Origin: Ferrimonas futtsuensis DSM 18154
GTDB taxonomy: Bacteria > Pseudomonadota > Gammaproteobacteria > Enterobacterales > Shewanellaceae
NCBI RefSeq assembly: GCF_000422645.1
Contig: NZ_AUGL01000010.1
Span: forward strand, 1-64,000
Length of the DNA stretch: 64,000 nt
Direction of reading: 5' to 3'
The notes under the pieces were generated by a model. That model was given only the letters and a program-made list of their open reading frames with translations. It ran no database searches and had not been told where the DNA came from. Of this stretch, positions 1 through 64,000 are shown piece after piece. Positions within the stretch are counted from its first letter, which is position 1; every line of letters begins with the position of its first letter. The translations under genes were made by a program, and so were the position numbers.

Positions 1-330
1 GTTCACTCCGTGCATCCAGGCACTCCGCCCTTCGGGCCATCGCAAGCGATGTTACTCCGGTCGTTCCTCCCTCCGTTGCCGGGTCGAGGCACCATATTAG
101 AGAGAAGCGCTCGACCGGGCGTCCCCACCGCAACATTGACGCTTTTTTCGTTTAGCGGCTGTACCAATTCCCAAGCGCAAGACTTCAACTGGCCAACATC
201 GCTGCGAAACCCTCCCTCTCTTCGGCCCAAATGTCGGAAAAAACCCGCATTTTGCAGCGAACTTGTATTTATCAGCTTCTTTACTAGGCTCAAACAGCAC
301 CCGCACAGTACGGGAGCACTCAAATAGAGC
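1..330. repeat. Non-coding region, possible dispersed repeat
   Basis: This stretch ahead of the first gene is open in overlapping frames on both strands, but none has a ribosome binding site or recognisable domain. Its translated frames (for example the end VPGCTE on the minus strand) resemble low-complexity hypothetical proteins I remember from Shewanella-type genomes. That would fit a dispersed non-coding repeat that is often wrongly called as a gene. A genome-wide search for copies would settle it. No promoter is convincing. Confidence 0.35.
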
Positions 331-347
331 AACAAAAGGAATTGATG

Positions 348-881
348 ATGAACAAATCACTAAGTGCACTGACACTGGGCCTGCTGTTGGCCTTTGCTAC
401 CACCTCTGCCCAAGCCAAAGACGAAGGCTTCTATATGGGCGCATCTCTGGGCTCGGCCAGTATCGAACAGGATGGCGCGGATCCGGATCTGGGCGACTTC
501 GATTTCGATGAGAACGACTTTGCCTGGAAAATCTTCGGCGGCTACCAGTTCAGCGGTCTTCTGGCCGTCGAAGGTGGCTATGTGGATCTGGGCTCCCCTT
601 CAGACTCTGGCACCAAGGTCGACCCCTATGGGCTGGATATCTTTGCCGTTGCCGGCATTCCCCTGGGCCCGGTCAGGGTCTTCGGTAAGATAGGCGGCAT
701 CTACTGGGACTCTGACATCGACATCGGTGACAGCAGTAGCAGCGATGACGGCTTCGATGCTGCCGGTGGCGTTGGGCTGGAGTTCGAGCTGGGCAGCTTT
801 GCCCTTCGTGGCGAAGTAGAGTACCTGGATGTGCTCGATGGCACCTGGATGTATACCCTGGGCGCTACCATCACCTTCTAA
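348..881 (+). CDS. Outer membrane beta-barrel protein
   Basis: A predicted outer membrane barrel protein of 178 residues in the OmpA-like/Ail-type small porin class. It opens with a clean signal peptide ending at AQA. Alternating aromatic and glycine-rich strands follow (GFYMGASLGSASIEQ, WKIFGGYQF, VFGKIGGIYWDSD), and the last residues TLGATITF end in Phe, the usual barrel C-terminal signature. There are ATG codons at 345 and 348; the AAAGGA at 335-340 fits 348 better. No periplasmic OmpA domain is present. The acidic loop DIDIGDSSSSDDGFD is likely extracellular. The exact role is unknown. It appears monocistronic. Confidence 0.8.
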   Translation: MNKSLSALTLGLLLAFATTSAQAKDEGFYMGASLGSASIEQDGADPDLGDFDFDENDFAWKIFGGYQFSGLLAVEGGYVDLGSPSDSGTKVDPYGLDIFAVAGIPLGPVRVFGKIGGIYWDSDIDIGDSSSSDDGFDAAGGVGLEFELGSFALRGEVEYLDVLDGTWMYTLGATITF

Positions 882-984
882 AGCTTGCCAGGCCGCCGCT
901 GGCGGCCTGATTCCCCCCGTCATTGCCAATCCGCCCCATAGCCACTAGCTTAAAAGGCAGTCACCCCAAGGATATGGAGCATCT

Positions 985-1614
985 ATGATCACCCTCTATG
1001 GTTTCCCCCGCACCCGCTCACTGAGAATCTCCTGGCTATTGGAGGAGCTGGGACTGGAGTGGCACTACTCCCTGGTCAACTTCAACAAAGGGGAACACCG
1101 CAGCGCCGATTTTCTGGCCGTAAACCCCGCAGGCAAGGTACCCGCACTGACCGATGGCGAACTGACCCTGTTGGAGTCTGGTGCCATCTGTCTGCACCTG
1201 GCGGAGAAATATGGTAATCATTGGCTACCCCAGCCTGGCACAGACGACGGCGCACGACATCATCAGCTGCTGCTCTTTACCCTATGCGAGCTGGAACAAC
1301 CCCTTTGGACCATAGGCAAACACAAATTTGCTCTGCCTGAGGAGTTACGGGTTCCTCAGGTCATTGAGACCGCAACCTGGGAATTTGCCCGGGCCGTCTC
1401 CCTGATCGAGCCCTGGGTACCGGAACAGGGCTACCTGTTGGGGGAAAACCCCACCGTGGCCGACATTCTGCTGGCCCACACCCTTAACTGGGCTCACAGT
1501 TTTAAGATGCCCTTACCGGAAAAGCTCGAAAGCTACCGCTCAAGGCTGTCTTTGCGCCCCGCCCTGGGCCGGGCACTGAAGCGCGAAACAGAGGCCCTCT
1601 CAGACGAGTCGTGA
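985..1614 (+). CDS. Glutathione S-transferase family protein
   Basis: A cytosolic glutathione transferase of 209 residues, the usual length. The N-terminal thioredoxin-fold domain begins MITLYGFPRTRSLRISWLLEEL, with the Arg/Ser region that contacts glutathione. It has the cis-Pro motif GKVPAL and the ESGAI segment that binds the gamma-glutamyl group. The all-helical C-terminal domain (from about residue 85) includes the N-capping box region VADILLAHTLNW. The start has a GGAG five bases upstream. The substrate is not predictable; bacterial members act in detoxification of electrophiles. A hairpin terminator follows. Confidence 0.88.
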   Translation: MITLYGFPRTRSLRISWLLEELGLEWHYSLVNFNKGEHRSADFLAVNPAGKVPALTDGELTLLESGAICLHLAEKYGNHWLPQPGTDDGARHHQLLLFTLCELEQPLWTIGKHKFALPEELRVPQVIETATWEFARAVSLIEPWVPEQGYLLGENPTVADILLAHTLNWAHSFKMPLPEKLESYRSRLSLRPALGRALKRETEALSDES

Positions 1615-1631
1615 CCCGCTCCTGGTAACAA

Positions 1632-1664
1632 AGGCTGAATTCCGAAGGGATTTCAGCCTCTTTG
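1632..1664 (+). terminator. Rho-independent terminator, weak
   Basis: The arms AGGCTGAA (1632-1639) and TTCAGCCT (1652-1659) pair perfectly around a short loop. Only CTCTTT follows, so termination may be partial. It lies 17 bases after the glutathione transferase stop codon. Confidence 0.6.
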
Positions 1665-1717
1665 GCTAGATTTATGGCTAGGCTCAATTTTCTTTGGCGT
1701 TTTTTTCATCAAAACAC

Positions 1718-1745
1718 TTGCTTTTAGCTCTACAAAGAGTAATAT
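1718..1745 (+). promoter_or_regulatory. Probable sigma-70 promoter of deaD
   Basis: A -35 box TTGCTT (1718-1723) and a -10 box TAATAT (1740-1745) are separated by 16 bases. Transcription would start near 1752, giving a leader of about 144 bases before the helicase start codon. Confidence 0.55.
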
Positions 1746-1751
1746 GCGCGC

Positions 1752-1895
1752 CCTCGGGATCTATCTCCCTTATTGGGAGGCTATTAGCGCCATACAACGT
1801 CTGCCGGCCAGGGCGGCTCTAAATGGGTTGTTGTTTGGGCTAATGCCTCGTTGCTCCGCTTCGCAGCCAAGCTGCGACAACCTGACTGGATATAC
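1752..1895 (+). promoter_or_regulatory. deaD 5' leader with hairpin next to the start
   Basis: This is a long untranslated leader by inference from the promoter at 1718-1745. It contains a perfect 7-bp hairpin (TCGCAGC at 1861-1867 and GCTGCGA at 1871-1877, 3-base loop) ending 18 bases before the ATG. A stacked repeat, CTCCC with GGGAG, lies near 1767-1780. DEAD-box helicase mRNAs in enterobacteria have long leaders that mediate autoregulation or cold control; that role here is inferred only. Confidence 0.4.
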
Positions 1896-3836
1896 ATGTC
1901 TGATACCACTATTGATTTTGCTGGCTTAAATCTGCCGGCTCCTCTGCTTGCGGCCGTTACTGACCTGGGCTTTACCGCCCCCACGCCGATTCAGGCCCAA
2001 GCCATCCCTTACATGATTGAGGGCAACGACATTCTGGGTGAAGCCCAAACCGGTACCGGTAAAACCGCTGCCTTTGGTCTGCCCGGGCTGGCCCGTATAG
2101 ATCCCAGCCAGCGCCACATTCAGATGCTGGTGCTCGCCCCGACCCGTGAACTGGCAATTCAGGTTGCCAAATCCCTGGAAGAGTTCGCTGTAAACCTGCG
2201 CGGCCTGCGCGTAACCACCCTGTACGGTGGCCAGCCCTACGGCCCTCAGCTGCGTGATCTGGAGCGTGGCTGCCAGGTAGTCGTGGCCACTCCCGGCCGC
2301 CTGATGGACCACATTCGCCGTGGCAGCATCGATCTGGAGAAGGTCAGCTGCTGCGTGCTGGACGAAGCCGATGAGATGCTCAACATGGGCTTCCTCGAAG
2401 ATATCGAATGGATCCTCGAGCACCTGGACTCCGAGACTCAGATGGCGCTGTTCTCCGCCACCATGCCTCAGCAGATCCGTCGCATCGCCCAGCGCTTCCT
2501 GAAAGATCCTAAACACGTCAAGATCGCTGCAGATGTAAACGCGAAGGCCAACATTACCCAGAAAGCCTGGAAGGTTACCGGCGTTTCCAAGCAGACCGCC
2601 CTAGAGCGTCTGGCAGAGACCCTGCCCTACGACGCCATGATCGTGTTTGTGCGCACCCGTGGTGACACCGTCGATCTGGCCGCCCACCTGAATGGTCTGG
2701 GTTTCAAGGCCTCCGCCCTCAACGGTGACATGAGCCAGCAGCAGCGTGAACACACCGTTGCTCAGCTGCATAAGGGTCGCATCTCCATCCTGATCGCCAC
2801 CGACGTTGTCGCCCGTGGCCTGGATGTGCCCCGCATCACCCACGTAGTGAACTACGACCTGCCCATGGACTCCGAGTCCTACGTGCACCGTATTGGCCGT
2901 ACCGGCCGTGCCGGTCGTGAAGGTGAAGCGATCCTGTTTGCCCGCCCACGCGAAATGCGCCTGCTGCGCAACTACGAGCGTCAGACCAAGGGCACCATCA
3001 TCCCTATGGATCTGCCGACCGCTGAAGAGCTGGGCCGTCACCGGGTTGGCCGTCTGCAGGAGGAGCTGACCACCTGCATCGACGAGCGTGACCTGGAAGA
3101 GCTGAAGAGCATGCTGACCGAAATGGCCGAGAAGACCGAGAAGGACATTCTCAGCCTGGCCGCCGCCCTGCTGTTCGAACGCCAACGTAAGAAGCCTCTG
3201 AAGCCTAAGCCGGATCCAGAGCCGCGTTTCGAGCGTCGCGAGCGTTCCGAGCGCCGTGACCGCGACGGCGATGATCGTCGTCCACGTCGCGAGAACATCA
3301 ATTTCGACACCTATCGCCTGGCCGTTGGTCGCGAGCATGGTGCCCAGGTGAAGGACATCGTTGGCGCTCTGGCCAACGAGCTGCAGCTGGAGAGCCGTCT
3401 CATCGGTCAAATCCGCCTGTTCGATGCCCACACACTGGTGCAGCTGCCTCAGAACATGCCTCCTTACGTTCAGAACGACATGCGTAAGATCCGCATCCGC
3501 AACCGCCAGATAGACGGCCAGATCACCTCTGAGCAGATCCCGCCTCGGGATCGCGATGACAACCGCCGTCCACGCCGCGATGGCGAGTTCCGCGGTCGCC
3601 GTGATGGTGAGTTCCGTGGTCGTCGCAACGACGGTGACTCCCGTGGCCGCCGCAACGAAGGTGAATTCCGCCCTCGTCGTGAAGATGGCGAATTCCGCCC
3701 TCGCCGCAACGACGGTGAATTCCGCCCTCGTCGCAACGAAGGTGAGTTCCGTGGTCGTCGCGAGGATGGCGAGTTCCGCGGTCGCCGCAACGACGGTTAT
3801 CAGGGCAAGCGCCCGCGCCGCGAATTCAACGACTAA
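1896..3836 (+). CDS. deaD: DEAD-box ATP-dependent RNA helicase DeaD (CsdA)
   Basis: A cold-shock type RNA helicase that unwinds structured RNA in ribosome assembly and mRNA decay. It is 646 residues, close to the E. coli protein. It carries the Q motif (FTAPTPIQ), motif I AQTGTGKT, motif II DEAD, motif III SAT, motif V ATDVVARGLDV and motif VI HRIGRTGRAGR. A DbpA/CsdA-type RNA-binding domain follows (TYRLAVGREHGAQVKDIVGAL). The tail is an Arg-rich repeat array. The frame stays open upstream to 1851, but the ATG at 1896 matches the family start; its ribosome site is weak. A strong terminator follows. Confidence 0.95.
   Translation: MSDTTIDFAGLNLPAPLLAAVTDLGFTAPTPIQAQAIPYMIEGNDILGEAQTGTGKTAAFGLPGLARIDPSQRHIQMLVLAPTRELAIQVAKSLEEFAVNLRGLRVTTLYGGQPYGPQLRDLERGCQVVVATPGRLMDHIRRGSIDLEKVSCCVLDEADEMLNMGFLEDIEWILEHLDSETQMALFSATMPQQIRRIAQRFLKDPKHVKIAADVNAKANITQKAWKVTGVSKQTALERLAETLPYDAMIVFVRTRGDTVDLAAHLNGLGFKASALNGDMSQQQREHTVAQLHKGRISILIATDVVARGLDVPRITHVVNYDLPMDSESYVHRIGRTGRAGREGEAILFARPREMRLLRNYERQTKGTIIPMDLPTAEELGRHRVGRLQEELTTCIDERDLEELKSMLTEMAEKTEKDILSLAAALLFERQRKKPLKPKPDPEPRFERRERSERRDRDGDDRRPRRENINFDTYRLAVGREHGAQVKDIVGALANELQLESRLIGQIRLFDAHTLVQLPQNMPPYVQNDMRKIRIRNRQIDGQITSEQIPPRDRDDNRRPRRDGEFRGRRDGEFRGRRNDGDSRGRRNEGEFRPRREDGEFRPRRNDGEFRPRRNEGEFRGRREDGEFRGRRNDGYQGKRPRREFND
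3577..3801 (+). repeat. Tandem repeat encoding the Arg-rich tail of DeaD
   Basis: About nine in-frame units of 24-27 bases encode variants of DGEFRGRR and NDGEFRPRR. RGG/RGR-like tails bind RNA without sequence specificity in this family. The near-identical DNA units make copy number likely to vary between strains through slippage. Confidence 0.8.
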
Positions 3837-3878
3837 CAGGTATTGAGCGGGTCATTCCGCTTAACACCCAGGTCTGAT

Positions 3879-3913
3879 AAGCTGCCCTCCTTCTTGGAGG
3901 GCAGCTTTTTTTT
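3879..3913 (+). terminator. Strong terminator after deaD, abutting the next start codon
   Basis: A perfect 12-bp stem AAGCTGCCCTCC / GGAGGGCAGCTT (3879-3890 and 3896-3907, loop TTCTT) is followed by a T run ending one base before the ATG at 3914. The only good Shine-Dalgarno sequence for the next gene (GGAGG, 3896-3900) lies inside the 3' arm of this stem. Confidence 0.9.
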
Positions 3914-4435
3914 ATGAAAAATCTCTTAGTATCTCTGGCATTTATCGCCAGCTTTGGGGCCAACGCCTCCTTTACTGACAACAGCAGTGACCTGCTGGAG
4001 TTTGCCCTGCCGGCGGCGGCAGCATCCATCGCCTACTTCGTCGAGGAGGATGAAGAGGGGCTCTGGCAGTTTGGTTACAGCCTGGGTGCCACCGCCCTGA
4101 CCACCTACGCCCTGAAGGCAGCGGTCGACAAGGAGCGCCCCAACGGCAAGGACAACGATGCCTTCCCCAGCGGTCACGCCGCCCTCACCTTCTCCAGCGC
4201 CGGTTTCCTGCACCGCCGCTATGGTTGGCAATACGCCCTGCCGGCCTACCTTCTGGCTGGTTACACCGGCTATGCCCGGGTCCAGACCGACAACCACGAA
4301 GTGGTGGACGTACTCGCCGGTGCCGCCATCGGCATGGCGTTCAACCACTTTATTGTGTCGCCGCACCCGGATCTGGCCATCGCTCCCTACTATGATGGTG
4401 AGACTGCCGGCCTGGTCGGCCAATTCAAGTTTTAG
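3914..4435 (+). CDS. PAP2 superfamily phosphatase, periplasmic
   Basis: A type 2 phosphatidic acid phosphatase of 173 residues with an N-terminal signal peptide (MKNLLVSLAFIASFGANA). The three signature motifs are visible: KAAVDKERP (motif 1), PSGHAA (motif 2, catalytic His) and ARVQTDNHEVVDVLAG (motif 3, nucleophile His). It should dephosphorylate a lipid phosphate or pyrophosphate, such as undecaprenyl pyrophosphate or lipid A, from the periplasmic side; the substrate is not predictable. The start codon sits directly behind the deaD terminator, so expression may depend on readthrough. The HIT gene follows after 8 bases. Confidence 0.88.
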   Translation: MKNLLVSLAFIASFGANASFTDNSSDLLEFALPAAAASIAYFVEEDEEGLWQFGYSLGATALTTYALKAAVDKERPNGKDNDAFPSGHAALTFSSAGFLHRRYGWQYALPAYLLAGYTGYARVQTDNHEVVDVLAGAAIGMAFNHFIVSPHPDLAIAPYYDGETAGLVGQFKF

Positions 4436-4443
4436 GAGAGACT

Positions 4444-4869
4444 ATGTTTGAGCTACACGAAAGGCTGGAGCAAGACTCCATGTTGATTGGCCACCTGAAC
4501 CTGTGTCAGGTAAGGCTCTCCAAGGACGGTCGTTATCCCTGGCTTATCCTGATCCCTGAACGCAATGACATTAAGGAGATCCACCACCTGAGTGACGCCG
4601 AGCAGCAGCAACTGATGCGCGAATCCTGTCAGGTCGCCGAAATCATGGAGGAGGTGCTGAGCCCGGATAAGGTGAATGTGGCGTCACTGGGGAACATGGT
4701 GCCTCAACTGCACCTGCACCACGTGGCCAGGTTTGCCAGCGATGACGCCTGGCCTGGCCCCATCTGGGGCGCCCACCCGGCGCTGCTGGAGTCTGAGCAT
4801 GAGCTGGAGCAGAAGAGCCATCAGTGGCAGCAGTGGCTCTCCCGAATCGAAGGCTTTGTGGTCGCCTGA
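4444..4869 (+). CDS. HIT-family nucleotide-binding protein
   Basis: A histidine-triad superfamily protein of 141 residues. The active-site strand reads QLHLHHVARF, so the first His of the classic HxHxHxx triad is Gln while the other two histidines are kept. This variant is common in the Galt/HIT-like group annotated simply as HIT domain protein in Shewanella-type bacteria. Family members hydrolyse nucleotide phosphoramidates or act as dinucleotide hydrolases; the activity here is unproven. Its ATG follows GGAGAG directly after the PAP2 gene, so the two probably share a transcript. It converges on yaeQ with only five bases between. Confidence 0.85.
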   Translation: MFELHERLEQDSMLIGHLNLCQVRLSKDGRYPWLILIPERNDIKEIHHLSDAEQQQLMRESCQVAEIMEEVLSPDKVNVASLGNMVPQLHLHHVARFASDDAWPGPIWGAHPALLESEHELEQKSHQWQQWLSRIEGFVVA

Positions 4870-4874
4870 TCCCC

Positions 4875-5420
4875 TTAACCGGCGCGCTGACGGCACTCAG
4901 GCTCGACTGAGACGGAGCCGGTTTCGGTGGAGAGCATGCACTGGCCATCCATGATATTGGCCTGCAGGCGGATGTTTCTGTCCGCCAGATCCGCCAGGCC
5001 ATTGAACGCCTCATCGGACAGGCTCCAGATGGTCAGGTTGTCATGGCGGGCCAGATTACCCTGGTTCTGCTGCCACCACACCTGAGCAGAACGCTCACCA
5101 TAGTTGAACAGCACCACCTGCCTGGCACGGGCACAGGCTTTTTTCAGGCGCTTCTCATCCGGCTGTCCCAGCTCAATCCAAAGCTCGATCTCTCCGGCAT
5201 CGTTTTTCAGCCACAGCTCCGGCTCGTCATCAGCACACAAGCCCTTGGTAAACTCCAGCTTCTCCCCGGCATACATGCACCAGGCCAGCAGCCGCACCAT
5301 CAGCCTGCCGTCGGTTTCCGAAGGGTGGCGGGCCAGAGTCAGACTTTCACTCAGATATTGGTGGCGATCCATATCCGCCAACTCGACGTGGGCACGGAAC
5401 ACCGTCGCTTTCAGGGCCAT
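4875..5420 (-). CDS. yaeQ: YaeQ family protein
   Basis: A YaeQ protein of 181 residues, the normal length. It shows the conserved pattern MALKATVFRAHVELADMDRH, HPSETDGRLMVRLLAW and ELWIELGQPDEKRLKKAC. YaeQ has a PD-(D/E)xK nuclease-like fold. It was first linked to suppression of an rfaH defect, but its biochemical role is not known. The gene is single and convergent with the HIT gene. The 214 bases upstream are shared with the divergently transcribed fkpA-like gene and should hold both promoters. Confidence 0.93.
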   Translation of the reverse strand: MALKATVFRAHVELADMDRHQYLSESLTLARHPSETDGRLMVRLLAWCMYAGEKLEFTKGLCADDEPELWLKNDAGEIELWIELGQPDEKRLKKACARARQVVLFNYGERSAQVWWQQNQGNLARHDNLTIWSLSDEAFNGLADLADRNIRLQANIMDGQCMLSTETGSVSVEPECRQRAG

Positions 5421-5634
5421 CAGTTCTCAATTCCAGAAGTAAACAAAGTAACCGATGGAGTGTACCAGCATTTGATTGCTGGCCGTCACCTTCTGGCCAA
5501 AATTCAAAGCGGCAAAGACAAATTTCGGGAACCCTGGGTCCAATCACCGGTCATACCCCCTGTTTATACGAATAACCCTTGCATAATGGGCGGTTAGCCC
5601 TAATAGTAGTTGGGATGTTTTTAGGGAGAATCCA

Positions 5635-6399
5635 ATGCGCACTCTATTTAAGATCGGCCTGGTAGCCGCAGCCGTCGCTCTGGCCGGTTGTCAGGATAAA
5701 GCCGCCGATACTCAGGCAGAACAGGTTAAGCTGGACACCGAAGATCAGAAGATCGCCTACGCCATCGGCGCCTCTTTCGCCGGTAACCTGGCCAGCAGCC
5801 TGGACCAGCTGAACGAGCTGGAGATTTCCGTGGACCGTGAGCTGGTTCTCCAGGGTATCAAGGCAGGCCTGGCTGGCAACAACCAGCTGAGCGAAGAGGA
5901 GATGGGCCAGCTGCTGCAGGCATTTGACACCAAGATCGCCGAAGCCGCCCAGGCCAAGGAAGCCGCCGAAACTGCAGCCGTGAAGGCTGAAGGCGAAGCC
6001 TTCCTGGCAGAAAACGCCAAGAAAGAGGGCGTGAACGTCACCGAGTCCGGCCTGCAGTATAAAGTCATCACCGAGGGCGAAGGCGCCAAACCTGCCGCCA
6101 CCGATACCGTTGAAGTGCACTACCGCGGCACCCTGATCGACGGCACCGAATTCGACTCCTCCTACAAGCGTGGCGAGTCCATCAGCTTCCCGCTGAACGG
6201 CGTGATCAAGGGCTGGACCGAAGGCCTGCAGCTGATGAACGTGGGTTCCAAGTACGAACTGTACATCCCCTCCGATCTGGCCTACGGTGAACGTGGCGCC
6301 GGCCAGTCCATCCCTGGCAATGCAGCCCTGGTGTTCGAGGTGGAACTGCTGGGCATCCCCTCCCAGGAGAAACAGGAGATGGGCGTCGAGGAGCAGTAA
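5635..6399 (+). CDS. fkpA: FKBP-type peptidyl-prolyl isomerase, FkpA/Mip-like lipoprotein
   Basis: A periplasmic proline isomerase and chaperone of 254 residues. The N-terminus is a lipoprotein signal with lipobox LAGC (Cys19), so it is probably membrane anchored, unlike soluble E. coli FkpA. Residues 35-130 form the helical dimerisation domain ([15 protein letters not shown], then an Ala/Glu-rich long helix). The C-terminal FKBP domain carries [31 protein letters not shown] and the [13 protein letters not shown] flap. GGGAGA precedes the ATG. It is followed by a strong terminator and so is monocistronic. Confidence 0.92.
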
Positions 6400-6416
6400 G
6401 CTTCGACCCATCGAAG

Positions 6417-6442
6417 AAAAGGCGCCCGTTGGCGCCTTTTTT
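6417..6442 (+). terminator. Rho-independent terminator after fkpA
   Basis: AAAAGGCGCC (6417-6426) pairs with GGCGCCTTTT (6431-6440) around a CGTT loop and runs into a T tract. Confidence 0.92.
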
Positions 6443-6467
6443 GTATCACTCGCGTTCAGGAGGAAAG

Positions 6468-7160
6468 ATGATCCTGCTTACCGGCACCAGCCGCCCCTTC
6501 GGTGATGGCCACAGCGCCATCCATAAACAACCCGTCAACGGAGCGCTGTTCTGCTCTGTTCTGGGACTGCCCGGTGACGACGTGGCCGACCCCAGGTTTC
6601 ATGGCGGCGCCGATCGTGCCCTGCATTACTACCCGGAGGAGCACTACCAGTTCTGGGCCCATTATTGGCAGAGCCTGGGGCTGGCCGCCGCACCAACCCC
6701 TTTCGAGGCTGGCGCCTTCGGTGAAAACCTCTGTGGCCAGGGTTGGACCGAACACACCGTCTGTGTCGGCGATCGCTTCCGCCTGGGGGGAACCCTGCTG
6801 GAGGTGAGCGAACCTCGTTGCCCCTGTCACAAGCTCAACACCCGCTTTGACTACGGCCACATGGCCCTGCAGGTTCAGCTGACCCATCGTTGTGGCTGGT
6901 TCTTCAGGGTTATCGAGGAGGGCGAAATTGACTCAGGGGACACCCTGGAGCGGGTCGAGAGGGACCCCAGGGGGCTGACCCTGGCACGGTGCAACACAAT
7001 CCTTTATGGCCAGCCCTTCCACCGGGAGGATCTCACCCTGCTGGCAGAGCACCCCAGGCTGACCGCCGTGTGGAAGAACCATGCCAGGCGGTGGATCGAA
7101 ACCGGCATCGGCGGGGACTGGCACAAACGCCTGTTTAGTCATCCCGCCACCTCTCAATAA
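6468..7160 (+). CDS. yiiM: MOSC domain protein, YiiM family
   Basis: A molybdenum-cofactor sulfurase C-terminal (MOSC) protein of 230 residues similar to E. coli YiiM, which reduces N-hydroxylated bases such as 6-hydroxylaminopurine. Family blocks are clear: FHGGADRALHYYPEEHY, AFGENL, VGDRFRLGGTLLEVSEPRCPCHKLNTRF with the cofactor-binding Cys, and GWFFRVIEEG. The frame is open back to 6429 inside the terminator, but the AGGAGGAA before the ATG at 6468 decides the start. The gene stands alone, bounded by the fkpA terminator and the promoter region of the nucleoside transporter. Confidence 0.9.
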   Translation: MILLTGTSRPFGDGHSAIHKQPVNGALFCSVLGLPGDDVADPRFHGGADRALHYYPEEHYQFWAHYWQSLGLAAAPTPFEAGAFGENLCGQGWTEHTVCVGDRFRLGGTLLEVSEPRCPCHKLNTRFDYGHMALQVQLTHRCGWFFRVIEEGEIDSGDTLERVERDPRGLTLARCNTILYGQPFHREDLTLLAEHPRLTAVWKNHARRWIETGIGGDWHKRLFSHPATSQ

Positions 7161-7538
7161 CACAGGACAGACCACCGTGCTGAATACCCATTCACATAGA
7201 CTCGGCAGTGACTCCTTGGAGTAAAACTTCGTTTTAAACACCCAAAATTGTCGTTAACCCAACTGGCAAAACCCGGTATCTTTCCGCCCTAACTTATGCT
7301 TTTTTCGTAATATTACCACGAACGATGTTTTTTCCGTCAGTCACTTTCAGAGCAAAATAAACGTAAAATCGGCGATTATTTAACCCGGGATCAAAAATAA
7401 CGTGATTCAGGTCACACAAGCCAAGGGAAGTCATATTCGCCGCTTGATGGAGGAGCAGTGTCGGTATATGGCTGTGACATCAACTTTTCTGGATAAAAGT
7501 TGCTTAAAGAAAATTACTACAATCGCGAGGATAAGATG
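7161..7538 (+). promoter_or_regulatory. Control region of the nucleoside transporter operon
   Basis: About 380 AT-rich bases without a gene. Beyond the CRP site at 7401-7416, the stretch 7245-7400 is A/T-rich with several TTTTTT and AAAATAA runs. The leader 7440-7535 has no clear hairpin. A CytR-like or PurR-like operator was not recognised. Confidence 0.5.
7401..7416 (+). promoter_or_regulatory. CRP (cAMP receptor protein) binding site
   Basis: CGTGA-TTCAGG-TCACA matches the CRP consensus TGTGA-N6-TCACA at nine of ten core positions. It lies 123 bases upstream of the BMP protein start, a plausible activating position. Nucleoside uptake genes are classic CRP targets in enterobacteria and Vibrio. 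Confidence 0.75.
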
Positions 7539-8540
7539 ATGAAAGCAATCGCCTCTACTGCGGCCGCAGTAACTCTGGCTCTGACATCCTTCGTCGCCGG
7601 CGCAGCAGACTTCAAACCTGCCGTGGCCTATGACGTAACCGGTAAGTACGACAAGTCCTTCAACCAGGCAGTTTTTGAAAATGGTGTAACCCAGTTCAAC
7701 AACGACAAAGGTATGAAGATCCGTGAGTTTGAACCTGCCAACGATGCTCAGCGTGAGCAGGGTCTGGAGCGTCTGGCTAAGCGCGGCTTCAACCCCATCG
7801 TAGTTGTAGGCTTCATGTACGGCACCGCCCTGGAAAAAGTGGCCAAGAAGTACCCCGACAGCCAATTCGTCATCATCGACTCCGTTGTAGATCTGCCAAA
7901 CGTTAAGTCCATCGTGTTCAAAGAGCACGAAGGTTCCTTCCTGGTAGGTGCTCTGGCAGCCATGAAGTCCGAGTCCAAGAAGCTGGGCTTCGTTGGCGGC
8001 ATGGACATCCCTCTGATCCGTAAGTTCGCCTGTGGCTACGAGCAGGGTGCCAAGTTCGTCAACAAAGACGCCGAAGTATTCCAGAACATGACCGGTTCCA
8101 CCGTTGCTGCCTGGAACGATCCAGCCCGTGGTTCCGAGCTGGCCAAGTCCCAGTTCACCAAAGGCGCTGACGTCGTATTCGCCGCCGCCGGCGGTACCGG
8201 TGTGGGTGTTTACCAAGCCGCTAAGGACGAAGGCAAGTTCGCCATCGGCGTAGACTCCAACCAGAACTACCTGCACCCAGGCATCATGCTGACCTCCATG
8301 GTTAAGCGTGTTGGTCTGGCAACCTACGAGATGTTTGCCGACGCTCAGAACGGCAAGTGGGACGCTGGCATCAACGCCCTGGGTCTGAAAGAGAACGGCG
8401 TAGGCTGGGCTCTGGACGACTACAACCGCTCCCTGGTTTCTCCTGAGATGGAGAAGCAGCTGAACGACATCGCCGCCAAGATCAAGTCTGGCGACATCGT
8501 GGTTCACGATTACATGAGCGACAACACCTGTAAGTACTAA
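7539..8540 (+). CDS. BMP family nucleoside ABC transporter, substrate-binding protein
   Basis: A periplasmic solute-binding protein of 333 residues, of the basic membrane protein (PnrA/BmpA) family that binds purine and pyrimidine nucleosides. The signal peptide ends at AGA before ADFKPAVAYDVTGKYDKSFNQ. Family motifs include NPIVVVGFMYG, FKEHEGSFLVGALAA, GFVGGMDIPLIRKFACGYEQG and AAAGGTGVGVYQAAK. There is no lipobox Cys, so it is soluble. ATGs lie at 7536 and 7539, and GAGG at 7527-7530 fits 7539. A hairpin separates it from the ATPase and permease genes, so this protein is probably made in excess. Confidence 0.93.
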   Translation: MKAIASTAAAVTLALTSFVAGAADFKPAVAYDVTGKYDKSFNQAVFENGVTQFNNDKGMKIREFEPANDAQREQGLERLAKRGFNPIVVVGFMYGTALEKVAKKYPDSQFVIIDSVVDLPNVKSIVFKEHEGSFLVGALAAMKSESKKLGFVGGMDIPLIRKFACGYEQGAKFVNKDAEVFQNMTGSTVAAWNDPARGSELAKSQFTKGADVVFAAAGGTGVGVYQAAKDEGKFAIGVDSNQNYLHPGIMLTSMVKRVGLATYEMFADAQNGKWDAGINALGLKENGVGWALDDYNRSLVSPEMEKQLNDIAAKIKSGDIVVHDYMSDNTCKY

Positions 8541-8555
8541 GCTTACCGCTCCAAA

Positions 8556-8585
8556 CCCGGAGAGGTCCGCCTCTCCGGGCTTTCC
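8556..8585 (+). terminator. Intra-operon hairpin after the binding-protein gene
   Basis: A perfect 10-bp stem CCCGGAGAGG / CCTCTCCGGG (8556-8565 and 8570-8579) is followed by CTTTCCCC. With a poor T run it probably acts as a partial terminator or a 3' protector of the binding-protein mRNA, setting the stoichiometry within the transporter operon. Confidence 0.65.
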
Positions 8586-8626
8586 CCTCCCAGCATCTCA
8601 TGCCAGATAGCAAAGAGAACTCTGCT

Positions 8627-10204
8627 ATGTCAGATCGAACTGAAAAACCGTTCGCCCTGGAACTAAAAGGCATCGACAAACGTTTCGGCGCAGTACACGC
8701 CAACAACAATATCGACCTTCAGGTCCCCGCAGGGACCATCCATGGCATCATCGGCGAGAACGGCGCCGGTAAGTCCACCCTGATGAACATCATCTACGGC
8801 TTCTACGAGGCCGACAAAGGTGAAATCCTGGTGGACGGAAACAAGTGCAGCATCAAGACCTCCCGGGCCGCCATCGAGGCAGGCATCGGCATGGTGCACC
8901 AGCACTTCATGCTTGTAGACAATTTCACCGTACTTGAGAACGTAGTCCTGGGCGCTGAGGAAGGCGCAATGCTGGCAGGGAGCCTGACCAAAGCCCGTAA
9001 AGAGCTGACTCGTCTCGCCAAGGAGTACCAGCTGGACGTGCCTCTGGACGCCCTGGTCGAAGAGCTGCCTGTCGGTCTGCAGCAGCGGGTTGAGATCCTC
9101 AAGGCGCTCTACCGAGGTGCCCGAATCCTGATCCTGGATGAGCCCACCGGTGTGCTCACCCCCCAGGAAACCGATCACCTGTTCCGCATCCTCGATGCCC
9201 TGCGCGATCAGGGGGTCACCATCCTGCTGATCACCCACAAGCTGCGGGAGATCCTCGCGGCCACCGACAACGTATCGGTAATGCGCCAGGGCGCCATGGT
9301 CTCCCACGTGGTCACCAAAGAGACCAACAAAGAGGAGCTGGCGGAACTGATGGTGGGTCGCAAGGTGCGTCTTAAGGTGGACAAAGAAGCCTCCAAGCCC
9401 AAGCAGACCCTGCTCAAAACCGAAGATCTGCGCGTGGTGGACAGCCGCGGCGTAGAGCTGCTCAAGAGCGTCAATATCGAACTCAAGGCCGGCGAGGTCG
9501 TGGGTATCGCTGGTGTATCCGGCAACGGCCAGTCCGAACTGATGGAGGTGTTAAGCGGCTTACTCACCCCCACCAGTGGCATGGTGGTTATCGGCGACAC
9601 CACCATCTCTGCAGACACCCCCAGCGATCCGGCCTCGGTACGGGAGATGGGGGTGGCGCACGTACCCGAAGATCGTTTGGCCATGGGTCTGGTCAAGCCC
9701 TTCGCCGCCAAAGAGTCCGCCCTTCTGGGCTACCACGAGCAAGAGAAGTACAACGGCAAGGTTCTTACCAAGACAGGGGTCATCGAGTCTGAGTGTAAGC
9801 GCCTGATGGATGAGTGGGATGTGCGGCCGCGCAACCCCAATCTGCGCAGTTCTCTGTTCTCCGGTGGTAACCAGCAGAAGCTGATCATCGCCCGTGAGGT
9901 GGACCAGAACCCTGATGTACTGCTGGTGGGTCAGCCTACCCGTGGTGTGGACATCGGTGCCATCGAATTCATTCACAAGCGCCTTATCGAGCTGCGCGAC
10001 GAAGGCAAGGGCGTGCTGCTTGTCTCCGTTGAGCTGGATGAGATCCTCTCCCTGTCCGACCGCATCATCGTGATGTTTGACGGCCAGGTGGTGGGTGAAG
10101 TCCAGGCTGACAAGGCCAATGAACGAATTCTGGGCATGATGATGGCCAACGTTATTCCAGATGAATTGAAACAGGCCAATTCGGCCGAAGGAGATGCAGC
10201 GTGA
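8627..10204 (+). CDS. Nucleoside ABC transporter ATP-binding protein (two nucleotide-binding domains)
   Basis: The fused ATPase of a BMP-type nucleoside importer, 525 residues, like NupA/YufO and the sugar ATPases. Domain 1 (about residues 10-235) has Walker A GENGAGKST and Walker B ILILDEPTGVL. Its signature loop reads LPVGLQQRVEIL, so it is degenerate. Domain 2 (about 270-510) has a changed Walker A, GVSGNGQSE, lacking the Lys, and the signature SGGNQQK. One competent site is therefore likely, as usual for this class. An ATG at 8600 is also in frame but lacks a ribosome site. The stop overlaps the next GTG start (GTGA). Confidence 0.93.
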   Translation: MSDRTEKPFALELKGIDKRFGAVHANNNIDLQVPAGTIHGIIGENGAGKSTLMNIIYGFYEADKGEILVDGNKCSIKTSRAAIEAGIGMVHQHFMLVDNFTVLENVVLGAEEGAMLAGSLTKARKELTRLAKEYQLDVPLDALVEELPVGLQQRVEILKALYRGARILILDEPTGVLTPQETDHLFRILDALRDQGVTILLITHKLREILAATDNVSVMRQGAMVSHVVTKETNKEELAELMVGRKVRLKVDKEASKPKQTLLKTEDLRVVDSRGVELLKSVNIELKAGEVVGIAGVSGNGQSELMEVLSGLLTPTSGMVVIGDTTISADTPSDPASVREMGVAHVPEDRLAMGLVKPFAAKESALLGYHEQEKYNGKVLTKTGVIESECKRLMDEWDVRPRNPNLRSSLFSGGNQQKLIIAREVDQNPDVLLVGQPTRGVDIGAIEFIHKRLIELRDEGKGVLLVSVELDEILSLSDRIIVMFDGQVVGEVQADKANERILGMMMANVIPDELKQANSAEGDAA

Positions 10205-11319
10205 GCGACTCCAAAATGCCGGCGTGGGCCAATGTAGGCCTGCTGCCGTTGTTGAACGTCACCCTGGCGTTCGCCGTATCCGCCCTGGTTTTCATGTTTA
10301 TTGGCATCGATCCTGTCGAAGCCGCCGAGGTGATGTTGTACGGTGCACTGGGCTACGAAGAGGGTATTGGTTACACCCTGTTCTACGCCACCAACTTTAT
10401 CTTCACCGGCCTGTGTGTGGCCCTGGCGTTCTCCGCCGGGCTGTTCAACATCGGTGGTGAGGGTCAGGCCTACATCGGTGGCCTGGGCGTGGGTCTGGCC
10501 TGTCTGGCCCTGGACTCAGCCCTGCCCTTCTGGGCCCTGCTGCCCATCACCATGGTCGCCGGCATGGTGTTCGGTGCCCTGTGGGCACTGATCCCTGGCT
10601 ACCTACAGGCCTATCGCGGTTCTCACATCGTGATCACCACCATCATGTTCAACTTCATCGCCTCCTCGCTGATGGTGTACCTGATGGTGAACGTGCTGAA
10701 ACTGGACGGCCAGATGGCACCGGTTTCCCGGGTGTTTGAACAGAGTGCCCAGTTGCCCTTCATGCATGAGATCATGGGCTGGTTTGGCATCACCATCGAA
10801 GAGTCTCCGCTGAACCTGGCGTTCATCATCGCCCTGCTGACCGGCTTCTTCCTGTGGGTCCTGCTGTGGCACACCCGCTGGGGCTTCGCCATCCGCGCCA
10901 TGGGCAGCAACCCCACCGCCGCCCGCTACGGCGGCATTGATCCCAAGAAGCTGACCGTTATCGTCATGCTGATCTCCGGTGCCATGGCTGGCCTGGTGGG
11001 CATCAACGAGGTGCAGGGTTACTCCGGTCAGATCAAACTGGACTTCGTGGCCGGTTACGGCTTTACCGGTATCGCCGTAGCGCTGATGGGTCGTGGTCAC
11101 CCGGTCGGCATCATCCTGGCGTCCATTCTGTTCGGCCTGCTGTTCCAGGGGGGCGCCGAGCTGGCGTTCGAATACCCTGAGCTGGACCGTAACATCGTGG
11201 TGGTGGTTCAGGCCCTGGTGATCCTCTTCTGTGGTGCTCTTGAGTACATGCTCAAGCCCTACATGGAGAAGTTCTTCGCCGCTGTATCATCCAGCAAGCA
11301 GCAGACTGCGGAGGCCTAA
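10201..11319 (+). CDS. Nucleoside ABC transporter permease 1
   Basis: An inner membrane permease of 372 residues in the BPD_transp_2 family (NupB/YufP-like). It has about nine to ten hydrophobic segments and the family's cytoplasmic coupling stretch RAMGSNPTAARYGGID. It also carries GLFNIGGEGQAYIGGL, conserved in this importer class. Translation begins at GTG 10201 inside the stop codon of the ATPase gene, indicating tight coupling. It forms the channel with the permease encoded immediately downstream. Confidence 0.92.
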   Translation: MSDSKMPAWANVGLLPLLNVTLAFAVSALVFMFIGIDPVEAAEVMLYGALGYEEGIGYTLFYATNFIFTGLCVALAFSAGLFNIGGEGQAYIGGLGVGLACLALDSALPFWALLPITMVAGMVFGALWALIPGYLQAYRGSHIVITTIMFNFIASSLMVYLMVNVLKLDGQMAPVSRVFEQSAQLPFMHEIMGWFGITIEESPLNLAFIIALLTGFFLWVLLWHTRWGFAIRAMGSNPTAARYGGIDPKKLTVIVMLISGAMAGLVGINEVQGYSGQIKLDFVAGYGFTGIAVALMGRGHPVGIILASILFGLLFQGGAELAFEYPELDRNIVVVVQALVILFCGALEYMLKPYMEKFFAAVSSSKQQTAEA

Positions 11320-11322
11320 GCT

Positions 11323-12288
11323 ATGTACGAGAATATTATCCTGATCCTCGACGCCACCCTGCGGGTATCCACCCCTCTGCTGCTGGCCGCCATGGCTGGC
11401 ATGTTCTCCGAGCGCTCCGGCGTGGTGAACATCGCCCTGGAGGGTAAGATGCTGTCCGCGGCCTTCGCCGCGGCCGCCACCGCCACGGCCACCGGCAGCG
11501 TCTGGCTGGGCCTGCTGGCTGCCATCCTGGTGGGCATCTGCATGGCGCTGATCCACGCCTTCGCCTCTGTGACCCACAATGGTGACCAGGTGGTGTCCGG
11601 TGTGGCCATCAACATCCTGGCTGCAGGCCTGACCATCACCCTGGGCCGCTACTGGTTCGGCCTGGGTGGTCAGACGCCAACCCTGACCGATGAGCAGCGT
11701 TTCAACCCCATCACCTTCCCGTTTGCGGACGCCCTGGCAGACGTTCCCCTGATTGGCGGGCTCTACTCGACCCTGCTGTCCGGGCACAACCTGCTGGTGT
11801 ATGGCGCCTTTGCGCTGGTGCCCGTGTGCTGGTGGATCCTGTATCGCACCCGCTTCGGCCTGCGCCTGCGTGCTGTGGGTGAAAACCCTCACGCGGTGGA
11901 CACCGCCGGTATCTCCGTGGCCTGGCTGCGCTACCGGGCGCTGATCATCGCCGGCATCCTCTGCGGCATCGCCGGTGCCTACCTGTCCACCGGTCAGAAC
12001 GCCGGCTTCGTACCCAACATGAGTGCGGGTAAGGGTTTTATCGCCCTGGCGGCGCTGATCTTCGGTAAGTGGCGCCCGCTGACCGTGATGCTGGGCTGCC
12101 TGCTGTTCGGCTTCCTGGATGCCGTTGCCATCCGTCTGCAGGGCGTGTCCCTGCCCGGCGTGGGTGAAGTACCGGTTCAGGCTATCGAGGTGCTGCCCTA
12201 CATTCTGACTGTGCTGCTGCTGGCAGGTTTCATCGGCCGCTCCGTGGCACCCAAGTCTGTGGGTGTGCCCTATGTGAAGTCCCGCTAA
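11323..12288 (+). CDS. Nucleoside ABC transporter permease 2
   Basis: The second permease of the same importer, 321 residues (NupC/YufQ-like, BPD_transp_2). Conserved blocks are MFSERSGVVNIALEGKML near the N-terminus, the coupling loop RAVGENPHAVDTAGI and SAGKGFIALAALIFGKW. It begins three bases after the stop of permease 1 and ends the operon at a strong terminator. The four genes make a complete importer: binding protein, double ATPase and two permeases. Confidence 0.92.
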   Translation: MYENIILILDATLRVSTPLLLAAMAGMFSERSGVVNIALEGKMLSAAFAAAATATATGSVWLGLLAAILVGICMALIHAFASVTHNGDQVVSGVAINILAAGLTITLGRYWFGLGGQTPTLTDEQRFNPITFPFADALADVPLIGGLYSTLLSGHNLLVYGAFALVPVCWWILYRTRFGLRLRAVGENPHAVDTAGISVAWLRYRALIIAGILCGIAGAYLSTGQNAGFVPNMSAGKGFIALAALIFGKWRPLTVMLGCLLFGFLDAVAIRLQGVSLPGVGEVPVQAIEVLPYILTVLLLAGFIGRSVAPKSVGVPYVKSR

Positions 12289-12305
12289 GGACCCAGCAGA
12301 AAAAC

Positions 12306-12335
12306 AAAACGGCGCCTTATGGCGCCGTTTTTTTA
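12306..12335 (+). terminator. Terminator of the nucleoside transporter operon
   Basis: AAAACGGCGCC (12306-12316) and GGCGCCGTTTT (12321-12331) form an 11-bp stem with loop TTAT and a T run. Confidence 0.92.
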
Positions 12336-12361
12336 TGGTCTCTCTCGGGCCTGCAAACTCA

Positions 12362-13540
12362 TCAGGCCGCTTCCACCTGAGGTTCCAACGGCTGGCGACG
12401 ACCGCGCAGCAACACCCAGATCAGGGGCAGAGCCATCATCAGTGACAACTGCTCCACCGCACTAAGCCCACTGGCACCAAACAGGCCAACGACAATGGCG
12501 GCGCCGGTCATCTGGAACAGTCCCAGCAACGCCGAAGCGGTACCGGCCCGGTCGCCGAAGGGGGCCAGGGCACTGCCGGCGCAGATGGCAATCAGGAAGG
12601 AGAAGGCCACAGACGCGACAAACACCGGTCCCATAAAGGCGATGGGGGTCATCAGGCCGCGCAGAGCAAACTCCGCCATCCCCGCCAGAGCCATCAGCAC
12701 CACGCCAAACCACAGGGCGCGCTTCTGTCCCATCCAGGCCACCGCCTTGGGCGCCGCAAAGGCCGCCACGATGTTGATCAGCGCGTTGAACCCGAACCAG
12801 ATGGCGTAGCTACGGGCATCAAGGCCCAACTCCACCATCAGCCTGCTAGGCGACTGGGCCACATAGCCAATGATCATCGCCATCCCCAGCAGGGCCAGTA
12901 CCGCGTAGAAGCGAAACGCCTCCACCTCAAGCACACTGGCGTAGCGGCTCCAGGAGAGCAGCCTGCCTTCGCTGCGGGTACTCGCTGGCCGGGTCTCAGG
13001 CAACATCAGCCAGAGTACTGCACTGACCAGGACACCATAGCCGGCCATAAACCAGAAGTTGGCGGTCCAGCCCCACCAGTGGGTCAAGAGGCCACCCAAC
13101 AGGGGGGCTGCCGCCGGGACGATACAGATGACGCCGTTGAGATAGCTGAACATTGGCTTGGAACGCTCGGCTCCAAAGAAGTCGCGCACACCGGCAAAGG
13201 CCGCCACAGACAAGGCACAGGCTGAGAAGCCCTGGCCCAGCCGGGCCGCCATCAGCAGCGCGTAATCGGACGCCAGGGCCGCCATGGAGGAGGTCAGGAT
13301 GTAGAGCAGGGTTCCGGTCAGCGCTACCGGCCTGCGGCCGTAACGGTCCGCCAGGGGACCGGCCAGCAGTTGCCCTATGCCGAAGGAGAGCATGAACATG
13401 GGCAGGCTCTGTTGCACCCAGGACACAGGTACCGACAACGCCTCGGCCATCTGAGGAATGGCGGGGAGGAAGATGTCGATGGCCAGGGGTGAAAACAGCA
13501 CCATCATCATGAACAGCGGCAGAGGGTTGGTTAAACGCAT
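12362..13540 (-). CDS. MFS multidrug efflux transporter, Bcr/CflA family
   Basis: A 12-helix major facilitator drug:proton antiporter of 392 residues. The N-terminal helix has the Bcr/CflA pattern FSPLAIDIFLPAIPQMA. Motif A reads GPLADRYGRRPV after helix 2, and the motif C region is ICIVPAAAPLLGG after helix 4. Members export bicyclomycin, chloramphenicol or sulfonamides; the substrate here cannot be predicted. A LysR regulator is transcribed divergently from the 97-base gap and may control it. Confidence 0.9.
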   Translation of the reverse strand: MRLTNPLPLFMMMVLFSPLAIDIFLPAIPQMAEALSVPVSWVQQSLPMFMLSFGIGQLLAGPLADRYGRRPVALTGTLLYILTSSMAALASDYALLMAARLGQGFSACALSVAAFAGVRDFFGAERSKPMFSYLNGVICIVPAAAPLLGGLLTHWWGWTANFWFMAGYGVLVSAVLWLMLPETRPASTRSEGRLLSWSRYASVLEVEAFRFYAVLALLGMAMIIGYVAQSPSRLMVELGLDARSYAIWFGFNALINIVAAFAAPKAVAWMGQKRALWFGVVLMALAGMAEFALRGLMTPIAFMGPVFVASVAFSFLIAICAGSALAPFGDRAGTASALLGLFQMTGAAIVVGLFGASGLSAVEQLSLMMALPLIWVLLRGRRQPLEPQVEAA

Positions 13541-13637
13541 GACTACTCCTTAAACGTCGATGCGTCTATTGTAGGGAACGCCTGATATGAAATAAAATGA
13601 CCAATAATCCTAACCCGATAGTCCAGCAAGGAATATC

Positions 13638-14588
13638 ATGATCCGTCATACCGACCTGAACCTGCTCAGAATCCTGTTGACCCTGCTGGAGGAAAGGAGC
13701 GTATCCCGCACCGCCGAGAAACTGTTCCTGACCCAGTCGGCAGTCAGTAAGCAGCTGGCCAGGCTACGGCAGCAGTTGGGGGATCCCCTGTTTGTCCGCC
13801 ACCCCAAGGGGCTCACCCCCACCCCCAGGGCACGCGCTCTGGAGCCTCAGGTAAGAACCTGGCTGGCCTTGGCCGATGAGATTCTGGAGCCCCAGGGGTT
13901 TGAGCCTGCCAACAGCCAGCGGCGCTTCCGCCTGGCCCTGACCGAGACCTGCTTCGCCACTCTGCTCACCCGTTTCCTGGGGCCGATGATGGCGGCGGCC
14001 CCAGGCCTCATGCTGGAGACCAAGAACTGGGATACCGTCGGCCTGCGTCAGCTGTGCAAAGGGGAGGTGGACTTGGCCATCTTCGCCAGGGACAACGACT
14101 CACGCTCCCCCCACCCCTTTCACATCGGCAGTCTGCCCAAGAATCTGGAATATGTAGAGCTGAGCAGGGACGACCATGTCTGCCTGGTGCATGACCAGCA
14201 CCCGGTGCTGGGAAAAGAGTGGAATCTGGAACAGTACGTTGGGCTGTCCCACCTGAAGATCGAGTGTGAGGGCAGTGACTCCTGGCTGCTGGATCAGGTG
14301 CTGGCGGAAACCGGCCATCAGATCACCGCCTCCATGCGCACCTCGGACTTCTACTCAGCCGCACTGCTGTGTCAGCACAGCGACCTGGCATTCACCTGCA
14401 CCCGCAGCTTTGCTAACCGGGTGTCTGAAAGCCACAATCTGGTGAAGTTGCCGCTGCCGTTAAAGATGGAGCCCCTGAGCAACCTGCTCGGCTGGCCTGC
14501 CCACCTCTCTGCGGACCCGGCCCACCGCTGGCTGCGGGATTTTATTATCGCCCAGTGCCAGCCTGATCAGGGCGCGCACTGCCCCTGA
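13638..14588 (+). CDS. LysR-family transcriptional regulator
   Basis: A 316-residue LysR regulator. The N-terminal winged HTH reads LNLLRILLTLLEERSVSRTAEKLFLTQ... through GDPLFVRHPKGLTPTPRA. The ligand-binding domain starts near residue 90 (RRFRLALTETCFATLL). The HTH resembles the LeuO/NodD-like subgroup. It is divergent from the Bcr/CflA pump, the common arrangement for a regulator that responds to a pump substrate, though this link is inferred. Its 3' end overlaps the last 22 bases of the convergent small secreted-protein gene. Confidence 0.9.
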   Translation: MIRHTDLNLLRILLTLLEERSVSRTAEKLFLTQSAVSKQLARLRQQLGDPLFVRHPKGLTPTPRARALEPQVRTWLALADEILEPQGFEPANSQRRFRLALTETCFATLLTRFLGPMMAAAPGLMLETKNWDTVGLRQLCKGEVDLAIFARDNDSRSPHPFHIGSLPKNLEYVELSRDDHVCLVHDQHPVLGKEWNLEQYVGLSHLKIECEGSDSWLLDQVLAETGHQITASMRTSDFYSAALLCQHSDLAFTCTRSFANRVSESHNLVKLPLPLKMEPLSNLLGWPAHLSADPAHRWLRDFIIAQCQPDQGAHCP

Positions 14589-14890
14589 TCACAGGGGTCT
14601 CCGGCTTCACCCAGAGGTTCTGAAGGCAGAACGCGCTCCACTCTCATCAGCAGGGTTCGGCTGACAATGTCCTCCTCCAGGGTGATGGCCCCCCGGCCAA
14701 AACGCTCTCCCTGGCGGTAGAGATCCAGCAGCTGCGGCCCAGTTGGTGCATAGCGGCCCTGGTAGGTCCACAGCAGCAGACACTCCTGTTCCTGGCAGTG
14801 GTTGCTGACCAATTCAAAAGTGTGATGCGGCTCCTGCGCAGAGACGGGAAACAGCACCGCCGCCCCCAGCCAGGCAATCCATTTTGTCAT
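14567..14890 (-). CDS. Small secreted protein, unknown function
   Basis: A 107-residue protein that I do not recognise. It has a signal peptide MTKWIAWLGAAVLFPVSAQ and a mature part with four cysteines in two pairs: HCQEQEC near the start and PCDQGQC at the extreme C-terminus. This suggests two disulfide bonds in the periplasm. The frame extends upstream, but GGGGGAGG just before the ATG at 14890 fixes the start. It overlaps the tail of the convergent LysR gene. Confidence 0.65.
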   Translation of the reverse strand: MTKWIAWLGAAVLFPVSAQEPHHTFELVSNHCQEQECLLLWTYQGRYAPTGPQLLDLYRQGERFGRGAITLEEDIVSRTLLMRVERVLPSEPLGEAGDPCDQGQCAP

Positions 14891-14937
14891 TGGAACCTCC
14901 CCCAAAATACCGGTTCTCCATCCTTGAGAGACAACCG

Positions 14938-14975
14938 CGGCGGCCCATACCAAGGGTATGATGCCGCCGTTTTTT
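14938..14975 (+). terminator. Rho-independent terminator without an obvious parent gene
   Basis: CGGCGGC (14938-14944) pairs with GCCGCCG (14963-14969). CATACC / GGTATG form an inner stem, and six T bases follow on the plus strand. It lies about 350 bases past the LysR gene, across the antisense small gene, and directly ahead of the speD promoter. It could insulate speD or end an antisense transcript. Confidence 0.6.
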
Positions 14976-15028
14976 GCCTCTATGCTGTAAGTCTAGGACA
15001 GGGTTCTGGGCCTGGTTGAGAATTTGTG

Positions 15029-15034
15029 TATAAT
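15029..15034 (+). promoter_or_regulatory. -10 box of the speD promoter
   Basis: A perfect TATAAT. The -35 region is poor (CTGGGC or TTCTGG at 15004-15011). Transcription would start near 15041, just at the first arm of the structured leader. Confidence 0.6.
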
Positions 15035-15040
15035 CCAGCT

Positions 15041-15247
15041 CCGGCTTGTGAAACGGCGTAAAAATTGGGCAACCTCAAAGGGGTCCGAACGCGGCAAGCC
15101 GAATATGGGGAGGTGACTTTCGGTCCGGTTCAACCGGACGGTCACCAAACTTGTTGGGGGGAAGCAGAGCGTCATCTGCTAAACCGATAATCAGGACGGC
15201 GTGCACTCAAGTAACCTGTCCGACCTTCAACAGGAGTTAGAGCAATC
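15041..15247 (+). promoter_or_regulatory. Structured 5' leader of speD, candidate riboregulator
   Basis: About 207 bases of leader fold into three helices visible by eye. Helix 1 is CGGCTTG (15042-15048) with CAAGCCG (15095-15101), closing a 46-base domain. Helix 2 is GGTGAC (15112-15117) with GTCACC (15141-15146), with inner stem GTCCGG / CCGGAC (15123-15128, 15134-15139). Helix 3 is AGCAGA / TCTGCT (15163-15168, 15175-15180). No known riboswitch class was recognised. A regulatory role in polyamine or AdoMet control is inferred from position only. Confidence 0.5.
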
Positions 15248-16183
15248 ATGCTTTTTTTCGAAGGGTCTGAGAAGAAGATCGAGGTGGTTCTCCAGCCGGG
15301 TCAGCCTTCACTCAGACAATTGGAACGCGAATTCTGGCAGCAGATCGTTGCCAAGGCCAATGCCACCATTCTCTCCTCTGTGCACAACGAGGAGTGCGAT
15401 GCCTATCTGCTGAGTGAATCCAGCCTGTTCGTCTGGGAAGATCGTTTCCTGATGCTCACTTGCGGCACCACCACCCTGGTGGACGCCGTAGTCAGCTTCC
15501 TGGAGCGTTTCTGTACCGACAACCTGGCCATGCTCAGTTATCAGCGCAAGAACGAGTACCAGTCCCACCTGCAAAGGAGCTCCTTCGAAGAGGATGTGAA
15601 GGCGCTGCAGCAACAGGTCAAAGGGGTGGGCTACCAACTGGGCTATCTCGACGGGCATCACAACTACATCTACCACCTGGATCGTCCCTACCAGCCGAAT
15701 GAGAACGATGCCACGGTAGAGCTGCTGATGTACCACATCAACGGTGCCAATGCAGAGTATCTGCGCAGTGACGAGCAAACTCTGGAGGGGATCCGTCAAA
15801 GGCTGAACTGGGAAGCACTTCTGCCCGGTTTCCAGCTGGATGACTTTCTGTTCGAGCCCTTTGGCTACTCCATGAATGCCATCCGCGGCGATCGCTACGC
15901 CACCATGCACATCACCCCGCAGGAAAACAGCTCCTACGTCAGTTTCGAAACCAACCTGGAAGGTGAAGAGGCCAGCCAGGTACTGAATGCCCTGCTGAAG
16001 ACTCTGCAACCAGACAGTTACGATCTGATCAGCTTCAGTCAGGAGCTGCATCTGGATCACCAACCCGGGGTGATCTGCGTAGACCAGGCCATTCAGCCCC
16101 TGAGCTGTGGCTATACCCTGCGCTTCGCCCACTTCCTCAGGCCCACCTGCGCCGTACGCAGTGCCGACCTGTTGACTCTCTAG
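15248..16183 (+). CDS. speD: S-adenosylmethionine decarboxylase, eukaryotic type
   Basis: This pyruvoyl enzyme makes decarboxylated AdoMet for spermidine synthesis. At 311 residues it belongs to the eukaryotic-like family, not the short bacterial SpeD forms. FFEGSEKKIEV gives Glu5 and Glu8, equivalent to human Glu8 and Glu11. LLSESSLFV is the self-cleavage site, with Ser58 becoming pyruvate. LTCGTTTL gives Cys72, 14 residues after the processing Ser as in the human enzyme. PFGYSMN and MHITPQE hold the later Ser and His used in processing, followed by YVSFETN. CAGGAG precedes the ATG. Spermidine synthase is not nearby. The end overlaps the convergent cyclase gene by four bases. Confidence 0.93.
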   Translation: MLFFEGSEKKIEVVLQPGQPSLRQLEREFWQQIVAKANATILSSVHNEECDAYLLSESSLFVWEDRFLMLTCGTTTLVDAVVSFLERFCTDNLAMLSYQRKNEYQSHLQRSSFEEDVKALQQQVKGVGYQLGYLDGHHNYIYHLDRPYQPNENDATVELLMYHINGANAEYLRSDEQTLEGIRQRLNWEALLPGFQLDDFLFEPFGYSMNAIRGDRYATMHITPQENSSYVSFETNLEGEEASQVLNALLKTLQPDSYDLISFSQELHLDHQPGVICVDQAIQPLSCGYTLRFAHFLRPTCAVRSADLLTL

Positions 16184-17718
16184 TTGGGCCTGTCGTTGGC
16201 GGCTGGTGACAGCCGCCACATCTTCACCTGGTTTTTGCCATGCTGTTTGGCCAGGTACAGCTGCTGATCGGCAATGCGCACCAACTGGTCAAACTCCTGA
16301 AACTGCTTGGTCAGATCCGCTCCGGGTTCAATCAGAGCTACGCCAATGCTGGCACTGATCGGGCGCTTGAGCAGGGCGGTCGACTTGTGCAGTCGCTCGA
16401 TGTGGCCCCTCAAATTCTCTGCCAGTTTCGCCACCGTTTCGGGCAACACCTCCACATAGATGATGCAAAACTCCTCCCCACCGTAACGACAGGCGATATC
16501 CTCACCACGCCGGGCCACCCGCTTAATCTCTCTGGCCACGCACACCAGGCAGTCGTCCCCCGCCTGATGGCCAAACTCGTCGTTGTAGGCTTTGAAGTCG
16601 TCGATATCCAGCATCATCACCGCGGCACCATACTTGGCTCTGCACAGACGCCGCCATTCGCGAACGGCAAAGTGATCCATACCCCGCCGATTGGCCAGCC
16701 CGGTCAATGAATCGGTCTGACTGAGATCCTGCAACTGCTTACGCTGTTTCTCTACCCGACCGATCAAGCCATTGAAGGCATTGACCAGATGCTGGAACTC
16801 CCGCACGTACATGTTGACGGTAAGTTTTCGGTACTGGCGTTCACGTTCCATCTGTCGAAGCTGGGCGCTGCCAAACTCTATGGGAGTAACAAAGACCCTC
16901 CACAACAGGAAGTTGGTGGCAGGCAACAACAGCACCAACAGAACGAAAGCAATCCACTCCCGCTGCTCCACCCCATGTTTCACCTGTGCTGAGTAGGCGA
17001 GAGTGACCACCCAGGCCCCCTTGGCCAGGCTGTCCCTGACAAGCAGTTCCCGCTGATGGGCGGGCGTATCGAACTCGGTCAGGGTCATCAGCCCGGGGCG
17101 GGACAGGTCATCCAATGTGGTAGGGCGGGCTGACACCTTGATGCCCAGGGTGGCAAAGCTGGCCTCTATCTCACTGGCCCTGAGGGGCTTTAGCAACATC
17201 AGGTAGCCGAGGCTGCACCCCAGTTTCTCCATGCTGCAAACGGTAGAGGCGCTGTAGCTGTAGAGGCCCTCTTCCACCCACAGCAGACCGGAGGTGGACA
17301 TCTCACGTTCCGGCAGCATGGCAGGCATCAACCTGGCGCGCTCGTAGGCAACCTCCTCCACCAGCATCGGAAAATGCTGCGGCTCCTGAGTGGTATGGGC
17401 AACGAAACTCTTCAGGGTGAGGTCAGGGCCGTACACCAGGGCGATCTCCACCCCCCTGGTCAACCTGGGAGTGGTCTCCCCTCCGGTCAGCACCCCCTTG
17501 GCCCATCGGTCGTAACCTGGTGAAGCCGCCAGCTCAGTAAGCAGCATCTGTTGTTGAGAGAAGTACTGGCGAACCGTCAGGGTTTCATGCCACTGCAAGG
17601 TTGCTACCTCTCTTTCGAGCATGGGGACGATCACCAGCATGCGAATCAGCCAGTAACTCGCCACCAACACCAGTATCAACACCATGGATAGCAGTAACGC
17701 CAGCCTTTTCAGAGTCAT
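16180..17718 (-). CDS. Membrane-bound diguanylate cyclase (GGDEF)
   Basis: A 512-residue c-di-GMP synthase. It has a first membrane helix (about residues 5-27), a periplasmic sensor region of the CHASE4 kind (to about 250, with the Cys pair VCSMEKLGC), a second helix (LLVLLLPATNFLLW), a HAMP-like linker and a C-terminal GGDEF domain. The active site is GGEEF, and RGED five residues upstream is an intact RxxD inhibitory site. It should therefore be active and product-inhibited. Its stop overlaps the end of speD tail to tail. The input signal is unknown. Confidence 0.92.
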   Translation of the reverse strand: MTLKRLALLLSMVLILVLVASYWLIRMLVIVPMLEREVATLQWHETLTVRQYFSQQQMLLTELAASPGYDRWAKGVLTGGETTPRLTRGVEIALVYGPDLTLKSFVAHTTQEPQHFPMLVEEVAYERARLMPAMLPEREMSTSGLLWVEEGLYSYSASTVCSMEKLGCSLGYLMLLKPLRASEIEASFATLGIKVSARPTTLDDLSRPGLMTLTEFDTPAHQRELLVRDSLAKGAWVVTLAYSAQVKHGVEQREWIAFVLLVLLLPATNFLLWRVFVTPIEFGSAQLRQMERERQYRKLTVNMYVREFQHLVNAFNGLIGRVEKQRKQLQDLSQTDSLTGLANRRGMDHFAVREWRRLCRAKYGAAVMMLDIDDFKAYNDEFGHQAGDDCLVCVAREIKRVARRGEDIACRYGGEEFCIIYVEVLPETVAKLAENLRGHIERLHKSTALLKRPISASIGVALIEPGADLTKQFQEFDQLVRIADQQLYLAKQHGKNQVKMWRLSPAANDRPN

Positions 17719-17781
17719 CTGTTTACCTCAGCCCGAGAGGTAAAGTGTGGCACGGCTTCGCCGTTTTGGCAGGAAAACGAC

Positions 17782-17803
17782 AAAAGGACGCCGAGGCGTC
17801 CCT
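17782..17803 (-). terminator. Terminator downstream of fre
   Basis: Read on the minus strand, GGACGC / GCGTCC (17796-17801 and 17786-17791) form a short stem with a four-base loop followed by CTTTTG. It separates fre from the cyclase gene. Confidence 0.65.
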
Positions 17804-17831
17804 TAAAAATCAGTTGGCTGGACTGAACCGG

Positions 17832-18578
17832 CTAGACGACTTCTGCAGTCAGCGGTGTCAAAGTACGCGGAGCGTAAAAGTCCTGATCCGCCAGCAAACG
17901 GTCACGCCTGAAGCCCGCCTGCACCAAGCGAGCCATGGTGGCATCCACCATGGTGGGCGAACCGGTCAGCACCACCCGGGCACGGCTTCGTTCCAGCGGC
18001 GTCATCCAGCCCAGGCGCTGCAGTGCCACGTCGACCACATAGCCCTGGCTGTTGCTCCACCCTTCTGGCGGATTCTCCAGAGCCAGGTCCGCCATAAAGC
18101 GACGATCGTCCAGCCACTGCTCTAGTTGTGGCAGTTCGAACAGTTCATTTTCATCTCGCCCTCCCCAACACAGGTAGACAGGCTGGGCGCTGTTGCCGGC
18201 CAGTCGGTGCTCAATCACGCTGCGCGACTGGCTGATGCCACAGCCGGCACTGAGCACAATAAGAGGATCATTGTCCCACTGCTCTTCATAAACGATCTCG
18301 CCGTCCACCAGGATGGACACCTCGGAGCGACTGGTCAGGGTCTTGATCACCTGATCACAGGCTTTGCCCTCGGGGAAGTGCTGAATGTACATCTCCAGCT
18401 CGCCCCCTGGCTGAGGGTCATTGGCCATGGAGTAGGGAACGCACCAACCATTGTCCAGACAAACCTCCACATACTGCCCGGCTCGCGCAGCCATGGGGCT
18501 GTGTGGGCGCAGACGTACGTGGTAGACATCCTGATTGACCAGCTGAGCGCTGACAACGGTGGCGATGGTGGCGTGCAT
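17832..18578 (-). CDS. fre: NAD(P)H-flavin reductase (Fre/LuxG-like)
   Basis: A flavin reductase of 248 residues that transfers electrons from NAD(P)H to free flavins; it can thereby reduce ferric siderophores. The N-terminal FAD/flavin barrel has VPYSMAND in place of the usual RPFSIAS. The NAD(P)H domain starts LIVLSAGCGISQSRSVIEHRLA and contains VYLCWGGRDENELF and VVLTGSPTMVDA. It is about 15 residues longer than E. coli Fre at the C-terminus. The gene is single, with its own terminator. UbiD/UbiX are not nearby. Confidence 0.85.
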   Translation of the reverse strand: MHATIATVVSAQLVNQDVYHVRLRPHSPMAARAGQYVEVCLDNGWCVPYSMANDPQPGGELEMYIQHFPEGKACDQVIKTLTSRSEVSILVDGEIVYEEQWDNDPLIVLSAGCGISQSRSVIEHRLAGNSAQPVYLCWGGRDENELFELPQLEQWLDDRRFMADLALENPPEGWSNSQGYVVDVALQRLGWMTPLERSRARVVLTGSPTMVDATMARLVQAGFRRDRLLADQDFYAPRTLTPLTAEVV

Positions 18579-18679
18579 GGGAACCTCGACTCTTGGGTAA
18601 GCAACCGCAGTCTAAACCCAGCTGACACCCCGGAGTATCGATCACCGCAAACAGTGTGATCCAACTCCCTCGTTACTCG

Positions 18680-19030
18680 TCAGTTTCCAGAGAAATAGGC
18701 ACCTATCTCCCCCACCAGCAGGCAGGGAGCGGCACTCAGGAAGGGGATGAGGCTGGCCAGCATCACTTTAGGCGCGGCAAGCCCACAGCGATTCTGGTGC
18801 AGGGAGTAGAACAACCCATAGAGGTAGAACGCCGGATAGAGCAGTATGGTGATGGAGGCATAGTAACTCACCAGGGCCATCGGCACCGCCGCCAATGATT
18901 GAGGCAGACTGAAATCCACCAGGCCGAGGGCCATCATCCAGAACATCATCTGAATCCCCAGGGGAAGATAGATAAGGGCAATCCACCCCTTGAGCCAGGG
19001 GCGACTCAAATCCTTCTCCTCTCTTGGCAT
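18680..19030 (-). CDS. Small inner membrane protein, unknown function
   Basis: A 116-residue protein with about three hydrophobic helices (WIALIYLPLGIQMMFWMMALG, AVPMALVSYYASITILLYPAFYLYG, KVMLASLIPFLSAAPCLLVGEIG) and a charged N-terminus MPREEKDLSRPW. I do not recognise the family. TAAGGAGTG sits ahead of the ATG, supporting translation. It is divergent from mutT. Confidence 0.6.
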   Translation of the reverse strand: MPREEKDLSRPWLKGWIALIYLPLGIQMMFWMMALGLVDFSLPQSLAAVPMALVSYYASITILLYPAFYLYGLFYSLHQNRCGLAAPKVMLASLIPFLSAAPCLLVGEIGAYFSGN

Positions 19031-19183
19031 AACACCAGCACTCCTTACTTGCTCTTCCCACGGAAGACTATTGAATCCAAGGCAAAAGTGTATCCCAGAT
19101 CACATTTTTTCAGAAGGGATCAATCCCTTGCATTCCCCTCGGAAATCCGCACACTTAATCCTCGTTTTTCGGAAGGAGCCCCA

Positions 19184-19588
19184 ATGCTGGAAGTCGCCTG
19201 CGCCCTGATCGTCCATCAGGACAAGTTGTTGTTATGCCGCCGCCACCCCGATGGCAGCCAGGGCGGGCTGTGGGAGTTTCCCGGTGGCAAGTGCGAGCCG
19301 GGAGAAACCCTGCAACAGGCCCTGGCCAGGGAACTGAAAGAGGAGTTGTGCATCGAACAACAAGTTGGTCACCACCTGGGCACCTCAGAGCACCATTACG
19401 GCAGCAAGGGGGTCAGGTTGCATGGCTACTGTTGTCACTGGTCCCCTCAACCCATCCAACTGACCGGCAGTCACGACCGCTACCTGTGGGTGGAACCCAC
19501 CCAGGTGGACCTGGCCACCCTGGCACCGGCGGACCTGCCGCTGCTGCAGGCACTGATCGATGAACAGGGATCACTCCCCAAGGCCTGA
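19184..19588 (+). CDS. mutT: Nudix hydrolase MutT (8-oxo-dGTP diphosphatase)
   Basis: A 134-residue Nudix protein that sanitises the nucleotide pool. The Nudix box spans Gly35 to Ile57 (GGKCEPGETLQQALARE then LKEELCI). It matches Gx5Ex7REUxEExGU except for Cys in place of the late Gly. The N-terminus VACALIVHQDKLLLCRR and the tail QLTGSHDRYLWVEP match MutT-type proteins. The frame is open far upstream, but GGAAGGAG before the ATG at 19184 fixes the start. The gene is not next to secA as in E. coli. Confidence 0.88.
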   Translation: MLEVACALIVHQDKLLLCRRHPDGSQGGLWEFPGGKCEPGETLQQALARELKEELCIEQQVGHHLGTSEHHYGSKGVRLHGYCCHWSPQPIQLTGSHDRYLWVEPTQVDLATLAPADLPLLQALIDEQGSLPKA

Positions 19589-20090
19589 GCCATTGACCCT
19601 GCTGAGCTTTAGGCCTAGGGTCTGATGATCTTTGGTGCAAGGGCTTGGCCGAGAGTGACGGTAGCCAATCAAGGCGTGCGATGGCAGGCAGGGTACCAAC
19701 ACAATGTGGTGGCTGTGTCGCTCAGAAGTTGCCATGAGTGATGAATCAAGGCGTGACTCTGAAGGAATGGTATTGCCCTTCTAAGGAGTCACAACACAGA
19801 GTCAGCTCTCAGGGCAACTTCCCTGCGGGTTGAGTCAAACGGACTTCATGCTGCGTTTGATTTCAACTGAGCTCGCAGATATCACTTTGTATTGGTACTG
19901 CATCTACGTCAAGATCGAACAACGCTGAGTGGCTGCCGTTAAGTCGGCCCCGAAGGGCGCAACGACATCGCCAACAGCTCACCCAGACCGAATGAAGACC
20001 AATCTATTTGGCTTCACAACAGCCAAATGTTGGCGCAAGACGACTCAGCAAAGTTCAACAGGCCCTACACTTTTGGCCAATGAAAATACA
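19589..20090. repeat. Intergenic region with probable dispersed repeat
   Basis: About 500 bases without a credible gene between mutT and menB. AATCAAGGCGTG occurs twice (19667-19678 and 19744-19755), 77 bases apart. CTTTGGTGCAAGGGCTTGGCC and neighbouring text read, on the minus strand, like the small hypothetical frames often annotated in Shewanella-type genomes. I infer a dispersed element or a decayed insertion. No terminal inverted repeats were found. Confidence 0.4.
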
Positions 20091-20101
20091 AGGAACACCC
20101 T

Positions 20102-21004
<903 letters not shown>

Positions 21005-21021
21005 AAAGTGTCGATTCAAAG

Positions 21022-21047
21022 GGCCGTCCGGTGGGACGGCCTTTTTT
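21022..21047 (+). terminator. Terminator of menB
   Basis: GGCCGTCC (21022-21029) and GGACGGCC (21034-21041) enclose a GGTG loop, followed by TTTTTT. Confidence 0.93.
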
Positions 21048-21051
21048 GTGG

Positions 21052-21080
21052 CGCAAAAAAAGCGCCCTTTCGGGCGCTTT
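21052..21080 (-). terminator. Terminator of the first decaheme cytochrome gene
   Basis: On the minus strand AAAGCGCCC / GGGCGCTTT (21072-21080 and 21059-21067) form a 9-bp stem with a GAAA loop and run into seven T bases. It lies back to back with the menB terminator. Confidence 0.92.
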
Positions 21081-21105
21081 GAGTCACTGAAAGTAATGAT
21101 GATAC

Positions 21106-23301
21106 TTAGAGCTTATGGCCATGGTGGGCCATCACCTTGTCAGGGGTGTGGCACACGGCACAGGCTTCCTGAGCCGCCTGGGCCTGGGCCTTGTCGTCAC
21201 CGAAGTAACCACCGTTGCTGATCATGTGAGACATGGCCGCATCGGACAGATACTTCTGGTGGCAACTCATGCAGGCACCCACGTCGGGAGAGGCGTACCA
21301 GGTCTGGGCCACATCCTTCTCCTTGACTGTGCTGGGCACCGTCAGGGCGCTGCCGGCATTGCGCCCCAATTCAAAGCCGTAATCGAAGCCTCCCCATCCC
21401 TGCTCCGCAGAGTGACAGGTCATGCAATCGGTCTTGAGCAGGGTGCCACTGCCACCGTGACCATTGTCATGCCCCTCGGCCTTGTGGGCCTTGTACATGA
21501 AACTGGAAGACTTCAGGTAGCCGGTAGGCTGATGGTCCACCTCAACGTCGACCAGTTTCTTGTCATTGGTGTGGCAGGCGATGCAGTTGGCACCATTGGA
21601 GTCGTGATAAAACTCCTTGGAGTGGCAACCCAGGCAGTTGGCCTCATCGATGATGGCACGGCGCTGAGGCACCTGGGCTTCACTGTCCCCCAGAATGGTG
21701 CGCAGCGGCGCACTCTGAACATAGGCCGGGTAGGCCCCCTCGCTGCTGCAATCGGTACGAACCGAACTGTTTGCCTCGAAACACACCTTCACCAGAGGCA
21801 GAACCTCCAGGGTTCTTTGGGCGATATCTGCAGGCAGGTCTAGGGTGTAGGTGGTTCCCCGCTTGACCTTCTCGGTGGTCAGATGGAAGGTGCCATCGGC
21901 GTAGGTGGTGGAACCGTCACCCTTGAGGCTGAAACGGCGATGCTCATAGGTGGTGCCCTCACTAAAGCCCTCACCCGCCAGGGTCACCAGCTGCGCCGGG
22001 TAGTCCTTCTCCACATCCCAGCTCACCACAATGTAGGGATTGGAGTACCCCTGCTGGTAGACCTCATCGATGGTGACCAGGCCGCCCTCTGCATCGGTGA
22101 CCTGAATGTCCATCTCCAGCAGGTTGTCTGCATTGACCAGGATGTTCGACACCGTCACCGAATAGCCTGCCGCAGCGTCATAGGGAGCGCCATGCTTGCG
22201 GTGGTCTACGCCGCTGTGGCAATCGGTGCAGGCCAGCTGTGGATTCTTGGCCGAGTTGTGCTGTGCCGGGCTGTCGGTATGACAACCGATGCAGGCGTTG
22301 GCGTTGGCATCCTTCAGCCACAGGTCGGCATCGGCCAGGGACTCGTCCCCGGTGTGACAGACGGTGCAATCCATGAAGGGTTTGGTGGGAAACGCCGGGT
22401 AATCGAAGGCATGGGGGCCGTGATAGCCGGACACCGTATAGGGCATGGGCACCACGTTGCCCTGGTCATCCTTGCCCTGACGATTCGGCCCCATGTGGAT
22501 GGCGTGAATCATGTGGCCCAGCTCCACTGAGACCCCTTCAGGATCGGACACCAGTCCATTGTGGCAGGACTGACAATTCTCCAGATCCAGGCGCCGTCCA
22601 CCATGGGCCTTCAGGCTGTCGGGCTGGTGACAGGTATAACAGGTTTCCATCAGCAGCAGTTCCCGGGTCTCCACCCCCTCCTGAGCGCCACTGGCAGGAA
22701 TCCAGTCATAATGGGCATTCTCAGCCAGCTCATGACCGGAGTCATACTCGAACTGCATCTCAATGGCCAACCTCTGGGTCAACGCCGGATCGAAAGCGAT
22801 GCCCGCAGGATCCTGCCACTGCAACAGGTTGGTGTGGAATCGGTAGCTGTAACTGCCATCTCGGTTGTCCTGAAGGCAATCAGGGCAGTCGTTCAGTTTC
22901 TCAAACCCCTGCTCAAAGGTGGTGCCGGCATCGTTGGTGGTCTCATTGAGCAGCGACTGCCACTGTTTGACGTTGCCCTCTGCCGCCAGCTGCGCCACCG
23001 AAAAACGGAAGTCATGGAAAGGGTTACTGCCATCCAGCCCATACAGGCCAATGCCCTGGGCATTGGTCAGCTCAAACTCCAGGGTAATAATACCCTCTGC
23101 GTAAGTTGCCCCTTTTATCTCGGCGATGGCTTCCTGAGCCATGTCGATATGCAGGCCGACGCTGCCCGGCGCACCAGGGTCGCCCGGCTGTCCCGGTTGC
23201 CCTGGCTGTCCATCCTTGCCATCGTCGCCATCCCCGCAACCGCCCATCATCAGGGCCGACGCAATCAACAGCGCCAAGGGCGCCTTAAGTGTTTTCATCA
23301 T
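21106..23301 (-). CDS. Decaheme c-type cytochrome lipoprotein, OmcA/MtrC family
   Basis: A cell-surface electron-transfer cytochrome of 731 residues. The signal peptide has a lipobox before Cys (SALMMGGC), then a collagen-like Gly-X-Y linker (GKDGQPGQPGQPGDPGAPG). Ten CXXCH heme sites are visible: CYTCH, CQSCH, CTVCH, CIGCH and CTDCH in the first half; CLGCH, CIACH, CMTCH, CMSCH and CAVCH in the second. They are separated by a beta-rich stretch, the usual two-pentaheme layout. GGAG on the minus strand fits the ATG at 23301 or the next one. No mtrA or mtrB homologue adjoins it. It is divergent from a double-HTH LysR-like regulator and ends in its own terminator. Confidence 0.95.
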   Translation of the reverse strand: MMKTLKAPLALLIASALMMGGCGDGDDGKDGQPGQPGQPGDPGAPGSVGLHIDMAQEAIAEIKGATYAEGIITLEFELTNAQGIGLYGLDGSNPFHDFRFSVAQLAAEGNVKQWQSLLNETTNDAGTTFEQGFEKLNDCPDCLQDNRDGSYSYRFHTNLLQWQDPAGIAFDPALTQRLAIEMQFEYDSGHELAENAHYDWIPASGAQEGVETRELLLMETCYTCHQPDSLKAHGGRRLDLENCQSCHNGLVSDPEGVSVELGHMIHAIHMGPNRQGKDDQGNVVPMPYTVSGYHGPHAFDYPAFPTKPFMDCTVCHTGDESLADADLWLKDANANACIGCHTDSPAQHNSAKNPQLACTDCHSGVDHRKHGAPYDAAAGYSVTVSNILVNADNLLEMDIQVTDAEGGLVTIDEVYQQGYSNPYIVVSWDVEKDYPAQLVTLAGEGFSEGTTYEHRRFSLKGDGSTTYADGTFHLTTEKVKRGTTYTLDLPADIAQRTLEVLPLVKVCFEANSSVRTDCSSEGAYPAYVQSAPLRTILGDSEAQVPQRRAIIDEANCLGCHSKEFYHDSNGANCIACHTNDKKLVDVEVDHQPTGYLKSSSFMYKAHKAEGHDNGHGGSGTLLKTDCMTCHSAEQGWGGFDYGFELGRNAGSALTVPSTVKEKDVAQTWYASPDVGACMSCHQKYLSDAAMSHMISNGGYFGDDKAQAQAAQEACAVCHTPDKVMAHHGHKL

Positions 23302-23704
23302 TATCATCTCCGTAAAACCATCATCACTGTGGTCGCAGCCATGGTAGGTATCTGAGCCACTGCGGGAGTTGATGGCCGTCACCCCTGAACAGAGATCGCC
23401 AAAAAGATGAATGCGCGCGCCAATCCTAGCAAATCAACACCATCACACCAGTGAGGCAACCCTTCGCCAGCGTAATCCTCGGGGAATTGCGTCCAGCACA
23501 GAACATTCACAAAATTCAACGATGCGAATTACCCAATGTCGACTTTTGCAATTCTCAATTTTGTCCGTTGAACCACCCCTGGCGTGGACAGGATCACGAA
23601 ACTCAACTGAGGCCCTGACAGAGACTGACTTTCAATCAGAAGGCGATCGCCAACTTCGACAGAGCTGGGTAGATTAACCTGAGTCTTTCTCAGGGATCGG
23701 AACC
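23302..23704. promoter_or_regulatory. Divergent control region, decaheme cytochrome and double-HTH regulator
   Basis: About 400 bases without a gene. AT-rich text lies at 23430-23580, for example CAATTCTCAATTTTG. I saw no convincing CRP or FNR site. Both promoters and the operator of the regulator should lie here. Confidence 0.4.
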
Positions 23705-24919
23705 GTGAACAAGCTGCAACACTGCACCCTCTTCCAGTTGAACCTTTTCGTGGAGGTGTTTGAGCGCCTTAACGCCAAGGAGGTGGCCACCTCCTTAACA
23801 ACCACTCCGGCGGCCATCAGTCGTGGACTGAACGCACTGAGAGACAGCCTGGACGACCCTCTCTTCATCCGGCGTCAACCGGGTTTCGAGCGCAGCCAGG
23901 TGGCCGAGCAACTCTACCCTGTATTCAAGCGAATGCAGCAGCTCTGGCAACAGCATGCCTGCTTCCCCAGTCTGGCAGGCAGCATGTCCAAACTCAGCCT
24001 CGCCAGCCTGGATCTCTTCTGCCAACTTTACAATGGCAGAGGCATCGCCCAACTGGCGGAACAGTTGGAGATGACGACATCCAAACTCAACCGCAAGCTC
24101 AAGAGTCTGAGGTTGGCCCTGAAAGACCCTCTGTTCAGCCGGCAGCAGGGGGGAATGCAGCCCACGGAGACCGCCCACGATCTCTACCCTTTGATGCGCC
24201 AGTTGGTCATGCTGGCAGAGGAAGCCTGCGGAACCGGAGAAGCCCTGCAGGATGGCAGTAGCGCAAGCCTGACCATCATCACCGTCCCCCAACTGGCCAT
24301 GTCACTGCCCCTGGCATTGCATCAGGCTGCCGAACGACATCAGACCCGGCTGACTCTCAAGATGGAGTATTGGAACAAGGAGAGTGTAAATCGGCTGAGC
24401 GGCAATGAGGCCGATGCGGTGATCGCCTTTGAACCAGCCGTGCGGGATGGGATATTCAGCAAAAAGGTGATTCAGATAAGGGCCGGCTATCTGGTGGCCA
24501 GAGACGACCACCCAGTTTGGGAGAAACCCTGCCCAGAGCAGCTGATCAGATACCCCCTGGTGAAACTGGCCTCCCTGCCCTTCCCCGACAACCAGTCTCC
24601 CCTGGCCTGCTACGCCCGCTCCAGGGGGAAACTCCAGAGTGAACTGGCGACGGTGCCCGACCTGGGCTGCGCCGCCCACCTGCTGCTGAACAGTGAAGGA
24701 GTGATCATTGTCGGCATCCGTTCTGCCGTTGACTATCTGCAGCAGTTCAAGGGGCTCAGATTTCAGAAGATGGGTTACCAGCAGGACAAGCAGGTACTGG
24801 ATCATTTCAGTCCTCCCAGCACTTACCTCTGGCTGAAACAGGATACCCAAGGACGCCTGGCAACCCCGCCCTGGCTGCAGCGCTGCCTGGAAAACTACAT
24901 ACTGGAAGCGCATCAATAA
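23705..24919 (+). CDS. LysR-like regulator with two tandem DNA-binding domains
   Basis: A 404-residue transcriptional regulator with an uncommon layout. Residues 10-70 form one LysR-type winged HTH (FQLNLFVEVFERLNAKEVAT... DDPLFIRRQPGF). Residues 100-160 form a second, diverged copy (LDLFCQLYNGRGIAQLAEQL... KDPLFSRQQGGM). A LysR ligand-binding domain follows from about 190. The C-terminal part is clearly related to the regulator at 47869-48837: HPVW, QSP, FKGL and the TYLWL...TPPWLQ stretch. Translation starts at GTG. It is divergent from the decaheme cytochrome gene and is its likely regulator. A terminator overlaps its stop codon. Confidence 0.85.
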   Translation: MNKLQHCTLFQLNLFVEVFERLNAKEVATSLTTTPAAISRGLNALRDSLDDPLFIRRQPGFERSQVAEQLYPVFKRMQQLWQQHACFPSLAGSMSKLSLASLDLFCQLYNGRGIAQLAEQLEMTTSKLNRKLKSLRLALKDPLFSRQQGGMQPTETAHDLYPLMRQLVMLAEEACGTGEALQDGSSASLTIITVPQLAMSLPLALHQAAERHQTRLTLKMEYWNKESVNRLSGNEADAVIAFEPAVRDGIFSKKVIQIRAGYLVARDDHPVWEKPCPEQLIRYPLVKLASLPFPDNQSPLACYARSRGKLQSELATVPDLGCAAHLLLNSEGVIIVGIRSAVDYLQQFKGLRFQKMGYQQDKQVLDHFSPPSTYLWLKQDTQGRLATPPWLQRCLENYILEAHQ

Positions 24920-24950
24920 CAAGGCCGCCCCAACAGGGCGGCCTTGTTCA
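24918..24950 (+). terminator. Terminator overlapping the stop codon of the double-HTH regulator
   Basis: AACAAGGCCGCCC (24918-24930) pairs with GGGCGGCCTTGTT (24936-24948) in a perfect 13-bp stem. Confidence 0.85.
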
Positions 24951-25109
24951 GTGCCCTTGCGCGAGGTTCAAGGACCCCACCATCGTAGCGCAGCCAACAT
25001 CAAATTCTCGTCAAAAAACCTAACTTTCTCCACCGAGTTTTCGCTTTTGCCGAGATGTTATCGGTTCCGGTTGACACCACTTTTCCAGCGAGCGCCGAGG
25101 CCGTAGAGT

Positions 25110-25125
25110 CTGTGAGTGATCACAG
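25110..25125 (+). promoter_or_regulatory. Inverted repeat upstream of the LuxR-type gene
   Basis: CTGTGA-GTGA-TCACAG is a perfect palindrome with 6-base arms and a 4-base spacer, 16 bases before the start codon. It resembles a CRP half-site pair, but the spacer is two bases too short. It could be an autoregulatory operator. Confidence 0.4.
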
Positions 25126-25141
25126 TGAAAGGGGGAAGATC

Positions 25142-25897
25142 ATGCGCGCCATCCACTCTCCTGCCCCTCGGCAGGAGCACCCGATGCCACCCAGCCTGGA
25201 GCAGCTTCGGCAACATCTTAGAGAGATGATTCTGCCCCTGGGCTTCTCCGGCTTCTGGTATCAGGGGATCCCCCATCATGCCCACCAGAGTTATGTCACA
25301 CCCTGTCGAAGCCAGCTGTTTACCCCGGCAGCCCTGCGCCGCCCGGTGGCCACCTTGGCCTCCTCCAGTCAGGTGCAGAGCCTGCAACACCTCTACCTGG
25401 CCCGGGCCGCACGTCATGATCCCAACTTCGAACCCAGCCTGGATCTCTCCGCCCCCTATCGCTACTGTCTGGACCCCACCGTCGCCCCGCAGACAGCCCG
25501 ACTCTTCCGTAACCATGGTGTCAGCTCGGTACTGAGCTGGCCCCTGCCAAGTTTTGGGCTGAGCACCTGGAGCGGCCGCTTTATCCTGCTCGGTGCTGGG
25601 ACCGTGGGCCCGGCCGCATCGGATGAGCTGGAGCAGATCCTCAGGCAGGGGCAGGCTCTGCTGCTGGACAGTCACCGGGCGCGGTTCAACCCCTACAGAC
25701 AAAGCCGGCTATTTAACCCAACGGCCATCGAAGTGCTGAAAATGGCAGCACAGGGCTTGTCCAATCACGAAATTGCCGAGCGGCTCCACATTACGGCCCG
25801 GGGAGTGGAATATCATATGGAGTCGTTGAGAAATAAGCTTGGGGCGGCCAATCGAGCCAACCTGATTCATATTGCCCACCAATTCGAGTTGTTCTGA
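25142..25897 (+). CDS. LuxR-family transcriptional regulator
   Basis: A 251-residue regulator with a C-terminal LuxR/GerE HTH: FNPTAIEVLKMAAQGLSNHEIAERLHITARGVEYHMESLRNKLGAANRANLIHIA. The N-terminal 170 residues resemble the autoinducer-binding fold in outline (GFSGFWYQGIPHH, SVLSWPLPSFG, GRFILLGAG). The acyl-homoserine-lactone signature residues are not convincingly present, so the ligand is unknown. The frame opens earlier, at 25055, but the GGGGGA before the ATG at 25142 sets the start. It is the first gene of a signalling operon, three bases ahead of a response regulator. No luxI homologue is nearby. Confidence 0.85.
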   Translation: MRAIHSPAPRQEHPMPPSLEQLRQHLREMILPLGFSGFWYQGIPHHAHQSYVTPCRSQLFTPAALRRPVATLASSSQVQSLQHLYLARAARHDPNFEPSLDLSAPYRYCLDPTVAPQTARLFRNHGVSSVLSWPLPSFGLSTWSGRFILLGAGTVGPAASDELEQILRQGQALLLDSHRARFNPYRQSRLFNPTAIEVLKMAAQGLSNHEIAERLHITARGVEYHMESLRNKLGAANRANLIHIAHQFELF

Positions 25898-25900
25898 AAT

Positions 25901-26575
25901 ATGTTGGTACTCCTGGTCGAAGACAATCACCTTTTAGCAAAGAACATCCTCCATTACCTGGAGCTTCGGGATATCGAATGTGATTACGCAGACACCCTCG
26001 AGCGGGCTGAGCAACGTCTGTCTCAGCACCACTTCGATGCCATCATTCTGGATCTGAACCTGCCGGACGGCGATGGCGTCACCGCCTGCCGACGCTGGCA
26101 ACAACAGTGCATCAATACACCAGTGATCATGCTTACCGCCCGGGGTGGCCTCAACGACAGGCTCGACGGCTTCGATGCCGGTGCGGATGACTACCTGGTC
26201 AAGCCCTTCGCCATGGAGGAGTTGGTGGCCAGGCTGAAGGTGATCTCGCAGAGACGCCCGCCCCCCAAGACTCTGAAGCTGGGCGATCTGGAGATCGACT
26301 TTGCCGGCCACTGCGCCCATCGCCAGGGCCAGCCATTGACCCTCTCCAAAACCGGATGGCAAATCCTCGCTCTGCTGGCCAGACGCAGCCCGGAGATCGT
26401 CGAGCGTGAAGAGATAGAGCGCACCTTGTGGCCAGACAGCCCCCCGGACAGCGACAGCCTCCGCAGTCACCTCCACCTGCTGCGTCGGGTGGTAGACAAG
26501 CCCTTCGACGCCAAACTGCTGCACACCGTCAGAGGTGTCGGGCTCAGCCTGAGGAGCATCAACGATGGCGCGTAA
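25901..26575 (+). CDS. OmpR/PhoB-family response regulator
   Basis: A 224-residue two-component regulator. The receiver domain has the acidic pair VEDNH, phospho-acceptor Asp51 (IILDLNLPDGDG), the Thr in MLTARG and Lys in LVKPF. The C-terminal winged HTH (from about residue 125) has the OmpR pattern LTLSKTGWQILALLARRSPEIV and ends TVRGVGLSLRS. It starts three bases after the LuxR gene and overlaps the kinase gene by 11 bases. The three proteins are therefore made together. A likely target is the downstream urocanate reductase operon, by position only. Confidence 0.92.
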   Translation: MLVLLVEDNHLLAKNILHYLELRDIECDYADTLERAEQRLSQHHFDAIILDLNLPDGDGVTACRRWQQQCINTPVIMLTARGGLNDRLDGFDAGADDYLVKPFAMEELVARLKVISQRRPPPKTLKLGDLEIDFAGHCAHRQGQPLTLSKTGWQILALLARRSPEIVEREEIERTLWPDSPPDSDSLRSHLHLLRRVVDKPFDAKLLHTVRGVGLSLRSINDGA

Positions 26576-27776
26576 ACTCAGTCTCAAGCGCACCTACCAG
26601 CTCTACGGCATCGGGTTTCTGGTACTGACCCTGGCTCTCAACAGCATCATTCCCCTTTGCATGATGTGCACCGGCATGTTTTCCATGCATGAGATCACCA
26701 TGACCAACGCTGGACAGTCCGCTGTGCAGTGGTTTCAGCTGACTGACCAGCCCTATGAAACCAAGAACCTCAAGGTCTATCGTCGCTGGTCAGAGGTTCC
26801 GGATCTGGCGAAGGAACTGAATGAGTACACACTGCCGAAACCGGAACAGGGTGTACTCCATCATCACGATGACGGTGCCTATATCGACGCCCTGATGAAC
26901 TATCAGGGCGATGACGGTCAGAACTACTTCATCTGGCTGAGGTACGACGCCACCCACGATCTGGTGTTCGCGCCCAAGAACATGACCGCCATACTGCTGC
27001 TGATCACCATGACCTTTTTTGTGGTTGCCAGTCTGGCTTTCTACATGCAGAACCAGGTGATCACTCCGGTGCATCAAATAAGCCGAGCCATCAAGCAGCA
27101 CGACTGGCAGAATATGAAGCCCTTCAGCTTTCCCAAGCAGTGCTATGCCGAGCTGCAATCCATCGTGGACGCCCTGGATAACTCTCTGAAAAAACTTCAG
27201 GACGCACAACAAAGAGAGCTCAACTTTCTCCGCTTTGCCAGCCACGAACTGCGCACACCCATCGCCATCTGCCAATCCTCCTTTGAGATCCTCAACCTTC
27301 AGCAGGGGCAACTCAGCGGCCCCACCCTGCACGCCAGCCAGGCCACGGCTCAGATGAAATCGATCACCGAAACCCTGCTCTGGCTTACCAACAAGGAGTG
27401 CAGTCCCCTGGATGAGGAGGCCGTCGACCTTGGGCAACTGCTGGAAGAGGTGGTTGCCAGCCAACGTCAGGCTCAGGGGTATCAGGCCCTGATTGAGGTA
27501 GAAAGGGATGACACTCAGCGACAGCTTCTGAAAGAGCCTCTGGCCATCATGCTCAACAACCTGGTCCGCAACGCCATGGAGCACGGTGGCCAGGGCATCG
27601 TTATCTGTCAGCGGGGGGAACTGATAGAGATCACCAACCCCACCAGTCAAGACAATCACAGCGGATTTGGCCTGGGGCTGATGCTGGTCAAGAGACTGGC
27701 CAAACAACTGGGGTGGCACTTCGAAACGTCGAGAGAGCAGGGGCGCTTCTGCGCCAGGCTGCGGATAGAGTCTTGA
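26565..27776 (+). CDS. Sensor histidine kinase
   Basis: A 403-residue membrane kinase. Helix 1 is at about residues 13-35, containing CMMC, and helix 2 at about 140-162. They enclose a periplasmic sensor of about 105 residues with a His cluster (LHHHDDG). A HAMP-like linker follows, then the H box FASHELRTPIA with His227, the N box MLNNLVRNAMEH and the G box GFGLGLML. It overlaps the response regulator and is the partner kinase. The signal is unknown; metals or urocanate are possible because of the His cluster and the downstream genes. A strong terminator follows. Confidence 0.92.
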   Translation: MARKLSLKRTYQLYGIGFLVLTLALNSIIPLCMMCTGMFSMHEITMTNAGQSAVQWFQLTDQPYETKNLKVYRRWSEVPDLAKELNEYTLPKPEQGVLHHHDDGAYIDALMNYQGDDGQNYFIWLRYDATHDLVFAPKNMTAILLLITMTFFVVASLAFYMQNQVITPVHQISRAIKQHDWQNMKPFSFPKQCYAELQSIVDALDNSLKKLQDAQQRELNFLRFASHELRTPIAICQSSFEILNLQQGQLSGPTLHASQATAQMKSITETLLWLTNKECSPLDEEAVDLGQLLEEVVASQRQAQGYQALIEVERDDTQRQLLKEPLAIMLNNLVRNAMEHGGQGIVICQRGELIEITNPTSQDNHSGFGLGLMLVKRLAKQLGWHFETSREQGRFCARLRIES

Positions 27777-27780
27777 CCAC

Positions 27781-27811
27781 AAAGATGGCGGCCTATCGGG
27801 CCGCCATCTTT
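27781..27811 (+). terminator. Terminator of the LuxR-response regulator-kinase operon
   Basis: AAAGATGGCGGCC (27781-27793) pairs with GGCCGCCATCTTT (27799-27811). The trailing T run is short (TTTGTCTT). Confidence 0.82.
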
Positions 27812-27847
27812 GTCTTCGTGAAAACACTGTTGAAGTTATTGAGAGTT

Positions 27848-27875
27848 TTGACACCTATTTGACATTGAGATTATT
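27848..27875 (+). promoter_or_regulatory. Possible promoter of the urocanate reductase operon
   Basis: TTGACA (27848-27853) is followed after 16 bases by ATTATT (27870-27875). A second TTGACA lies at 27859-27864. The remaining 200 bases to the porin start are AT-rich with no gene. A start nearer the gene cannot be excluded. Confidence 0.4.
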
Positions 27876-28073
27876 TTCGCGGGAAAACACCTCAAAAACA
27901 CCACCGGTTTTGTTAATTCGCCCACAGCATACCGGTGAATTCTATAAACCTTTTTCCATTACTTCCTAAACCCACAGAGTTATATTCCACTTAAAAATCA
28001 GCGCGAACCAACTCACATTAATCCCCGAACCAATGGTTATTCTGTCCCGGTCAATTATAAGGGGACACTCATT

Positions 28074-28820
28074 ATGAAACTCAAACTCCTGACCGCGGCC
28101 ATCGCCCTGGTCGCCACTCCGGTCCTATCCGCGACCTCTCTGGATATCGGCTACAAGGCTTACACCTCCGACACCAAGGATGACAACCGCGGCGCTTATG
28201 ACCAGCCGTTTTTCAAACTGAGTCATTTTAACAAGGCCGACTGGGGCACCCTGTTTGCCTATGTGAAACTGGAAAATCCCGGTGAGGTCAAAGATGCCCA
28301 GCACGGCGCCGATGGCAAGCTGACGGTCAAATCCCTGACCATTGTCGACAAACAGATTGGCGACTCCGCCTACAACTGGTGGCTGCAGAACTTCCTGGTC
28401 TCCAACCGCACCGTCATGGAGGACAACCTCTACCTGGGCTTCACCACCAACCGCAAATATGGCCAGCTGTTTATCAACGCCGGCCTGGGGATCAACTACT
28501 CCGCTGCCTCCTTCAGCCCCACCAGCGCCAGCTTCGATGGGTTGTCCGGCGGGGCCGCGGTGATCAATGCCCGCTATCCGCTTCAGTTCCTTGGGCTCAA
28601 GCACTCCCTCAGCCTCAACTACGAGGGTCAATTCGGCCGGGACGACGAGCACAAGGCCACCCTGGGCTACGACAGCTACGGCCATCAGATCATCACCACC
28701 CTGAAAACCAGCCTGGGCGAGGGCATCTACACCAAGCTGCACCTGACCCAATTCGACAGCTGGGGCGCCACGCCCAACGATGGCATCGAGTACGGCCTGG
28801 CCATTGGCTTCAGTTTCTGA
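28074..28820 (+). CDS. Outer membrane channel protein, Tsx-like
   Basis: A 248-residue outer membrane barrel protein with a signal peptide ending LSA, alternating aromatic strands and a C-terminal Phe (YGLAIGFSF). Blocks such as LSHFNKADWGTLFAYVKLEN, DNLYLGFTTNRKYGQLFINAGLGINY and GIYTKLHLTQFDSWG resemble the nucleoside-channel (Tsx) superfamily, although I am not certain of the family. It lies 16 bases ahead of urdA in one operon, so it may be the outer membrane pore that admits urocanate. This role is inferred. Confidence 0.65.
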   Translation: MKLKLLTAAIALVATPVLSATSLDIGYKAYTSDTKDDNRGAYDQPFFKLSHFNKADWGTLFAYVKLENPGEVKDAQHGADGKLTVKSLTIVDKQIGDSAYNWWLQNFLVSNRTVMEDNLYLGFTTNRKYGQLFINAGLGINYSAASFSPTSASFDGLSGGAAVINARYPLQFLGLKHSLSLNYEGQFGRDDEHKATLGYDSYGHQIITTLKTSLGEGIYTKLHLTQFDSWGATPNDGIEYGLAIGFSF

Positions 28821-28836
28821 TCGAGAGGACTCCTGA

Positions 28837-30588
<1,752 letters not shown>

Positions 30589-30611
30589 GGGGAAGGATTC
30601 CGCCCCTTTTT

Positions 30612-30636
30612 GCCGGCCCTTGCGGCCGGCTTTTTT
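30612..30636 (+). terminator. Terminator between urdA and apbE
   Basis: GCCGGCC (30612-30618) and GGCCGGC (30624-30630) enclose a five-base loop, with TTTTTT after. Some readthrough or a separate promoter must serve apbE, which starts 12 bases after the T run. Confidence 0.88.
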
Positions 30637-30647
30637 CTGGAGGCCCC

Positions 30648-31673
30648 ATGAACCGCCCCTCTAACACCCTACTCGCCCCCCTTTGGCTGATGCTGCTTCT
30701 GCTGAGTCTGAGCGCATCCGCCAACAACTCCTTGCGCCAGCTCCATGGCACAACCATGGGCACCAGCTACAGCATCCGCTGGCAACAGCAAAACCCGGAG
30801 CAAAATCCGGCCCAGGTACTACACCGGGTCGAGCAACAACTGGAGAGAATCAATAAGCACTTGTCTGTATTTCGTCAGGACTCTGAAGTTGTGGCCCTGA
30901 ATCGCTCACCGTTAGGCCAGCCCATCAGCCTGTCGCAGGAGGCGGACAGGGTACTGAGCCTGGCTAAGCGCATACACAGGCAGACTGGGGGTGCCCTGGA
31001 CATCACCCTGGGTCCCGTCATCGAGTTCTGGGGCTTTGGCGTTCAACCCAGAGATCTCAGCCATAAGAATCTTGGGCAGCTGGAGCTGGCCCGCAGCAGG
31101 ACGGGAATGGATGGATTTGAGCTCAAGCGAGGGCGATTCACCAAGCTCATCCCAGGGCTGGAGCTCAACCCCTCAGCCGTGGCCAAAGGTTATGGGGTCG
31201 ACCTGATCGCCGAAGCGATGAGTAATATGGGCATAAGCCACTTCCTGGTCGAGGTGGGCGGTGAGCTGCGCAGCCGGGGACACTCTCCGCAGGGGCGTCC
31301 CTGGCAGGTGGCGGTCACCCGCCCAGAAAAACTGAGCCTGGAGTTTCAGCAGCTGGTGCCACTCAAAGATCTGGCCATGGCCACCTCGGGCAACTACGTC
31401 AATGTGATTCAGGCACAGGGCCACAGCCTGGGACACATCATCGACCCACGCACGGGGTTCCCTGCCACCACAGGCCCGCTGTCGGTCACTGTGCTACACC
31501 CCAGCTGCGCCGTCGCCGACGGCTACGCCACCGCCATGATGGTGCTGTCCCCTGCACAAGCGCTTGCTTTGGCCACACAGCTGAACCTGGCGGTGATGTT
31601 GGTGGAGCGCGGCCCAACAGGCCCACTCAGCCGCTTCAGTCCGGCCCTTCGAAAGCTCCTGGATGAAAGTTGA
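30648..31673 (+). CDS. apbE: FAD:protein FMN transferase ApbE
   Basis: An exported flavin transferase of 341 residues that uses FAD to attach FMN to a Thr in the SGAT motif of target proteins. The signal sequence is hydrophobic with no clear lipobox (LLLLSLSASANN). Family blocks are MGTSYSIRW, INKHLSVFRQDSEVVALNR, SAVAKGYGVDLIAE, VEVGGELRSRG and TSGNYVN, followed by HIIDPRTGFPA. GGAGG precedes the ATG. Its position right after urdA identifies Thr94 of UrdA as the probable substrate. A terminator follows. Confidence 0.95.
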   Translation: MNRPSNTLLAPLWLMLLLLSLSASANNSLRQLHGTTMGTSYSIRWQQQNPEQNPAQVLHRVEQQLERINKHLSVFRQDSEVVALNRSPLGQPISLSQEADRVLSLAKRIHRQTGGALDITLGPVIEFWGFGVQPRDLSHKNLGQLELARSRTGMDGFELKRGRFTKLIPGLELNPSAVAKGYGVDLIAEAMSNMGISHFLVEVGGELRSRGHSPQGRPWQVAVTRPEKLSLEFQQLVPLKDLAMATSGNYVNVIQAQGHSLGHIIDPRTGFPATTGPLSVTVLHPSCAVADGYATAMMVLSPAQALALATQLNLAVMLVERGPTGPLSRFSPALRKLLDES

Positions 31674-31685
31674 ATCGCAGAAACT

Positions 31686-31714
31686 AAAAAACCGGCTCAG
31701 TGAGCCGGTTTTTT
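31686..31714 (+). terminator. Terminator after apbE
   Basis: AAAAACCGGCTCA and TGAGCCGGTTTTT form a long stem around 31686-31713 that is T-rich on both strands. It may also end transcription of the tRNA from the other side. Confidence 0.9.
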
Positions 31715-31725
31715 AACGGGAATCT

Positions 31726-31800
31726 TGGAGCGGCTAGAGGGAATCGAACCCTCATCACGAGCTTGGGAAGCTCGGGTAATGGCCATTATACGATAGCCGC
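31726..31800 (-). tRNA. tRNA-Gly (anticodon CCC)
   Basis: Read on the minus strand the gene begins GCGGCTA at 31800 and ends TAGCCGC-T-CCA at 31726, so CCA is encoded. The anticodon arm is CGAGC-TTCCCAA-GCTCG, giving anticodon CCC. The T loop GGTTCGATTCC is standard. It is 75 bases long and equivalent to E. coli glyU. It stands alone, and its promoter should lie just above 31800. Confidence 0.95.
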
Positions 31801-31880
31801 GTCAGACACTTAGCTTATGCAATTCCCTTATGGCTTGGCAAGGGGCAATCCACCCTTTGTCGCTTCTCTGACCAACACCA

Positions 31881-31910
31881 TAAAAAAACGCCCCGCAGTG
31901 CGGGGCGTTT
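31881..31910 (-). terminator. Terminator of the S46 peptidase gene
   Basis: A 12-bp palindromic stem AAACGCCCCGCA / TGCGGGGCGTTT lies at 31887-31910, with a seven-base T run on the minus strand. Confidence 0.9.
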
Positions 31911-31927
31911 ATCAAACAGAGGCGGTG

Positions 31928-34087
31928 TTACTCAACCACTTCCATCTCTTCCAGCAGGTTATCGGCACCGTCCAGGTACTTCATCACCCACAGCATGTAG
32001 CGGCTGTCCACATGAATGGAGCGGCTCAGGTCGTTGTTGTAGCTCCAGTCGGCGGTGATGGACTCATACACGCCGTCAAACAGCAGACCCACCAGCTCGC
32101 CACGACCGTTCATGGTTGGGGAGCCGGAGTTACCACCGGTGGAATCCAGGTTGGTCAGGAAGTTCACCGGAACGCTGCCCAGGGACTCCTGCTTGTAGGG
32201 GCCATAAACCTTGTCCTTGATCAGCTGAAGTTGCTTGTCAGAGGCGTGGAACGGCGCTTCGCCGGTTGCCTTGGCAGCCAGGCCTTCCAGGGTGGTGAAA
32301 GGTACGGCAACCAGGCCATCCTGCGGAGAGTAAGGCACCACGGTGCCGAAGGTCAGGCGCAGGCTGGAGTTGGCGTCGGCGTAGACCGGCAGACCCAGGC
32401 TCTCGTTGTAGGCGATGATGGCGTTCATGTAATCAGGGCGAACCTGCAGCAGGCGACCGGACAGATCCTTGGCTTGCTTCTCACGCTTCATCTTGGCGTC
32501 GTAGGTGGCCACGGCGTAGCGGATGAAGGGGTCGTTGCTGGCCTGGAACTCTTCAGGCGTCTTGTCCAGCCACGCCAGGCGGGTCTCCGCCTTGCCCAGA
32601 TCGGTGGTGGCGTACATGGCGTCCAGCTTGCTCTTCAGCGCGTCGGCGTCGAACTTGCCGCTCAGGCCGAAGACACGGTCCAGATCTTCCAGGTGCTCGG
32701 ACGCAGGCAGCTGGGCGTACTTGCCCAGTTGCAGGGCCAGGATCGCCTTGTCCACTTCGACGTCGTAGCGACGGTCTACGCGCTGCATGGCGGCCTTGAT
32801 GCCATCCCAGTCACGCTCTTGGTAGCCAGGCTCACGCTCCAGATCCGGCTTCTGCTTCTCCTGGGACAGGCGGTACAGGCGAGCCGCGATGCTGGTCATC
32901 TGGTTGTAGCGCAGGTAGCCCAGGATGATGTCGCGATCCAGGTGGGCGTGGTCCTCTTCGATCAGCGCATTCAGTTGGTTGATCACGTCACCGTACTGCT
33001 TGGCACGCTTGCTGTCGCTGTTGATCCAGTCCAGCAGCGCCTTCTCCTCGCCCATCTTCTTGGCCAGGATACCGGTCTTGGCATAGCCCTCGATCATGGA
33101 CTGGAAGTTCTTGGCATAGTTGGCCAGGCTGGCCAGGGTGCTCTCGTACTTGATGCGGGCATCGCTGCCTTCGGCAGAGGTGGTCTTGATCAGGTCGATG
33201 ATCTCTTCACGAGCCACCTTGGACTTGGGGTAGATCGCTTCGAAGTAAGTCTGAACCTCTTCGGCGGTACGGTAACGGTTGGTGCGACCCGGGTAGCCGG
33301 CCACCATCACGAAGTCACCGTTTTCAACACCCTTGGCAGAAACCTTGAGGAAACGCTCGGGCTGGAAGGGCACGTTCTCTTCGCTGTAGTCCGCAGGACG
33401 GCCGTCTTTACCCACATAGGCGCGGAAGAAGGAGTAGTCGCCGGTGTGACGGGGCCACATCCAGTTGTCGATGTCGCCGCCGTACTTGCCCACGGACATG
33501 GAGGGGGTGTACACCAGGCGCACGTCGCGGATCTCCAGCTCCTTGATCAGGAAGTACTGGGCGCCGCGGTGGAAGTTATAGACGTCACAACGGTAGTCAT
33601 CGCTCACTTCACACTCGGCAACCAGGGCCTTGGTGTTGTTTTCGATGGTGTTGTAGTACTCCTCACCATTGTTGGCGGACTGAGTGCCGGAGAGCACCTG
33701 GTCGGTAACGTCGACCATGGACTCGGTGGCCCAGATCTTGTAGCCAGGTACCGGCTCTTTCTCTTCGGAGCGGGTCTTGGCCAGGAAGCCGTTTTCCAGG
33801 ATGTTGTCTTCCGGAGTGGAGTGGTACTGAATGGCGCCGTAACCACAGTGGTGGTTGGTCACAACCAGGCCGTCGGGAGAGACGAAAGAGGCGGTACAGC
33901 CACCGAAGTTGATGATGGCGTTCATGGGGAAGGCACCCAGATCCGCCATGGACTTGGCGTCGATCTCAAGACCCATCTTCGTCAGTTTGTCCTCCAGGGA
34001 GGGGATTTGATAGGGCTGCCACATGCCCTCGTCGGCAAGCGCCGTCAGCGGCAGTGCTACCACTGCCGCGGTTAACCAAGCTCTCAT
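31928..34087 (-). CDS. S46 family dipeptidyl peptidase (DPP7/DPP11-like)
   Basis: A periplasmic serine exopeptidase of 719 residues that removes dipeptides from peptide N-termini. The signal peptide ends at ALA before DEGMWQPYQIPS. The chymotrypsin-like triad is visible: His in VVTNHHCGYGA, the Asp region WMWPRHTGDYSFFRAYVG, and the nucleophile Ser in STGGNSGSPTMNGRGE. Two Cys at GGCTASF and the HHCGY motif match the family. S46 enzymes are typical of marine and asaccharolytic bacteria living on peptides. It appears monocistronic. Confidence 0.94.
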   Translation of the reverse strand: MRAWLTAAVVALPLTALADEGMWQPYQIPSLEDKLTKMGLEIDAKSMADLGAFPMNAIINFGGCTASFVSPDGLVVTNHHCGYGAIQYHSTPEDNILENGFLAKTRSEEKEPVPGYKIWATESMVDVTDQVLSGTQSANNGEEYYNTIENNTKALVAECEVSDDYRCDVYNFHRGAQYFLIKELEIRDVRLVYTPSMSVGKYGGDIDNWMWPRHTGDYSFFRAYVGKDGRPADYSEENVPFQPERFLKVSAKGVENGDFVMVAGYPGRTNRYRTAEEVQTYFEAIYPKSKVAREEIIDLIKTTSAEGSDARIKYESTLASLANYAKNFQSMIEGYAKTGILAKKMGEEKALLDWINSDSKRAKQYGDVINQLNALIEEDHAHLDRDIILGYLRYNQMTSIAARLYRLSQEKQKPDLEREPGYQERDWDGIKAAMQRVDRRYDVEVDKAILALQLGKYAQLPASEHLEDLDRVFGLSGKFDADALKSKLDAMYATTDLGKAETRLAWLDKTPEEFQASNDPFIRYAVATYDAKMKREKQAKDLSGRLLQVRPDYMNAIIAYNESLGLPVYADANSSLRLTFGTVVPYSPQDGLVAVPFTTLEGLAAKATGEAPFHASDKQLQLIKDKVYGPYKQESLGSVPVNFLTNLDSTGGNSGSPTMNGRGELVGLLFDGVYESITADWSYNNDLSRSIHVDSRYMLWVMKYLDGADNLLEEMEVVE

Positions 34088-34148
34088 TGCTGTTTCCTTC
34101 TCAGATTCCGTCTCTTAATACACGGACGGATCATCCTTTAGGGTGGGT

Positions 34149-34170
34149 GGCGGCAGGTCCACCTGCCGCC
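34149..34170. other. Strong hairpin between the permease and peptidase genes
   Basis: GGCGGCAGGT (34149-34158) and ACCTGCCGCC (34161-34170) form a perfect 10-bp inverted repeat. Neither side has a T run, so it is not a standard terminator. It lies downstream of the minus-strand permease gene and could block transcript decay or act with Rho. Confidence 0.55.
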
Positions 34171-34282
34171 AGAATAGTTCCGGGACACTCTATCACAAGC
34201 GATTGTGCGGAATAACCTCGCTGTAACATCATGAAGCAATTTGGCTGGAAATCAGGTTCATATTCCACCAGGTCGTTCAGGC

Positions 34283-35458
34283 TCACATCAGCTGGGCCAG
34301 CACAATGAGCGCCCCCAACAGCGTCGCCAACACCAGTGCCGGTGTGCCGCCCGCCACCCGGTAGGGCGCATCGAGTGTGCGGCGCAGCTTCAGTACCGCC
34401 GCCACCGGCAGGAACACGATCAATACCGCCAGCGGCACCGCCGCAAATCCGAGTACGGCGATAAAGCCCTCCGGCAGAGCCAGTGCCAACACCAGAGGCG
34501 GCACAAAGGTGATCAGCCAGGTGCCGACCCGGCCGCCTTGGCCCTGGCGCAGCTCGGCCAGGTACTCGAACAGGCTCAGGGTAACGCCGATGAAGGAGGT
34601 GACCAGGGCCAGGTCGGCGAACAGGGTCACCAGGGTGGCGATGCTGCTGGAACCGGTCAGGGTGGCGATGGCGTTCACCAGGTTGGCCAGGCTGTCCCCC
34701 TGGGCCAGACTCGCCAGTTGCTGCTGCCCCAGCGGGCCAAACACCGCCAGCAGCCACAGGGTATAGCACAGCAGCGGCAGGGCACTGCCCATCAGGAACA
34801 CCCTGCGCAGAGAGCGCACGTCGCCCTCGAGATAATCCACCAGCGGCGGGATGCAGACGTGGAAGCCGAAGGAGGTGAAGATCAGCGGCAAGGCGGCCAT
34901 CAGCAGACTGCCCTGTCCCTGATCGGAAAGCGCCGGGGCCAGGTTATGCAGCTCCACCCGGGGCAACAGCAGCACCACCAGAATCACCAGGGCCACCATC
35001 TTCAGACTGAACAGCCCCCGGGTCAGCAGATCCACGTAACGCACCCCAAAGGCCGCCACCAGTCCCAGGGTACAGGCGAAGATCAGGGTGGCACTGCTGC
35101 CACCCAGCTCCAGGGCCAACAGGCTTTTGGCCTTGAGGGCCACCAGCGAAGCGCCACCGGTGAGGTAGGCGGCAGTCAGGGCATAGAGCAGCGCCAGGAA
35201 ACTGGCGGAGCACAACAGCTGACCGCCCCGGCCCAGACTCTCCCCCATCATCCGGTGAAAGTTGAGGCCACGACCGGTGGCCAGGTTGGCTTCGGTAAGC
35301 AGCAGGGCGGTATAGCCGGAGAGGCCCCAGATCAGCAGCATCAGCACAATGGCGGGCCAGAAGCCAATGTTGGCCACGGCGATGGGCAGTGCCAGCATGC
35401 CAGCGCCGATGCTGGTGCCGGCCACGATCAAGGTGGCGCCTACGAGTTTGGTGTTCAA
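34283..35458 (-). CDS. Aromatic amino acid permease, HAAAP family
   Basis: An inner membrane tryptophan/tyrosine proton symporter of the TnaB/Mtr/TyrP type, 391 residues with 11 likely helices. The N-terminus KLVGATLIVAGTSIGAGMLALP is the family signature. Further on come SFGFHVCIPPLVDYL and FADLALVTSFIGVTLSLFEYL. The signature begins right after a TTG at 35458, so TTG is the likely start; GGGA lies about nine bases before it. The frame stays open 40 codons further up, but that part lacks hydrophobic or conserved text. The substrate among the aromatic amino acids is undecided. Confidence 0.88.
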   Translation of the reverse strand: MNTKLVGATLIVAGTSIGAGMLALPIAVANIGFWPAIVLMLLIWGLSGYTALLLTEANLATGRGLNFHRMMGESLGRGGQLLCSASFLALLYALTAAYLTGGASLVALKAKSLLALELGGSSATLIFACTLGLVAAFGVRYVDLLTRGLFSLKMVALVILVVLLLPRVELHNLAPALSDQGQGSLLMAALPLIFTSFGFHVCIPPLVDYLEGDVRSLRRVFLMGSALPLLCYTLWLLAVFGPLGQQQLASLAQGDSLANLVNAIATLTGSSSIATLVTLFADLALVTSFIGVTLSLFEYLAELRQGQGGRVGTWLITFVPPLVLALALPEGFIAVLGFAAVPLAVLIVFLPVAAVLKLRRTLDAPYRVAGGTPALVLATLLGALIVLAQLM

Positions 35459-35796
35459 TGTAAAGTATCCCGGTGTTGTCAGTAAAAACGGTAGACAGTG
35501 GTCGGGAGATTGAACAGGAGGGGGAGCAGGAAGAGACACACCACCTTGCCAATTGAATCCCGACGACTGTCGGTTCAATTAGCCCCAATGGCATGGTCAG
35601 CAAACTAGTTAACTATTTCGCTCCACCTTGCCATTGAGGCTGGCAAAATCGAGCGATAAAAACGATGGAGTGCAGCATCATCTCTACCTGAAAATTAAAT
35701 GGCTCGGCGTCGGGCCGAGCCATCAGACTATCAATGGCGACGCCGCCTCAACAAGAGACGGCGATCACAGTTTCTACAAGGGTAAACCGGGTTCGG
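35459..35796 (-). promoter_or_regulatory. Upstream region of the permease gene
   Basis: About 340 bases without a gene between the permease and catalase. It should carry the permease promoter. TGTAAA at 35459-35464 resembles half a TyrR box, but the second half is missing. The 35600-35700 part is AT-rich. Confidence 0.35.
35695..35723 (-). terminator. Terminator of the catalase gene
   Basis: On the minus strand ATGGCTCGG / CCGAGCCAT (35715-35723 with 35699-35707) is followed by TTTAATTTT. Confidence 0.75.
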
Positions 35797-37254
35797 TCAG
35801 GCATTGACCGCTTCAATGGCCCGGGCCACCCGTTGGCCATACTCCTCATCGGCCAGATTGAGCTGCGCCAGCATCCGCTGCTGCACCGGTTCACTGGCCT
35901 GGCTCAGGCTGGCGGCGATGGTGTCCACCAGTGCCTGGCGCTGGGCCTCGCTCATCAGCCGGTAGAGATCACCAGCCTGGGCAAAGTTCTCCTCGCCGAA
36001 GCGGTCATAACGGTCCAGATCTCCGCTGATCTTCAGAGGCGGTTCGGCAAACTGCGGCTGCTGCTCAGGGCCTCCCTGGGTATTGGGCCCATAGTTCACC
36101 CCGCTCTCTTTAGCCTCACCGTGGTAAGGGCAGCCACTGCCCGCCATGGCGCCAGCCCTCTGGTAATGATTGGCCTGAGACGCGTGGGGGCAGTTGACCG
36201 GCAGTTGGTTGTAGTTGGCCCCAACCCGATAGCGCTGGGCATCGGCATAAGCAAACAGCCTGGCCTGCAGCATCTTGTCCGGGGAGGCGCCCACACCTGG
36301 CACCAGATTGGAGGGGGCAAAGGCCGCCTGCTCCACCTCGTTGAAGTAGTTCTCAGGGTTGCGGTTCAGCTCTAGAATGCCCACCTCAATCAGCGGATAG
36401 TCCTTGTGGGGCCACACCTTGGTCAGATCGAAGGGGTTGATCTGGTACTGCTCCGCGTCCAACTCGGGCATCACCTGGATAAACAGGGTCCAGCTGGGGA
36501 AGTCACCGTCGGCGATGGCGCCAAACAGGTCCCGCTGGGCATGATCCGGGTCGATCCCTTTCAGCTTATCCGCCTGGGTATTACTGAGGTTTTGGATCCC
36601 CTGGCGGGTCTTGAAGTGAAACTTCACCCAGAAGCGTTCGCCCTGATCATTCCACAGCGAAAAGGTGTGGGAGCCGTAGCCATTCATATGCCGATAGCTG
36701 GCGGGAATCCCGCGGTCTGACATCAAGATGGTGACCTGATGCAAGGCTTCAGGGTTCAGTGACCAGAAGTCCCACATCGCCTCGGGGTCTTTCAGGTTGG
36801 TCACCGGGTTGCGCTTCTGGGTATGGATGAAGTCGGGAAACTTGATGCCGTCTCGCAGGAAAAACACCGGAGTATTGTTACCAACTATGTCGTGATTACC
36901 ATTTTCAGTGTAAAAACGCACCGCAAATCCCCGGGGATCCCGCTCAGCATCGGCACTGCCCGACTCTCCCCCCACGGTGGAGAAGCGCACCATCACTTCG
37001 GTCTGTTTTCCCACCCCATTGAAGTGATCCGCCAGGGTGAACTCAGACATATCCCGGGTCAGGGTAAAGGTGCCGTAGGCACCGCTTCCCTTGGCATGAA
37101 CCACCCGCTCTGGGATCCGCTCTCGATTAAAATGGGCCAACTTTTCAATCAGGTGCCAATCCTGAAGTGCCACCGGCCCTCGTGCTCCTACACTCAGGCT
37201 GTTTTGGTCATCGGCGATGGGGGCGCCGTTCTGTGCTGTCAGTCGTTTGCTCAT
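35797..37254 (-). CDS. Heme catalase (monofunctional, small subunit, KatA/KatB type)
   Basis: A clade 3 catalase of 485 residues that dismutates hydrogen peroxide. The distal heme His is in [14 protein letters not shown] and the distal Asn in [19 protein letters not shown]. The proximal Tyr is in [14 protein letters not shown]. The family signature [19 protein letters not shown] is present. AGGAGC before the ATG at 37254 sets the start; a longer frame to 37296 lacks a ribosome site. It stands alone with its own terminator. No oxyR homologue adjoins it. Confidence 0.96.
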
Positions 37255-37487
37255 TATTCTGCTCCTGGGCGCCGCAGCGCCACTCAATCCACTCATAGAG
37301 GCCTTGCCACATAACCCCTACGCTAATCGACAAAACCAATTGTGGATCCCAACATGAACTCAACAAAGCGAACAAAAGGCATCCTGTCATTCGCTTTTAT
37401 CGATTGAGAATTTGAGCTAAAGGTTGAAATACACTCAGGAGCGATCCGGTCTACCCTGAAGAATGAGGTAGCAAATGGAGAAGCACT

Positions 37488-37772
37488 ATGAAGTCATTGT
37501 TATTGGTAACTCTGGTTTTCAGCGGCGCAGCCATGGCCACTGGCGGCGGCGGCGGAGGCGGCTATCCCGGCCCGGCATACGCAAATGCAAACTCTGCCAC
37601 CCACTGTTACGATGCACAGGGTAAGCGCATCAAGAACAGCGCCGAGATGAAGAAGGAGCGTCAATGCCCCGTCACCGGCAACGATGCCATCGATCTGTTG
37701 AACTACAACAACTTCTACGGCAACAAGCCCAAGGGTGAAACCCTGAGCATGATCCGCTCCCAGAATAAATAG
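37488..37772 (+). CDS. Small exported Gly-rich protein, unknown function
   Basis: A 94-residue exported protein that I do not recognise. The signal peptide ends AMA, followed directly by TGGGGGGGYPGPAYANA. The rest is hydrophilic with two cysteines (THCYDAQ and RQCPVTGN) likely to form a disulfide. GGAGAAG precedes the ATG. It could be a periplasmic or surface peptide. A short hairpin follows, and the hydrolase gene begins 42 bases later, so they may be co-transcribed. Confidence 0.7.
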   Translation: MKSLLLVTLVFSGAAMATGGGGGGGYPGPAYANANSATHCYDAQGKRIKNSAEMKKERQCPVTGNDAIDLLNYNNFYGNKPKGETLSMIRSQNK

Positions 37773-37780
37773 GGTAAGCT

Positions 37781-37797
37781 GAGGCCACGGCCTCGTT
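37781..37797 (+). terminator. Short hairpin after the Gly-rich protein gene
   Basis: GAGGC (37781-37785) and GCCTC (37790-37794) with loop CACG are followed only by GTTT. At best this is a partial terminator. Confidence 0.4.
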
Positions 37798-37813
37798 TAA
37801 GGATCAAAGAATT

Positions 37814-38434
37814 ATGCAGTTGGTGATGCTACATGGACTGTATATGCACCACACCATCATGCGACCCCTTGCGGCCCAACTGACCACCTTGGGCTGGCAG
37901 ATAGAGGGGTTCAGTTACAACAGCCTGGCCATTGATGCCGGGCTGTTGTTTGAGCGGCTCTCAGCCCTGTCCCGCCCGGGAGAGCCTCAGTTTCTGGTGG
38001 GGCACAGCCTCGGCGGGGTGCTGGCTCGGCGTTATGCCGAACAGATGGAGCTTCCCGAAGGCTCCCGCATCGTCACCCTGGGCTCTCCTCATAAAGGCGC
38101 CGCCATCGCCCGTCGCCTGGCCCAGTGGAGTCTGGAGGGAGTGATGGGCAACGCCCATCAGCATGGACTTCTGAATAACCCCAACGACCACTATCAAGGC
38201 TCGGCAGAGCTGGGCAGCCTGGCGGGTAACGCCGGCATCGGCGTGGGCCGACTGCTCCTGCCCGACGAAGAGTCGGACACTGACGGTACCGTTCTGGTTG
38301 AAGAGACCCGCCTGGAGGGCTTCCGTGACCACATCGTTCTGCCCCACAGCCACACCTCCATGCTGTTCTCCTCAGAGGTAGCCAGACAGACGGATCTCTT
38401 CCTGAGACAAGGGCGCTTTCAGCAGCCTGAATGA
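37814..38434 (+). CDS. Alpha/beta hydrolase (lipase or esterase-like)
   Basis: A cytoplasmic hydrolase of 206 residues. The nucleophile elbow GHSLGG carries the catalytic Ser. The oxyanion strand is VMLHGLYMHH at the N-terminus. The Asp is probably within DEESDTDGTV, and the His within LPHSHTSMLFS. It resembles the PGAP1/lipase-like group that acts on acyl esters. The short spacing behind the secreted Gly-rich protein suggests co-transcription, but no functional link is evident. Confidence 0.82.
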   Translation: MQLVMLHGLYMHHTIMRPLAAQLTTLGWQIEGFSYNSLAIDAGLLFERLSALSRPGEPQFLVGHSLGGVLARRYAEQMELPEGSRIVTLGSPHKGAAIARRLAQWSLEGVMGNAHQHGLLNNPNDHYQGSAELGSLAGNAGIGVGRLLLPDEESDTDGTVLVEETRLEGFRDHIVLPHSHTSMLFSSEVARQTDLFLRQGRFQQPE

Positions 38435-38727
38435 GCGGTCCCCTCCCTCTAGCCAACAAGGAGTCTCCCGCGTGCGTGAGCCACCTTATGCCTCGGTCCC
38501 TGTCACGGAACTGACCCGGGACCAGGCTGATTTTGAGCCCGATCACAGCTCCCAGGCTGCCAGGATCACACTCTCAAACTCAGGTACACAATCGGCCTGT
38601 TTCGGGCTTTTTGTTACCTGTTTTGTACCCGGTTTCAGCATTACTTTCACAGGTGCACAAACCTTTTTGCCCAGGCGTTTAATCAGCCTCGGCACCAGAC
38701 TGTGTCACCTAACAAAGGGAAATGATG
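38435..38727 (+). promoter_or_regulatory. Control region of octaheme cytochrome 1
   Basis: About 290 bases without a gene. The distal end GTGTCACCTAACAAAGGGAA (38702-38721) is nearly repeated before the second octaheme gene (41521-41540, with CTA for ACA). CATTACTTT occurs about 80 bases upstream in both. These shared blocks indicate that the promoter regions were duplicated together with the genes. Confidence 0.5.
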
Positions 38728-40332
38728 ATGAAACGCTATGCGCTCAATGCGCCCCTGAAAACACTGACCGCAGCCATGCTGCTCAGCCTGCTGAGCGCCT
38801 GTGGCGGCGATAACGACAACAACGACGGCGGCGATCCTGTCGCACCCGGCAATACCCCTCCGGTCGCCAATCCCGTGGACGCCAGCGCCACCATGGGCAG
38901 CCCCAGCATGATTGATGCTCTGGCCAATGACACCGATGCCGACGGCGATGACCTCACCCTGGAGACCGTTACCCTGTTCGACGGCCGGGGTGTCGCCACC
39001 ATCGATGGCAACCGCATCCGCTTCGAACCCCTGGAGGTTGGGACCACCATCCTCAACTACAGCATCTCTGACGGCAACGGCGGCCACGCCAGCTCCACGG
39101 TCACCATCTCCGTATCCGCCCAGGCGCTAAGCTATGTGGGCTCAGAGGCCTGCCTCTCCTGCCACACCGACAAGAAGAGCTATCTGGAGACGGGCCACAA
39201 CTTTAAGCTGACCAAGGTGAACGGTGAAGAGCCCCTCTACCCCTTCACCTCCATCACCGGTGCACTGGATCTGCTGGATGTGCACAATACCCTGGGTAAC
39301 CCCAATGGCTGGGAGGACATCAGCTACGTGATTGGTGGCTACATGCGCAGCGCCATGTTCATCGACCAAAATGGTTACATCTTCTCGGGCGACAAGGCCG
39401 GTGTCGGCGTGGCGCCCAAAGGGGGGCAGGTACCCTATGCCTTCCCCTACAGTGCCAACGATGCTCCCGACTCCCACGGCTTCGATTACTGCGGCCGCTG
39501 CCACACCACAGGCTGGAGGGACTACACCGAAGGCAGTCACGACAACCGCAACCTCAACCGCCAGGATGACATGCCTGGCATGGGCGGCACCTTCGCCCTC
39601 ACCGGCATCCAGTGCGAAGCCTGTCACGGCGCCGGCCTGGCCCACATTCAAAAGCCTTCCAAAGACAACATCGTCAAGGTTGCCGAGCCCCGCTCCACTA
39701 ACGACTTCCTGGCAGAGGATATGGGCTTCGGCAAGCCTATCGCCTGCGCCGAGTGTCATAGCACCGATGATGCGGTAAGGCGCTATCCAGACTACGTGTC
39801 GCCTCATAACCAGGAGTTTGGCGGCGACAGCCTGGAAGCGCGGCTGAAGGTGATGACCGGCTTTGGCCCCGAAGGCCGTCGTGATGGCCGGGGTGGTCGT
39901 CAGGCGGCGACGGAACTGCTGGGCACCGATCCGGACACCGGCGAGGCCATGGGCAAGAAGAAGGGCTTCACCTGCTCAACCTGTCACAACCCGCATCAAT
40001 CCAAAGTCAATATGGATAAACCCGGCCACGAAAACGCCATGGTGCGCCAGTGTACCGACTGTCATACCCAGGCGTTCAACAACGCTCCGGGCAGTGACAT
40101 CGCCGCTGCAGCCCACGAGTTCACCGCCACGTGCCTCGATTGCCACATGCCCGGGGGCTCGGACTCGCACATGTTCAAGATCGATCTCGAGGGTGCCAAG
40201 GATGACCCAAGACACTTCTCGGCGAACGGTGACTACGTGAAACCCTGGCTGCGTGCTTACGACAGCTGCTCCGGCTGTCACGAGGAAGACTACGACGAGC
40301 GCGCTGCTCGCATTGGCACCATCCACAACTAA
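38728..40332 (+). CDS. Octaheme c-type cytochrome lipoprotein with Ig-like domain (copy 1)
   Basis: An exported multiheme cytochrome of about 534 residues. The lipobox is LLSAC, followed by an Asp/Asn-rich linker and one cadherin/Big_9-like domain (VANPVDASATMG ... NDTDADGDDLTLETV ... STVTISV). Eight CXXCH sites follow: CLSCH, CGRCH, CEACH, CAECH, CSTCH, CTDCH, CLDCH and CSGCH. It is not of OmcA/MtrC type, and the family is not one I can name. Three ATGs lie at 38722-38730, and AAAGGG fits 38725 or 38728. Its product should be an outer membrane-anchored electron carrier. It is paired with an AraC gene. The whole unit is repeated downstream. Confidence 0.9.
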   Translation: MKRYALNAPLKTLTAAMLLSLLSACGGDNDNNDGGDPVAPGNTPPVANPVDASATMGSPSMIDALANDTDADGDDLTLETVTLFDGRGVATIDGNRIRFEPLEVGTTILNYSISDGNGGHASSTVTISVSAQALSYVGSEACLSCHTDKKSYLETGHNFKLTKVNGEEPLYPFTSITGALDLLDVHNTLGNPNGWEDISYVIGGYMRSAMFIDQNGYIFSGDKAGVGVAPKGGQVPYAFPYSANDAPDSHGFDYCGRCHTTGWRDYTEGSHDNRNLNRQDDMPGMGGTFALTGIQCEACHGAGLAHIQKPSKDNIVKVAEPRSTNDFLAEDMGFGKPIACAECHSTDDAVRRYPDYVSPHNQEFGGDSLEARLKVMTGFGPEGRRDGRGGRQAATELLGTDPDTGEAMGKKKGFTCSTCHNPHQSKVNMDKPGHENAMVRQCTDCHTQAFNNAPGSDIAAAAHEFTATCLDCHMPGGSDSHMFKIDLEGAKDDPRHFSANGDYVKPWLRAYDSCSGCHEEDYDERAARIGTIHN

Positions 40333-40340
40333 AGCCAAGG

Positions 40341-40367
40341 GCCAGCGACAGTCGTCGCTGGCTTTCT
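40341..40367 (+). terminator. Terminator after octaheme cytochrome 1
   Basis: GCCAGCGAC (40341-40349) and GTCGCTGGC (40354-40362) with loop AGTC are followed by TTTCTCT. Confidence 0.8.
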
Positions 40368-40377
40368 CTAAGCTTAC

Positions 40378-40401
40378 TGACACCTCCCTCCGGAGGTGTC
40401 A
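40378..40401 (+). other. Perfect inverted repeat upstream of AraC regulator 1
   Basis: TGACACCTCC (40378-40387) and GGAGGTGTCA (40392-40401) form a 10-bp stem with a four-base loop and no T run. The same arm sequences recur, in reversed order, in the terminator ahead of AraC regulator 2 (43173-43201). It may be an operator for the regulator or a leader structure. Confidence 0.6.
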
Positions 40402-40432
40402 TCATTACAAGCAGGCTTTAACAGGAGATCTC

Positions 40433-41314
40433 GTGGACAACTGCGATCCCATTCCCGATGTCAGCTACCGGGCTCCGTCCCTCGAAGAGGCCGGATTAGA
40501 GATACTCGACCTCGAGCTGTTTCGAGCAAGGCTGAAGCGCTACCACTTTGACCCCTATCAGCCCCACAGGGTGAAATACTACTGCTTCCTGTACATCACC
40601 GAAGGTAAGGGGGAGCACCTGATCGACTTTGAGCGCTATCCCTATGACTCTGAGAGTGTCATCTTTATCAACCCAAACCAGGTGCACGCCTTCGATGTCA
40701 ATGATCGGCCCCAGGGTAAGATGATCAACATGACACCCTCCTTTTTTGCCGCCAGTGCCGCCAATATCCGTACCACCTATTTCATCCCCACCCACCTAAA
40801 CCGCGCCTCCTCACCGGTTCTTCACCTGTCTCCTCAGCTGAATCAGAGCTGCCACACCCTTCTGGAGGAGGTCAGGCTTGCCCAGCAGGAACGGGATAAG
40901 GACGACCTTGTAGTACAGCTGCTGTTTATCGCCCTTCTGGTCAAGTTGAGCCGTCAACGGCAGGGCCATATGGCCCACCTCAGCGAGCAGCAAAAGGAAC
41001 GTTTTGGCCTGTTTCTCAGCCTGGTTGAGCAGAATTTCGGTCAGCTCAGAGAAGCCTGTCAGTACGCCGCCCTGATGCACACCAGTTACAAAAGCCTCAA
41101 TCAGCTGTGCAAGAGTTGCTGCGGTCAGACCGCCAAGCAGCTTATCGACTTCCGCACCATTTTGGAGATAAAACGCAAGCTGGTAATGGACGGACTATCC
41201 ACCCAGGACATCGCGTCGGACCTCAGCTTTGAGGACACCAGCTACCTGAACAAGTACTTCAAGCGTCTGACCGGACAGACTCCGGCTGCCTTTAAACGAG
41301 ACAACGAGTTCTGA
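40433..41314 (+). CDS. AraC-family regulator paired with octaheme cytochrome 1
   Basis: A 293-residue transcription regulator. The N-terminal cupin-like sensor has YYCFLYITEGKGEHLIDFE and IFINPNQVHAF. The C-terminal double HTH of AraC type ends YLNKYFKRLTGQTPAAFKRD. The first HTH carries a Cys cluster, CKSCCG (Cys226, 229 and 230), where most family members have FKKxxG. Start at GTG 40433 is set by AGGAG five bases upstream and gives the same length as its paralogue. It probably controls the preceding octaheme gene. Confidence 0.88.
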   Translation: MDNCDPIPDVSYRAPSLEEAGLEILDLELFRARLKRYHFDPYQPHRVKYYCFLYITEGKGEHLIDFERYPYDSESVIFINPNQVHAFDVNDRPQGKMINMTPSFFAASAANIRTTYFIPTHLNRASSPVLHLSPQLNQSCHTLLEEVRLAQQERDKDDLVVQLLFIALLVKLSRQRQGHMAHLSEQQKERFGLFLSLVEQNFGQLREACQYAALMHTSYKSLNQLCKSCCGQTAKQLIDFRTILEIKRKLVMDGLSTQDIASDLSFEDTSYLNKYFKRLTGQTPAAFKRDNEF

Positions 41315-41546
41315 AAGCCGCAAGCCAAGCTGTTTCACCACTGAAAAGCAGCTTTTTGAGATCCAACCCCGGATAAGGCCACGGCGACGATCACATTCCC
41401 GTCACAGAGTACATTAACGGCAATTTTCGAGACTTTTCCGACCTGTTTCCGCGATGTGTTCACCATTACTTTTCCTATTGCACAGCCGGGCTCTGTTGGT
41501 CCCTGCAACCTCAGGCTCCCGTGTCACCTACTAAAGGGAAATGATG
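41315..41546 (+). promoter_or_regulatory. Control region of octaheme cytochrome 2
   Basis: About 230 bases without a gene, sharing CATTACTTT and GTGTCACCTA-TAAAGGGAA with the region before copy 1. No recognised global-regulator site was seen. Confidence 0.45.
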
Positions 41547-43157
41547 ATGATGAACCCCACCGCGCTCCATGCGCCCATGAAAACACTGACAGCCGCCATA
41601 CTGTTCAGTATGCTGACCGCCTGCGGCAGCGACGACAACAACGGAGAGTCCGTCACTCCTCCGCCTCCGCCGCCCCCACCGCCGGCAAACACCGCTCCAG
41701 TCGCCAACCCGGACACCGCCGAAGCGACCGTTGGCACGCCGGTCACCATAGACCTGCTGGCCAACGACACCGACGCCGATGGTGACCCCCTGACCCTGAC
41801 CCGGGTCGATCTGATCGAGGGAAGCGGCACCCTATCCATTGAAGACAATAAGCTTCTGTTTAATCCGGAATCTGCCGGTGAAGCCAAGCTGACCTACGCC
41901 GTCAGCGATGGTCAAGGAGGGGAAGCCTCTTCGACAGTCACCATTAACGTAGAAGCCAAACCCGTGGCTCAGCTGAGCTATGTGGGTACTCAAGCCTGTC
42001 TGACCTGCCACGGTGACAAGGAGATCTTCCTGGAGTCCGGCCACCCCTTCAAACTCAACAAGGTGGTCGATGGCGAGATGCCCGAATATCCGTTCACCAA
42101 CATCATCGGCGCACTGGAGATGCTGGAGGGCGTAGTCAACCCGGGCGGCGCGCCAACCAGCTATGAAGATGTCTCCTACGTCATCGGTGGCTACAAGAAG
42201 CAGGTGATGTGGCTGGACCTGGATGGCTATCGCTACACCGGTGACAAGGTTATCGGCAAGCTCGACGAAACCGGCTACGTCTATGAGATGTGGTCATGGG
42301 GAGATAACCTGGGGCCGGAGCGAGCACCATTCTACTGCGGCCGTTGTCATACCACAGGCTGGAAGGATTTCACCTCTGAAGAGGGCGATGATCGTAACCC
42401 CCACCACCAGGACGGCATGGAGGGAATCCTGGGCACCTTCGATCAAACCGGAGTCCAGTGTGAGTCCTGCCACGGGGCAGGTAGCGAGCACATCAAAGCC
42501 CCATCCAGCAGCAACATTACCCGCCTGGCCGAACCTCGCACCGTGGCGCAGATGAAGGCGGACGATCAGGCCTTTGGCCAAGCGGTAGCCTGCGTTGAGT
42601 GCCATACCCACGGTGGTGACAAGTCCTACCCAGAGTATCTGACCGAATACACCGAGAAGTTTGGCGGTAACGATGCCGTCGGAGGCCTGATTGCCAGAGA
42701 TGCGGGGGGCCGTGGTGGCCGTGGTGGCCGTATTGCCGCCGACACCATGATGGGCTATAACCCCGAAACAGGGGTGGCCGAAGGCAAGAAACGCAATATG
42801 CACTGCAACACCTGCCACGAAAGCCATATGTCCACCCACTTCAGGGATAAGCCTGGACACGAAGACGGCTTGAAGAAAGCATGCACGGATTGTCACCAGA
42901 TGGAATTTGCCAATGCCGAAGGCGGTAACGGCCTGGCTGCCATGGTGCACGGCGGCGCCGACTGTACCAGCTGTCATATGCCGAGCCAGTCACACCTGTT
43001 TAAGGTGGACATCTCGGCTCCCTCTGAAGATGGTCACCACTACTCCGAAGACGGAGAGTACAGCCAACCCTGGTTGCGCCCCTCTGACTCCTGTCAGGGC
43101 TGCCATGCCGAGGACTATGACGCTCGAGCCGCTAAGATGAAACAAGTACACCTCTAA
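41547..43157 (+). CDS. Octaheme c-type cytochrome lipoprotein with Ig-like domain (copy 2)
   Basis: A paralogue of the first octaheme protein, about 536 residues. The lipobox is MLTAC, then an Asp/Asn segment and a run of nine prolines. The Big_9-like domain follows (VANPDTAEATVGTPVTID ... DTDADGDPLTL). The eight heme sites are CLTCH, CGRCH, CESCH, CVECH, CNTCH, CTDCH, CTSCH and CQGCH, matching copy 1 in order and spacing. A Gly/Arg loop (GGRGGRGGR) sits before heme 5 in both. The region between heme 1 and heme 2 differs most, so the partners or acceptors may differ. Four ATGs lie at 41541-41552, and AAAGGG fits 41547. Confidence 0.9.
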   Translation: MMNPTALHAPMKTLTAAILFSMLTACGSDDNNGESVTPPPPPPPPPANTAPVANPDTAEATVGTPVTIDLLANDTDADGDPLTLTRVDLIEGSGTLSIEDNKLLFNPESAGEAKLTYAVSDGQGGEASSTVTINVEAKPVAQLSYVGTQACLTCHGDKEIFLESGHPFKLNKVVDGEMPEYPFTNIIGALEMLEGVVNPGGAPTSYEDVSYVIGGYKKQVMWLDLDGYRYTGDKVIGKLDETGYVYEMWSWGDNLGPERAPFYCGRCHTTGWKDFTSEEGDDRNPHHQDGMEGILGTFDQTGVQCESCHGAGSEHIKAPSSSNITRLAEPRTVAQMKADDQAFGQAVACVECHTHGGDKSYPEYLTEYTEKFGGNDAVGGLIARDAGGRGGRGGRIAADTMMGYNPETGVAEGKKRNMHCNTCHESHMSTHFRDKPGHEDGLKKACTDCHQMEFANAEGGNGLAAMVHGGADCTSCHMPSQSHLFKVDISAPSEDGHHYSEDGEYSQPWLRPSDSCQGCHAEDYDARAAKMKQVHL

Positions 43158-43172
43158 GGTACTTGGGTTCGG

Positions 43173-43207
43173 GAGGTGTCAACGATTCAAGTTGACACCT
43201 CTTTTTT
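43173..43207 (+). terminator. Terminator after octaheme cytochrome 2
   Basis: GAGGTGTCAAC (43173-43183) and GTTGACACCTC (43191-43201) make an 11-bp stem with a T run. The arms carry the same core as the inverted repeat at 40378-40401, in swapped order. Confidence 0.92.
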
Positions 43208-43222
43208 CAACAAGGAGCCTAG

Positions 43223-43258
43223 ATGCTTCTGCACAGCTACTATACCGGATCCTCTTGA
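43223..43258 (+). CDS. Possible 11-residue leader peptide upstream of AraC regulator 2
   Basis: A short frame encoding MLLHSYYTGSS begins at ATG 43223 behind a strong ribosome site, AAGGAG (43212-43217, five-base spacing). It ends at TGA 43256-43258. It is in the same frame as the AraC gene, which begins 12 bases later with only a weak site of its own. Translational coupling or a sensing leader is possible. No comparable peptide precedes AraC regulator 1. Confidence 0.45.
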   Translation: MLLHSYYTGSS

Positions 43259-43270
43259 GAAGCCTGACAA

Positions 43271-44152
43271 ATGGATAGAACTGACGACATTCCCCAAATC
43301 ACCTACGACAGCCCTCAGCTGCGTAAAACAGGCATGGATGTACTGGATCTTGAGGAGTTTCTTCAGGATATCTGTGACCAGGGCGCCAATCCCTACCAAA
43401 CTCACAGGGTCAGTCATTTCTGTCTTATTTTTGTGGAGCAGGGTGAAGGTGAGCACTTCATCGATTTCCACTCCTACCACTATGAACCGGACTGCATCAT
43501 CTTTCTCAACAAAGAGCAGATTCATGGGTTCGACAGAGAGAACAGGATCAAAGGCAAGCTGGTGCTGATGACCAGAGAGTTCTTCTCTGCCAGCTCCGCC
43601 AACATTCGCACCTCCTACTTTGTCCCGGTCCATCAAAGCCTGAGCGCCTTTCCGGTACTCCACCTCTCCACAGAGATGAATGAAAGCTGCAAGGCGATGC
43701 TGACCGAGATGATGCGAGCACTGAACGAGGGGCCGGACAGCGGCGTCATAGTGCAACTTCTGCTGTCAGCCATGTTGCTCAAACTGGCCAAGCAGAGAGA
43801 GAGTCATCTTATCCACCTGAGTGAACAGCAGAAAGAGCGTTTCGGCGAGTTCCTGCGCCTGGTGGATGAGCATTTCACCGAGATCCGCGAGGCGAGCCAG
43901 TATGCCCAGTTGATGCACAGCAGTTACAAATGCCTGAACCAGATGTGTAAAACCTGCTGCGGCCACACAGCCAAACAGCTGATCGATTTTCGGATCATTC
44001 TGGAGATCAAACGCAAGCTGACCATGGACGGACTCTCGGTCCAGGACGCTGCCTTTGAATTGGGATTTGATGACATCACCCACTTTATCAAGTACTTCAA
44101 ACGCCACACAGGAAAAACCCCGGCGGCCTTCAAACGTGAGCTGGAGGGTTGA
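43271..44152 (+). CDS. AraC-family regulator paired with octaheme cytochrome 2
   Basis: A 293-residue paralogue of the regulator at 40433-41314, of identical length. The cupin sensor has FCLIFVEQGEGEHFIDFH and IFLNKEQIHGF. The double HTH ends FIKYFKRHTGKTPAAFKRE. The CKTCCG cluster (Cys226, 229, 230) in the first HTH is conserved. The two regulators agree best in the C-terminal half and differ more in the N-terminal sensor, which suggests similar operators but different inputs. The ribosome site is weak (GAGAAG), and a leader peptide with a strong site precedes it. Confidence 0.88.
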   Translation: MDRTDDIPQITYDSPQLRKTGMDVLDLEEFLQDICDQGANPYQTHRVSHFCLIFVEQGEGEHFIDFHSYHYEPDCIIFLNKEQIHGFDRENRIKGKLVLMTREFFSASSANIRTSYFVPVHQSLSAFPVLHLSTEMNESCKAMLTEMMRALNEGPDSGVIVQLLLSAMLLKLAKQRESHLIHLSEQQKERFGEFLRLVDEHFTEIREASQYAQLMHSSYKCLNQMCKTCCGHTAKQLIDFRIILEIKRKLTMDGLSVQDAAFELGFDDITHFIKYFKRHTGKTPAAFKRELEG

Positions 44153-44155
44153 GGC

Positions 44156-44398
44156 TCAGCTGGCCTCCTCCGCCTCGTGGCGGTAGATCTTCACCAGGTA
44201 GTAAGCGTCAATGATCACGATAAAGGCGTTCACCAGCATCACCGGATAAGCCTCAATGGCCCAGCCATACAACACAAACAGGGCGGCACCCAACAGGTTC
44301 CACCACCTCAGCTTCTTGATGTCCGCCATGGTCAGCGAAATCGCCACGACGATGGACGCCGCGTAGCCGACCCAATCCCATATCCAATGCAGTTCCAT
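44156..44398 (-). CDS. Small inner membrane protein, YgjV-like
   Basis: An 80-residue protein with three hydrophobic helices (YAASIVVAISLTM, WNLLGAALFVLYGWAIEAYPV, LVNAFIVIIDAYYLVKIY). It resembles the YgjV-type small membrane proteins of unknown role. It shares the pattern GYxxxIEAYPVxLxNxxxxxI with the protein at 62153-62383, so the two are probably related. GGAGGG before the ATG at 44398 fixes the start. It converges on AraC regulator 2. Confidence 0.7.
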   Translation of the reverse strand: MELHWIWDWVGYAASIVVAISLTMADIKKLRWWNLLGAALFVLYGWAIEAYPVMLVNAFIVIIDAYYLVKIYRHEAEEAS

Positions 44399-44611
44399 GC
44401 TTATCCCTCCGGTCACCCCTCCCATTGTAGTCCTGCCCCCAAACTAAGTCAGTCCGGGCCTATCCTTATATGAACGAGTCAGCGGCTCCTGTCTGATGGG
44501 TGCTTCAATCCTTTTAGTGATTATTAAATCCATGTTAACCAATGCAATAGGGTTAACAATTACTGAATTTGATACACTGCCGCTTCCGATGGAACTCAGG
44601 GATACAGCCGG

Positions 44612-46582
44612 ATGGCGCAGACAGGAACACCCAAGCCGGGATCGAAGCACATCGCCAAATGGGTGTTTGCCGCCTTTCTCCTGATCACTGCTATGTTGGC
44701 TTCCATGAGCTGGCTCAGCGTCAAGACCGGTTTTATGGTTCAGGAGGACTCGCGGGAGATGGTGGAGCGCCACATCCCGGAGCTGGAGACCATCGGATTC
44801 CTGCAGCGCGCCCTGAGTAACCGGGTCAACCAACTCTATCTCTACTACGCCACCACCGAGCGGGACGCCTATCTCTCGGGACTCCGCGTCGAGGACAGCA
44901 AGATAGACCACAGCATCGATTACCTGATGCAGCTGGGCATCAGTGAGCAGGACGCACAGGCGCTGCGCGTCACCCTCGCCAAATTGCAGCGTCATGCCGG
45001 CAGTTTCGACCGTGAGATGGCCCGAGCCGACAGTGATTGGGACCGGCTGAGGGAACATCTCTCCGACGCTCAATCCGCCGCCGTCGAAGCCCAAAGCCAG
45101 CTGGATCTGTGGCAGGCCAACATTCGCATGGTCACCATGCAGGACAGTGAAGCCGCCCTGACCGAGGTGGACCGCCTGGCTCAGCTGCTCTCAGGCTTTA
45201 CCATCGCCATTGTGGTGGTCTCCCTCTTTGTTCTGGTTGCCCTCTACTCGAGGCTGAAAGACAGGGATCAGCTGTTCCGGTTTGCCTTCTATGACAGCCT
45301 GACCGGCCTGCCCAATCGCCGCTCCCTGGAAGAAGCCCTGCAACAGACCCAACAGGAGCAGGAGAGCGGTGCCCTGCTGTTGCTGAAACTGGAGCGTTAT
45401 TCACTGATCACCGGCACCTATGGTCACGCCTTCGGCGGCGAAATGATTCAGCACATCGGACAGTGGATCCAGGAGAGGCTGCGAGTCAGCCCCTGTGACG
45501 CCCTCCTCTACCGCTACAGCGACGACACCTGGGCGGTGCAACTGACCTGCAGCAACAATCCCGACCAGCTCAGACAGCTGGCCTGCTCTCTGGCCACCAT
45601 GTCCGACGACCCCTTCTGCATCGACAACCGTCTGCTGAACCTGAGCGTCAAGATCGGCATCACCCGCTACCCCCAGGATGGTTCAGACAGCGACAGGCTG
45701 ATGCGCAATGCCGATGCCGCCATCCACGCCCTGGTGGAGCCTGGCCGCATCTCCCGTTTTTACGACGCCGAGCTGACGGCACGGACCCAGCGCTGGCTGG
45801 CAACCGAAAGCGCCCTGCGTAACGCCCTCAGAGACGATGAGTTTGAGCTCTTCTACCAGGCAAAAGTGACCGCCAACAGCGCCCAGGTTGCCGGAGCAGA
45901 GGCCCTGATACGCTGGCGCCGCAACGGCGAACTGGTCAGCCCGGGGGAGTTTATTCCCGTCGCCGAGCAATCCGGACTGATCATGCCTCTGGGTAGCTGG
46001 GTGTTGAATGAGGCCTGCCGACAACTGGCCCAGTGGCAGGCCAGGGGCATCAGCCACTGCCCGGTGGCGGTCAACGTCTCCGCCCAACAATTTCAGGACA
46101 GTGGTTTCCCACAACTGGTGGCCGACACCGTGGCGCGCCACCGCATCAACCCGGGGCTCCTGGAGCTGGAGATCACCGAAGAGGTGGCCGCCAACGACCC
46201 CCAGAGGGTGGTCGACACCATGAAAGAGCTGAAAGCCAGCGGTGTCACCATCGCCATGGACGACTTTGGCACCGGCTACTCCTCCCTCTCCTATCTGAAG
46301 CGCCTGCCCATCGATACTCTGAAGATCGACCGCGCCTTCGTTTCCAACCTGGACAGAGTTCAGGACAACGCCGCCATCGTGGACATGATTCTGGCTCTGG
46401 CCCACCAGGGCGGACTCAAGGTGGTGGCTGAAGGGGTAGAGACCGAAGCGGAATATTTGGTGCTGCAACGCAAGGGGTGTGATCTGGTGCAGGGCTTCCT
46501 CTTCTCCCGGCCAGAGCCTGCGGCCCAGTTCACCCAGAAGCTCTGCCAATCGACAGAGCCAGCAATGCTGCAGGAAGCGTAA
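44612..46582 (+). CDS. c-di-GMP phosphodiesterase with degenerate GGDEF and EAL domains
   Basis: A 656-residue membrane protein with two helices (about residues 17-38 and 193-212) flanking a periplasmic four-helix sensor of about 155 residues. The GGDEF domain (FYDSLTGLPNRRSL onward) has SDDTW in place of GGDEF and so should not make c-di-GMP. The EAL domain is intact: EALIRWRR, NVSAQQF, ITEEVA, DDFGTGYSSLSYLK and EGVETEAEY. It therefore hydrolyses c-di-GMP, with the GGDEF part possibly binding GTP. Its upstream region also carries the divergent small membrane protein promoter. Confidence 0.92.
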   Translation: MAQTGTPKPGSKHIAKWVFAAFLLITAMLASMSWLSVKTGFMVQEDSREMVERHIPELETIGFLQRALSNRVNQLYLYYATTERDAYLSGLRVEDSKIDHSIDYLMQLGISEQDAQALRVTLAKLQRHAGSFDREMARADSDWDRLREHLSDAQSAAVEAQSQLDLWQANIRMVTMQDSEAALTEVDRLAQLLSGFTIAIVVVSLFVLVALYSRLKDRDQLFRFAFYDSLTGLPNRRSLEEALQQTQQEQESGALLLLKLERYSLITGTYGHAFGGEMIQHIGQWIQERLRVSPCDALLYRYSDDTWAVQLTCSNNPDQLRQLACSLATMSDDPFCIDNRLLNLSVKIGITRYPQDGSDSDRLMRNADAAIHALVEPGRISRFYDAELTARTQRWLATESALRNALRDDEFELFYQAKVTANSAQVAGAEALIRWRRNGELVSPGEFIPVAEQSGLIMPLGSWVLNEACRQLAQWQARGISHCPVAVNVSAQQFQDSGFPQLVADTVARHRINPGLLELEITEEVAANDPQRVVDTMKELKASGVTIAMDDFGTGYSSLSYLKRLPIDTLKIDRAFVSNLDRVQDNAAIVDMILALAHQGGLKVVAEGVETEAEYLVLQRKGCDLVQGFLFSRPEPAAQFTQKLCQSTEPAMLQEA

Positions 46583-46895
46583 TAAATACAAAGAAGTAGC
46601 ATCACCCTTTATTCCAATTAGGATTCAGGGCCCGCGACTCCGATCCGGTAAATAGTGAAAATGCAGCCTAAAGTAGCCTCGAATATGTCAGAATTGATCA
46701 ACTGATATATTGAACATATCCCTCATCTGCATCAATTTCACTTATTGCAAGAATCAAAAAATCAGTCACTTATGGCAGGTTTTGGCCGATTTAACAACAA
46801 AGAAAGTACAGAATTCAACGCAGTTCTGTGATTTGCGTCAGGAAACCCCTATCTGCAATACCGTATAGTTGCACAAAACCGATATGGGCCCGGTG
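46583..46895. promoter_or_regulatory. AT-rich control region of tandem LysR-like regulators
   Basis: About 310 bases without a gene, distinctly AT-rich. TTGATCAA (46694-46701) is a perfect 8-base palindrome. No terminator for the upstream phosphodiesterase gene was found. The regulator promoters must lie here. Confidence 0.4.
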
Positions 46896-47864
46896 ATGGA
46901 CAGACTTAAAGACATCAATATTTTCTCATTCCAGGTGTTTGTGCTCGTCTATGAGTCACTGAACTCCCTCAGTGTTGCCCAAACCCTGAATGTGCCTGCC
47001 TCCAAGATCAGCCGCTGCCTCAACAGCCTCCGTCATGCTCTGGATGACCCACTGTTTTACCGCAAACAATACGGGTTTGAGCCCAGTGAGATGGCCACGC
47101 GCATCTATCCTGAGATGAAGAAGATCCTGGAGCTGGCTGGGCAGGCGTGCACCGTAGACATGGACGACAACAACCGGCTGAAGCAGGAGTTGACCATCGC
47201 CTGCCCTACCGGCCTGTGTGTCAGGCTGTCCCGGAGCCTTCAGGAACATGCCCAGCGGCATGACCAACACTTCACCTTCATCGTCAAACCCATCAATCAT
47301 CATGTGGATAACGAGATCCAGCATGGCAACGTGGATGTGGCCATCTCCTTCGAGCCCAGCAACTCTGAAGGGGTGAAGAGTGAATTTGTCACCAAGGGGA
47401 CCGGACTCTATGTGGCGGGCGGTCACGACCACCCCATTTGGCGGCGCGCTTCCCAGCCACAGCTGACGGAGATCATCGACTACCCCTTCATTGTGGCCGA
47501 TTGCCCTGCCTTCAATGATCGCATCGATCCTCTGGAGGTATACGCCAATGACATCGACCGCAGCCTGGAGGTTGAGGTCAAGGTCAGCGGGCTGACGGAA
47601 CTGGCGGATCAGCTGGACAACTCATCCAGCCTCACCTTTGTGGGCCAGAAATACGCCGCCGAGTTTCTGAGTCGCATGTCCGATCTCAAGGTCCGGCGTC
47701 TGCCCCAGGATCAGTTTGATCTGCTGCACCAGCGCATGGGGGTTCCCAGCTACTTCCTGCTGAGCCCCCCCCGAGGACGGAACCTGCCGGAGTGGCTGCT
47801 GCCGGCCATCAGTGAATTTGTGACCAGCACGGTGGTCCTGCCTGAAGTCGGCGAAGAGGAGTAA
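46896..47864 (+). CDS. LysR-like regulator (cytochrome-associated family)
   Basis: A 322-residue regulator. Its LysR-type HTH (INIFSFQVFVLVYESLNSLSVAQTL ... DDPLFYRKQYGFEPSEMATRIYPEM) is nearly the same as that of the regulator at 56367-57320. A ligand-binding domain follows (ELTIACPTGLCVRLS). The frame is open upstream to 46869, but alignment with the paralogue supports ATG 46896; the ribosome site is poor. It is followed after four bases by another family member. The target is unknown. Confidence 0.82.
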   Translation: MDRLKDINIFSFQVFVLVYESLNSLSVAQTLNVPASKISRCLNSLRHALDDPLFYRKQYGFEPSEMATRIYPEMKKILELAGQACTVDMDDNNRLKQELTIACPTGLCVRLSRSLQEHAQRHDQHFTFIVKPINHHVDNEIQHGNVDVAISFEPSNSEGVKSEFVTKGTGLYVAGGHDHPIWRRASQPQLTEIIDYPFIVADCPAFNDRIDPLEVYANDIDRSLEVEVKVSGLTELADQLDNSSSLTFVGQKYAAEFLSRMSDLKVRRLPQDQFDLLHQRMGVPSYFLLSPPRGRNLPEWLLPAISEFVTSTVVLPEVGEEE

Positions 47865-47868
47865 CAGA

Positions 47869-48837
47869 GTGCCAGCAACCAACATAGATAAACTGAAAGA
47901 CATCAACCTCTTCGTCATCCGGGTATTCTGCCTGGTGTTTCAGCACGGTAACTCCATCGCCGTCGCCAGCATCCTGGACGTGCCGCCCTCGAAGATCAGC
48001 CGAAGCCTGAATGCCCTGAGGCAATCATTCTCAGACCCGCTGTTTATCCGTCGTCAGCATGGGTTCGAACCCACTCCGCTCTCCTGTCGTCTCTACCCCA
48101 TCCTCAGCCGGCTTCTGGGGGAGTCTGAATCGGTCGCGGCCATCAGCCACTTTCAGGAGATGGATCAGCACAAGAACCTGCACATCGCCACACCACCTCA
48201 ACTGGCGATCAACCTGATTCAGAAGGTCCGGCGGGCTTCGGAGACCCATGACGATCCCCACAGTGTCCACCTGCGGATGTTCAATGACTCCAGTCTGGAT
48301 GACCTGGCGGCCAACAGAACCGATGCGATTCTCAGCTTTACGCCGGCAGAGCGCGATGGGGTAATCTCCAAGGCGATCGCCTCCCCCAAGAAGGTGTTCC
48401 TGGTGGCCAGGGAAACCCACCCGGTCTGGCATAATCCGGTGCTGGAGGAGATTGCCCGTCACCCGCAGATCCTCTATGGCAACAGCTGCTACCCCAACAG
48501 CCAGTCACCGATGAAGTTCTACTGCCGCCGCAAGGGCGTTCCCTTCAGGCTGGACTCCATCGCCTCAGACATGGGGGCCGTTGCCCATTCACTGCAGGAG
48601 TCCGACGCCCTTTCCGTGCTGGAGTTTGATTCCTGCGCCAATTTCTTCAGGGAATTTAAGGGCCTTAAGGCGATTCAGCTCAGCTCCGAGCAGTTTGATG
48701 AGCTGGTGAGCTACAAGACCCCGAAAACCATCTATCTGTGGCTCAGGCATGACAGCGATGGCAGGGTCACCACCCCCTTCTGGCTGCAGCAGATCCTTGA
48801 GCAGCATATCCGTCAGGCACTGGGCCAGGCCAGTTAG
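47869..48837 (+). CDS. LysR-like regulator (second of tandem pair)
   Basis: A 322-residue LysR-like regulator: N-terminal HTH (INLFVIRVFCLVFQHGNSIAVASIL ... SDPLFIRRQHGFEPTPLSCRLYP) and a ligand-binding domain. The C-terminal half is closest to the double-HTH regulator at 23705-24919, sharing ARETHPVW, SQSPMKFYCR, FREFKGLK and IYLWLRHDSDGRVTTPFWLQ. GTG is the start, with GAGGAG in the end of the upstream gene. Two different family members in one transcript suggest that they act as a pair, perhaps as heterodimers. Confidence 0.85.
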   Translation: MPATNIDKLKDINLFVIRVFCLVFQHGNSIAVASILDVPPSKISRSLNALRQSFSDPLFIRRQHGFEPTPLSCRLYPILSRLLGESESVAAISHFQEMDQHKNLHIATPPQLAINLIQKVRRASETHDDPHSVHLRMFNDSSLDDLAANRTDAILSFTPAERDGVISKAIASPKKVFLVARETHPVWHNPVLEEIARHPQILYGNSCYPNSQSPMKFYCRRKGVPFRLDSIASDMGAVAHSLQESDALSVLEFDSCANFFREFKGLKAIQLSSEQFDELVSYKTPKTIYLWLRHDSDGRVTTPFWLQQILEQHIRQALGQAS

Positions 48838-48858
48838 CAGTAGTGAGTCAGAGAACCT

Positions 48859-48881
48859 GAGAGCCTGTCACACAGGCTCTC
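48859..48881 (+). terminator. Hairpin after the tandem regulator genes
   Basis: GAGAGCCTGT (48859-48868) pairs with ACAGGCTCTC (48872-48881). There is no T run after it, so it may be Rho-assisted or simply protect the transcript end. Confidence 0.5.
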
Positions 48882-49061
48882 GCTGACGGCTCCCAGCCTG
48901 GCCCAGAACCATCACAGAAAACAGGGCGACCCGTTCCCGCCGCCTCTGAGACCACGGTCAAGAGCAAAAAAAGCCATGAAATTCCCATAATGGCCGGCAA
49001 ACAACGCGCATATTCCATAAAAAATCATGAAATGAGCTTAACGGGAACCAACAGGGTTCAC

Positions 49062-49985
49062 TCATGGCTCAGCGTCAGAACTCCTTACGCCAGGGGTCCG
49101 TTTCCGAGCCTCCTCCAGCAACAGGGTGTGCAGAGTTCGAGCCGCCACCCCGGTCTGCTCCCCTTTAGGCAGGCACAGATGCAGGGGCACCTGATAGCAG
49201 CCTCCTCCCTCCAGAGTCAGGGGTACCACTTCTGAGGCATCCCGCAAAGTCAGCCTGTGTTCCGGCATTCTGCAGAATCCAACTCCTGCCCTGACCGCGT
49301 CCCAGGCATGATCAAAATTGTCCACCGTCACCCTGAGCTGCGAGCGCAACCAGCCCACATCCTGTTGCTCACTCGGCTCGGTCTGCCCCAAATCCCGAAC
49401 CACGATCTGGGTATGGGCAATCAGCTCCTCCACCGTCACCGACGCCAGTCGCGCCAGGGGGTGGCTGTGGGCCACCACAGGCACCATGGTCACCACTGAA
49501 AACGGGTCGCTCAGGTGATTCTCTATGGGCAGGGTGATGATGGACACATCCGCCTGACGCTGAGTCACCGCCCGTTCGGTTGCAGACAGGGAAGTTTCAC
49601 GTATCTGCACCGAGGTTCCTTTAAATTCATCGAAAAACCGCGATAACGGACCCATCAACCATTCGCGACAGCAAAGATGATCCACCGTCAGGGTGATTTC
49701 AGGCTCCACACCCAGAGCCATCTGACTGCTGACCACCTCCAGCGTCCTGGCCTGCTCCACCATGGGAGCAGCCCGCCTCAACAGGGACCTGGCCTGCTCG
49801 GTCAACACCGTGCGCCGTTGCTCGATGCGAATCAGTTCGATGCCCAACTGCTGCTCCAGCTTGCGCAGGGCGTAGATCAGGGTGGTGTGGCTTTTATTCA
49901 GTGCCTGAGCAGCCCCTTGTATGCTGCCTGCCCTGTCCACCTCAATCAGGGTCAGCCACTGCTCCAGGGTTGTTTTTAACTTCAT
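49062..49985 (-). CDS. LysR-family transcriptional regulator
   Basis: A 307-residue classical LysR regulator. The HTH is at residues 5-65 (LEQWLTLIEVDRAGSIQGAAQAL ... ELIRIEQRRTVLTEQA), with an effector domain from about 90 (EITLTVDHLCCREWLMGPL). It is transcribed divergently from the ydhR-like gene across 93 AT-rich bases. It is thus the probable regulator of that gene. It is not part of the cytochrome-associated LysR-like family elsewhere in the window. Confidence 0.9.
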   Translation of the reverse strand: MKLKTTLEQWLTLIEVDRAGSIQGAAQALNKSHTTLIYALRKLEQQLGIELIRIEQRRTVLTEQARSLLRRAAPMVEQARTLEVVSSQMALGVEPEITLTVDHLCCREWLMGPLSRFFDEFKGTSVQIRETSLSATERAVTQRQADVSIITLPIENHLSDPFSVVTMVPVVAHSHPLARLASVTVEELIAHTQIVVRDLGQTEPSEQQDVGWLRSQLRVTVDNFDHAWDAVRAGVGFCRMPEHRLTLRDASEVVPLTLEGGGCYQVPLHLCLPKGEQTGVAARTLHTLLLEEARKRTPGVRSSDAEP

Positions 49986-50078
49986 GGTCTATTTCATCTA
50001 CACATAAACGTTATATTTTGTACTTTAACATGAATTTTTAGACCAATAATATGAAGCCTCACCAAGAGGAGAACCCTT

Positions 50079-50381
50079 ATGAAAACCATGTTGCAAGTCG
50101 ACTTCCCCTATCAGGGCCCCATGGGGCAGGCCCTGAGCGACCAGATGAAAGAGCTGGCAGAATCGATCAACCAGGAGCCGGGAGTGGTGTGGAAAATCTG
50201 GACCGAAAACCCCGAAAGCGGCGAAGCCGGTGGCATCTATCTGTTTGAGGATGAAACCAGTGCCCGAGCCTATCTTGAGATGCATACCGCCAGGTTGAAG
50301 CAATGGGGCATTGGCCCGGTAAACGGCAAACTGTTCTCCGTGAACGCGCCTCTGACCGCCATCAACAACGGCCCCGTATAA
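50079..50381 (+). CDS. ydhR: YdhR-family putative monooxygenase
   Basis: A 100-residue protein of the YdhR family (dimeric ferredoxin-like alpha/beta barrel). Conserved text includes [44 protein letters not shown] and [16 protein letters not shown]. coli YdhR resembles monooxygenases that act on aromatic or quinone-like compounds, though its reaction is unproven. AGAGGAG precedes the ATG. The divergent LysR gene is the likely regulator, an arrangement typical of small inducible detoxification genes. Confidence 0.9.
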
Positions 50382-50452
50382 GGGTGGACTACCCCGGTTG
50401 CCTCTCTGTCTCTATACTGGTGCCTCCCAAGGAACCCGAGACAGGGAGCAAC

Positions 50453-51373
50453 ATGAGTCTTACCCGTTTCTACCCAGTAGGCACTCCAGGTCAGCCCTGG
50501 ACCCAGGCCCATAAAGCGCAGTGGCTGGCACGCATCGGCCGCAAACGCAGCTATCAGGAGGAGGTGGTCAGCAAGATCACTCCCCTGAAAGAGAAGTTCG
50601 AGCTGGTGCAGTATGGCGCCCTCAGCTATGACCCGAGGCGCTACCCCCTGTTTGCCCTGAAATCCCTCAACTGGGATGACAGCAAGCCTGTGGTGCTGAT
50701 CACTGGCGGAGTCCATGGCTACGAAACTTCAGGGGTTCACGGCGCCCTCTCCTTTGCAGAAACACAGGCCGCCAGGTTCGAAGGGGCCGTGAATTTCCTG
50801 ATTGCCCCCTGCGTCAGCCCCTGGGGCTATGAGGTGATCAACCGCTGGAACCCACAGGCGCTCGACCCCAACCGCTCCTTCTACCCGGACAGCCCCTCCG
50901 AGGAAGCCGCCGCCCTGATGGCACTGGTCAGCACCATCGGCAGCGCACCCCTGGTGCACTTCGACCTGCATGAGACCACCGACAGCGATGAGGAGGAGTT
51001 CCGCCCCGCCCTCGCCGCCCGCGACGGAAAATCGTTTGAACCCGGCATCATTCCGGATGGCTTCTATCTGGTGGGAGACAGTGACCAGCCTCAGCCCGAG
51101 TTTCAGAAGGCGATGATCGAGGCGGTGCGACGGGTGACCCATATTGCTCCTGCGGACGACCAGGGCAACATCATCGGCGCGCCGCTGGAGCAGGAGGGCG
51201 TGATCAACTACCCCACCAAAAAACTGGGACTGTGCGCCGGCCTCAGCGATGCCCGCTATGTCACCACCACCGAAGTCTATCCGGACAGCCCCACAGCCAG
51301 CCCACAGGAGTGTAATGAGGCTCAGGTGGCCGCCATCTGTGGCGGGCTGACGTTTGTTCTCAGTAGCCAATAG
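50453..51373 (+). CDS. M14-family zinc carboxypeptidase/deacylase-like protein
   Basis: A 306-residue zinc enzyme of the M14 superfamily, which includes carboxypeptidases and succinylglutamate desuccinylase/aspartoacylase types. The metal site is GGVHGYETSG (His and Glu) with the later His in HFDLHETTD. NRSFYPDSPS supplies substrate contacts. A late Glu in TTTEVYPDSP may be the catalytic acid. The frame begins upstream, but GGGAGC before the ATG at 50453 fixes the start. There is no signal peptide, so it is cytoplasmic. The substrate is unknown. Confidence 0.85.
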   Translation: MSLTRFYPVGTPGQPWTQAHKAQWLARIGRKRSYQEEVVSKITPLKEKFELVQYGALSYDPRRYPLFALKSLNWDDSKPVVLITGGVHGYETSGVHGALSFAETQAARFEGAVNFLIAPCVSPWGYEVINRWNPQALDPNRSFYPDSPSEEAAALMALVSTIGSAPLVHFDLHETTDSDEEEFRPALAARDGKSFEPGIIPDGFYLVGDSDQPQPEFQKAMIEAVRRVTHIAPADDQGNIIGAPLEQEGVINYPTKKLGLCAGLSDARYVTTTEVYPDSPTASPQECNEAQVAAICGGLTFVLSSQ

Positions 51374-51379
51374 ACACCG

Positions 51380-51406
51380 AAGAGGAGGCTCACGCCTCCT
51401 CTTTTC
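51380..51406 (+). terminator. Terminator after the M14 gene
   Basis: AAGAGGAGGC (51380-51389) and GCCTCCTCTT (51394-51403) with loop TCAC are followed by TTCCC. Confidence 0.82.
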
Positions 51407-51409
51407 CCA

Positions 51410-52345
51410 TCAATACACCATCAATGCCTTCAGGTTGCTGCGAAACTCGGTTTCAAGCTCATCCAGCCATTGATAGCGCTTGGTGTAGAGCCTGCGCTTG
51501 CTGCGCTTGAGCTCCGCCACCTCCTTGCGAACCAGGGTTAGCGGCAGGGCATACAGATAGGGGTCCACAGGCTCGGCGCCGTGCTCCAGCCAAAGGGTGT
51601 CATAATCGAAGCTCACTTTGCCCCGCTTCCTGCGGCCCAGGTACCTCAGGCTCTGATAGATGTGGCCCCGGTTCGATACCCCGTAGACCCTGGCAAGCTG
51701 AAACTCCCGTGCCAGCATCAGCAGCAACTCGACGATCAGCGCTTTTGGACGAAGGCCATGCATCGCCTTGGTCAGGGAGCGGATCACCCTCTCCCGACCT
51801 TCAACCTTACTCGATGGTCCCTGAACCGCCCCCACATATAGACTGCCATTCTCTCTTGAGGAGAGGCTGAATGTGGAGGAAAACACCCCCACATCATTGG
51901 CATCCCTTAATGCAATCCCCAGACTCCCCTCTTTATTGTGCCCCTGCTCAATATAGAGGTGATATATATTCCCCTCCTCATCATTGATCTGTAGGAGCTT
52001 TACTTTCTTATAGGTGTAAACTTGATCAATGGTATTTGGAAAAAGTTGAGAAAGAAGCTGAAAATGGCTCGCCACCTCCTCCATCCTTCTCTTTCTGCCC
52101 CAACTGCGACACACATATGGCTTAAACGGCTTTTGAATCACCTTTGGGTTAAGGCGAATCACCGGATTCAGAGTCTCGCACTTCAATACCGACGACAACC
52201 GCCGTATCCCTTTGGCGTGCATGAAGCCCCAGGTCATGAATGAAGTAGTCCGAAGCAGGCGGCGCACAGCACGCTGGTCGCCATGAATATCATTGGCCAG
52301 AGAATAAAGCTCCCTGACAAAGCTCACTTTGTCATTCGATTGCAT
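51410..52345 (-). CDS. VirK/YbjX family protein (DUF535)
   Basis: A 311-residue cytoplasmic protein of the VirK/YbjX (DUF535) family. Signs are the basic N-terminus, FSSTFSLSSRENGSLYVGAVQGP and LTKAMHGLRPKALIVELLLMLAREF, then VYGVSNRGHIYQ and FDYDTLWLE. VirK-type proteins in Shigella and Salmonella influence surface protein localisation and peptide resistance; the molecular role is unclear. The gene and its upstream region are more AT-rich than the neighbours, which hints at horizontal transfer. Confidence 0.85.
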   Translation of the reverse strand: MQSNDKVSFVRELYSLANDIHGDQRAVRRLLRTTSFMTWGFMHAKGIRRLSSVLKCETLNPVIRLNPKVIQKPFKPYVCRSWGRKRRMEEVASHFQLLSQLFPNTIDQVYTYKKVKLLQINDEEGNIYHLYIEQGHNKEGSLGIALRDANDVGVFSSTFSLSSRENGSLYVGAVQGPSSKVEGRERVIRSLTKAMHGLRPKALIVELLLMLAREFQLARVYGVSNRGHIYQSLRYLGRRKRGKVSFDYDTLWLEHGAEPVDPYLYALPLTLVRKEVAELKRSKRRLYTKRYQWLDELETEFRSNLKALMVY

Positions 52346-52605
52346 TTTTACCCGTCAACAACCAGAAGTTAATTCATGGTCAAATTCGATGGCTTCGATC
52401 ACCTTCGACAAACAATGAATTAACTTAAAAATAGAAATGAGTTCATATATGACTTGGCAGATTTATTGCCAAGAAGAGTATTGGCGCCAAGAGTAAATCA
52501 GATAGGAGATTGAATAATGGGTCTAGGATGGAAAAATATATTCTCTTACATACGATGACAATATGTCGAAAGGTAAATAAAACACTAAATCTCTGTGGAA
52601 AAAGA
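52346..52605. other. AT-rich intergenic region
   Basis: About 260 bases, clearly more AT-rich than the rest of the window (ATGAATTAACTTAAAAATAGAAATGAG and similar). No gene is supported; short frames here lack ribosome sites. It should hold the promoter of the VirK-like gene and the transcript end of the zinc-ribbon protein gene. Confidence 0.5.
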
Positions 52606-53394
52606 TCAGCTAAAGTGACGCACCCTCTCATCGTAGAGCTTCTCCAGCGCCTCGGCCACGGTCAAGCTGTCGTCCCTGTCCAGATACCGCCGAACGGCAT
52701 TAACGACATAGCGCCTGGACTGATTGTGGACCTTGGCAAACTCACCACAAAGGCGGTTCATCTGACGCTCCTCCAACTGCTTGCGCTGCTGTTGTTGCAG
52801 GGACAGGATCACCGCTTCCAGATTGTCATTGTGCTGCTCCAGCCCCAGTGCCAGCTTGCCCTGACTGATGCCGTATGCCTTGGCAGAGTACTCCAGGGCA
52901 GCCTTGATCCCCTCGAAACGTCGACCAAACACCACCACAGGCTGACTGGCCGTCTGCTCCACAGCCACGCGGCTGCCATCCACCTCGTAGCTGAAACCCG
53001 GATAATTCGACCGGCGATGGGACTCCTCTCCCAGGGTCAGGCCTGCAGCGATACTGTGCTTCAGTGAGCGATCCAGCTCCGCCACCTCCTCCTCGCTCCA
53101 ACGCAGATAGACGTTGATCGCCTTCTTATACTTGGCAGCCAGTTTGGCCTGGACCACGTCACGACGCTGCTGCAGCAATCCCATGGTGCAGCTCTTTAAC
53201 AGGGTGACGCACTCCTTACACGCCGGAATCTGCAGGTTATCCGCCGCCTGACGATGATGCTCAAACGCGCCCCAATGTGCCTGAGGCGGCGCAAAATCAT
53301 GCTCTGTGGCGATGCAGCCGCAGTAGAAGCAGGTGTGAAAGTGGGCTTGGTCAGCGGCGCGAAGCAGCCGGTAGCGTTCATCCAGTTGAGTCAT
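52606..53394 (-). CDS. Protein with N-terminal zinc-ribbon/HNH-like motif, unknown function
   Basis: A 262-residue protein not recognised. It has CFYCG near residue 22 and CKEC near residue 59, with EHDFAPPQAHW between them. This Cys4 arrangement is like the zinc-binding part of HNH nucleases. An HNH His pair is possible (TEHDF, FEHHRQAADN). The remainder is helical and charged. The last 70 residues resemble a DNA-binding or coiled region (QQQQRKQLEERQMNRLCGEFAKVHN). Function is not assigned. It stands alone. Confidence 0.7.
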   Translation of the reverse strand: MTQLDERYRLLRAADQAHFHTCFYCGCIATEHDFAPPQAHWGAFEHHRQAADNLQIPACKECVTLLKSCTMGLLQQRRDVVQAKLAAKYKKAINVYLRWSEEEVAELDRSLKHSIAAGLTLGEESHRRSNYPGFSYEVDGSRVAVEQTASQPVVVFGRRFEGIKAALEYSAKAYGISQGKLALGLEQHNDNLEAVILSLQQQQRKQLEERQMNRLCGEFAKVHNQSRRYVVNAVRRYLDRDDSLTVAEALEKLYDERVRHFS

Positions 53395-53589
53395 CGGGGA
53401 AGTGAGTCACAAGTCAGGGGGAGCCATTCTAGCCCAAGGGGAAGAGGGTTGGCGACCGCCTGACTGGCCGAACGTGTGAAATGGGAAGGCACGAACGGAA
53501 GCGGTCGCCGTAAAACTAGTGCCTTTACTCCGGTATAAGTCAGAATTGCTCGCATTTCCAGTCAGAGTAGGGAATTTCCGCCTTTCTCA

Positions 53590-55485
53590 CTACCCGTGCA
53601 ACCGTTCAGACGGCGCGCTGCGGCTTAACACCTTGCCTATCTCATGGCTGGGCAGTGGCCTGTACAGCAGATACCCCTGGGCGTATTCACACCCTTGCAG
53701 ACTCAGCTGACGGTAGCTGCTGTACTCCTCAATGCCCTCGGCGACCACCTGCATTCCGAGTCCATGAGCCATGTGAATGATGGCCTTGATCAACTCAACA
53801 TCCCTGGGAGAGCTCTCCAGCTCTCTGACAAAGGTCTTGTCTATCTTCAGCTTCTGGAACGGCAGCTGCTTCAAGTGACTCAAAGAGGAGTGACCCGTTC
53901 CAAAATCATCCAACGCCAGCCCTACCCCCAGGCTCCTCAGCCGGGACAGAATCTGCGGCGAGGACTCTATATCCTGCATGGTGGTGTCTTCGGTTACCTC
54001 GATCACCAGTTGGTCCGCCGGCACCTCTGTCTCAACGAGCACCCGCTCCACCATGGCCACCAGATCATAGCGACTGTACATCATCGGCGAGATGTTGACC
54101 GAGACCTGGGGCGGATTCAGCCCCTCGGCACGCCAGGCCATGTTCTGGCGGCAGGCTTGGGTCATCACCCAGCAGTTCAGAGACTCGGCCAATCCCGACT
54201 GCTCGGCAATGGCGACCACCTCCAGAGGCGAAATGTCCCCATAGACGGGGTGGCGCCAGCGCAGCAGCGCCTCCACCAGAATCACTCGGCGGCTCTTCAT
54301 CGAGACGATGGGCTGATACAGCTGTTGCAGTTGATCCTGGGCAATGGCACGCGCCAGATCATCGGCAAGGATCCGCTTTCGCAACGCCCTGTTCTCCATC
54401 TCCTGCTCGAACAGACGACAACACATCTCCTCGTTCTTAGCGGCGTACATGGCAGTATCCGCGTTGTTGAGTAGCTTATCTGGCTGGCGGGCGTCTTCAG
54501 GAAACAGGCTGACGCCTATGCTGAGCCTGGGGGAGATACGCTGCCCCAAGATGGTCACCGGAGTATTGACCTCAGCCGCCAGTTGCCGGGCAAACACCAG
54601 GGCTTGATCCGACCCCGCCACATTCTGCTGAAGAATGCCAAATTCATCGCCGCCGAGTCTGGCCACCAGCTCTCCCTCGCCAATGGAGTTCTTCAGCCGT
54701 GCGGCCACCTCCCGCAAAAGCTGATCGCCGGCGGCGTGGCCCAGCTGGTCGTTGATCTCCTTAAAGCCGTTCATGTCCATCATATAGACGGCGACTCGTT
54801 GCTGTTTGCGCCGTCCTTTGGAGATCGCCAGCTCAAGGCGCTTCTGAAAGAGATTCCGATTAGGCAGGTTGGTGAGACTGTCATGCAGCGCCTGGCGGCG
54901 ATTGTTGCGACTCTCACGAATCACCAGGATCACCAGCACCGCACCGCTGATCAGAAGCCCAAACAGGTAGATATTGGCCTCATACTGAAGGTCAAACACC
55001 CTTTTAAGGTTAAACAGGGCGCGGTCTCCGGAGAAGCTCTGCACATTGAGCTGGCGCACCAGTGCCTCCATGGGTTGCAGCTGTTTCATCAGCTCCAGAG
55101 CCCGGAGATCCCCGTCGGTGAGGGCCATGACCTGAGAATCCAGATGGACCAGGGAGGCCCCGAGATCCTGCAGCAGCGGCTCGACGCCAGGGTGACTCCG
55201 GAAATCCCGAGCCTCCTCCCCCACCGCCAGCACCTGGACCCGACTCCATAAGATCTCAAACCTCAACCTGGCCTCATCGGCTGGCAGGTCGGACAGGGCA
55301 ACTCGTCGAAACGCATGCTGCAACTTGATGAGCTCCATCTCCAGCTCCGCAGCTGACCAGCTGACCGTCTTCATGGAGTGGGAGAGCAGATTGCTCATCT
55401 GGCTGTGACGCTGACTGCTTATCACCGAACTGAAGGCAAACAGCAGCACGACCCCGGCGAGCACCAGCAGCTTGAATCTCTTCAT
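53590..55485 (-). CDS. GGDEF-EAL dual c-di-GMP protein, membrane bound
   Basis: A 631-residue protein with a first helix (about residues 5-24), a periplasmic helical sensor to about 170 and a second helix (YLFGLLISGAVLVILVI). The GGDEF domain has an intact LGGDEFG but no RxxD inhibitory site. The EAL domain is intact: EALLRWRHP, NISPMMY, EVTEDT, DDFGTGHSSLSHLK and EGIEEYSSY. Both activities are possible. Its ATG overlaps the stop (ATGA) of the upstream periplasmic SUOX-like gene, so the two are translationally coupled. Confidence 0.93.
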   Translation of the reverse strand: MKRFKLLVLAGVVLLFAFSSVISSQRHSQMSNLLSHSMKTVSWSAAELEMELIKLQHAFRRVALSDLPADEARLRFEILWSRVQVLAVGEEARDFRSHPGVEPLLQDLGASLVHLDSQVMALTDGDLRALELMKQLQPMEALVRQLNVQSFSGDRALFNLKRVFDLQYEANIYLFGLLISGAVLVILVIRESRNNRRQALHDSLTNLPNRNLFQKRLELAISKGRRKQQRVAVYMMDMNGFKEINDQLGHAAGDQLLREVAARLKNSIGEGELVARLGGDEFGILQQNVAGSDQALVFARQLAAEVNTPVTILGQRISPRLSIGVSLFPEDARQPDKLLNNADTAMYAAKNEEMCCRLFEQEMENRALRKRILADDLARAIAQDQLQQLYQPIVSMKSRRVILVEALLRWRHPVYGDISPLEVVAIAEQSGLAESLNCWVMTQACRQNMAWRAEGLNPPQVSVNISPMMYSRYDLVAMVERVLVETEVPADQLVIEVTEDTTMQDIESSPQILSRLRSLGVGLALDDFGTGHSSLSHLKQLPFQKLKIDKTFVRELESSPRDVELIKAIIHMAHGLGMQVVAEGIEEYSSYRQLSLQGCEYAQGYLLYRPLPSHEIGKVLSRSAPSERLHG

Positions 55486-56000
55486 TCAAGCACATCCAGA
55501 TGTCGCAGCTGCCAAATCATCTTTTCGTGATATTTGACCTCATCCAGCTCGGGAAACTCAGACAAAGGCAATATCAGCCAGATGGGCCCCTTATCCCTTA
55601 CCCGCATCTGTTTGCCATCGACACGGGTGGCCAGCAGCAGTGGATAGCGCCCCAGCTCCGACAAATCGAGATAGGTGAAGTATTCATTAAGGGCACTGGC
55701 TTTAATCCGATGACCCGACACCTGCAGATACTGCAACAGGTCCGACAGCAACACGCCTTCGTAGCGGCGCGGCTGCTCGGTCCAGGGAGTCAGGGTGGTC
55801 ACGCTGCTTTGAGGCAGGCGAGACAACATCTGCCGGTCGAGACGAGCCTCCCCGGCGGCATTGGTTCGCTCAATCTTGCCGCTGACGGTCAGCAGCACCC
55901 GCCCCTGAGGCGACTCCAGCTCCGAGGCTGACACCTGAGGCATCAAACAGAAGGCGAACATCATCGATACGCAGCGTTTCCACAGGCTATTAATATTCAT
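55482..56000 (-). CDS. Periplasmic oxidoreductase-like (SUOX-fold) protein coupled to the GGDEF-EAL gene
   Basis: A 172-residue exported protein with a signal peptide ending VSA. The text LTVSGKIERTN, LSRLPQSSVTTLTPWTEQPRRYEGVLLSDLLQYLQVSG and YLDLSELGRYPLLLATRVDGKQMRVRDKGPIWLILP matches small periplasmic proteins of the sulfite-oxidase (molybdopterin-binding) fold. The molybdopterin-ligating Cys is absent, so it is probably a sensor rather than an enzyme. Such proteins often sit beside diguanylate cyclases. Its stop overlaps the start of the GGDEF-EAL gene, so it likely passes a periplasmic signal to that protein. Confidence 0.82.
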   Translation of the reverse strand: MNINSLWKRCVSMMFAFCLMPQVSASELESPQGRVLLTVSGKIERTNAAGEARLDRQMLSRLPQSSVTTLTPWTEQPRRYEGVLLSDLLQYLQVSGHRIKASALNEYFTYLDLSELGRYPLLLATRVDGKQMRVRDKGPIWLILPLSEFPELDEVKYHEKMIWQLRHLDVLE

Positions 56001-56366
56001 TATCTTTTACGAAAGTTCTCGGACAATTCCTGCATCTTTCGGATAAGAAGCTCCACAACGAAGATGCGCCCTTATGAAACAGAGATGCGAAAATCTCACG
56101 GATCGAGACCGATGTTAAGAGTGCCGAATGTAGCATGAATGGCGCGAATGAGAAGGGAAGAGAACAAATCTAAAGACGCACATTAGCAGCGCTAACGCGA
56201 CATAAAACGGTGTTCCTGCGGATTCAGGCGATGCCTTAAATCTAGGTTGTTCATATTATTTAAGTTAATTAACTGGCACCTCAAGGTGGTCTCCGTCCTT
56301 ACCCCCAATAATAAGAAACATTCGCCCCAAAATTAGAGTTAATACTCTCGTTCCGTGATGGACAAA
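56001..56366. promoter_or_regulatory. AT-rich intergenic region
   Basis: About 365 bases without a supported gene. GTTAATTAAC occurs near 56265-56274 as a perfect palindrome. It lies upstream of the minus-strand SUOX-like gene and downstream of the LysR-like gene. No terminator is visible after the latter. Confidence 0.4.
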
Positions 56367-57320
56367 TCAATCTGCCAGCACCACGGAGTCGGAAACATAG
56401 TCAAAAATGGCCTCAATCAGCCACTCCGGATAACTGTGCTGACGTGAAGAGCTGAGCAGAAAGAAGTTGGGCGCGCCCATGCGACCATGAAGCAGGGCCA
56501 TCTGGCCAGGAGGAAGGCGCTGCACCTTGATCCCCTCTATCCGCTCCAGCAGTGCCACGGCCGGCAGGCCGCCGACAAAGGAGAGAGACTGAGTGTCCAG
56601 AAGCTGATTGGCCAGTTCGGCAATGTCGCACACCCTGGCCTCAATCCTGAGCTCACGCCCCAGATCCCGGGCATAGACCTCCAGGGGATCGATTCGATCA
56701 TTGAATGCTGGAATGCCATTGACCACAAAAGGGAAACGGATGATCTCTTCCAACATCCTATCCTCGGCAACCTGCCATATGGGGTGATGCCGGCAGCCAA
56801 CCACAAACACCGAGTTGGACTGGGTAATGAACTGACTGTTTACGCCTTCTGCCACCGAGGACTCATTGGAGATGCTGAGATCGATCTCCCCCTGACGAAT
56901 ATCCCGCTCTGCATAGTAGTTGGTGGGTTTGACCACGAAGATGCAGCTCTGGTTGTGCTGGTCCGCCAGCTTCTTCAGGTGAAGGGAGAGGCCAACCCTG
57001 AGGCCGGACGGGGCGGCAATGCACACCTCTCTCTTGAGCCGGCTGTGCTCATCCAGGTCCAGTGAACAGGCCTGTTCGGCCAGTTCCAGTACCCGCTTCA
57101 TTTCTGGGTAGATGCGTACTGCCATCTCGCTGGGCTCAAATCCATACTGCTTTCGGTGAAACAGGGGATCATCCAGAGCGTGACGCAGCTGATTCAGGAT
57201 TCGGCTGACTTTCGAGGCAGGCACATTCAGGGCCTGCGCCACTGTCATGGAGTTCAGCGACTCATAGACAAGCACAAACACCTGGAACGAAAAGATACTC
57301 ACATCATTGAGCCGCTTCAT
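56367..57320 (-). CDS. LysR-like regulator (cytochrome-associated family)
   Basis: A 317-residue regulator whose HTH (VSIFSFQVFVLVYESLNSMTVAQAL ... DDPLFHRKQYGFEPSEMAVRIYPEM) is almost identical to that at 46896-47864. The ligand-binding domain matches too (KPTNYYAERDIRQGEIDLSISNE, NGIPAFNDRIDPLEVYARDLG). It is downstream of the second decaheme cytochrome on the same strand, separated by a terminator, and may regulate that gene. These two paralogues together with the other two family members make four in the window. Confidence 0.85.
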   Translation of the reverse strand: MKRLNDVSIFSFQVFVLVYESLNSMTVAQALNVPASKVSRILNQLRHALDDPLFHRKQYGFEPSEMAVRIYPEMKRVLELAEQACSLDLDEHSRLKREVCIAAPSGLRVGLSLHLKKLADQHNQSCIFVVKPTNYYAERDIRQGEIDLSISNESSVAEGVNSQFITQSNSVFVVGCRHHPIWQVAEDRMLEEIIRFPFVVNGIPAFNDRIDPLEVYARDLGRELRIEARVCDIAELANQLLDTQSLSFVGGLPAVALLERIEGIKVQRLPPGQMALLHGRMGAPNFFLLSSSRQHSYPEWLIEAIFDYVSDSVVLAD

Positions 57321-57457
57321 CGCATCCCCCGATATCCCAAAGGGCTAATATAGGCGATCCCTGTGCGGCCTTTGCAGAGCTCGGTCACGGAAATACAGTC
57401 ACTCATAACAGTAAGAAGAACTTTATTTTCCTTTATTATTCATAATCTTCCATTGCA

Positions 57458-57483
57458 CTAAAAAAAGCGCCCGAAGGCGCTTT
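57458..57483 (-). terminator. Terminator of the second decaheme cytochrome gene
   Basis: On the minus strand AAAGCGCC / GGCGCTTT (57476-57483 with 57464-57471) and a T run of at least six bases follow the stop codon by about 30 bases. Confidence 0.9.
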
Positions 57484-57513
57484 GGCTTGGTGCGTTGCAG
57501 GGAAATGCAAACG

Positions 57514-59808
57514 CTAGTGCGCAGGACCGCTGTGCACTGAATCGATACCGTAGGTCTTACCCTCGGCATGACACACACCGCAGCTCTCAATGCTCACGTC
57601 CGCGGCGGTGGCAGCAGGCTCGTCGGTAAGAGTCGCGCCGTTGGCGATGAAGTGAGCCTTGGCGGCATCGGTATTGTGAACGTGGCAGCTACGGCAACTC
57701 TCGGAGACCGGCGAGATGTAACCAAAGGTGGCGCCGAAGTTCTTGGTGATGGCGATGGAATCCTTGCCCGAGGCCAGGGTGCCATTGGCGGTGAACAGGC
57801 TCACATCTGCCTTGTGACAGGCGTGACAGTCACTCTGCACATCGGGGTAACCGTTGAGATCGCCGACGATGCCCTTGTCGTCCACCCGGCGGAACACCCC
57901 GTGAGGACCGGTTACGTGCCATTCGCCGCTGTGGTAGCGGTGGGCCACGGTCATCAGGTCACGGTTGTAGAACTGGGCGGGTTTCACGTCCACTGCCACA
58001 TCGTTGCCGTCGTCGTCTTTGCCGATGGCGCTGACCTGGCTGTGGAAGGAGCCGGTGAAGCCGGCCTTGGGACTGTGACAGCTGACGCAGGTGGTGAACT
58101 GGTTGGCGCCATGGTCATGGGGCAGTTTCACCCAGGTCAGATTGTCGTGACAGTTGTTGCAGGTGCCCTCGTCGATGGAGACGTTGTCCCTCTCGATGCG
58201 AGGCGCAACATAATCACTGCCGTCGGCATTGGCGAAGTTCCAGTAGGTGGGTGCCATGGTGGCGGACACCTTGAGCTCCACGTCGGCGCAGGCCATCAGA
58301 TCGGCACCGTCGGTGCAGATGGCAAAATCAGGCACGAAGTAGGCGCTGTTGCCCACCAGTTCGGTGCGGCCAGGTACAGTCACGGTGTAACTGCCGTTGG
58401 ACTCCACACCGTCCAGCAGGTTGATGGTGCCGGACTGGTTGAAGATGCCGTCCGCTTCGATCTCACCAAACATGATGTCATCCCGCAGGATGGCATCGGT
58501 CAGGGTCACCCCGTCACCCAGACGGGCGGTGGTGTCGAACACCAGGGTCAGATCGCCGCTGGCATCATCGATGGCGATGCTGGAGAGGACAATCTCGAAG
58601 GCAGACTCGGACGCGATGCGGCCGCCCACGTTGTGGGCTTCCATGGGGCTCAGGGCGCCGGCACCGTGACAACCGGCGCAGACACTGTCGTCCTGAGGAA
58701 CGATGCCGGCGTGGTTTTCACCGGTCTCGAAGTTCACATCGATGTGACAGGCCTGACAGGCATCGGCGTAGATGTTCACCGCCCAGCCGGCGCCATTGTC
58801 GTGGCAGACTGAACATTCACTCATGTCCGCCGGGAAGCCGATCTCACCAAACATCTCCTTGGCTTCACCCAGCAGGGCGTCCTCGATGTGGTGGCCAGCG
58901 TGCAGACGGTGGACCATGGGGGCGAAGTTGGGGTTGAAACCCTTGATGTCGCCATTGTCGTCGGCCAGGCTGTTTTCACTGTCGGGCAGGTTGATCTGCA
59001 CGTTGTGGCAGGAGACGCAGTTCTCCACCTGCTGGTAGTTGTGGTGGGCGTGGATGTTCTCTATCCATCCCTCCTTTTCACCGTGGCAACGGATACAGGC
59101 GTTGCTGCTGACGATGTCTTTTTCCGACTCAGCCAACTCACCGGTCGCCGGCACATAGTCCATAGGCGGGGTCAGTACCTTGTCCGACAGGCCCACGCCC
59201 TGGTCATCGACAATGTTGTAGGAGCGGATCATCAGCCGGTGCAGGTTGTTGATGTCGGCATCAGCCCAGATCAGCGGGGCCTCGCCGTCGTGCTCCCAGG
59301 TCAGGGCGTAGCTGCCCGGATTGGCCTCATCTTCGGTCAGAGTACAGGCCTGAACCTCATTGCCTCGGCGATCCGTGGTCGCCCCGGTGGGCGAGCAATA
59401 GAGGGAGGAGCCAAATTCGGTGGCCACACCATGGTTGATCCACTGGTAGGGAGCACCGGTATCGGACTCATTGGCCACCTGCTCGGTCAGGTAGAGCGCA
59501 ATCTTATCCAGGCCGACGAAGGGCACGTCGTCACCCTTGGTGTTCTTGCCGGTCACGGTGAACTTCACCGCAAAGGGTTTTCCAGGTTCAATCACCACAT
59601 CGGTCGGGACTATGGTGTAAACCAGATCCGCAGGGCTATTGGCGGTATCGACAAAGGAACCCGCGGGCAAACCGGGCTCACCGGGAGTTCCCGGGGCACC
59701 GGGTTCGCCCGGCGCACCATCCTTGCCGTCGTCACCGTCACTGCAGCCGCTCATCATCAGCGCAGAGGCCAGCATCACTGCCAGCGGAGTTTTAGTTGTT
59801 AGTTTCAT
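57514..59808 (-). CDS. Decaheme c-type cytochrome lipoprotein, OmcA/MtrC family (second)
   Basis: A surface electron-transfer cytochrome of 764 residues. The lipobox is SALMMSGC, followed by a collagen-like Gly-X-Y linker (GKDGAPGEPGAPGTPGEPG). The ten hemes are CIRCH, CVSCH, CSVCH, CQACH and CAGCH, then CNNCH, CVSCH, CHACH, CRSCH and CGVCH. They lie in two groups of five around a beta domain, as in MtrC and OmcA. GGAG fits the third of three ATGs (59808). It lies far from any mtrA/mtrB gene and next to a LysR-like regulator. It differs strongly from the first decaheme protein outside the heme motifs and the anchor. Confidence 0.95.
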   Translation of the reverse strand: MKLTTKTPLAVMLASALMMSGCSDGDDGKDGAPGEPGAPGTPGEPGLPAGSFVDTANSPADLVYTIVPTDVVIEPGKPFAVKFTVTGKNTKGDDVPFVGLDKIALYLTEQVANESDTGAPYQWINHGVATEFGSSLYCSPTGATTDRRGNEVQACTLTEDEANPGSYALTWEHDGEAPLIWADADINNLHRLMIRSYNIVDDQGVGLSDKVLTPPMDYVPATGELAESEKDIVSSNACIRCHGEKEGWIENIHAHHNYQQVENCVSCHNVQINLPDSENSLADDNGDIKGFNPNFAPMVHRLHAGHHIEDALLGEAKEMFGEIGFPADMSECSVCHDNGAGWAVNIYADACQACHIDVNFETGENHAGIVPQDDSVCAGCHGAGALSPMEAHNVGGRIASESAFEIVLSSIAIDDASGDLTLVFDTTARLGDGVTLTDAILRDDIMFGEIEADGIFNQSGTINLLDGVESNGSYTVTVPGRTELVGNSAYFVPDFAICTDGADLMACADVELKVSATMAPTYWNFANADGSDYVAPRIERDNVSIDEGTCNNCHDNLTWVKLPHDHGANQFTTCVSCHSPKAGFTGSFHSQVSAIGKDDDGNDVAVDVKPAQFYNRDLMTVAHRYHSGEWHVTGPHGVFRRVDDKGIVGDLNGYPDVQSDCHACHKADVSLFTANGTLASGKDSIAITKNFGATFGYISPVSESCRSCHVHNTDAAKAHFIANGATLTDEPAATAADVSIESCGVCHAEGKTYGIDSVHSGPAH

Positions 59809-59841
59809 CATCATTTCTCCAACAAAGGGATAACCATCCAA

Positions 59842-60333
59842 ATGGTCAACGACATGTTAAGAGAAACAATGACTTAAATTTGGTGACCCATATCAACTTA
59901 CCCAGAGCACAGCGGGTTTCACGATTACTCTGACCAAGGGCAACAACACCTCCAGAATCCTCTGACTGACCACTCGGCGATAGAACATATGAAACAGTGA
60001 ATCTGACACAACGGAGAGTTATGGCAGATTGCGCCGGCAGCAAATGTTAAATTCATTTTCAGCATTTATGGTTTATTTCTGCCACTTACGACTGCACCCC
60101 GGCTTTCCTGTCAGCATGGAGGGGGCCTCTCCCTGTTCAGCTTTCGGTTAGGAGTTCGTAAAATTCGAATGAATAGCCCGACAGAGCCGGACTAACTGGC
60201 CCAAACTGATACAAATTCGCCAACACAATGGACATCCATTCTGTTTTTTAGAATCTTGTGACCAGATCTTTGCGATAGTTGCGCCATCGGGCTCCTGCTA
60301 GGGTTGGATTATCCAAATTCCTAAGGAGCGATC
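59842..60333. promoter_or_regulatory. Divergent control region, second decaheme cytochrome and pirin
   Basis: About 490 bases without a supported gene. The promoters for the decaheme (minus) and pirin (plus) genes must lie here. I saw no certain CRP, FNR or ArcA site. TTCTGTTTTTTAGAATC at 60239-60255 is a small inverted repeat. Confidence 0.4.
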
Positions 60334-61164
60334 ATGAAGATTCTCAATCTCGCCAGAAGCGTTGCCACCCAGGATGGGGACGGCGTCAACATCTCCCGGG
60401 TCGCTGACTTCAGCGGTCAGATGCTGGACCCTTTCCTGATGATCGATGAGCTCAAGTCCGATGACGAAGCGGACTATATCGGGGGGTTCCCTCCCCACCC
60501 GCACCGGGGCATAGAGACCTTTACCTACATCATCGACGGCGGCTTTGAGCACAGGGACCAGATGGGCAACCGCAAAGTGATTGGCCCAGGCCAGGTACAG
60601 TGGATGAGTACCGGGTTTGGTGTGGTGCACTCGGAAATGCCCGTGGCCGGAGCCGGTGGCATGCACGGCTTCCAGATCTGGGTGAACATGCCCGCCAAAG
60701 ATAAACTGCGCCCCGCCCGTTACCAGGATTCGGTCGCCCAGGGAATTCCAGAGATTGAGGGCAACAGCGGCGCCCTGCTGCGCGCCCTGGCAGGCGAGTG
60801 GCAGATGGACGGACAGAGGGCCAGCTCTCCCATTGAGGAGCTGGCAGGACAGGCTGCGGTGGCGGATCTGCGACTCTCCCCAGGAGGCAACACCACGCTG
60901 GACCGGAGCCACCATGAGCAGCTGTTTATCTATATTCATAGTGGTCGCATCAATGGCTACGGAGCGGGTCACCTGCTGCTGGCCGATCCCGGCGCCCCAC
61001 TGGAACTCGGAAGCGAACAGGGAGGCGCAGCCCTGATCTTCTCTGGCAACCGCATCAACGAGGAGGTAGTCCACATGGGCCCCTTCGTGATGAATACCGA
61101 AGCCGAGATCCGCCAGGCAGTACAGGACTATCAATCAGGCAAATTTGGCACCTTGGGAGGCTAA
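60334..61164 (+). CDS. Pirin family protein (quercetin 2,3-dioxygenase-like)
   Basis: A bicupin protein of 276 residues. The N-terminal cupin holds the metal-binding pattern PPHPHRGIETFTYIIDGGFEHRD and the second histidine pair within STGFGVVHSEMP; MHGFQIWVNMP follows. Bacterial pirins either dioxygenate quercetin or modulate other enzymes. AAGGAG precedes the ATG. The gene is followed after one base by the glutathionyl-hydroquinone reductase gene, so both likely act in handling quinones or aromatic compounds. This pairing is common in proteobacteria. Confidence 0.93.
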   Translation: MKILNLARSVATQDGDGVNISRVADFSGQMLDPFLMIDELKSDDEADYIGGFPPHPHRGIETFTYIIDGGFEHRDQMGNRKVIGPGQVQWMSTGFGVVHSEMPVAGAGGMHGFQIWVNMPAKDKLRPARYQDSVAQGIPEIEGNSGALLRALAGEWQMDGQRASSPIEELAGQAAVADLRLSPGGNTTLDRSHHEQLFIYIHSGRINGYGAGHLLLADPGAPLELGSEQGGAALIFSGNRINEEVVHMGPFVMNTEAEIRQAVQDYQSGKFGTLGG

Positions 61165-61165
61165 C

Positions 61166-62137
61166 ATGGGACGACTAGTGGATGGCGTATGGCAGGATGT
61201 GTGGTACGAAACCGAGGACACCAAGGGCAAGTTCCAACGGGAGGAAGCCCAGCTGAGAAACTGGATCACCGCCGACGGCTCACCGGGCCCCAGTGGTGAG
61301 GGAGGGTTTAAGGCCGAGTCCGGCCGCTACCACCTCTATGTCTCCCTGGCCTGTCCCTGGGCTCACCGCACCCTTGTCTACCGCAAGCTCAAAGGACTGG
61401 AGGAGCACATCAGTGTCTCCGTGGTCAGCCCAGACATGCTGGAGCAGGGCTGGACCTTCGACACCAACACAGGCAGCAGTGGCGATCACCTGTTTGGCTT
61501 CGACCATATGCATCAGGTTTACACCAGGCACAACCCCAGCTATTCGGGCCGGGTAACTGTGCCGGTGCTGTGGGACAAGCAGCAAAACCGTATCGTCAGC
61601 AACGAATCGTCAGAGATCATCCGCATGTTGAATTCGGAGTTTGACGCCATTAGCGGCAACACCCTGGATCTCTACCCGCAAGCGCTGCGGCCGGTCATCG
61701 ATGAGCTGAACGACTTCATCTATCCCAACATCAACAACGGGGTCTACCGGGCAGGCTTTGCCACCAGCCAGGAAGCCTACCGCGAGGCCTACGCCTCACT
61801 GTTTGACGCCCTGGACCAGTTGGACAGCCGATTGGCTGACCACCGTTACCTGGCCGGCGATGCCCTCACAGAAGCGGACTGGCGATTGTTTACCACCCTG
61901 GTGCGCTTTGATGCGGTCTATGTAGGGCACTTCAAGTGCAACAAGCAACGGATCGCCGACTACCCCAATCTGTCCTGCTACCTCAGGGAGCTCTATCAAC
62001 AACCGGGGATTGCCGACACCGTGGACCTGTACCACATCAAACGTCATTACTACTTCAGCCACACCATGATCAACCCCACCCAGGTGGTGCCAGAGGGGCC
62101 GCAACTGGATCTCGGCCGCCCCCACGGCCGGGGCTGA
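61166..62137 (+). CDS. yqjG: Glutathionyl-hydroquinone reductase YqjG (Xi-class GST)
   Basis: A 323-residue enzyme that removes glutathione from glutathionyl-hydroquinones. The catalytic Cys is in CPWAHRTL, and the N-terminal text GRLVDGVWQDVWYETEDTKGKFQRE is typical. Other marks are VPVLWDKQQNRIVSNESSEIIRMLN and the C-terminal DALDQLDSRLADHRYLAGDALTEADWRLFTTLVRFD. The frame opens earlier, but GGGAGG before the ATG at 61166 fixes the start. It is one base behind the pirin gene. Confidence 0.94.
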   Translation: MGRLVDGVWQDVWYETEDTKGKFQREEAQLRNWITADGSPGPSGEGGFKAESGRYHLYVSLACPWAHRTLVYRKLKGLEEHISVSVVSPDMLEQGWTFDTNTGSSGDHLFGFDHMHQVYTRHNPSYSGRVTVPVLWDKQQNRIVSNESSEIIRMLNSEFDAISGNTLDLYPQALRPVIDELNDFIYPNINNGVYRAGFATSQEAYREAYASLFDALDQLDSRLADHRYLAGDALTEADWRLFTTLVRFDAVYVGHFKCNKQRIADYPNLSCYLRELYQQPGIADTVDLYHIKRHYYFSHTMINPTQVVPEGPQLDLGRPHGRG

Positions 62138-62152
62138 CCCCACAACTCTGGC

Positions 62153-62383
62153 TCAAGCCGCCTGGCGGCGAGACGTCCGTCGGGCCTTGGCCATCTGAGC
62201 CAGGTTGATGAGTACACAGATGACGTTCATCAAGGTGACCGGATAGGCTTCGATGGCCACCCCATACCCGGCCATGATCAGGCAGCCCAGGGAGTTGAAG
62301 GTTCTCAAAAAATAGACATTTGCCGACAGCAGAGAGACGGTGATCAGTGCCGACCCCAAATAGCCAAACAGCTCTGCATTCAT
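62153..62383 (-). CDS. Small inner membrane protein, YgjV-like (second)
   Basis: A 76-residue protein with three hydrophobic helices and a basic tail (KARRTSRRQAA). It shares GYGVAIEAYPVTLMNVICVLIN with the corresponding part of the protein at 44156-44398. GGAGG precedes ATG 62383 by eight bases, favouring it over ATG 62398. Function is unknown. It converges on yqjG and is followed upstream by the uridine phosphorylase gene. Confidence 0.7.
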   Translation of the reverse strand: MNAELFGYLGSALITVSLLSANVYFLRTFNSLGCLIMAGYGVAIEAYPVTLMNVICVLINLAQMAKARRTSRRQAA

Positions 62384-62438
62384 GGTCACATCCTCCATCA
62401 GAGAGCGGAAAAGCGGGAGCTTGACCTCCCGCCCGTCG

Positions 62439-63218
62439 TTACAGGGTTAGGCCAGACTGGTGCAGGCGATAGATGGTTTCCAGGGCCACCTGGGTTTCCA
62501 GCTCAATCCCCTCTTCCAGTGGGATGTTCCTTTTGCCCCAGAAATTCTCCGCCCGCTTGTGGTTGGCGGCCACAGCGCAGATGGTCGCACCGCGCAAGCC
62601 ACGGCGATGGCACACGGTAAACAGGGCCGAGGCTTCCATCTCGATGTTCTTCAGACCCAGGTCGATGAGCTTCTGAATCCACTCGGGGCTCTCGCCATAG
62701 AAGGAATCATCGGTCGAAGTGATCCCCCAGTGAACCTCGGGCTTGATGTCGGCACAGTACTCCTTGGCCACCTCAATCAGTCCGGCAGTCACCTCCAGAT
62801 CGGCAATGGCGGGGAAGTTATCGGGCACGTAGAACTTGGAGGTGCCCTCATTTTTCATCGCCCCGGTGGTCACCACCAGATCGCCGATGTTGATCTCGTC
62901 CTGCAGGGCGGCGCAACTGCCCAGGCGGATAAACACCTTGGCACCAATGTTGGCCAGCTCCTCGGCGGCGATGGCGGTAGAGGGACAACCCATACCGGTG
63001 GAGGTCACCGACACCCGCACCCCTTTGTAGAAGCCGGTGTAGGTCTTGTGCTCACGCTTGTGAGCCACCAGCTTGGCGTCCTCGAGATAGTTGGCGATGA
63101 TGTCCGTGCGGAAGGGGTCTCCCGGCAGCAGCACATACTCCGCCACCTCCCCCTCCACCATACCGATGTGGTATTGGCGGATCCCCTGAGTACTCTGGTC
63201 CTTATTTACAACAGTCAT
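62439..63218 (-). CDS. udp: Uridine phosphorylase (nucleoside phosphorylase family)
   Basis: A 259-residue cytoplasmic nucleoside phosphorylase that splits uridine with phosphate. Key blocks are VLLPGDPFRTDIIA, VTSTGMGCPSTAIAAEELA, FIRLGSCAALQDEINIGDLVVTTGA and NIEMEASALFTVC (the ribose-binding Glu-Met-Glu). TSTDDSFYGES lies where base specificity is set, so purine use cannot be excluded. Together with the nucleoside importer at 7539-12288 it supports nucleoside scavenging. No CRP site was recognised upstream. Confidence 0.85.
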   Translation of the reverse strand: MTVVNKDQSTQGIRQYHIGMVEGEVAEYVLLPGDPFRTDIIANYLEDAKLVAHKREHKTYTGFYKGVRVSVTSTGMGCPSTAIAAEELANIGAKVFIRLGSCAALQDEINIGDLVVTTGAMKNEGTSKFYVPDNFPAIADLEVTAGLIEVAKEYCADIKPEVHWGITSTDDSFYGESPEWIQKLIDLGLKNIEMEASALFTVCHRRGLRGATICAVAANHKRAENFWGKRNIPLEEGIELETQVALETIYRLHQSGLTL

Positions 63219-63401
63219 GCCTCACCTCACGCTCACTTAACGCATTATAAATATTGAATAAACCCTTTGAATTTCGGCCGATGCCGACTCTGGGTCCGAA
63301 GTCAGACTCATGGTATCCGTGGGAGGGAAGCTCAAACAGATCCAGCGGGAAAAGCTGCTTTTCTGAACCGCTCCGCATTGACTGTTGCAGGCGACGGGGG
63401 A

Positions 63402-64000
63402 TCAGTCCGGGGAGGCGTTAAGGTGGGCCCTGACCACCTCTATCACCGCTTTCAGGCGATTGGGCAGGGCGGCACGAGATGGGTAGACGGCGTACACGGG
63501 CATCCTCAGGTCGGTTTGCCAGGGCTCAAGCAGATTGACCAACTTGTCTGCCCCCGGCTGGTTCGGCACCAGGTAGTCGGCGATATAGCCAATGCCCATC
63601 CCCGCCACCACGGCATCCAATATCGCCTCGGCACTGTCGATGACGAAGTTGCCGCTGACCTCCACCTCCTGGTGTTCACCCTGCCGGCTGAAAGACCAGC
63701 GATGATAATCCCGGGTCTTACTCTGGTAGATGATGCAGTTATGCTGCTGAAGATCCCTCGGATGCTGCGGTGCGTCGCGGCTGGCCAGGTAGGTTTCAGA
63801 CGCCAGCAACAGGAAGCGGATATCACACAGTCTCTGGGCGATGTACCCCGGCGTGATCTCATTGCTGGTGGTAAACCACAGGTCGACGTCATCTTCCAGC
63901 ATGTCTACCCGGCAATCCCCCAGGGTGACCTCCAGGGCCAGCCCCGGATAGTCCCGCTGCAGACGCTCGGCGATGGACTGGATGTAGCGGGATCCCAACG
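63402..64000 (-). CDS. LysR-family regulator, C-terminal part (runs off the window)
   Basis: The effector-binding domain of a LysR regulator; the N-terminal HTH lies beyond the right edge. Text includes YPGLALEVTLGDCRVDMLEDDVDLWFTTS, CDIRFLLLASETYLASRD, GNFVIDSAEAILDAVVAGMGIGYIADYLVP and VYPSRAALPNRLKAVIEVV. This is the CrgA/DsdC-like group with the PSR-x-LPxRxxAxIE tail. At least 199 residues are present. No stop lies between the edge and 63402. The target is unknown. Confidence 0.9.
   Translation of the reverse strand, partial: LGSRYIQSIAERLQRDYPGLALEVTLGDCRVDMLEDDVDLWFTTSNEITPGYIAQRLCDIRFLLLASETYLASRDAPQHPRDLQQHNCIIYQSKTRDYHRWSFSRQGEHQEVEVSGNFVIDSAEAILDAVVAGMGIGYIADYLVPNQPGADKLVNLLEPWQTDLRMPVYAVYPSRAALPNRLKAVIEVVRAHLNASPD

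Follow-up and report, generated by a model that had tools for sequence, protein, structure and literature searches.

The closest described relatives of the cytochromes considered here are OcwA of Thermincola potens (PDB 6i5b), which carries nine hemes, an undecaheme protein of Carboxydothermus ferrireducens (PDB 6qvm), and the octaheme sulfite reductase MccA/SirA (PDB 4rkm). In MccA/SirA one heme-binding motif is expanded to CX(n)CH, and the copper at the active site is bound by cysteine. The nitrite reductases NrfA and ONR have a CXXCK active-site heme. Decaheme cytochromes of the OmcA/MtrC family are likewise multiheme lipoproteins, found in the same bacterial group as the genome examined here. 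Heme 2 is the active-site heme of both OcwA and MccA. The account of OcwA in PMC6703420 places an open heme 2 beneath His281-His282 and mentions copper at the MccA/SirA active site. OcwA/OmhA proteins are linked with octaheme sulfite and tetrathionate reductases in PMC10376724. A superfamily tree in PMC7829351 includes a cluster labelled 'octahemes of unassigned function', so that in that source a broader octaheme family has already been observed without an assigned function.

Two octaheme lipoprotein cassettes in Ferrimonas

The window, a stretch of 64,000 nucleotides, comes from Ferrimonas futtsuensis DSM 18154 (4.3 Mb in 39 contigs). A sequence-only reading had described two adjacent cassettes, each with a Big_9 octaheme lipoprotein and a 293-residue AraC regulator. 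The span does contain these four genes, every one of them on the + strand. The first lipoprotein, cytA (38722-40332, 536 aa), has its lipobox cysteine at residue 27, a Big_9 domain at residues 44-130 (E 2.8e-13) and an octaheme domain. It is followed by AraC-A (40433-41314), with 293 aa from a GTG start that was picked by alignment to AraC-B; the listed open reading frame is longer and begins at 40253. The second lipoprotein, cytB (41541-43157, 538 aa), has the same parts, with the lipobox cysteine at residue 28 and Big_9 at 50-136 (E 2.1e-19), and is followed by AraC-B (43271-44152, 293 aa). Identity is 49% between the cytochromes (545 columns) and 54% between the regulators (over 292). Each cytochrome contains eight CXXCH motifs, no CXXCK and no cysteines beyond these and the lipobox. 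Both regulators match HTH_18 and AraC_binding above cut-off, as expected of the AraC/XylS family; their HpaA equivalog score is far under the model cut-off. Neither an electron donor nor a porin gene was seen among the scanned neighbours of the cassettes. Elsewhere in the window (46869-48837) lie two adjacent LysR-type regulators, which by eye resemble the LysR proteins beside the cytochromes of loci L089 and L116.

Structure prediction, which had been proposed as a check of the octaheme fold, used a deep alignment (A3) of 63 sequences and gave a confident model (pLDDT 91.7). In the PDB it matches strongly to OcwA, 6qvm and MccA and to nothing else. The sequence profile agrees. The predicted fold places the octaheme domain in the OcwA/OmhA-MccA-NrfA superfamily, whose heme-domain fold it shares. 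The model itself has no hemes, and heme positions were taken from sequence alignment and heme order. Aligned in this way, hemes 1-4 correspond to the c554-like half of OcwA and the last four to OcwA hemes 6-9. OcwA heme 5 has no counterpart here, and the same is stated for MccA in PMC6703420. Relatives extend to Planctomycetota, Verrucomicrobia, Chloroflexi, Woeseiaceae and others among the matches listed. Four distant ones (L119, L126, L136, L149) are embedded in longer open frames that carry 16 to 26 CXXCH motifs and look like fusions of multihemes.

The family differs from each of the described systems. In contrast to OcwA and 6qvm, with nine and eleven hemes, its members have eight, are lipoproteins usually with Big_9, and adjoin a regulator gene. 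An OcwA-type terminal reductase is marked by nine hemes, a heme-2 His-His and a five-coordinate heme 2. The first two of these marks are missing from cytA and cytB, where heme 5 is absent and the His-His is replaced as described below. Compared with MccA/SirA, all eight motifs are CXXCH, every post-lipobox cysteine of cytA and cytB lies in one of them (no expanded motif occurs), and the proteins are lipoproteins. In the clade of 71 cytochromes to which cytA and cytB belong, CXXCH numbers eight in 71/71. The heme core contains no non-heme cysteine in 70 of the 71, cytA and cytB included, so a cysteine-bound copper is not expected. CXXCK, the mark of NrfA and ONR, is found in none of the 71. A lipobox is present in 70/71 and has glycine at +2 in 61/71, which fits a location in the outer membrane.

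The cytochromes had been described as not of the OmcA/MtrC type, and this view holds. At thresholds as loose as E 0.1 the NCBIfam model TIGR03507 matches neither cytochrome, and the Pfam MtrC/MtrF domain matches cytA weakly, under cut-off, and 5 of the 21 sequences of set A2 at E <= 0.001. One distant relative, L139, has a weak OmcA/MtrC NCBIfam match far under cut-off. The fold matches to OcwA and MccA are far stronger than any of this likeness.

The heme-2 position and the adjoining regulators

A search for relatives gave at least 79 loci, from which 76 distinct cytochromes were kept (95 rows, duplicates merged). They come from Ferrimonas, Shewanella and Paraferrimonas loci and a record titled Marinobacter; hits under 190 bits and distant loci were dropped, and the G010:C11 locus is represented as L124. 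Regulators were sought within 1,300 bases with AraC, histidine kinase, response regulator, MarR and LysR profiles, each made from one or two sequences, and 'none' below means none of these kinds. Among the matches listed, 30 of the 76 cytochromes are preceded by genes for a histidine kinase and a response regulator, 30 have an AraC gene (19 downstream, 11 upstream only), six a divergent MarR gene, two a LysR gene and eight none. One of the 19 downstream AraC genes, that of L047, is convergent instead of co-directional. A later set of 40 regions, taken from 77 places with preference for unseen genomes, contained 42 cytochromes; 17 were already counted or repeated and 25 were new, of which 22 adjoin AraC, two MarR and one none.

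The two-component-linked octahemes are lipoproteins of the same family and layout (Ferrimonas, Shewanella, Paraferrimonas; in the present genome at C1:368754), 39-46% identical to cytA. They differ in having the kinase and response regulator upstream, no AraC gene, and a retained His-His. At the columns of cytA 392-393, HH occupies the position in OcwA, in 26 of 29 distant sequences used as outgroups for this comparison (five of them also in the cytochrome tree), and in all 30 two-component-linked relatives among the matches listed. In contrast, all 46 cytochromes of the AraC/MarR/LysR/none clade among those matches have GR or AR there, as do the 25 further ones, each with all eight hemes; the combined count is 71/71. 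The Gly/Arg loop had been noted to agree between the two cassettes, and Gly392-Arg393 of cytA, aligned at the distal His-His position of OcwA heme 2, indeed has its Gly-Arg equivalent in cytB. The clade also lacks the K.A..GD (K.A...GD) loop after heme 7. The paralog with His-His in the same genome (L039 6700-11633, C1) follows its kinase and response regulator and precedes a gene for a SLAC1-type anion channel.

As judged from the alignment, the Gly/Arg loop is probably an active-site change at the probable active site. The change from His-His to (Gly/Ala)-Arg, along with the loss of the loop, implies that substrate or chemistry should differ from those of the His-His relatives, and the arginine suggests a small oxyanion as substrate. 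His436 is conserved in 46/46 and His465 in 42/46 of the clade, in columns that depend on the alignment; another alignment shows His436 also among the His-His relatives, in 13 of 17. Either histidine, 436 or 465, could close heme 2.

A quick cytochrome tree was made from the 76 cytochromes and five outgroups. When rooted, it places the two-component state at the base and the AraC/MarR/LysR clade nested within it (SH-aLRT 90 for the fork, 100 for the clade). Within this sampling, the residue switch, loop loss and exchange of regulator would thus lie on one branch. For 30 cytochrome-AraC pairs the two distance matrices are correlated (r 0.674; 0/5000 permutations as high), and within genomes with several cassettes the true pairing ranks first among 2304 arrangements. 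The downstream AraC was used if present and otherwise the upstream one; the AraC of L044 is truncated where its contig stops. The trees are not wholly concordant. AraC proteins upstream of the Shewanella cytochromes L044, L082, L083, L085 and L086 cluster with the AraCs of L090-L093, L101 and L115, a placement that their cytochromes do not share. Likewise, the L047 AraC falls among other Ferrimonas AraCs and the L047 cytochrome is placed differently. Partners have thus probably been exchanged at times. In two Shewanella loci (L085 4364-8212, L176 4194-8029) two cytochromes stand in tandem behind one AraC gene.

Conserved pairing with AraC had been put forward as the sign of a distinct system. 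Regulator pairing extends far beyond the locus and is conserved as such; the AraC partner alone is not, since homologs exist with a two-component pair (30/30 of the His-His relatives from the same bacterial family, among the matches listed), with MarR or LysR (10/71 of the clade) or with none of the sought regulators (9/71). Of 152 genomes of the same bacterial family, 37 have a match to cytA at E <= 1e-90, and these belong to two genera; the two weakest places (G090, G151) may represent His-His relatives. In a sample of the order (295 genomes) four match at E <= 1e-40, all from the window's own family. The first reading knew of no named system with such a layout, and in the open-licence PubMed Central literature neither a named system of this kind nor a description of the pairing or of the clade with the His-His to Arg change was found.

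History and upstream sequences of the cassette pair

The cassette pair is kept together in four genomes, G000 (the source genome), G011, G005 and G008. G011 is the closest (cytA 99% identical), and G005 and G008 each hold an additional AraC copy. In the cytochrome tree the cytA orthologs cluster with proteins of Shewanella and with further Ferrimonas ones; those of cytB are placed elsewhere in the clade, where support is only 83. Confining the orthologs of cytA and cytB, four of each, to one exclusive clade is rejected with a quick tree (p-AU 0.003, a cost of 60 log units). A clade of cytB with a wider cytA group, enlarged by 13 relatives of cytA from Shewanella and Ferrimonas, is not rejected (p-AU 0.55), and its likelihood is slightly above that of the free tree. 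The AraC tree joins AraC-A to two Shewanella AraCs and leaves AraC-B outside that group. Judged from these trees, cytA and cytB are old paralogs and not products of a recent duplication. Of the 'tandem duplication' read from the sequence, adjacent related cassettes remain, but a recent local event is not supported, given the rejected exclusive clade.

Similarity between the cassettes continues upstream. The claim that an upstream block is common to both was confirmed in a leader block of 30 nt with 93% identity, GTGTCACCTA..AAAGGGAA and the first codons in cytA (38702..38731, +) and its copy with the first codons of cytB (41521..41550, +). The block coincides with the ribosome site and the start codon, and in four genomes it can be recognised, with changes, ahead of the orthologs of both cytochromes. 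In the leader and first 34 codons (38702-38823 and 41521-41642), third-position identity is 74%, compared with 33-47% in the remainder, and this suggests constraint at the nucleotide level.

Further upstream is a putative operator or promoter box, TTCAnCATTACTTT-N6-TGCACA, at 38634..38659 (+) before cytA and, as a second copy, at 41459..41484 (+) before cytB, starting 82-88 nt from the cytochrome start codons. With up to three mismatches it has two sites genome-wide, these same two, and the reversed-pattern control has 0; the perfect match inside the window is by construction. In 14 related genomes there are 20 sites at this threshold against four for the reversed control. Sites with at most two mismatches are all at the cassette locus (7/7), and those with exactly three rarely so (2/13). 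At this threshold of three, the AraC cassettes of G002, G003, G007, G009 and G013 yielded no box, nor did the region upstream of cytB in G008. Because it is missing from the AraC cassettes of those five genomes, the box marks the cytA/cytB locus and its nearest relatives and not the whole clade. In G012 and G005 the box is followed by an AraC gene without an intervening cytochrome, as though loss of a cytochrome had left only the AraC gene under the control of the box.

Between cytochrome and regulator, each cassette has a predicted RNA structure. After cytA come two consecutive hairpins (40339..40401, +), a possible attenuator. The fold of 40333-40435 has z = -5.0, and 0/200 shuffles are equally stable; the terminator scan lists the first hairpin, on the - strand only. 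After cytB there is a hairpin and T run (43173..43207, +) that by eye resembles an intrinsic terminator and is absent from the terminator-scan list. Here the fold of 43158-43270 has z = -3.0 (2/200 shuffles equally stable).

Possible functions of the cassettes

The reading favored here, with modest confidence, is that each cassette is a self-regulated respiratory module in which a specific acceptor is reduced at heme 2. The cytoplasmic cupin-type ligand domain of the AraC protein would probably sense a soluble, cell-permeant compound, either the electron acceptor or its product. The AraC protein would then bind the conserved putative box and activate transcription, and the transcript would run through the cytochrome gene and partly past the hairpins into araC, giving autoregulation. 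The cytochrome would be an outer-membrane lipoprotein, presumably on the outer face, spaced off the membrane by an acidic linker and the Ig-like domain. Electrons would pass along the heme chain to a heme 2 that is putatively open, where the acceptor would be reduced. Several observations weigh against this reading: further conserved histidines that could close heme 2, the nine clade members with none of the sought regulators, the partial discordance of the trees, the confinement of the box to this locus and its nearest relatives, and the scanned neighbouring genes, among which neither an electron donor nor a porin turned up. A broader proposal is more tentative, and can be held with somewhat less than even confidence. 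The clade may be a new class of terminal reductase that arose by the change from His-His to Arg, loop loss and replacement of the two-component system by AraC, MarR or LysR, with acceptor-specific modules whose later history in Ferrimonas and Shewanella would include duplication, relocation and rewiring.

Alternatively, the octahemes might lack a specific substrate and act, like OcwA, as a general surface conduit that feeds electrons to minerals, flavins or an electrode; the regulators would then report only redox or nutrient state. The frequent lipobox glycine would suit such a role, and some relatives from other phyla adjoin other multihemes. It is considered unlikely, however, because a solid acceptor would be out of reach of a cytoplasmic AraC protein, four regulator families and frequent pairing fit separate signals, and the heme-2 change, invariant in the clade, argues for a conserved pocket.

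Detoxification is a still more doubtful role. A reactive small molecule (nitrite, NO, hydroxylamine or peroxide) would be removed and not respired, and the regulator would sense stress. The fold family reduces nitrogen oxides, and slow nitrite reduction by OcwA is noted in PMC6703420. In three Shewanella loci a flavorubredoxin gene comes after the AraC-linked cytochrome (L092, 8611-11263, checked with Pfam; L093 and L101, by N-terminal sequence), and next after it is a gene that looks by eye like its reductase. The flavorubredoxin gene is found in only three of the five subclade members that can be judged, however. L090 and L115 lack it, the L091 contig stops at this point, and the cassettes of the window have no such neighbour among the genes seen.

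That the AraC genes are unrelated neighbours with no control over the cytochromes is very improbable: nine of the 71 cytochromes have none of the sought regulators, two AraC genes of the clade lie apart from any cytochrome within the 20 kb covered (L069 of G012, L070 of G003) and the trees are partly discordant, but divergence is correlated and survives the within-genome swap test, adjacency is kept across two genera and in both gene orders, and the box is common to both cassettes.

If the respiratory-module reading is right, each cytochrome-AraC pair may be a module made for one particular chemical. Shewanella relatives carry many multiheme cytochromes without known substrates, and an adjoining regulator offers a handle on the inducer. 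The difference between HH and GR at one position in two groups of a single family provides a direct test of heme-2 pocket selectivity. It also suggests a route by which an extracellular-type reductase could become an enzyme for a specific compound.
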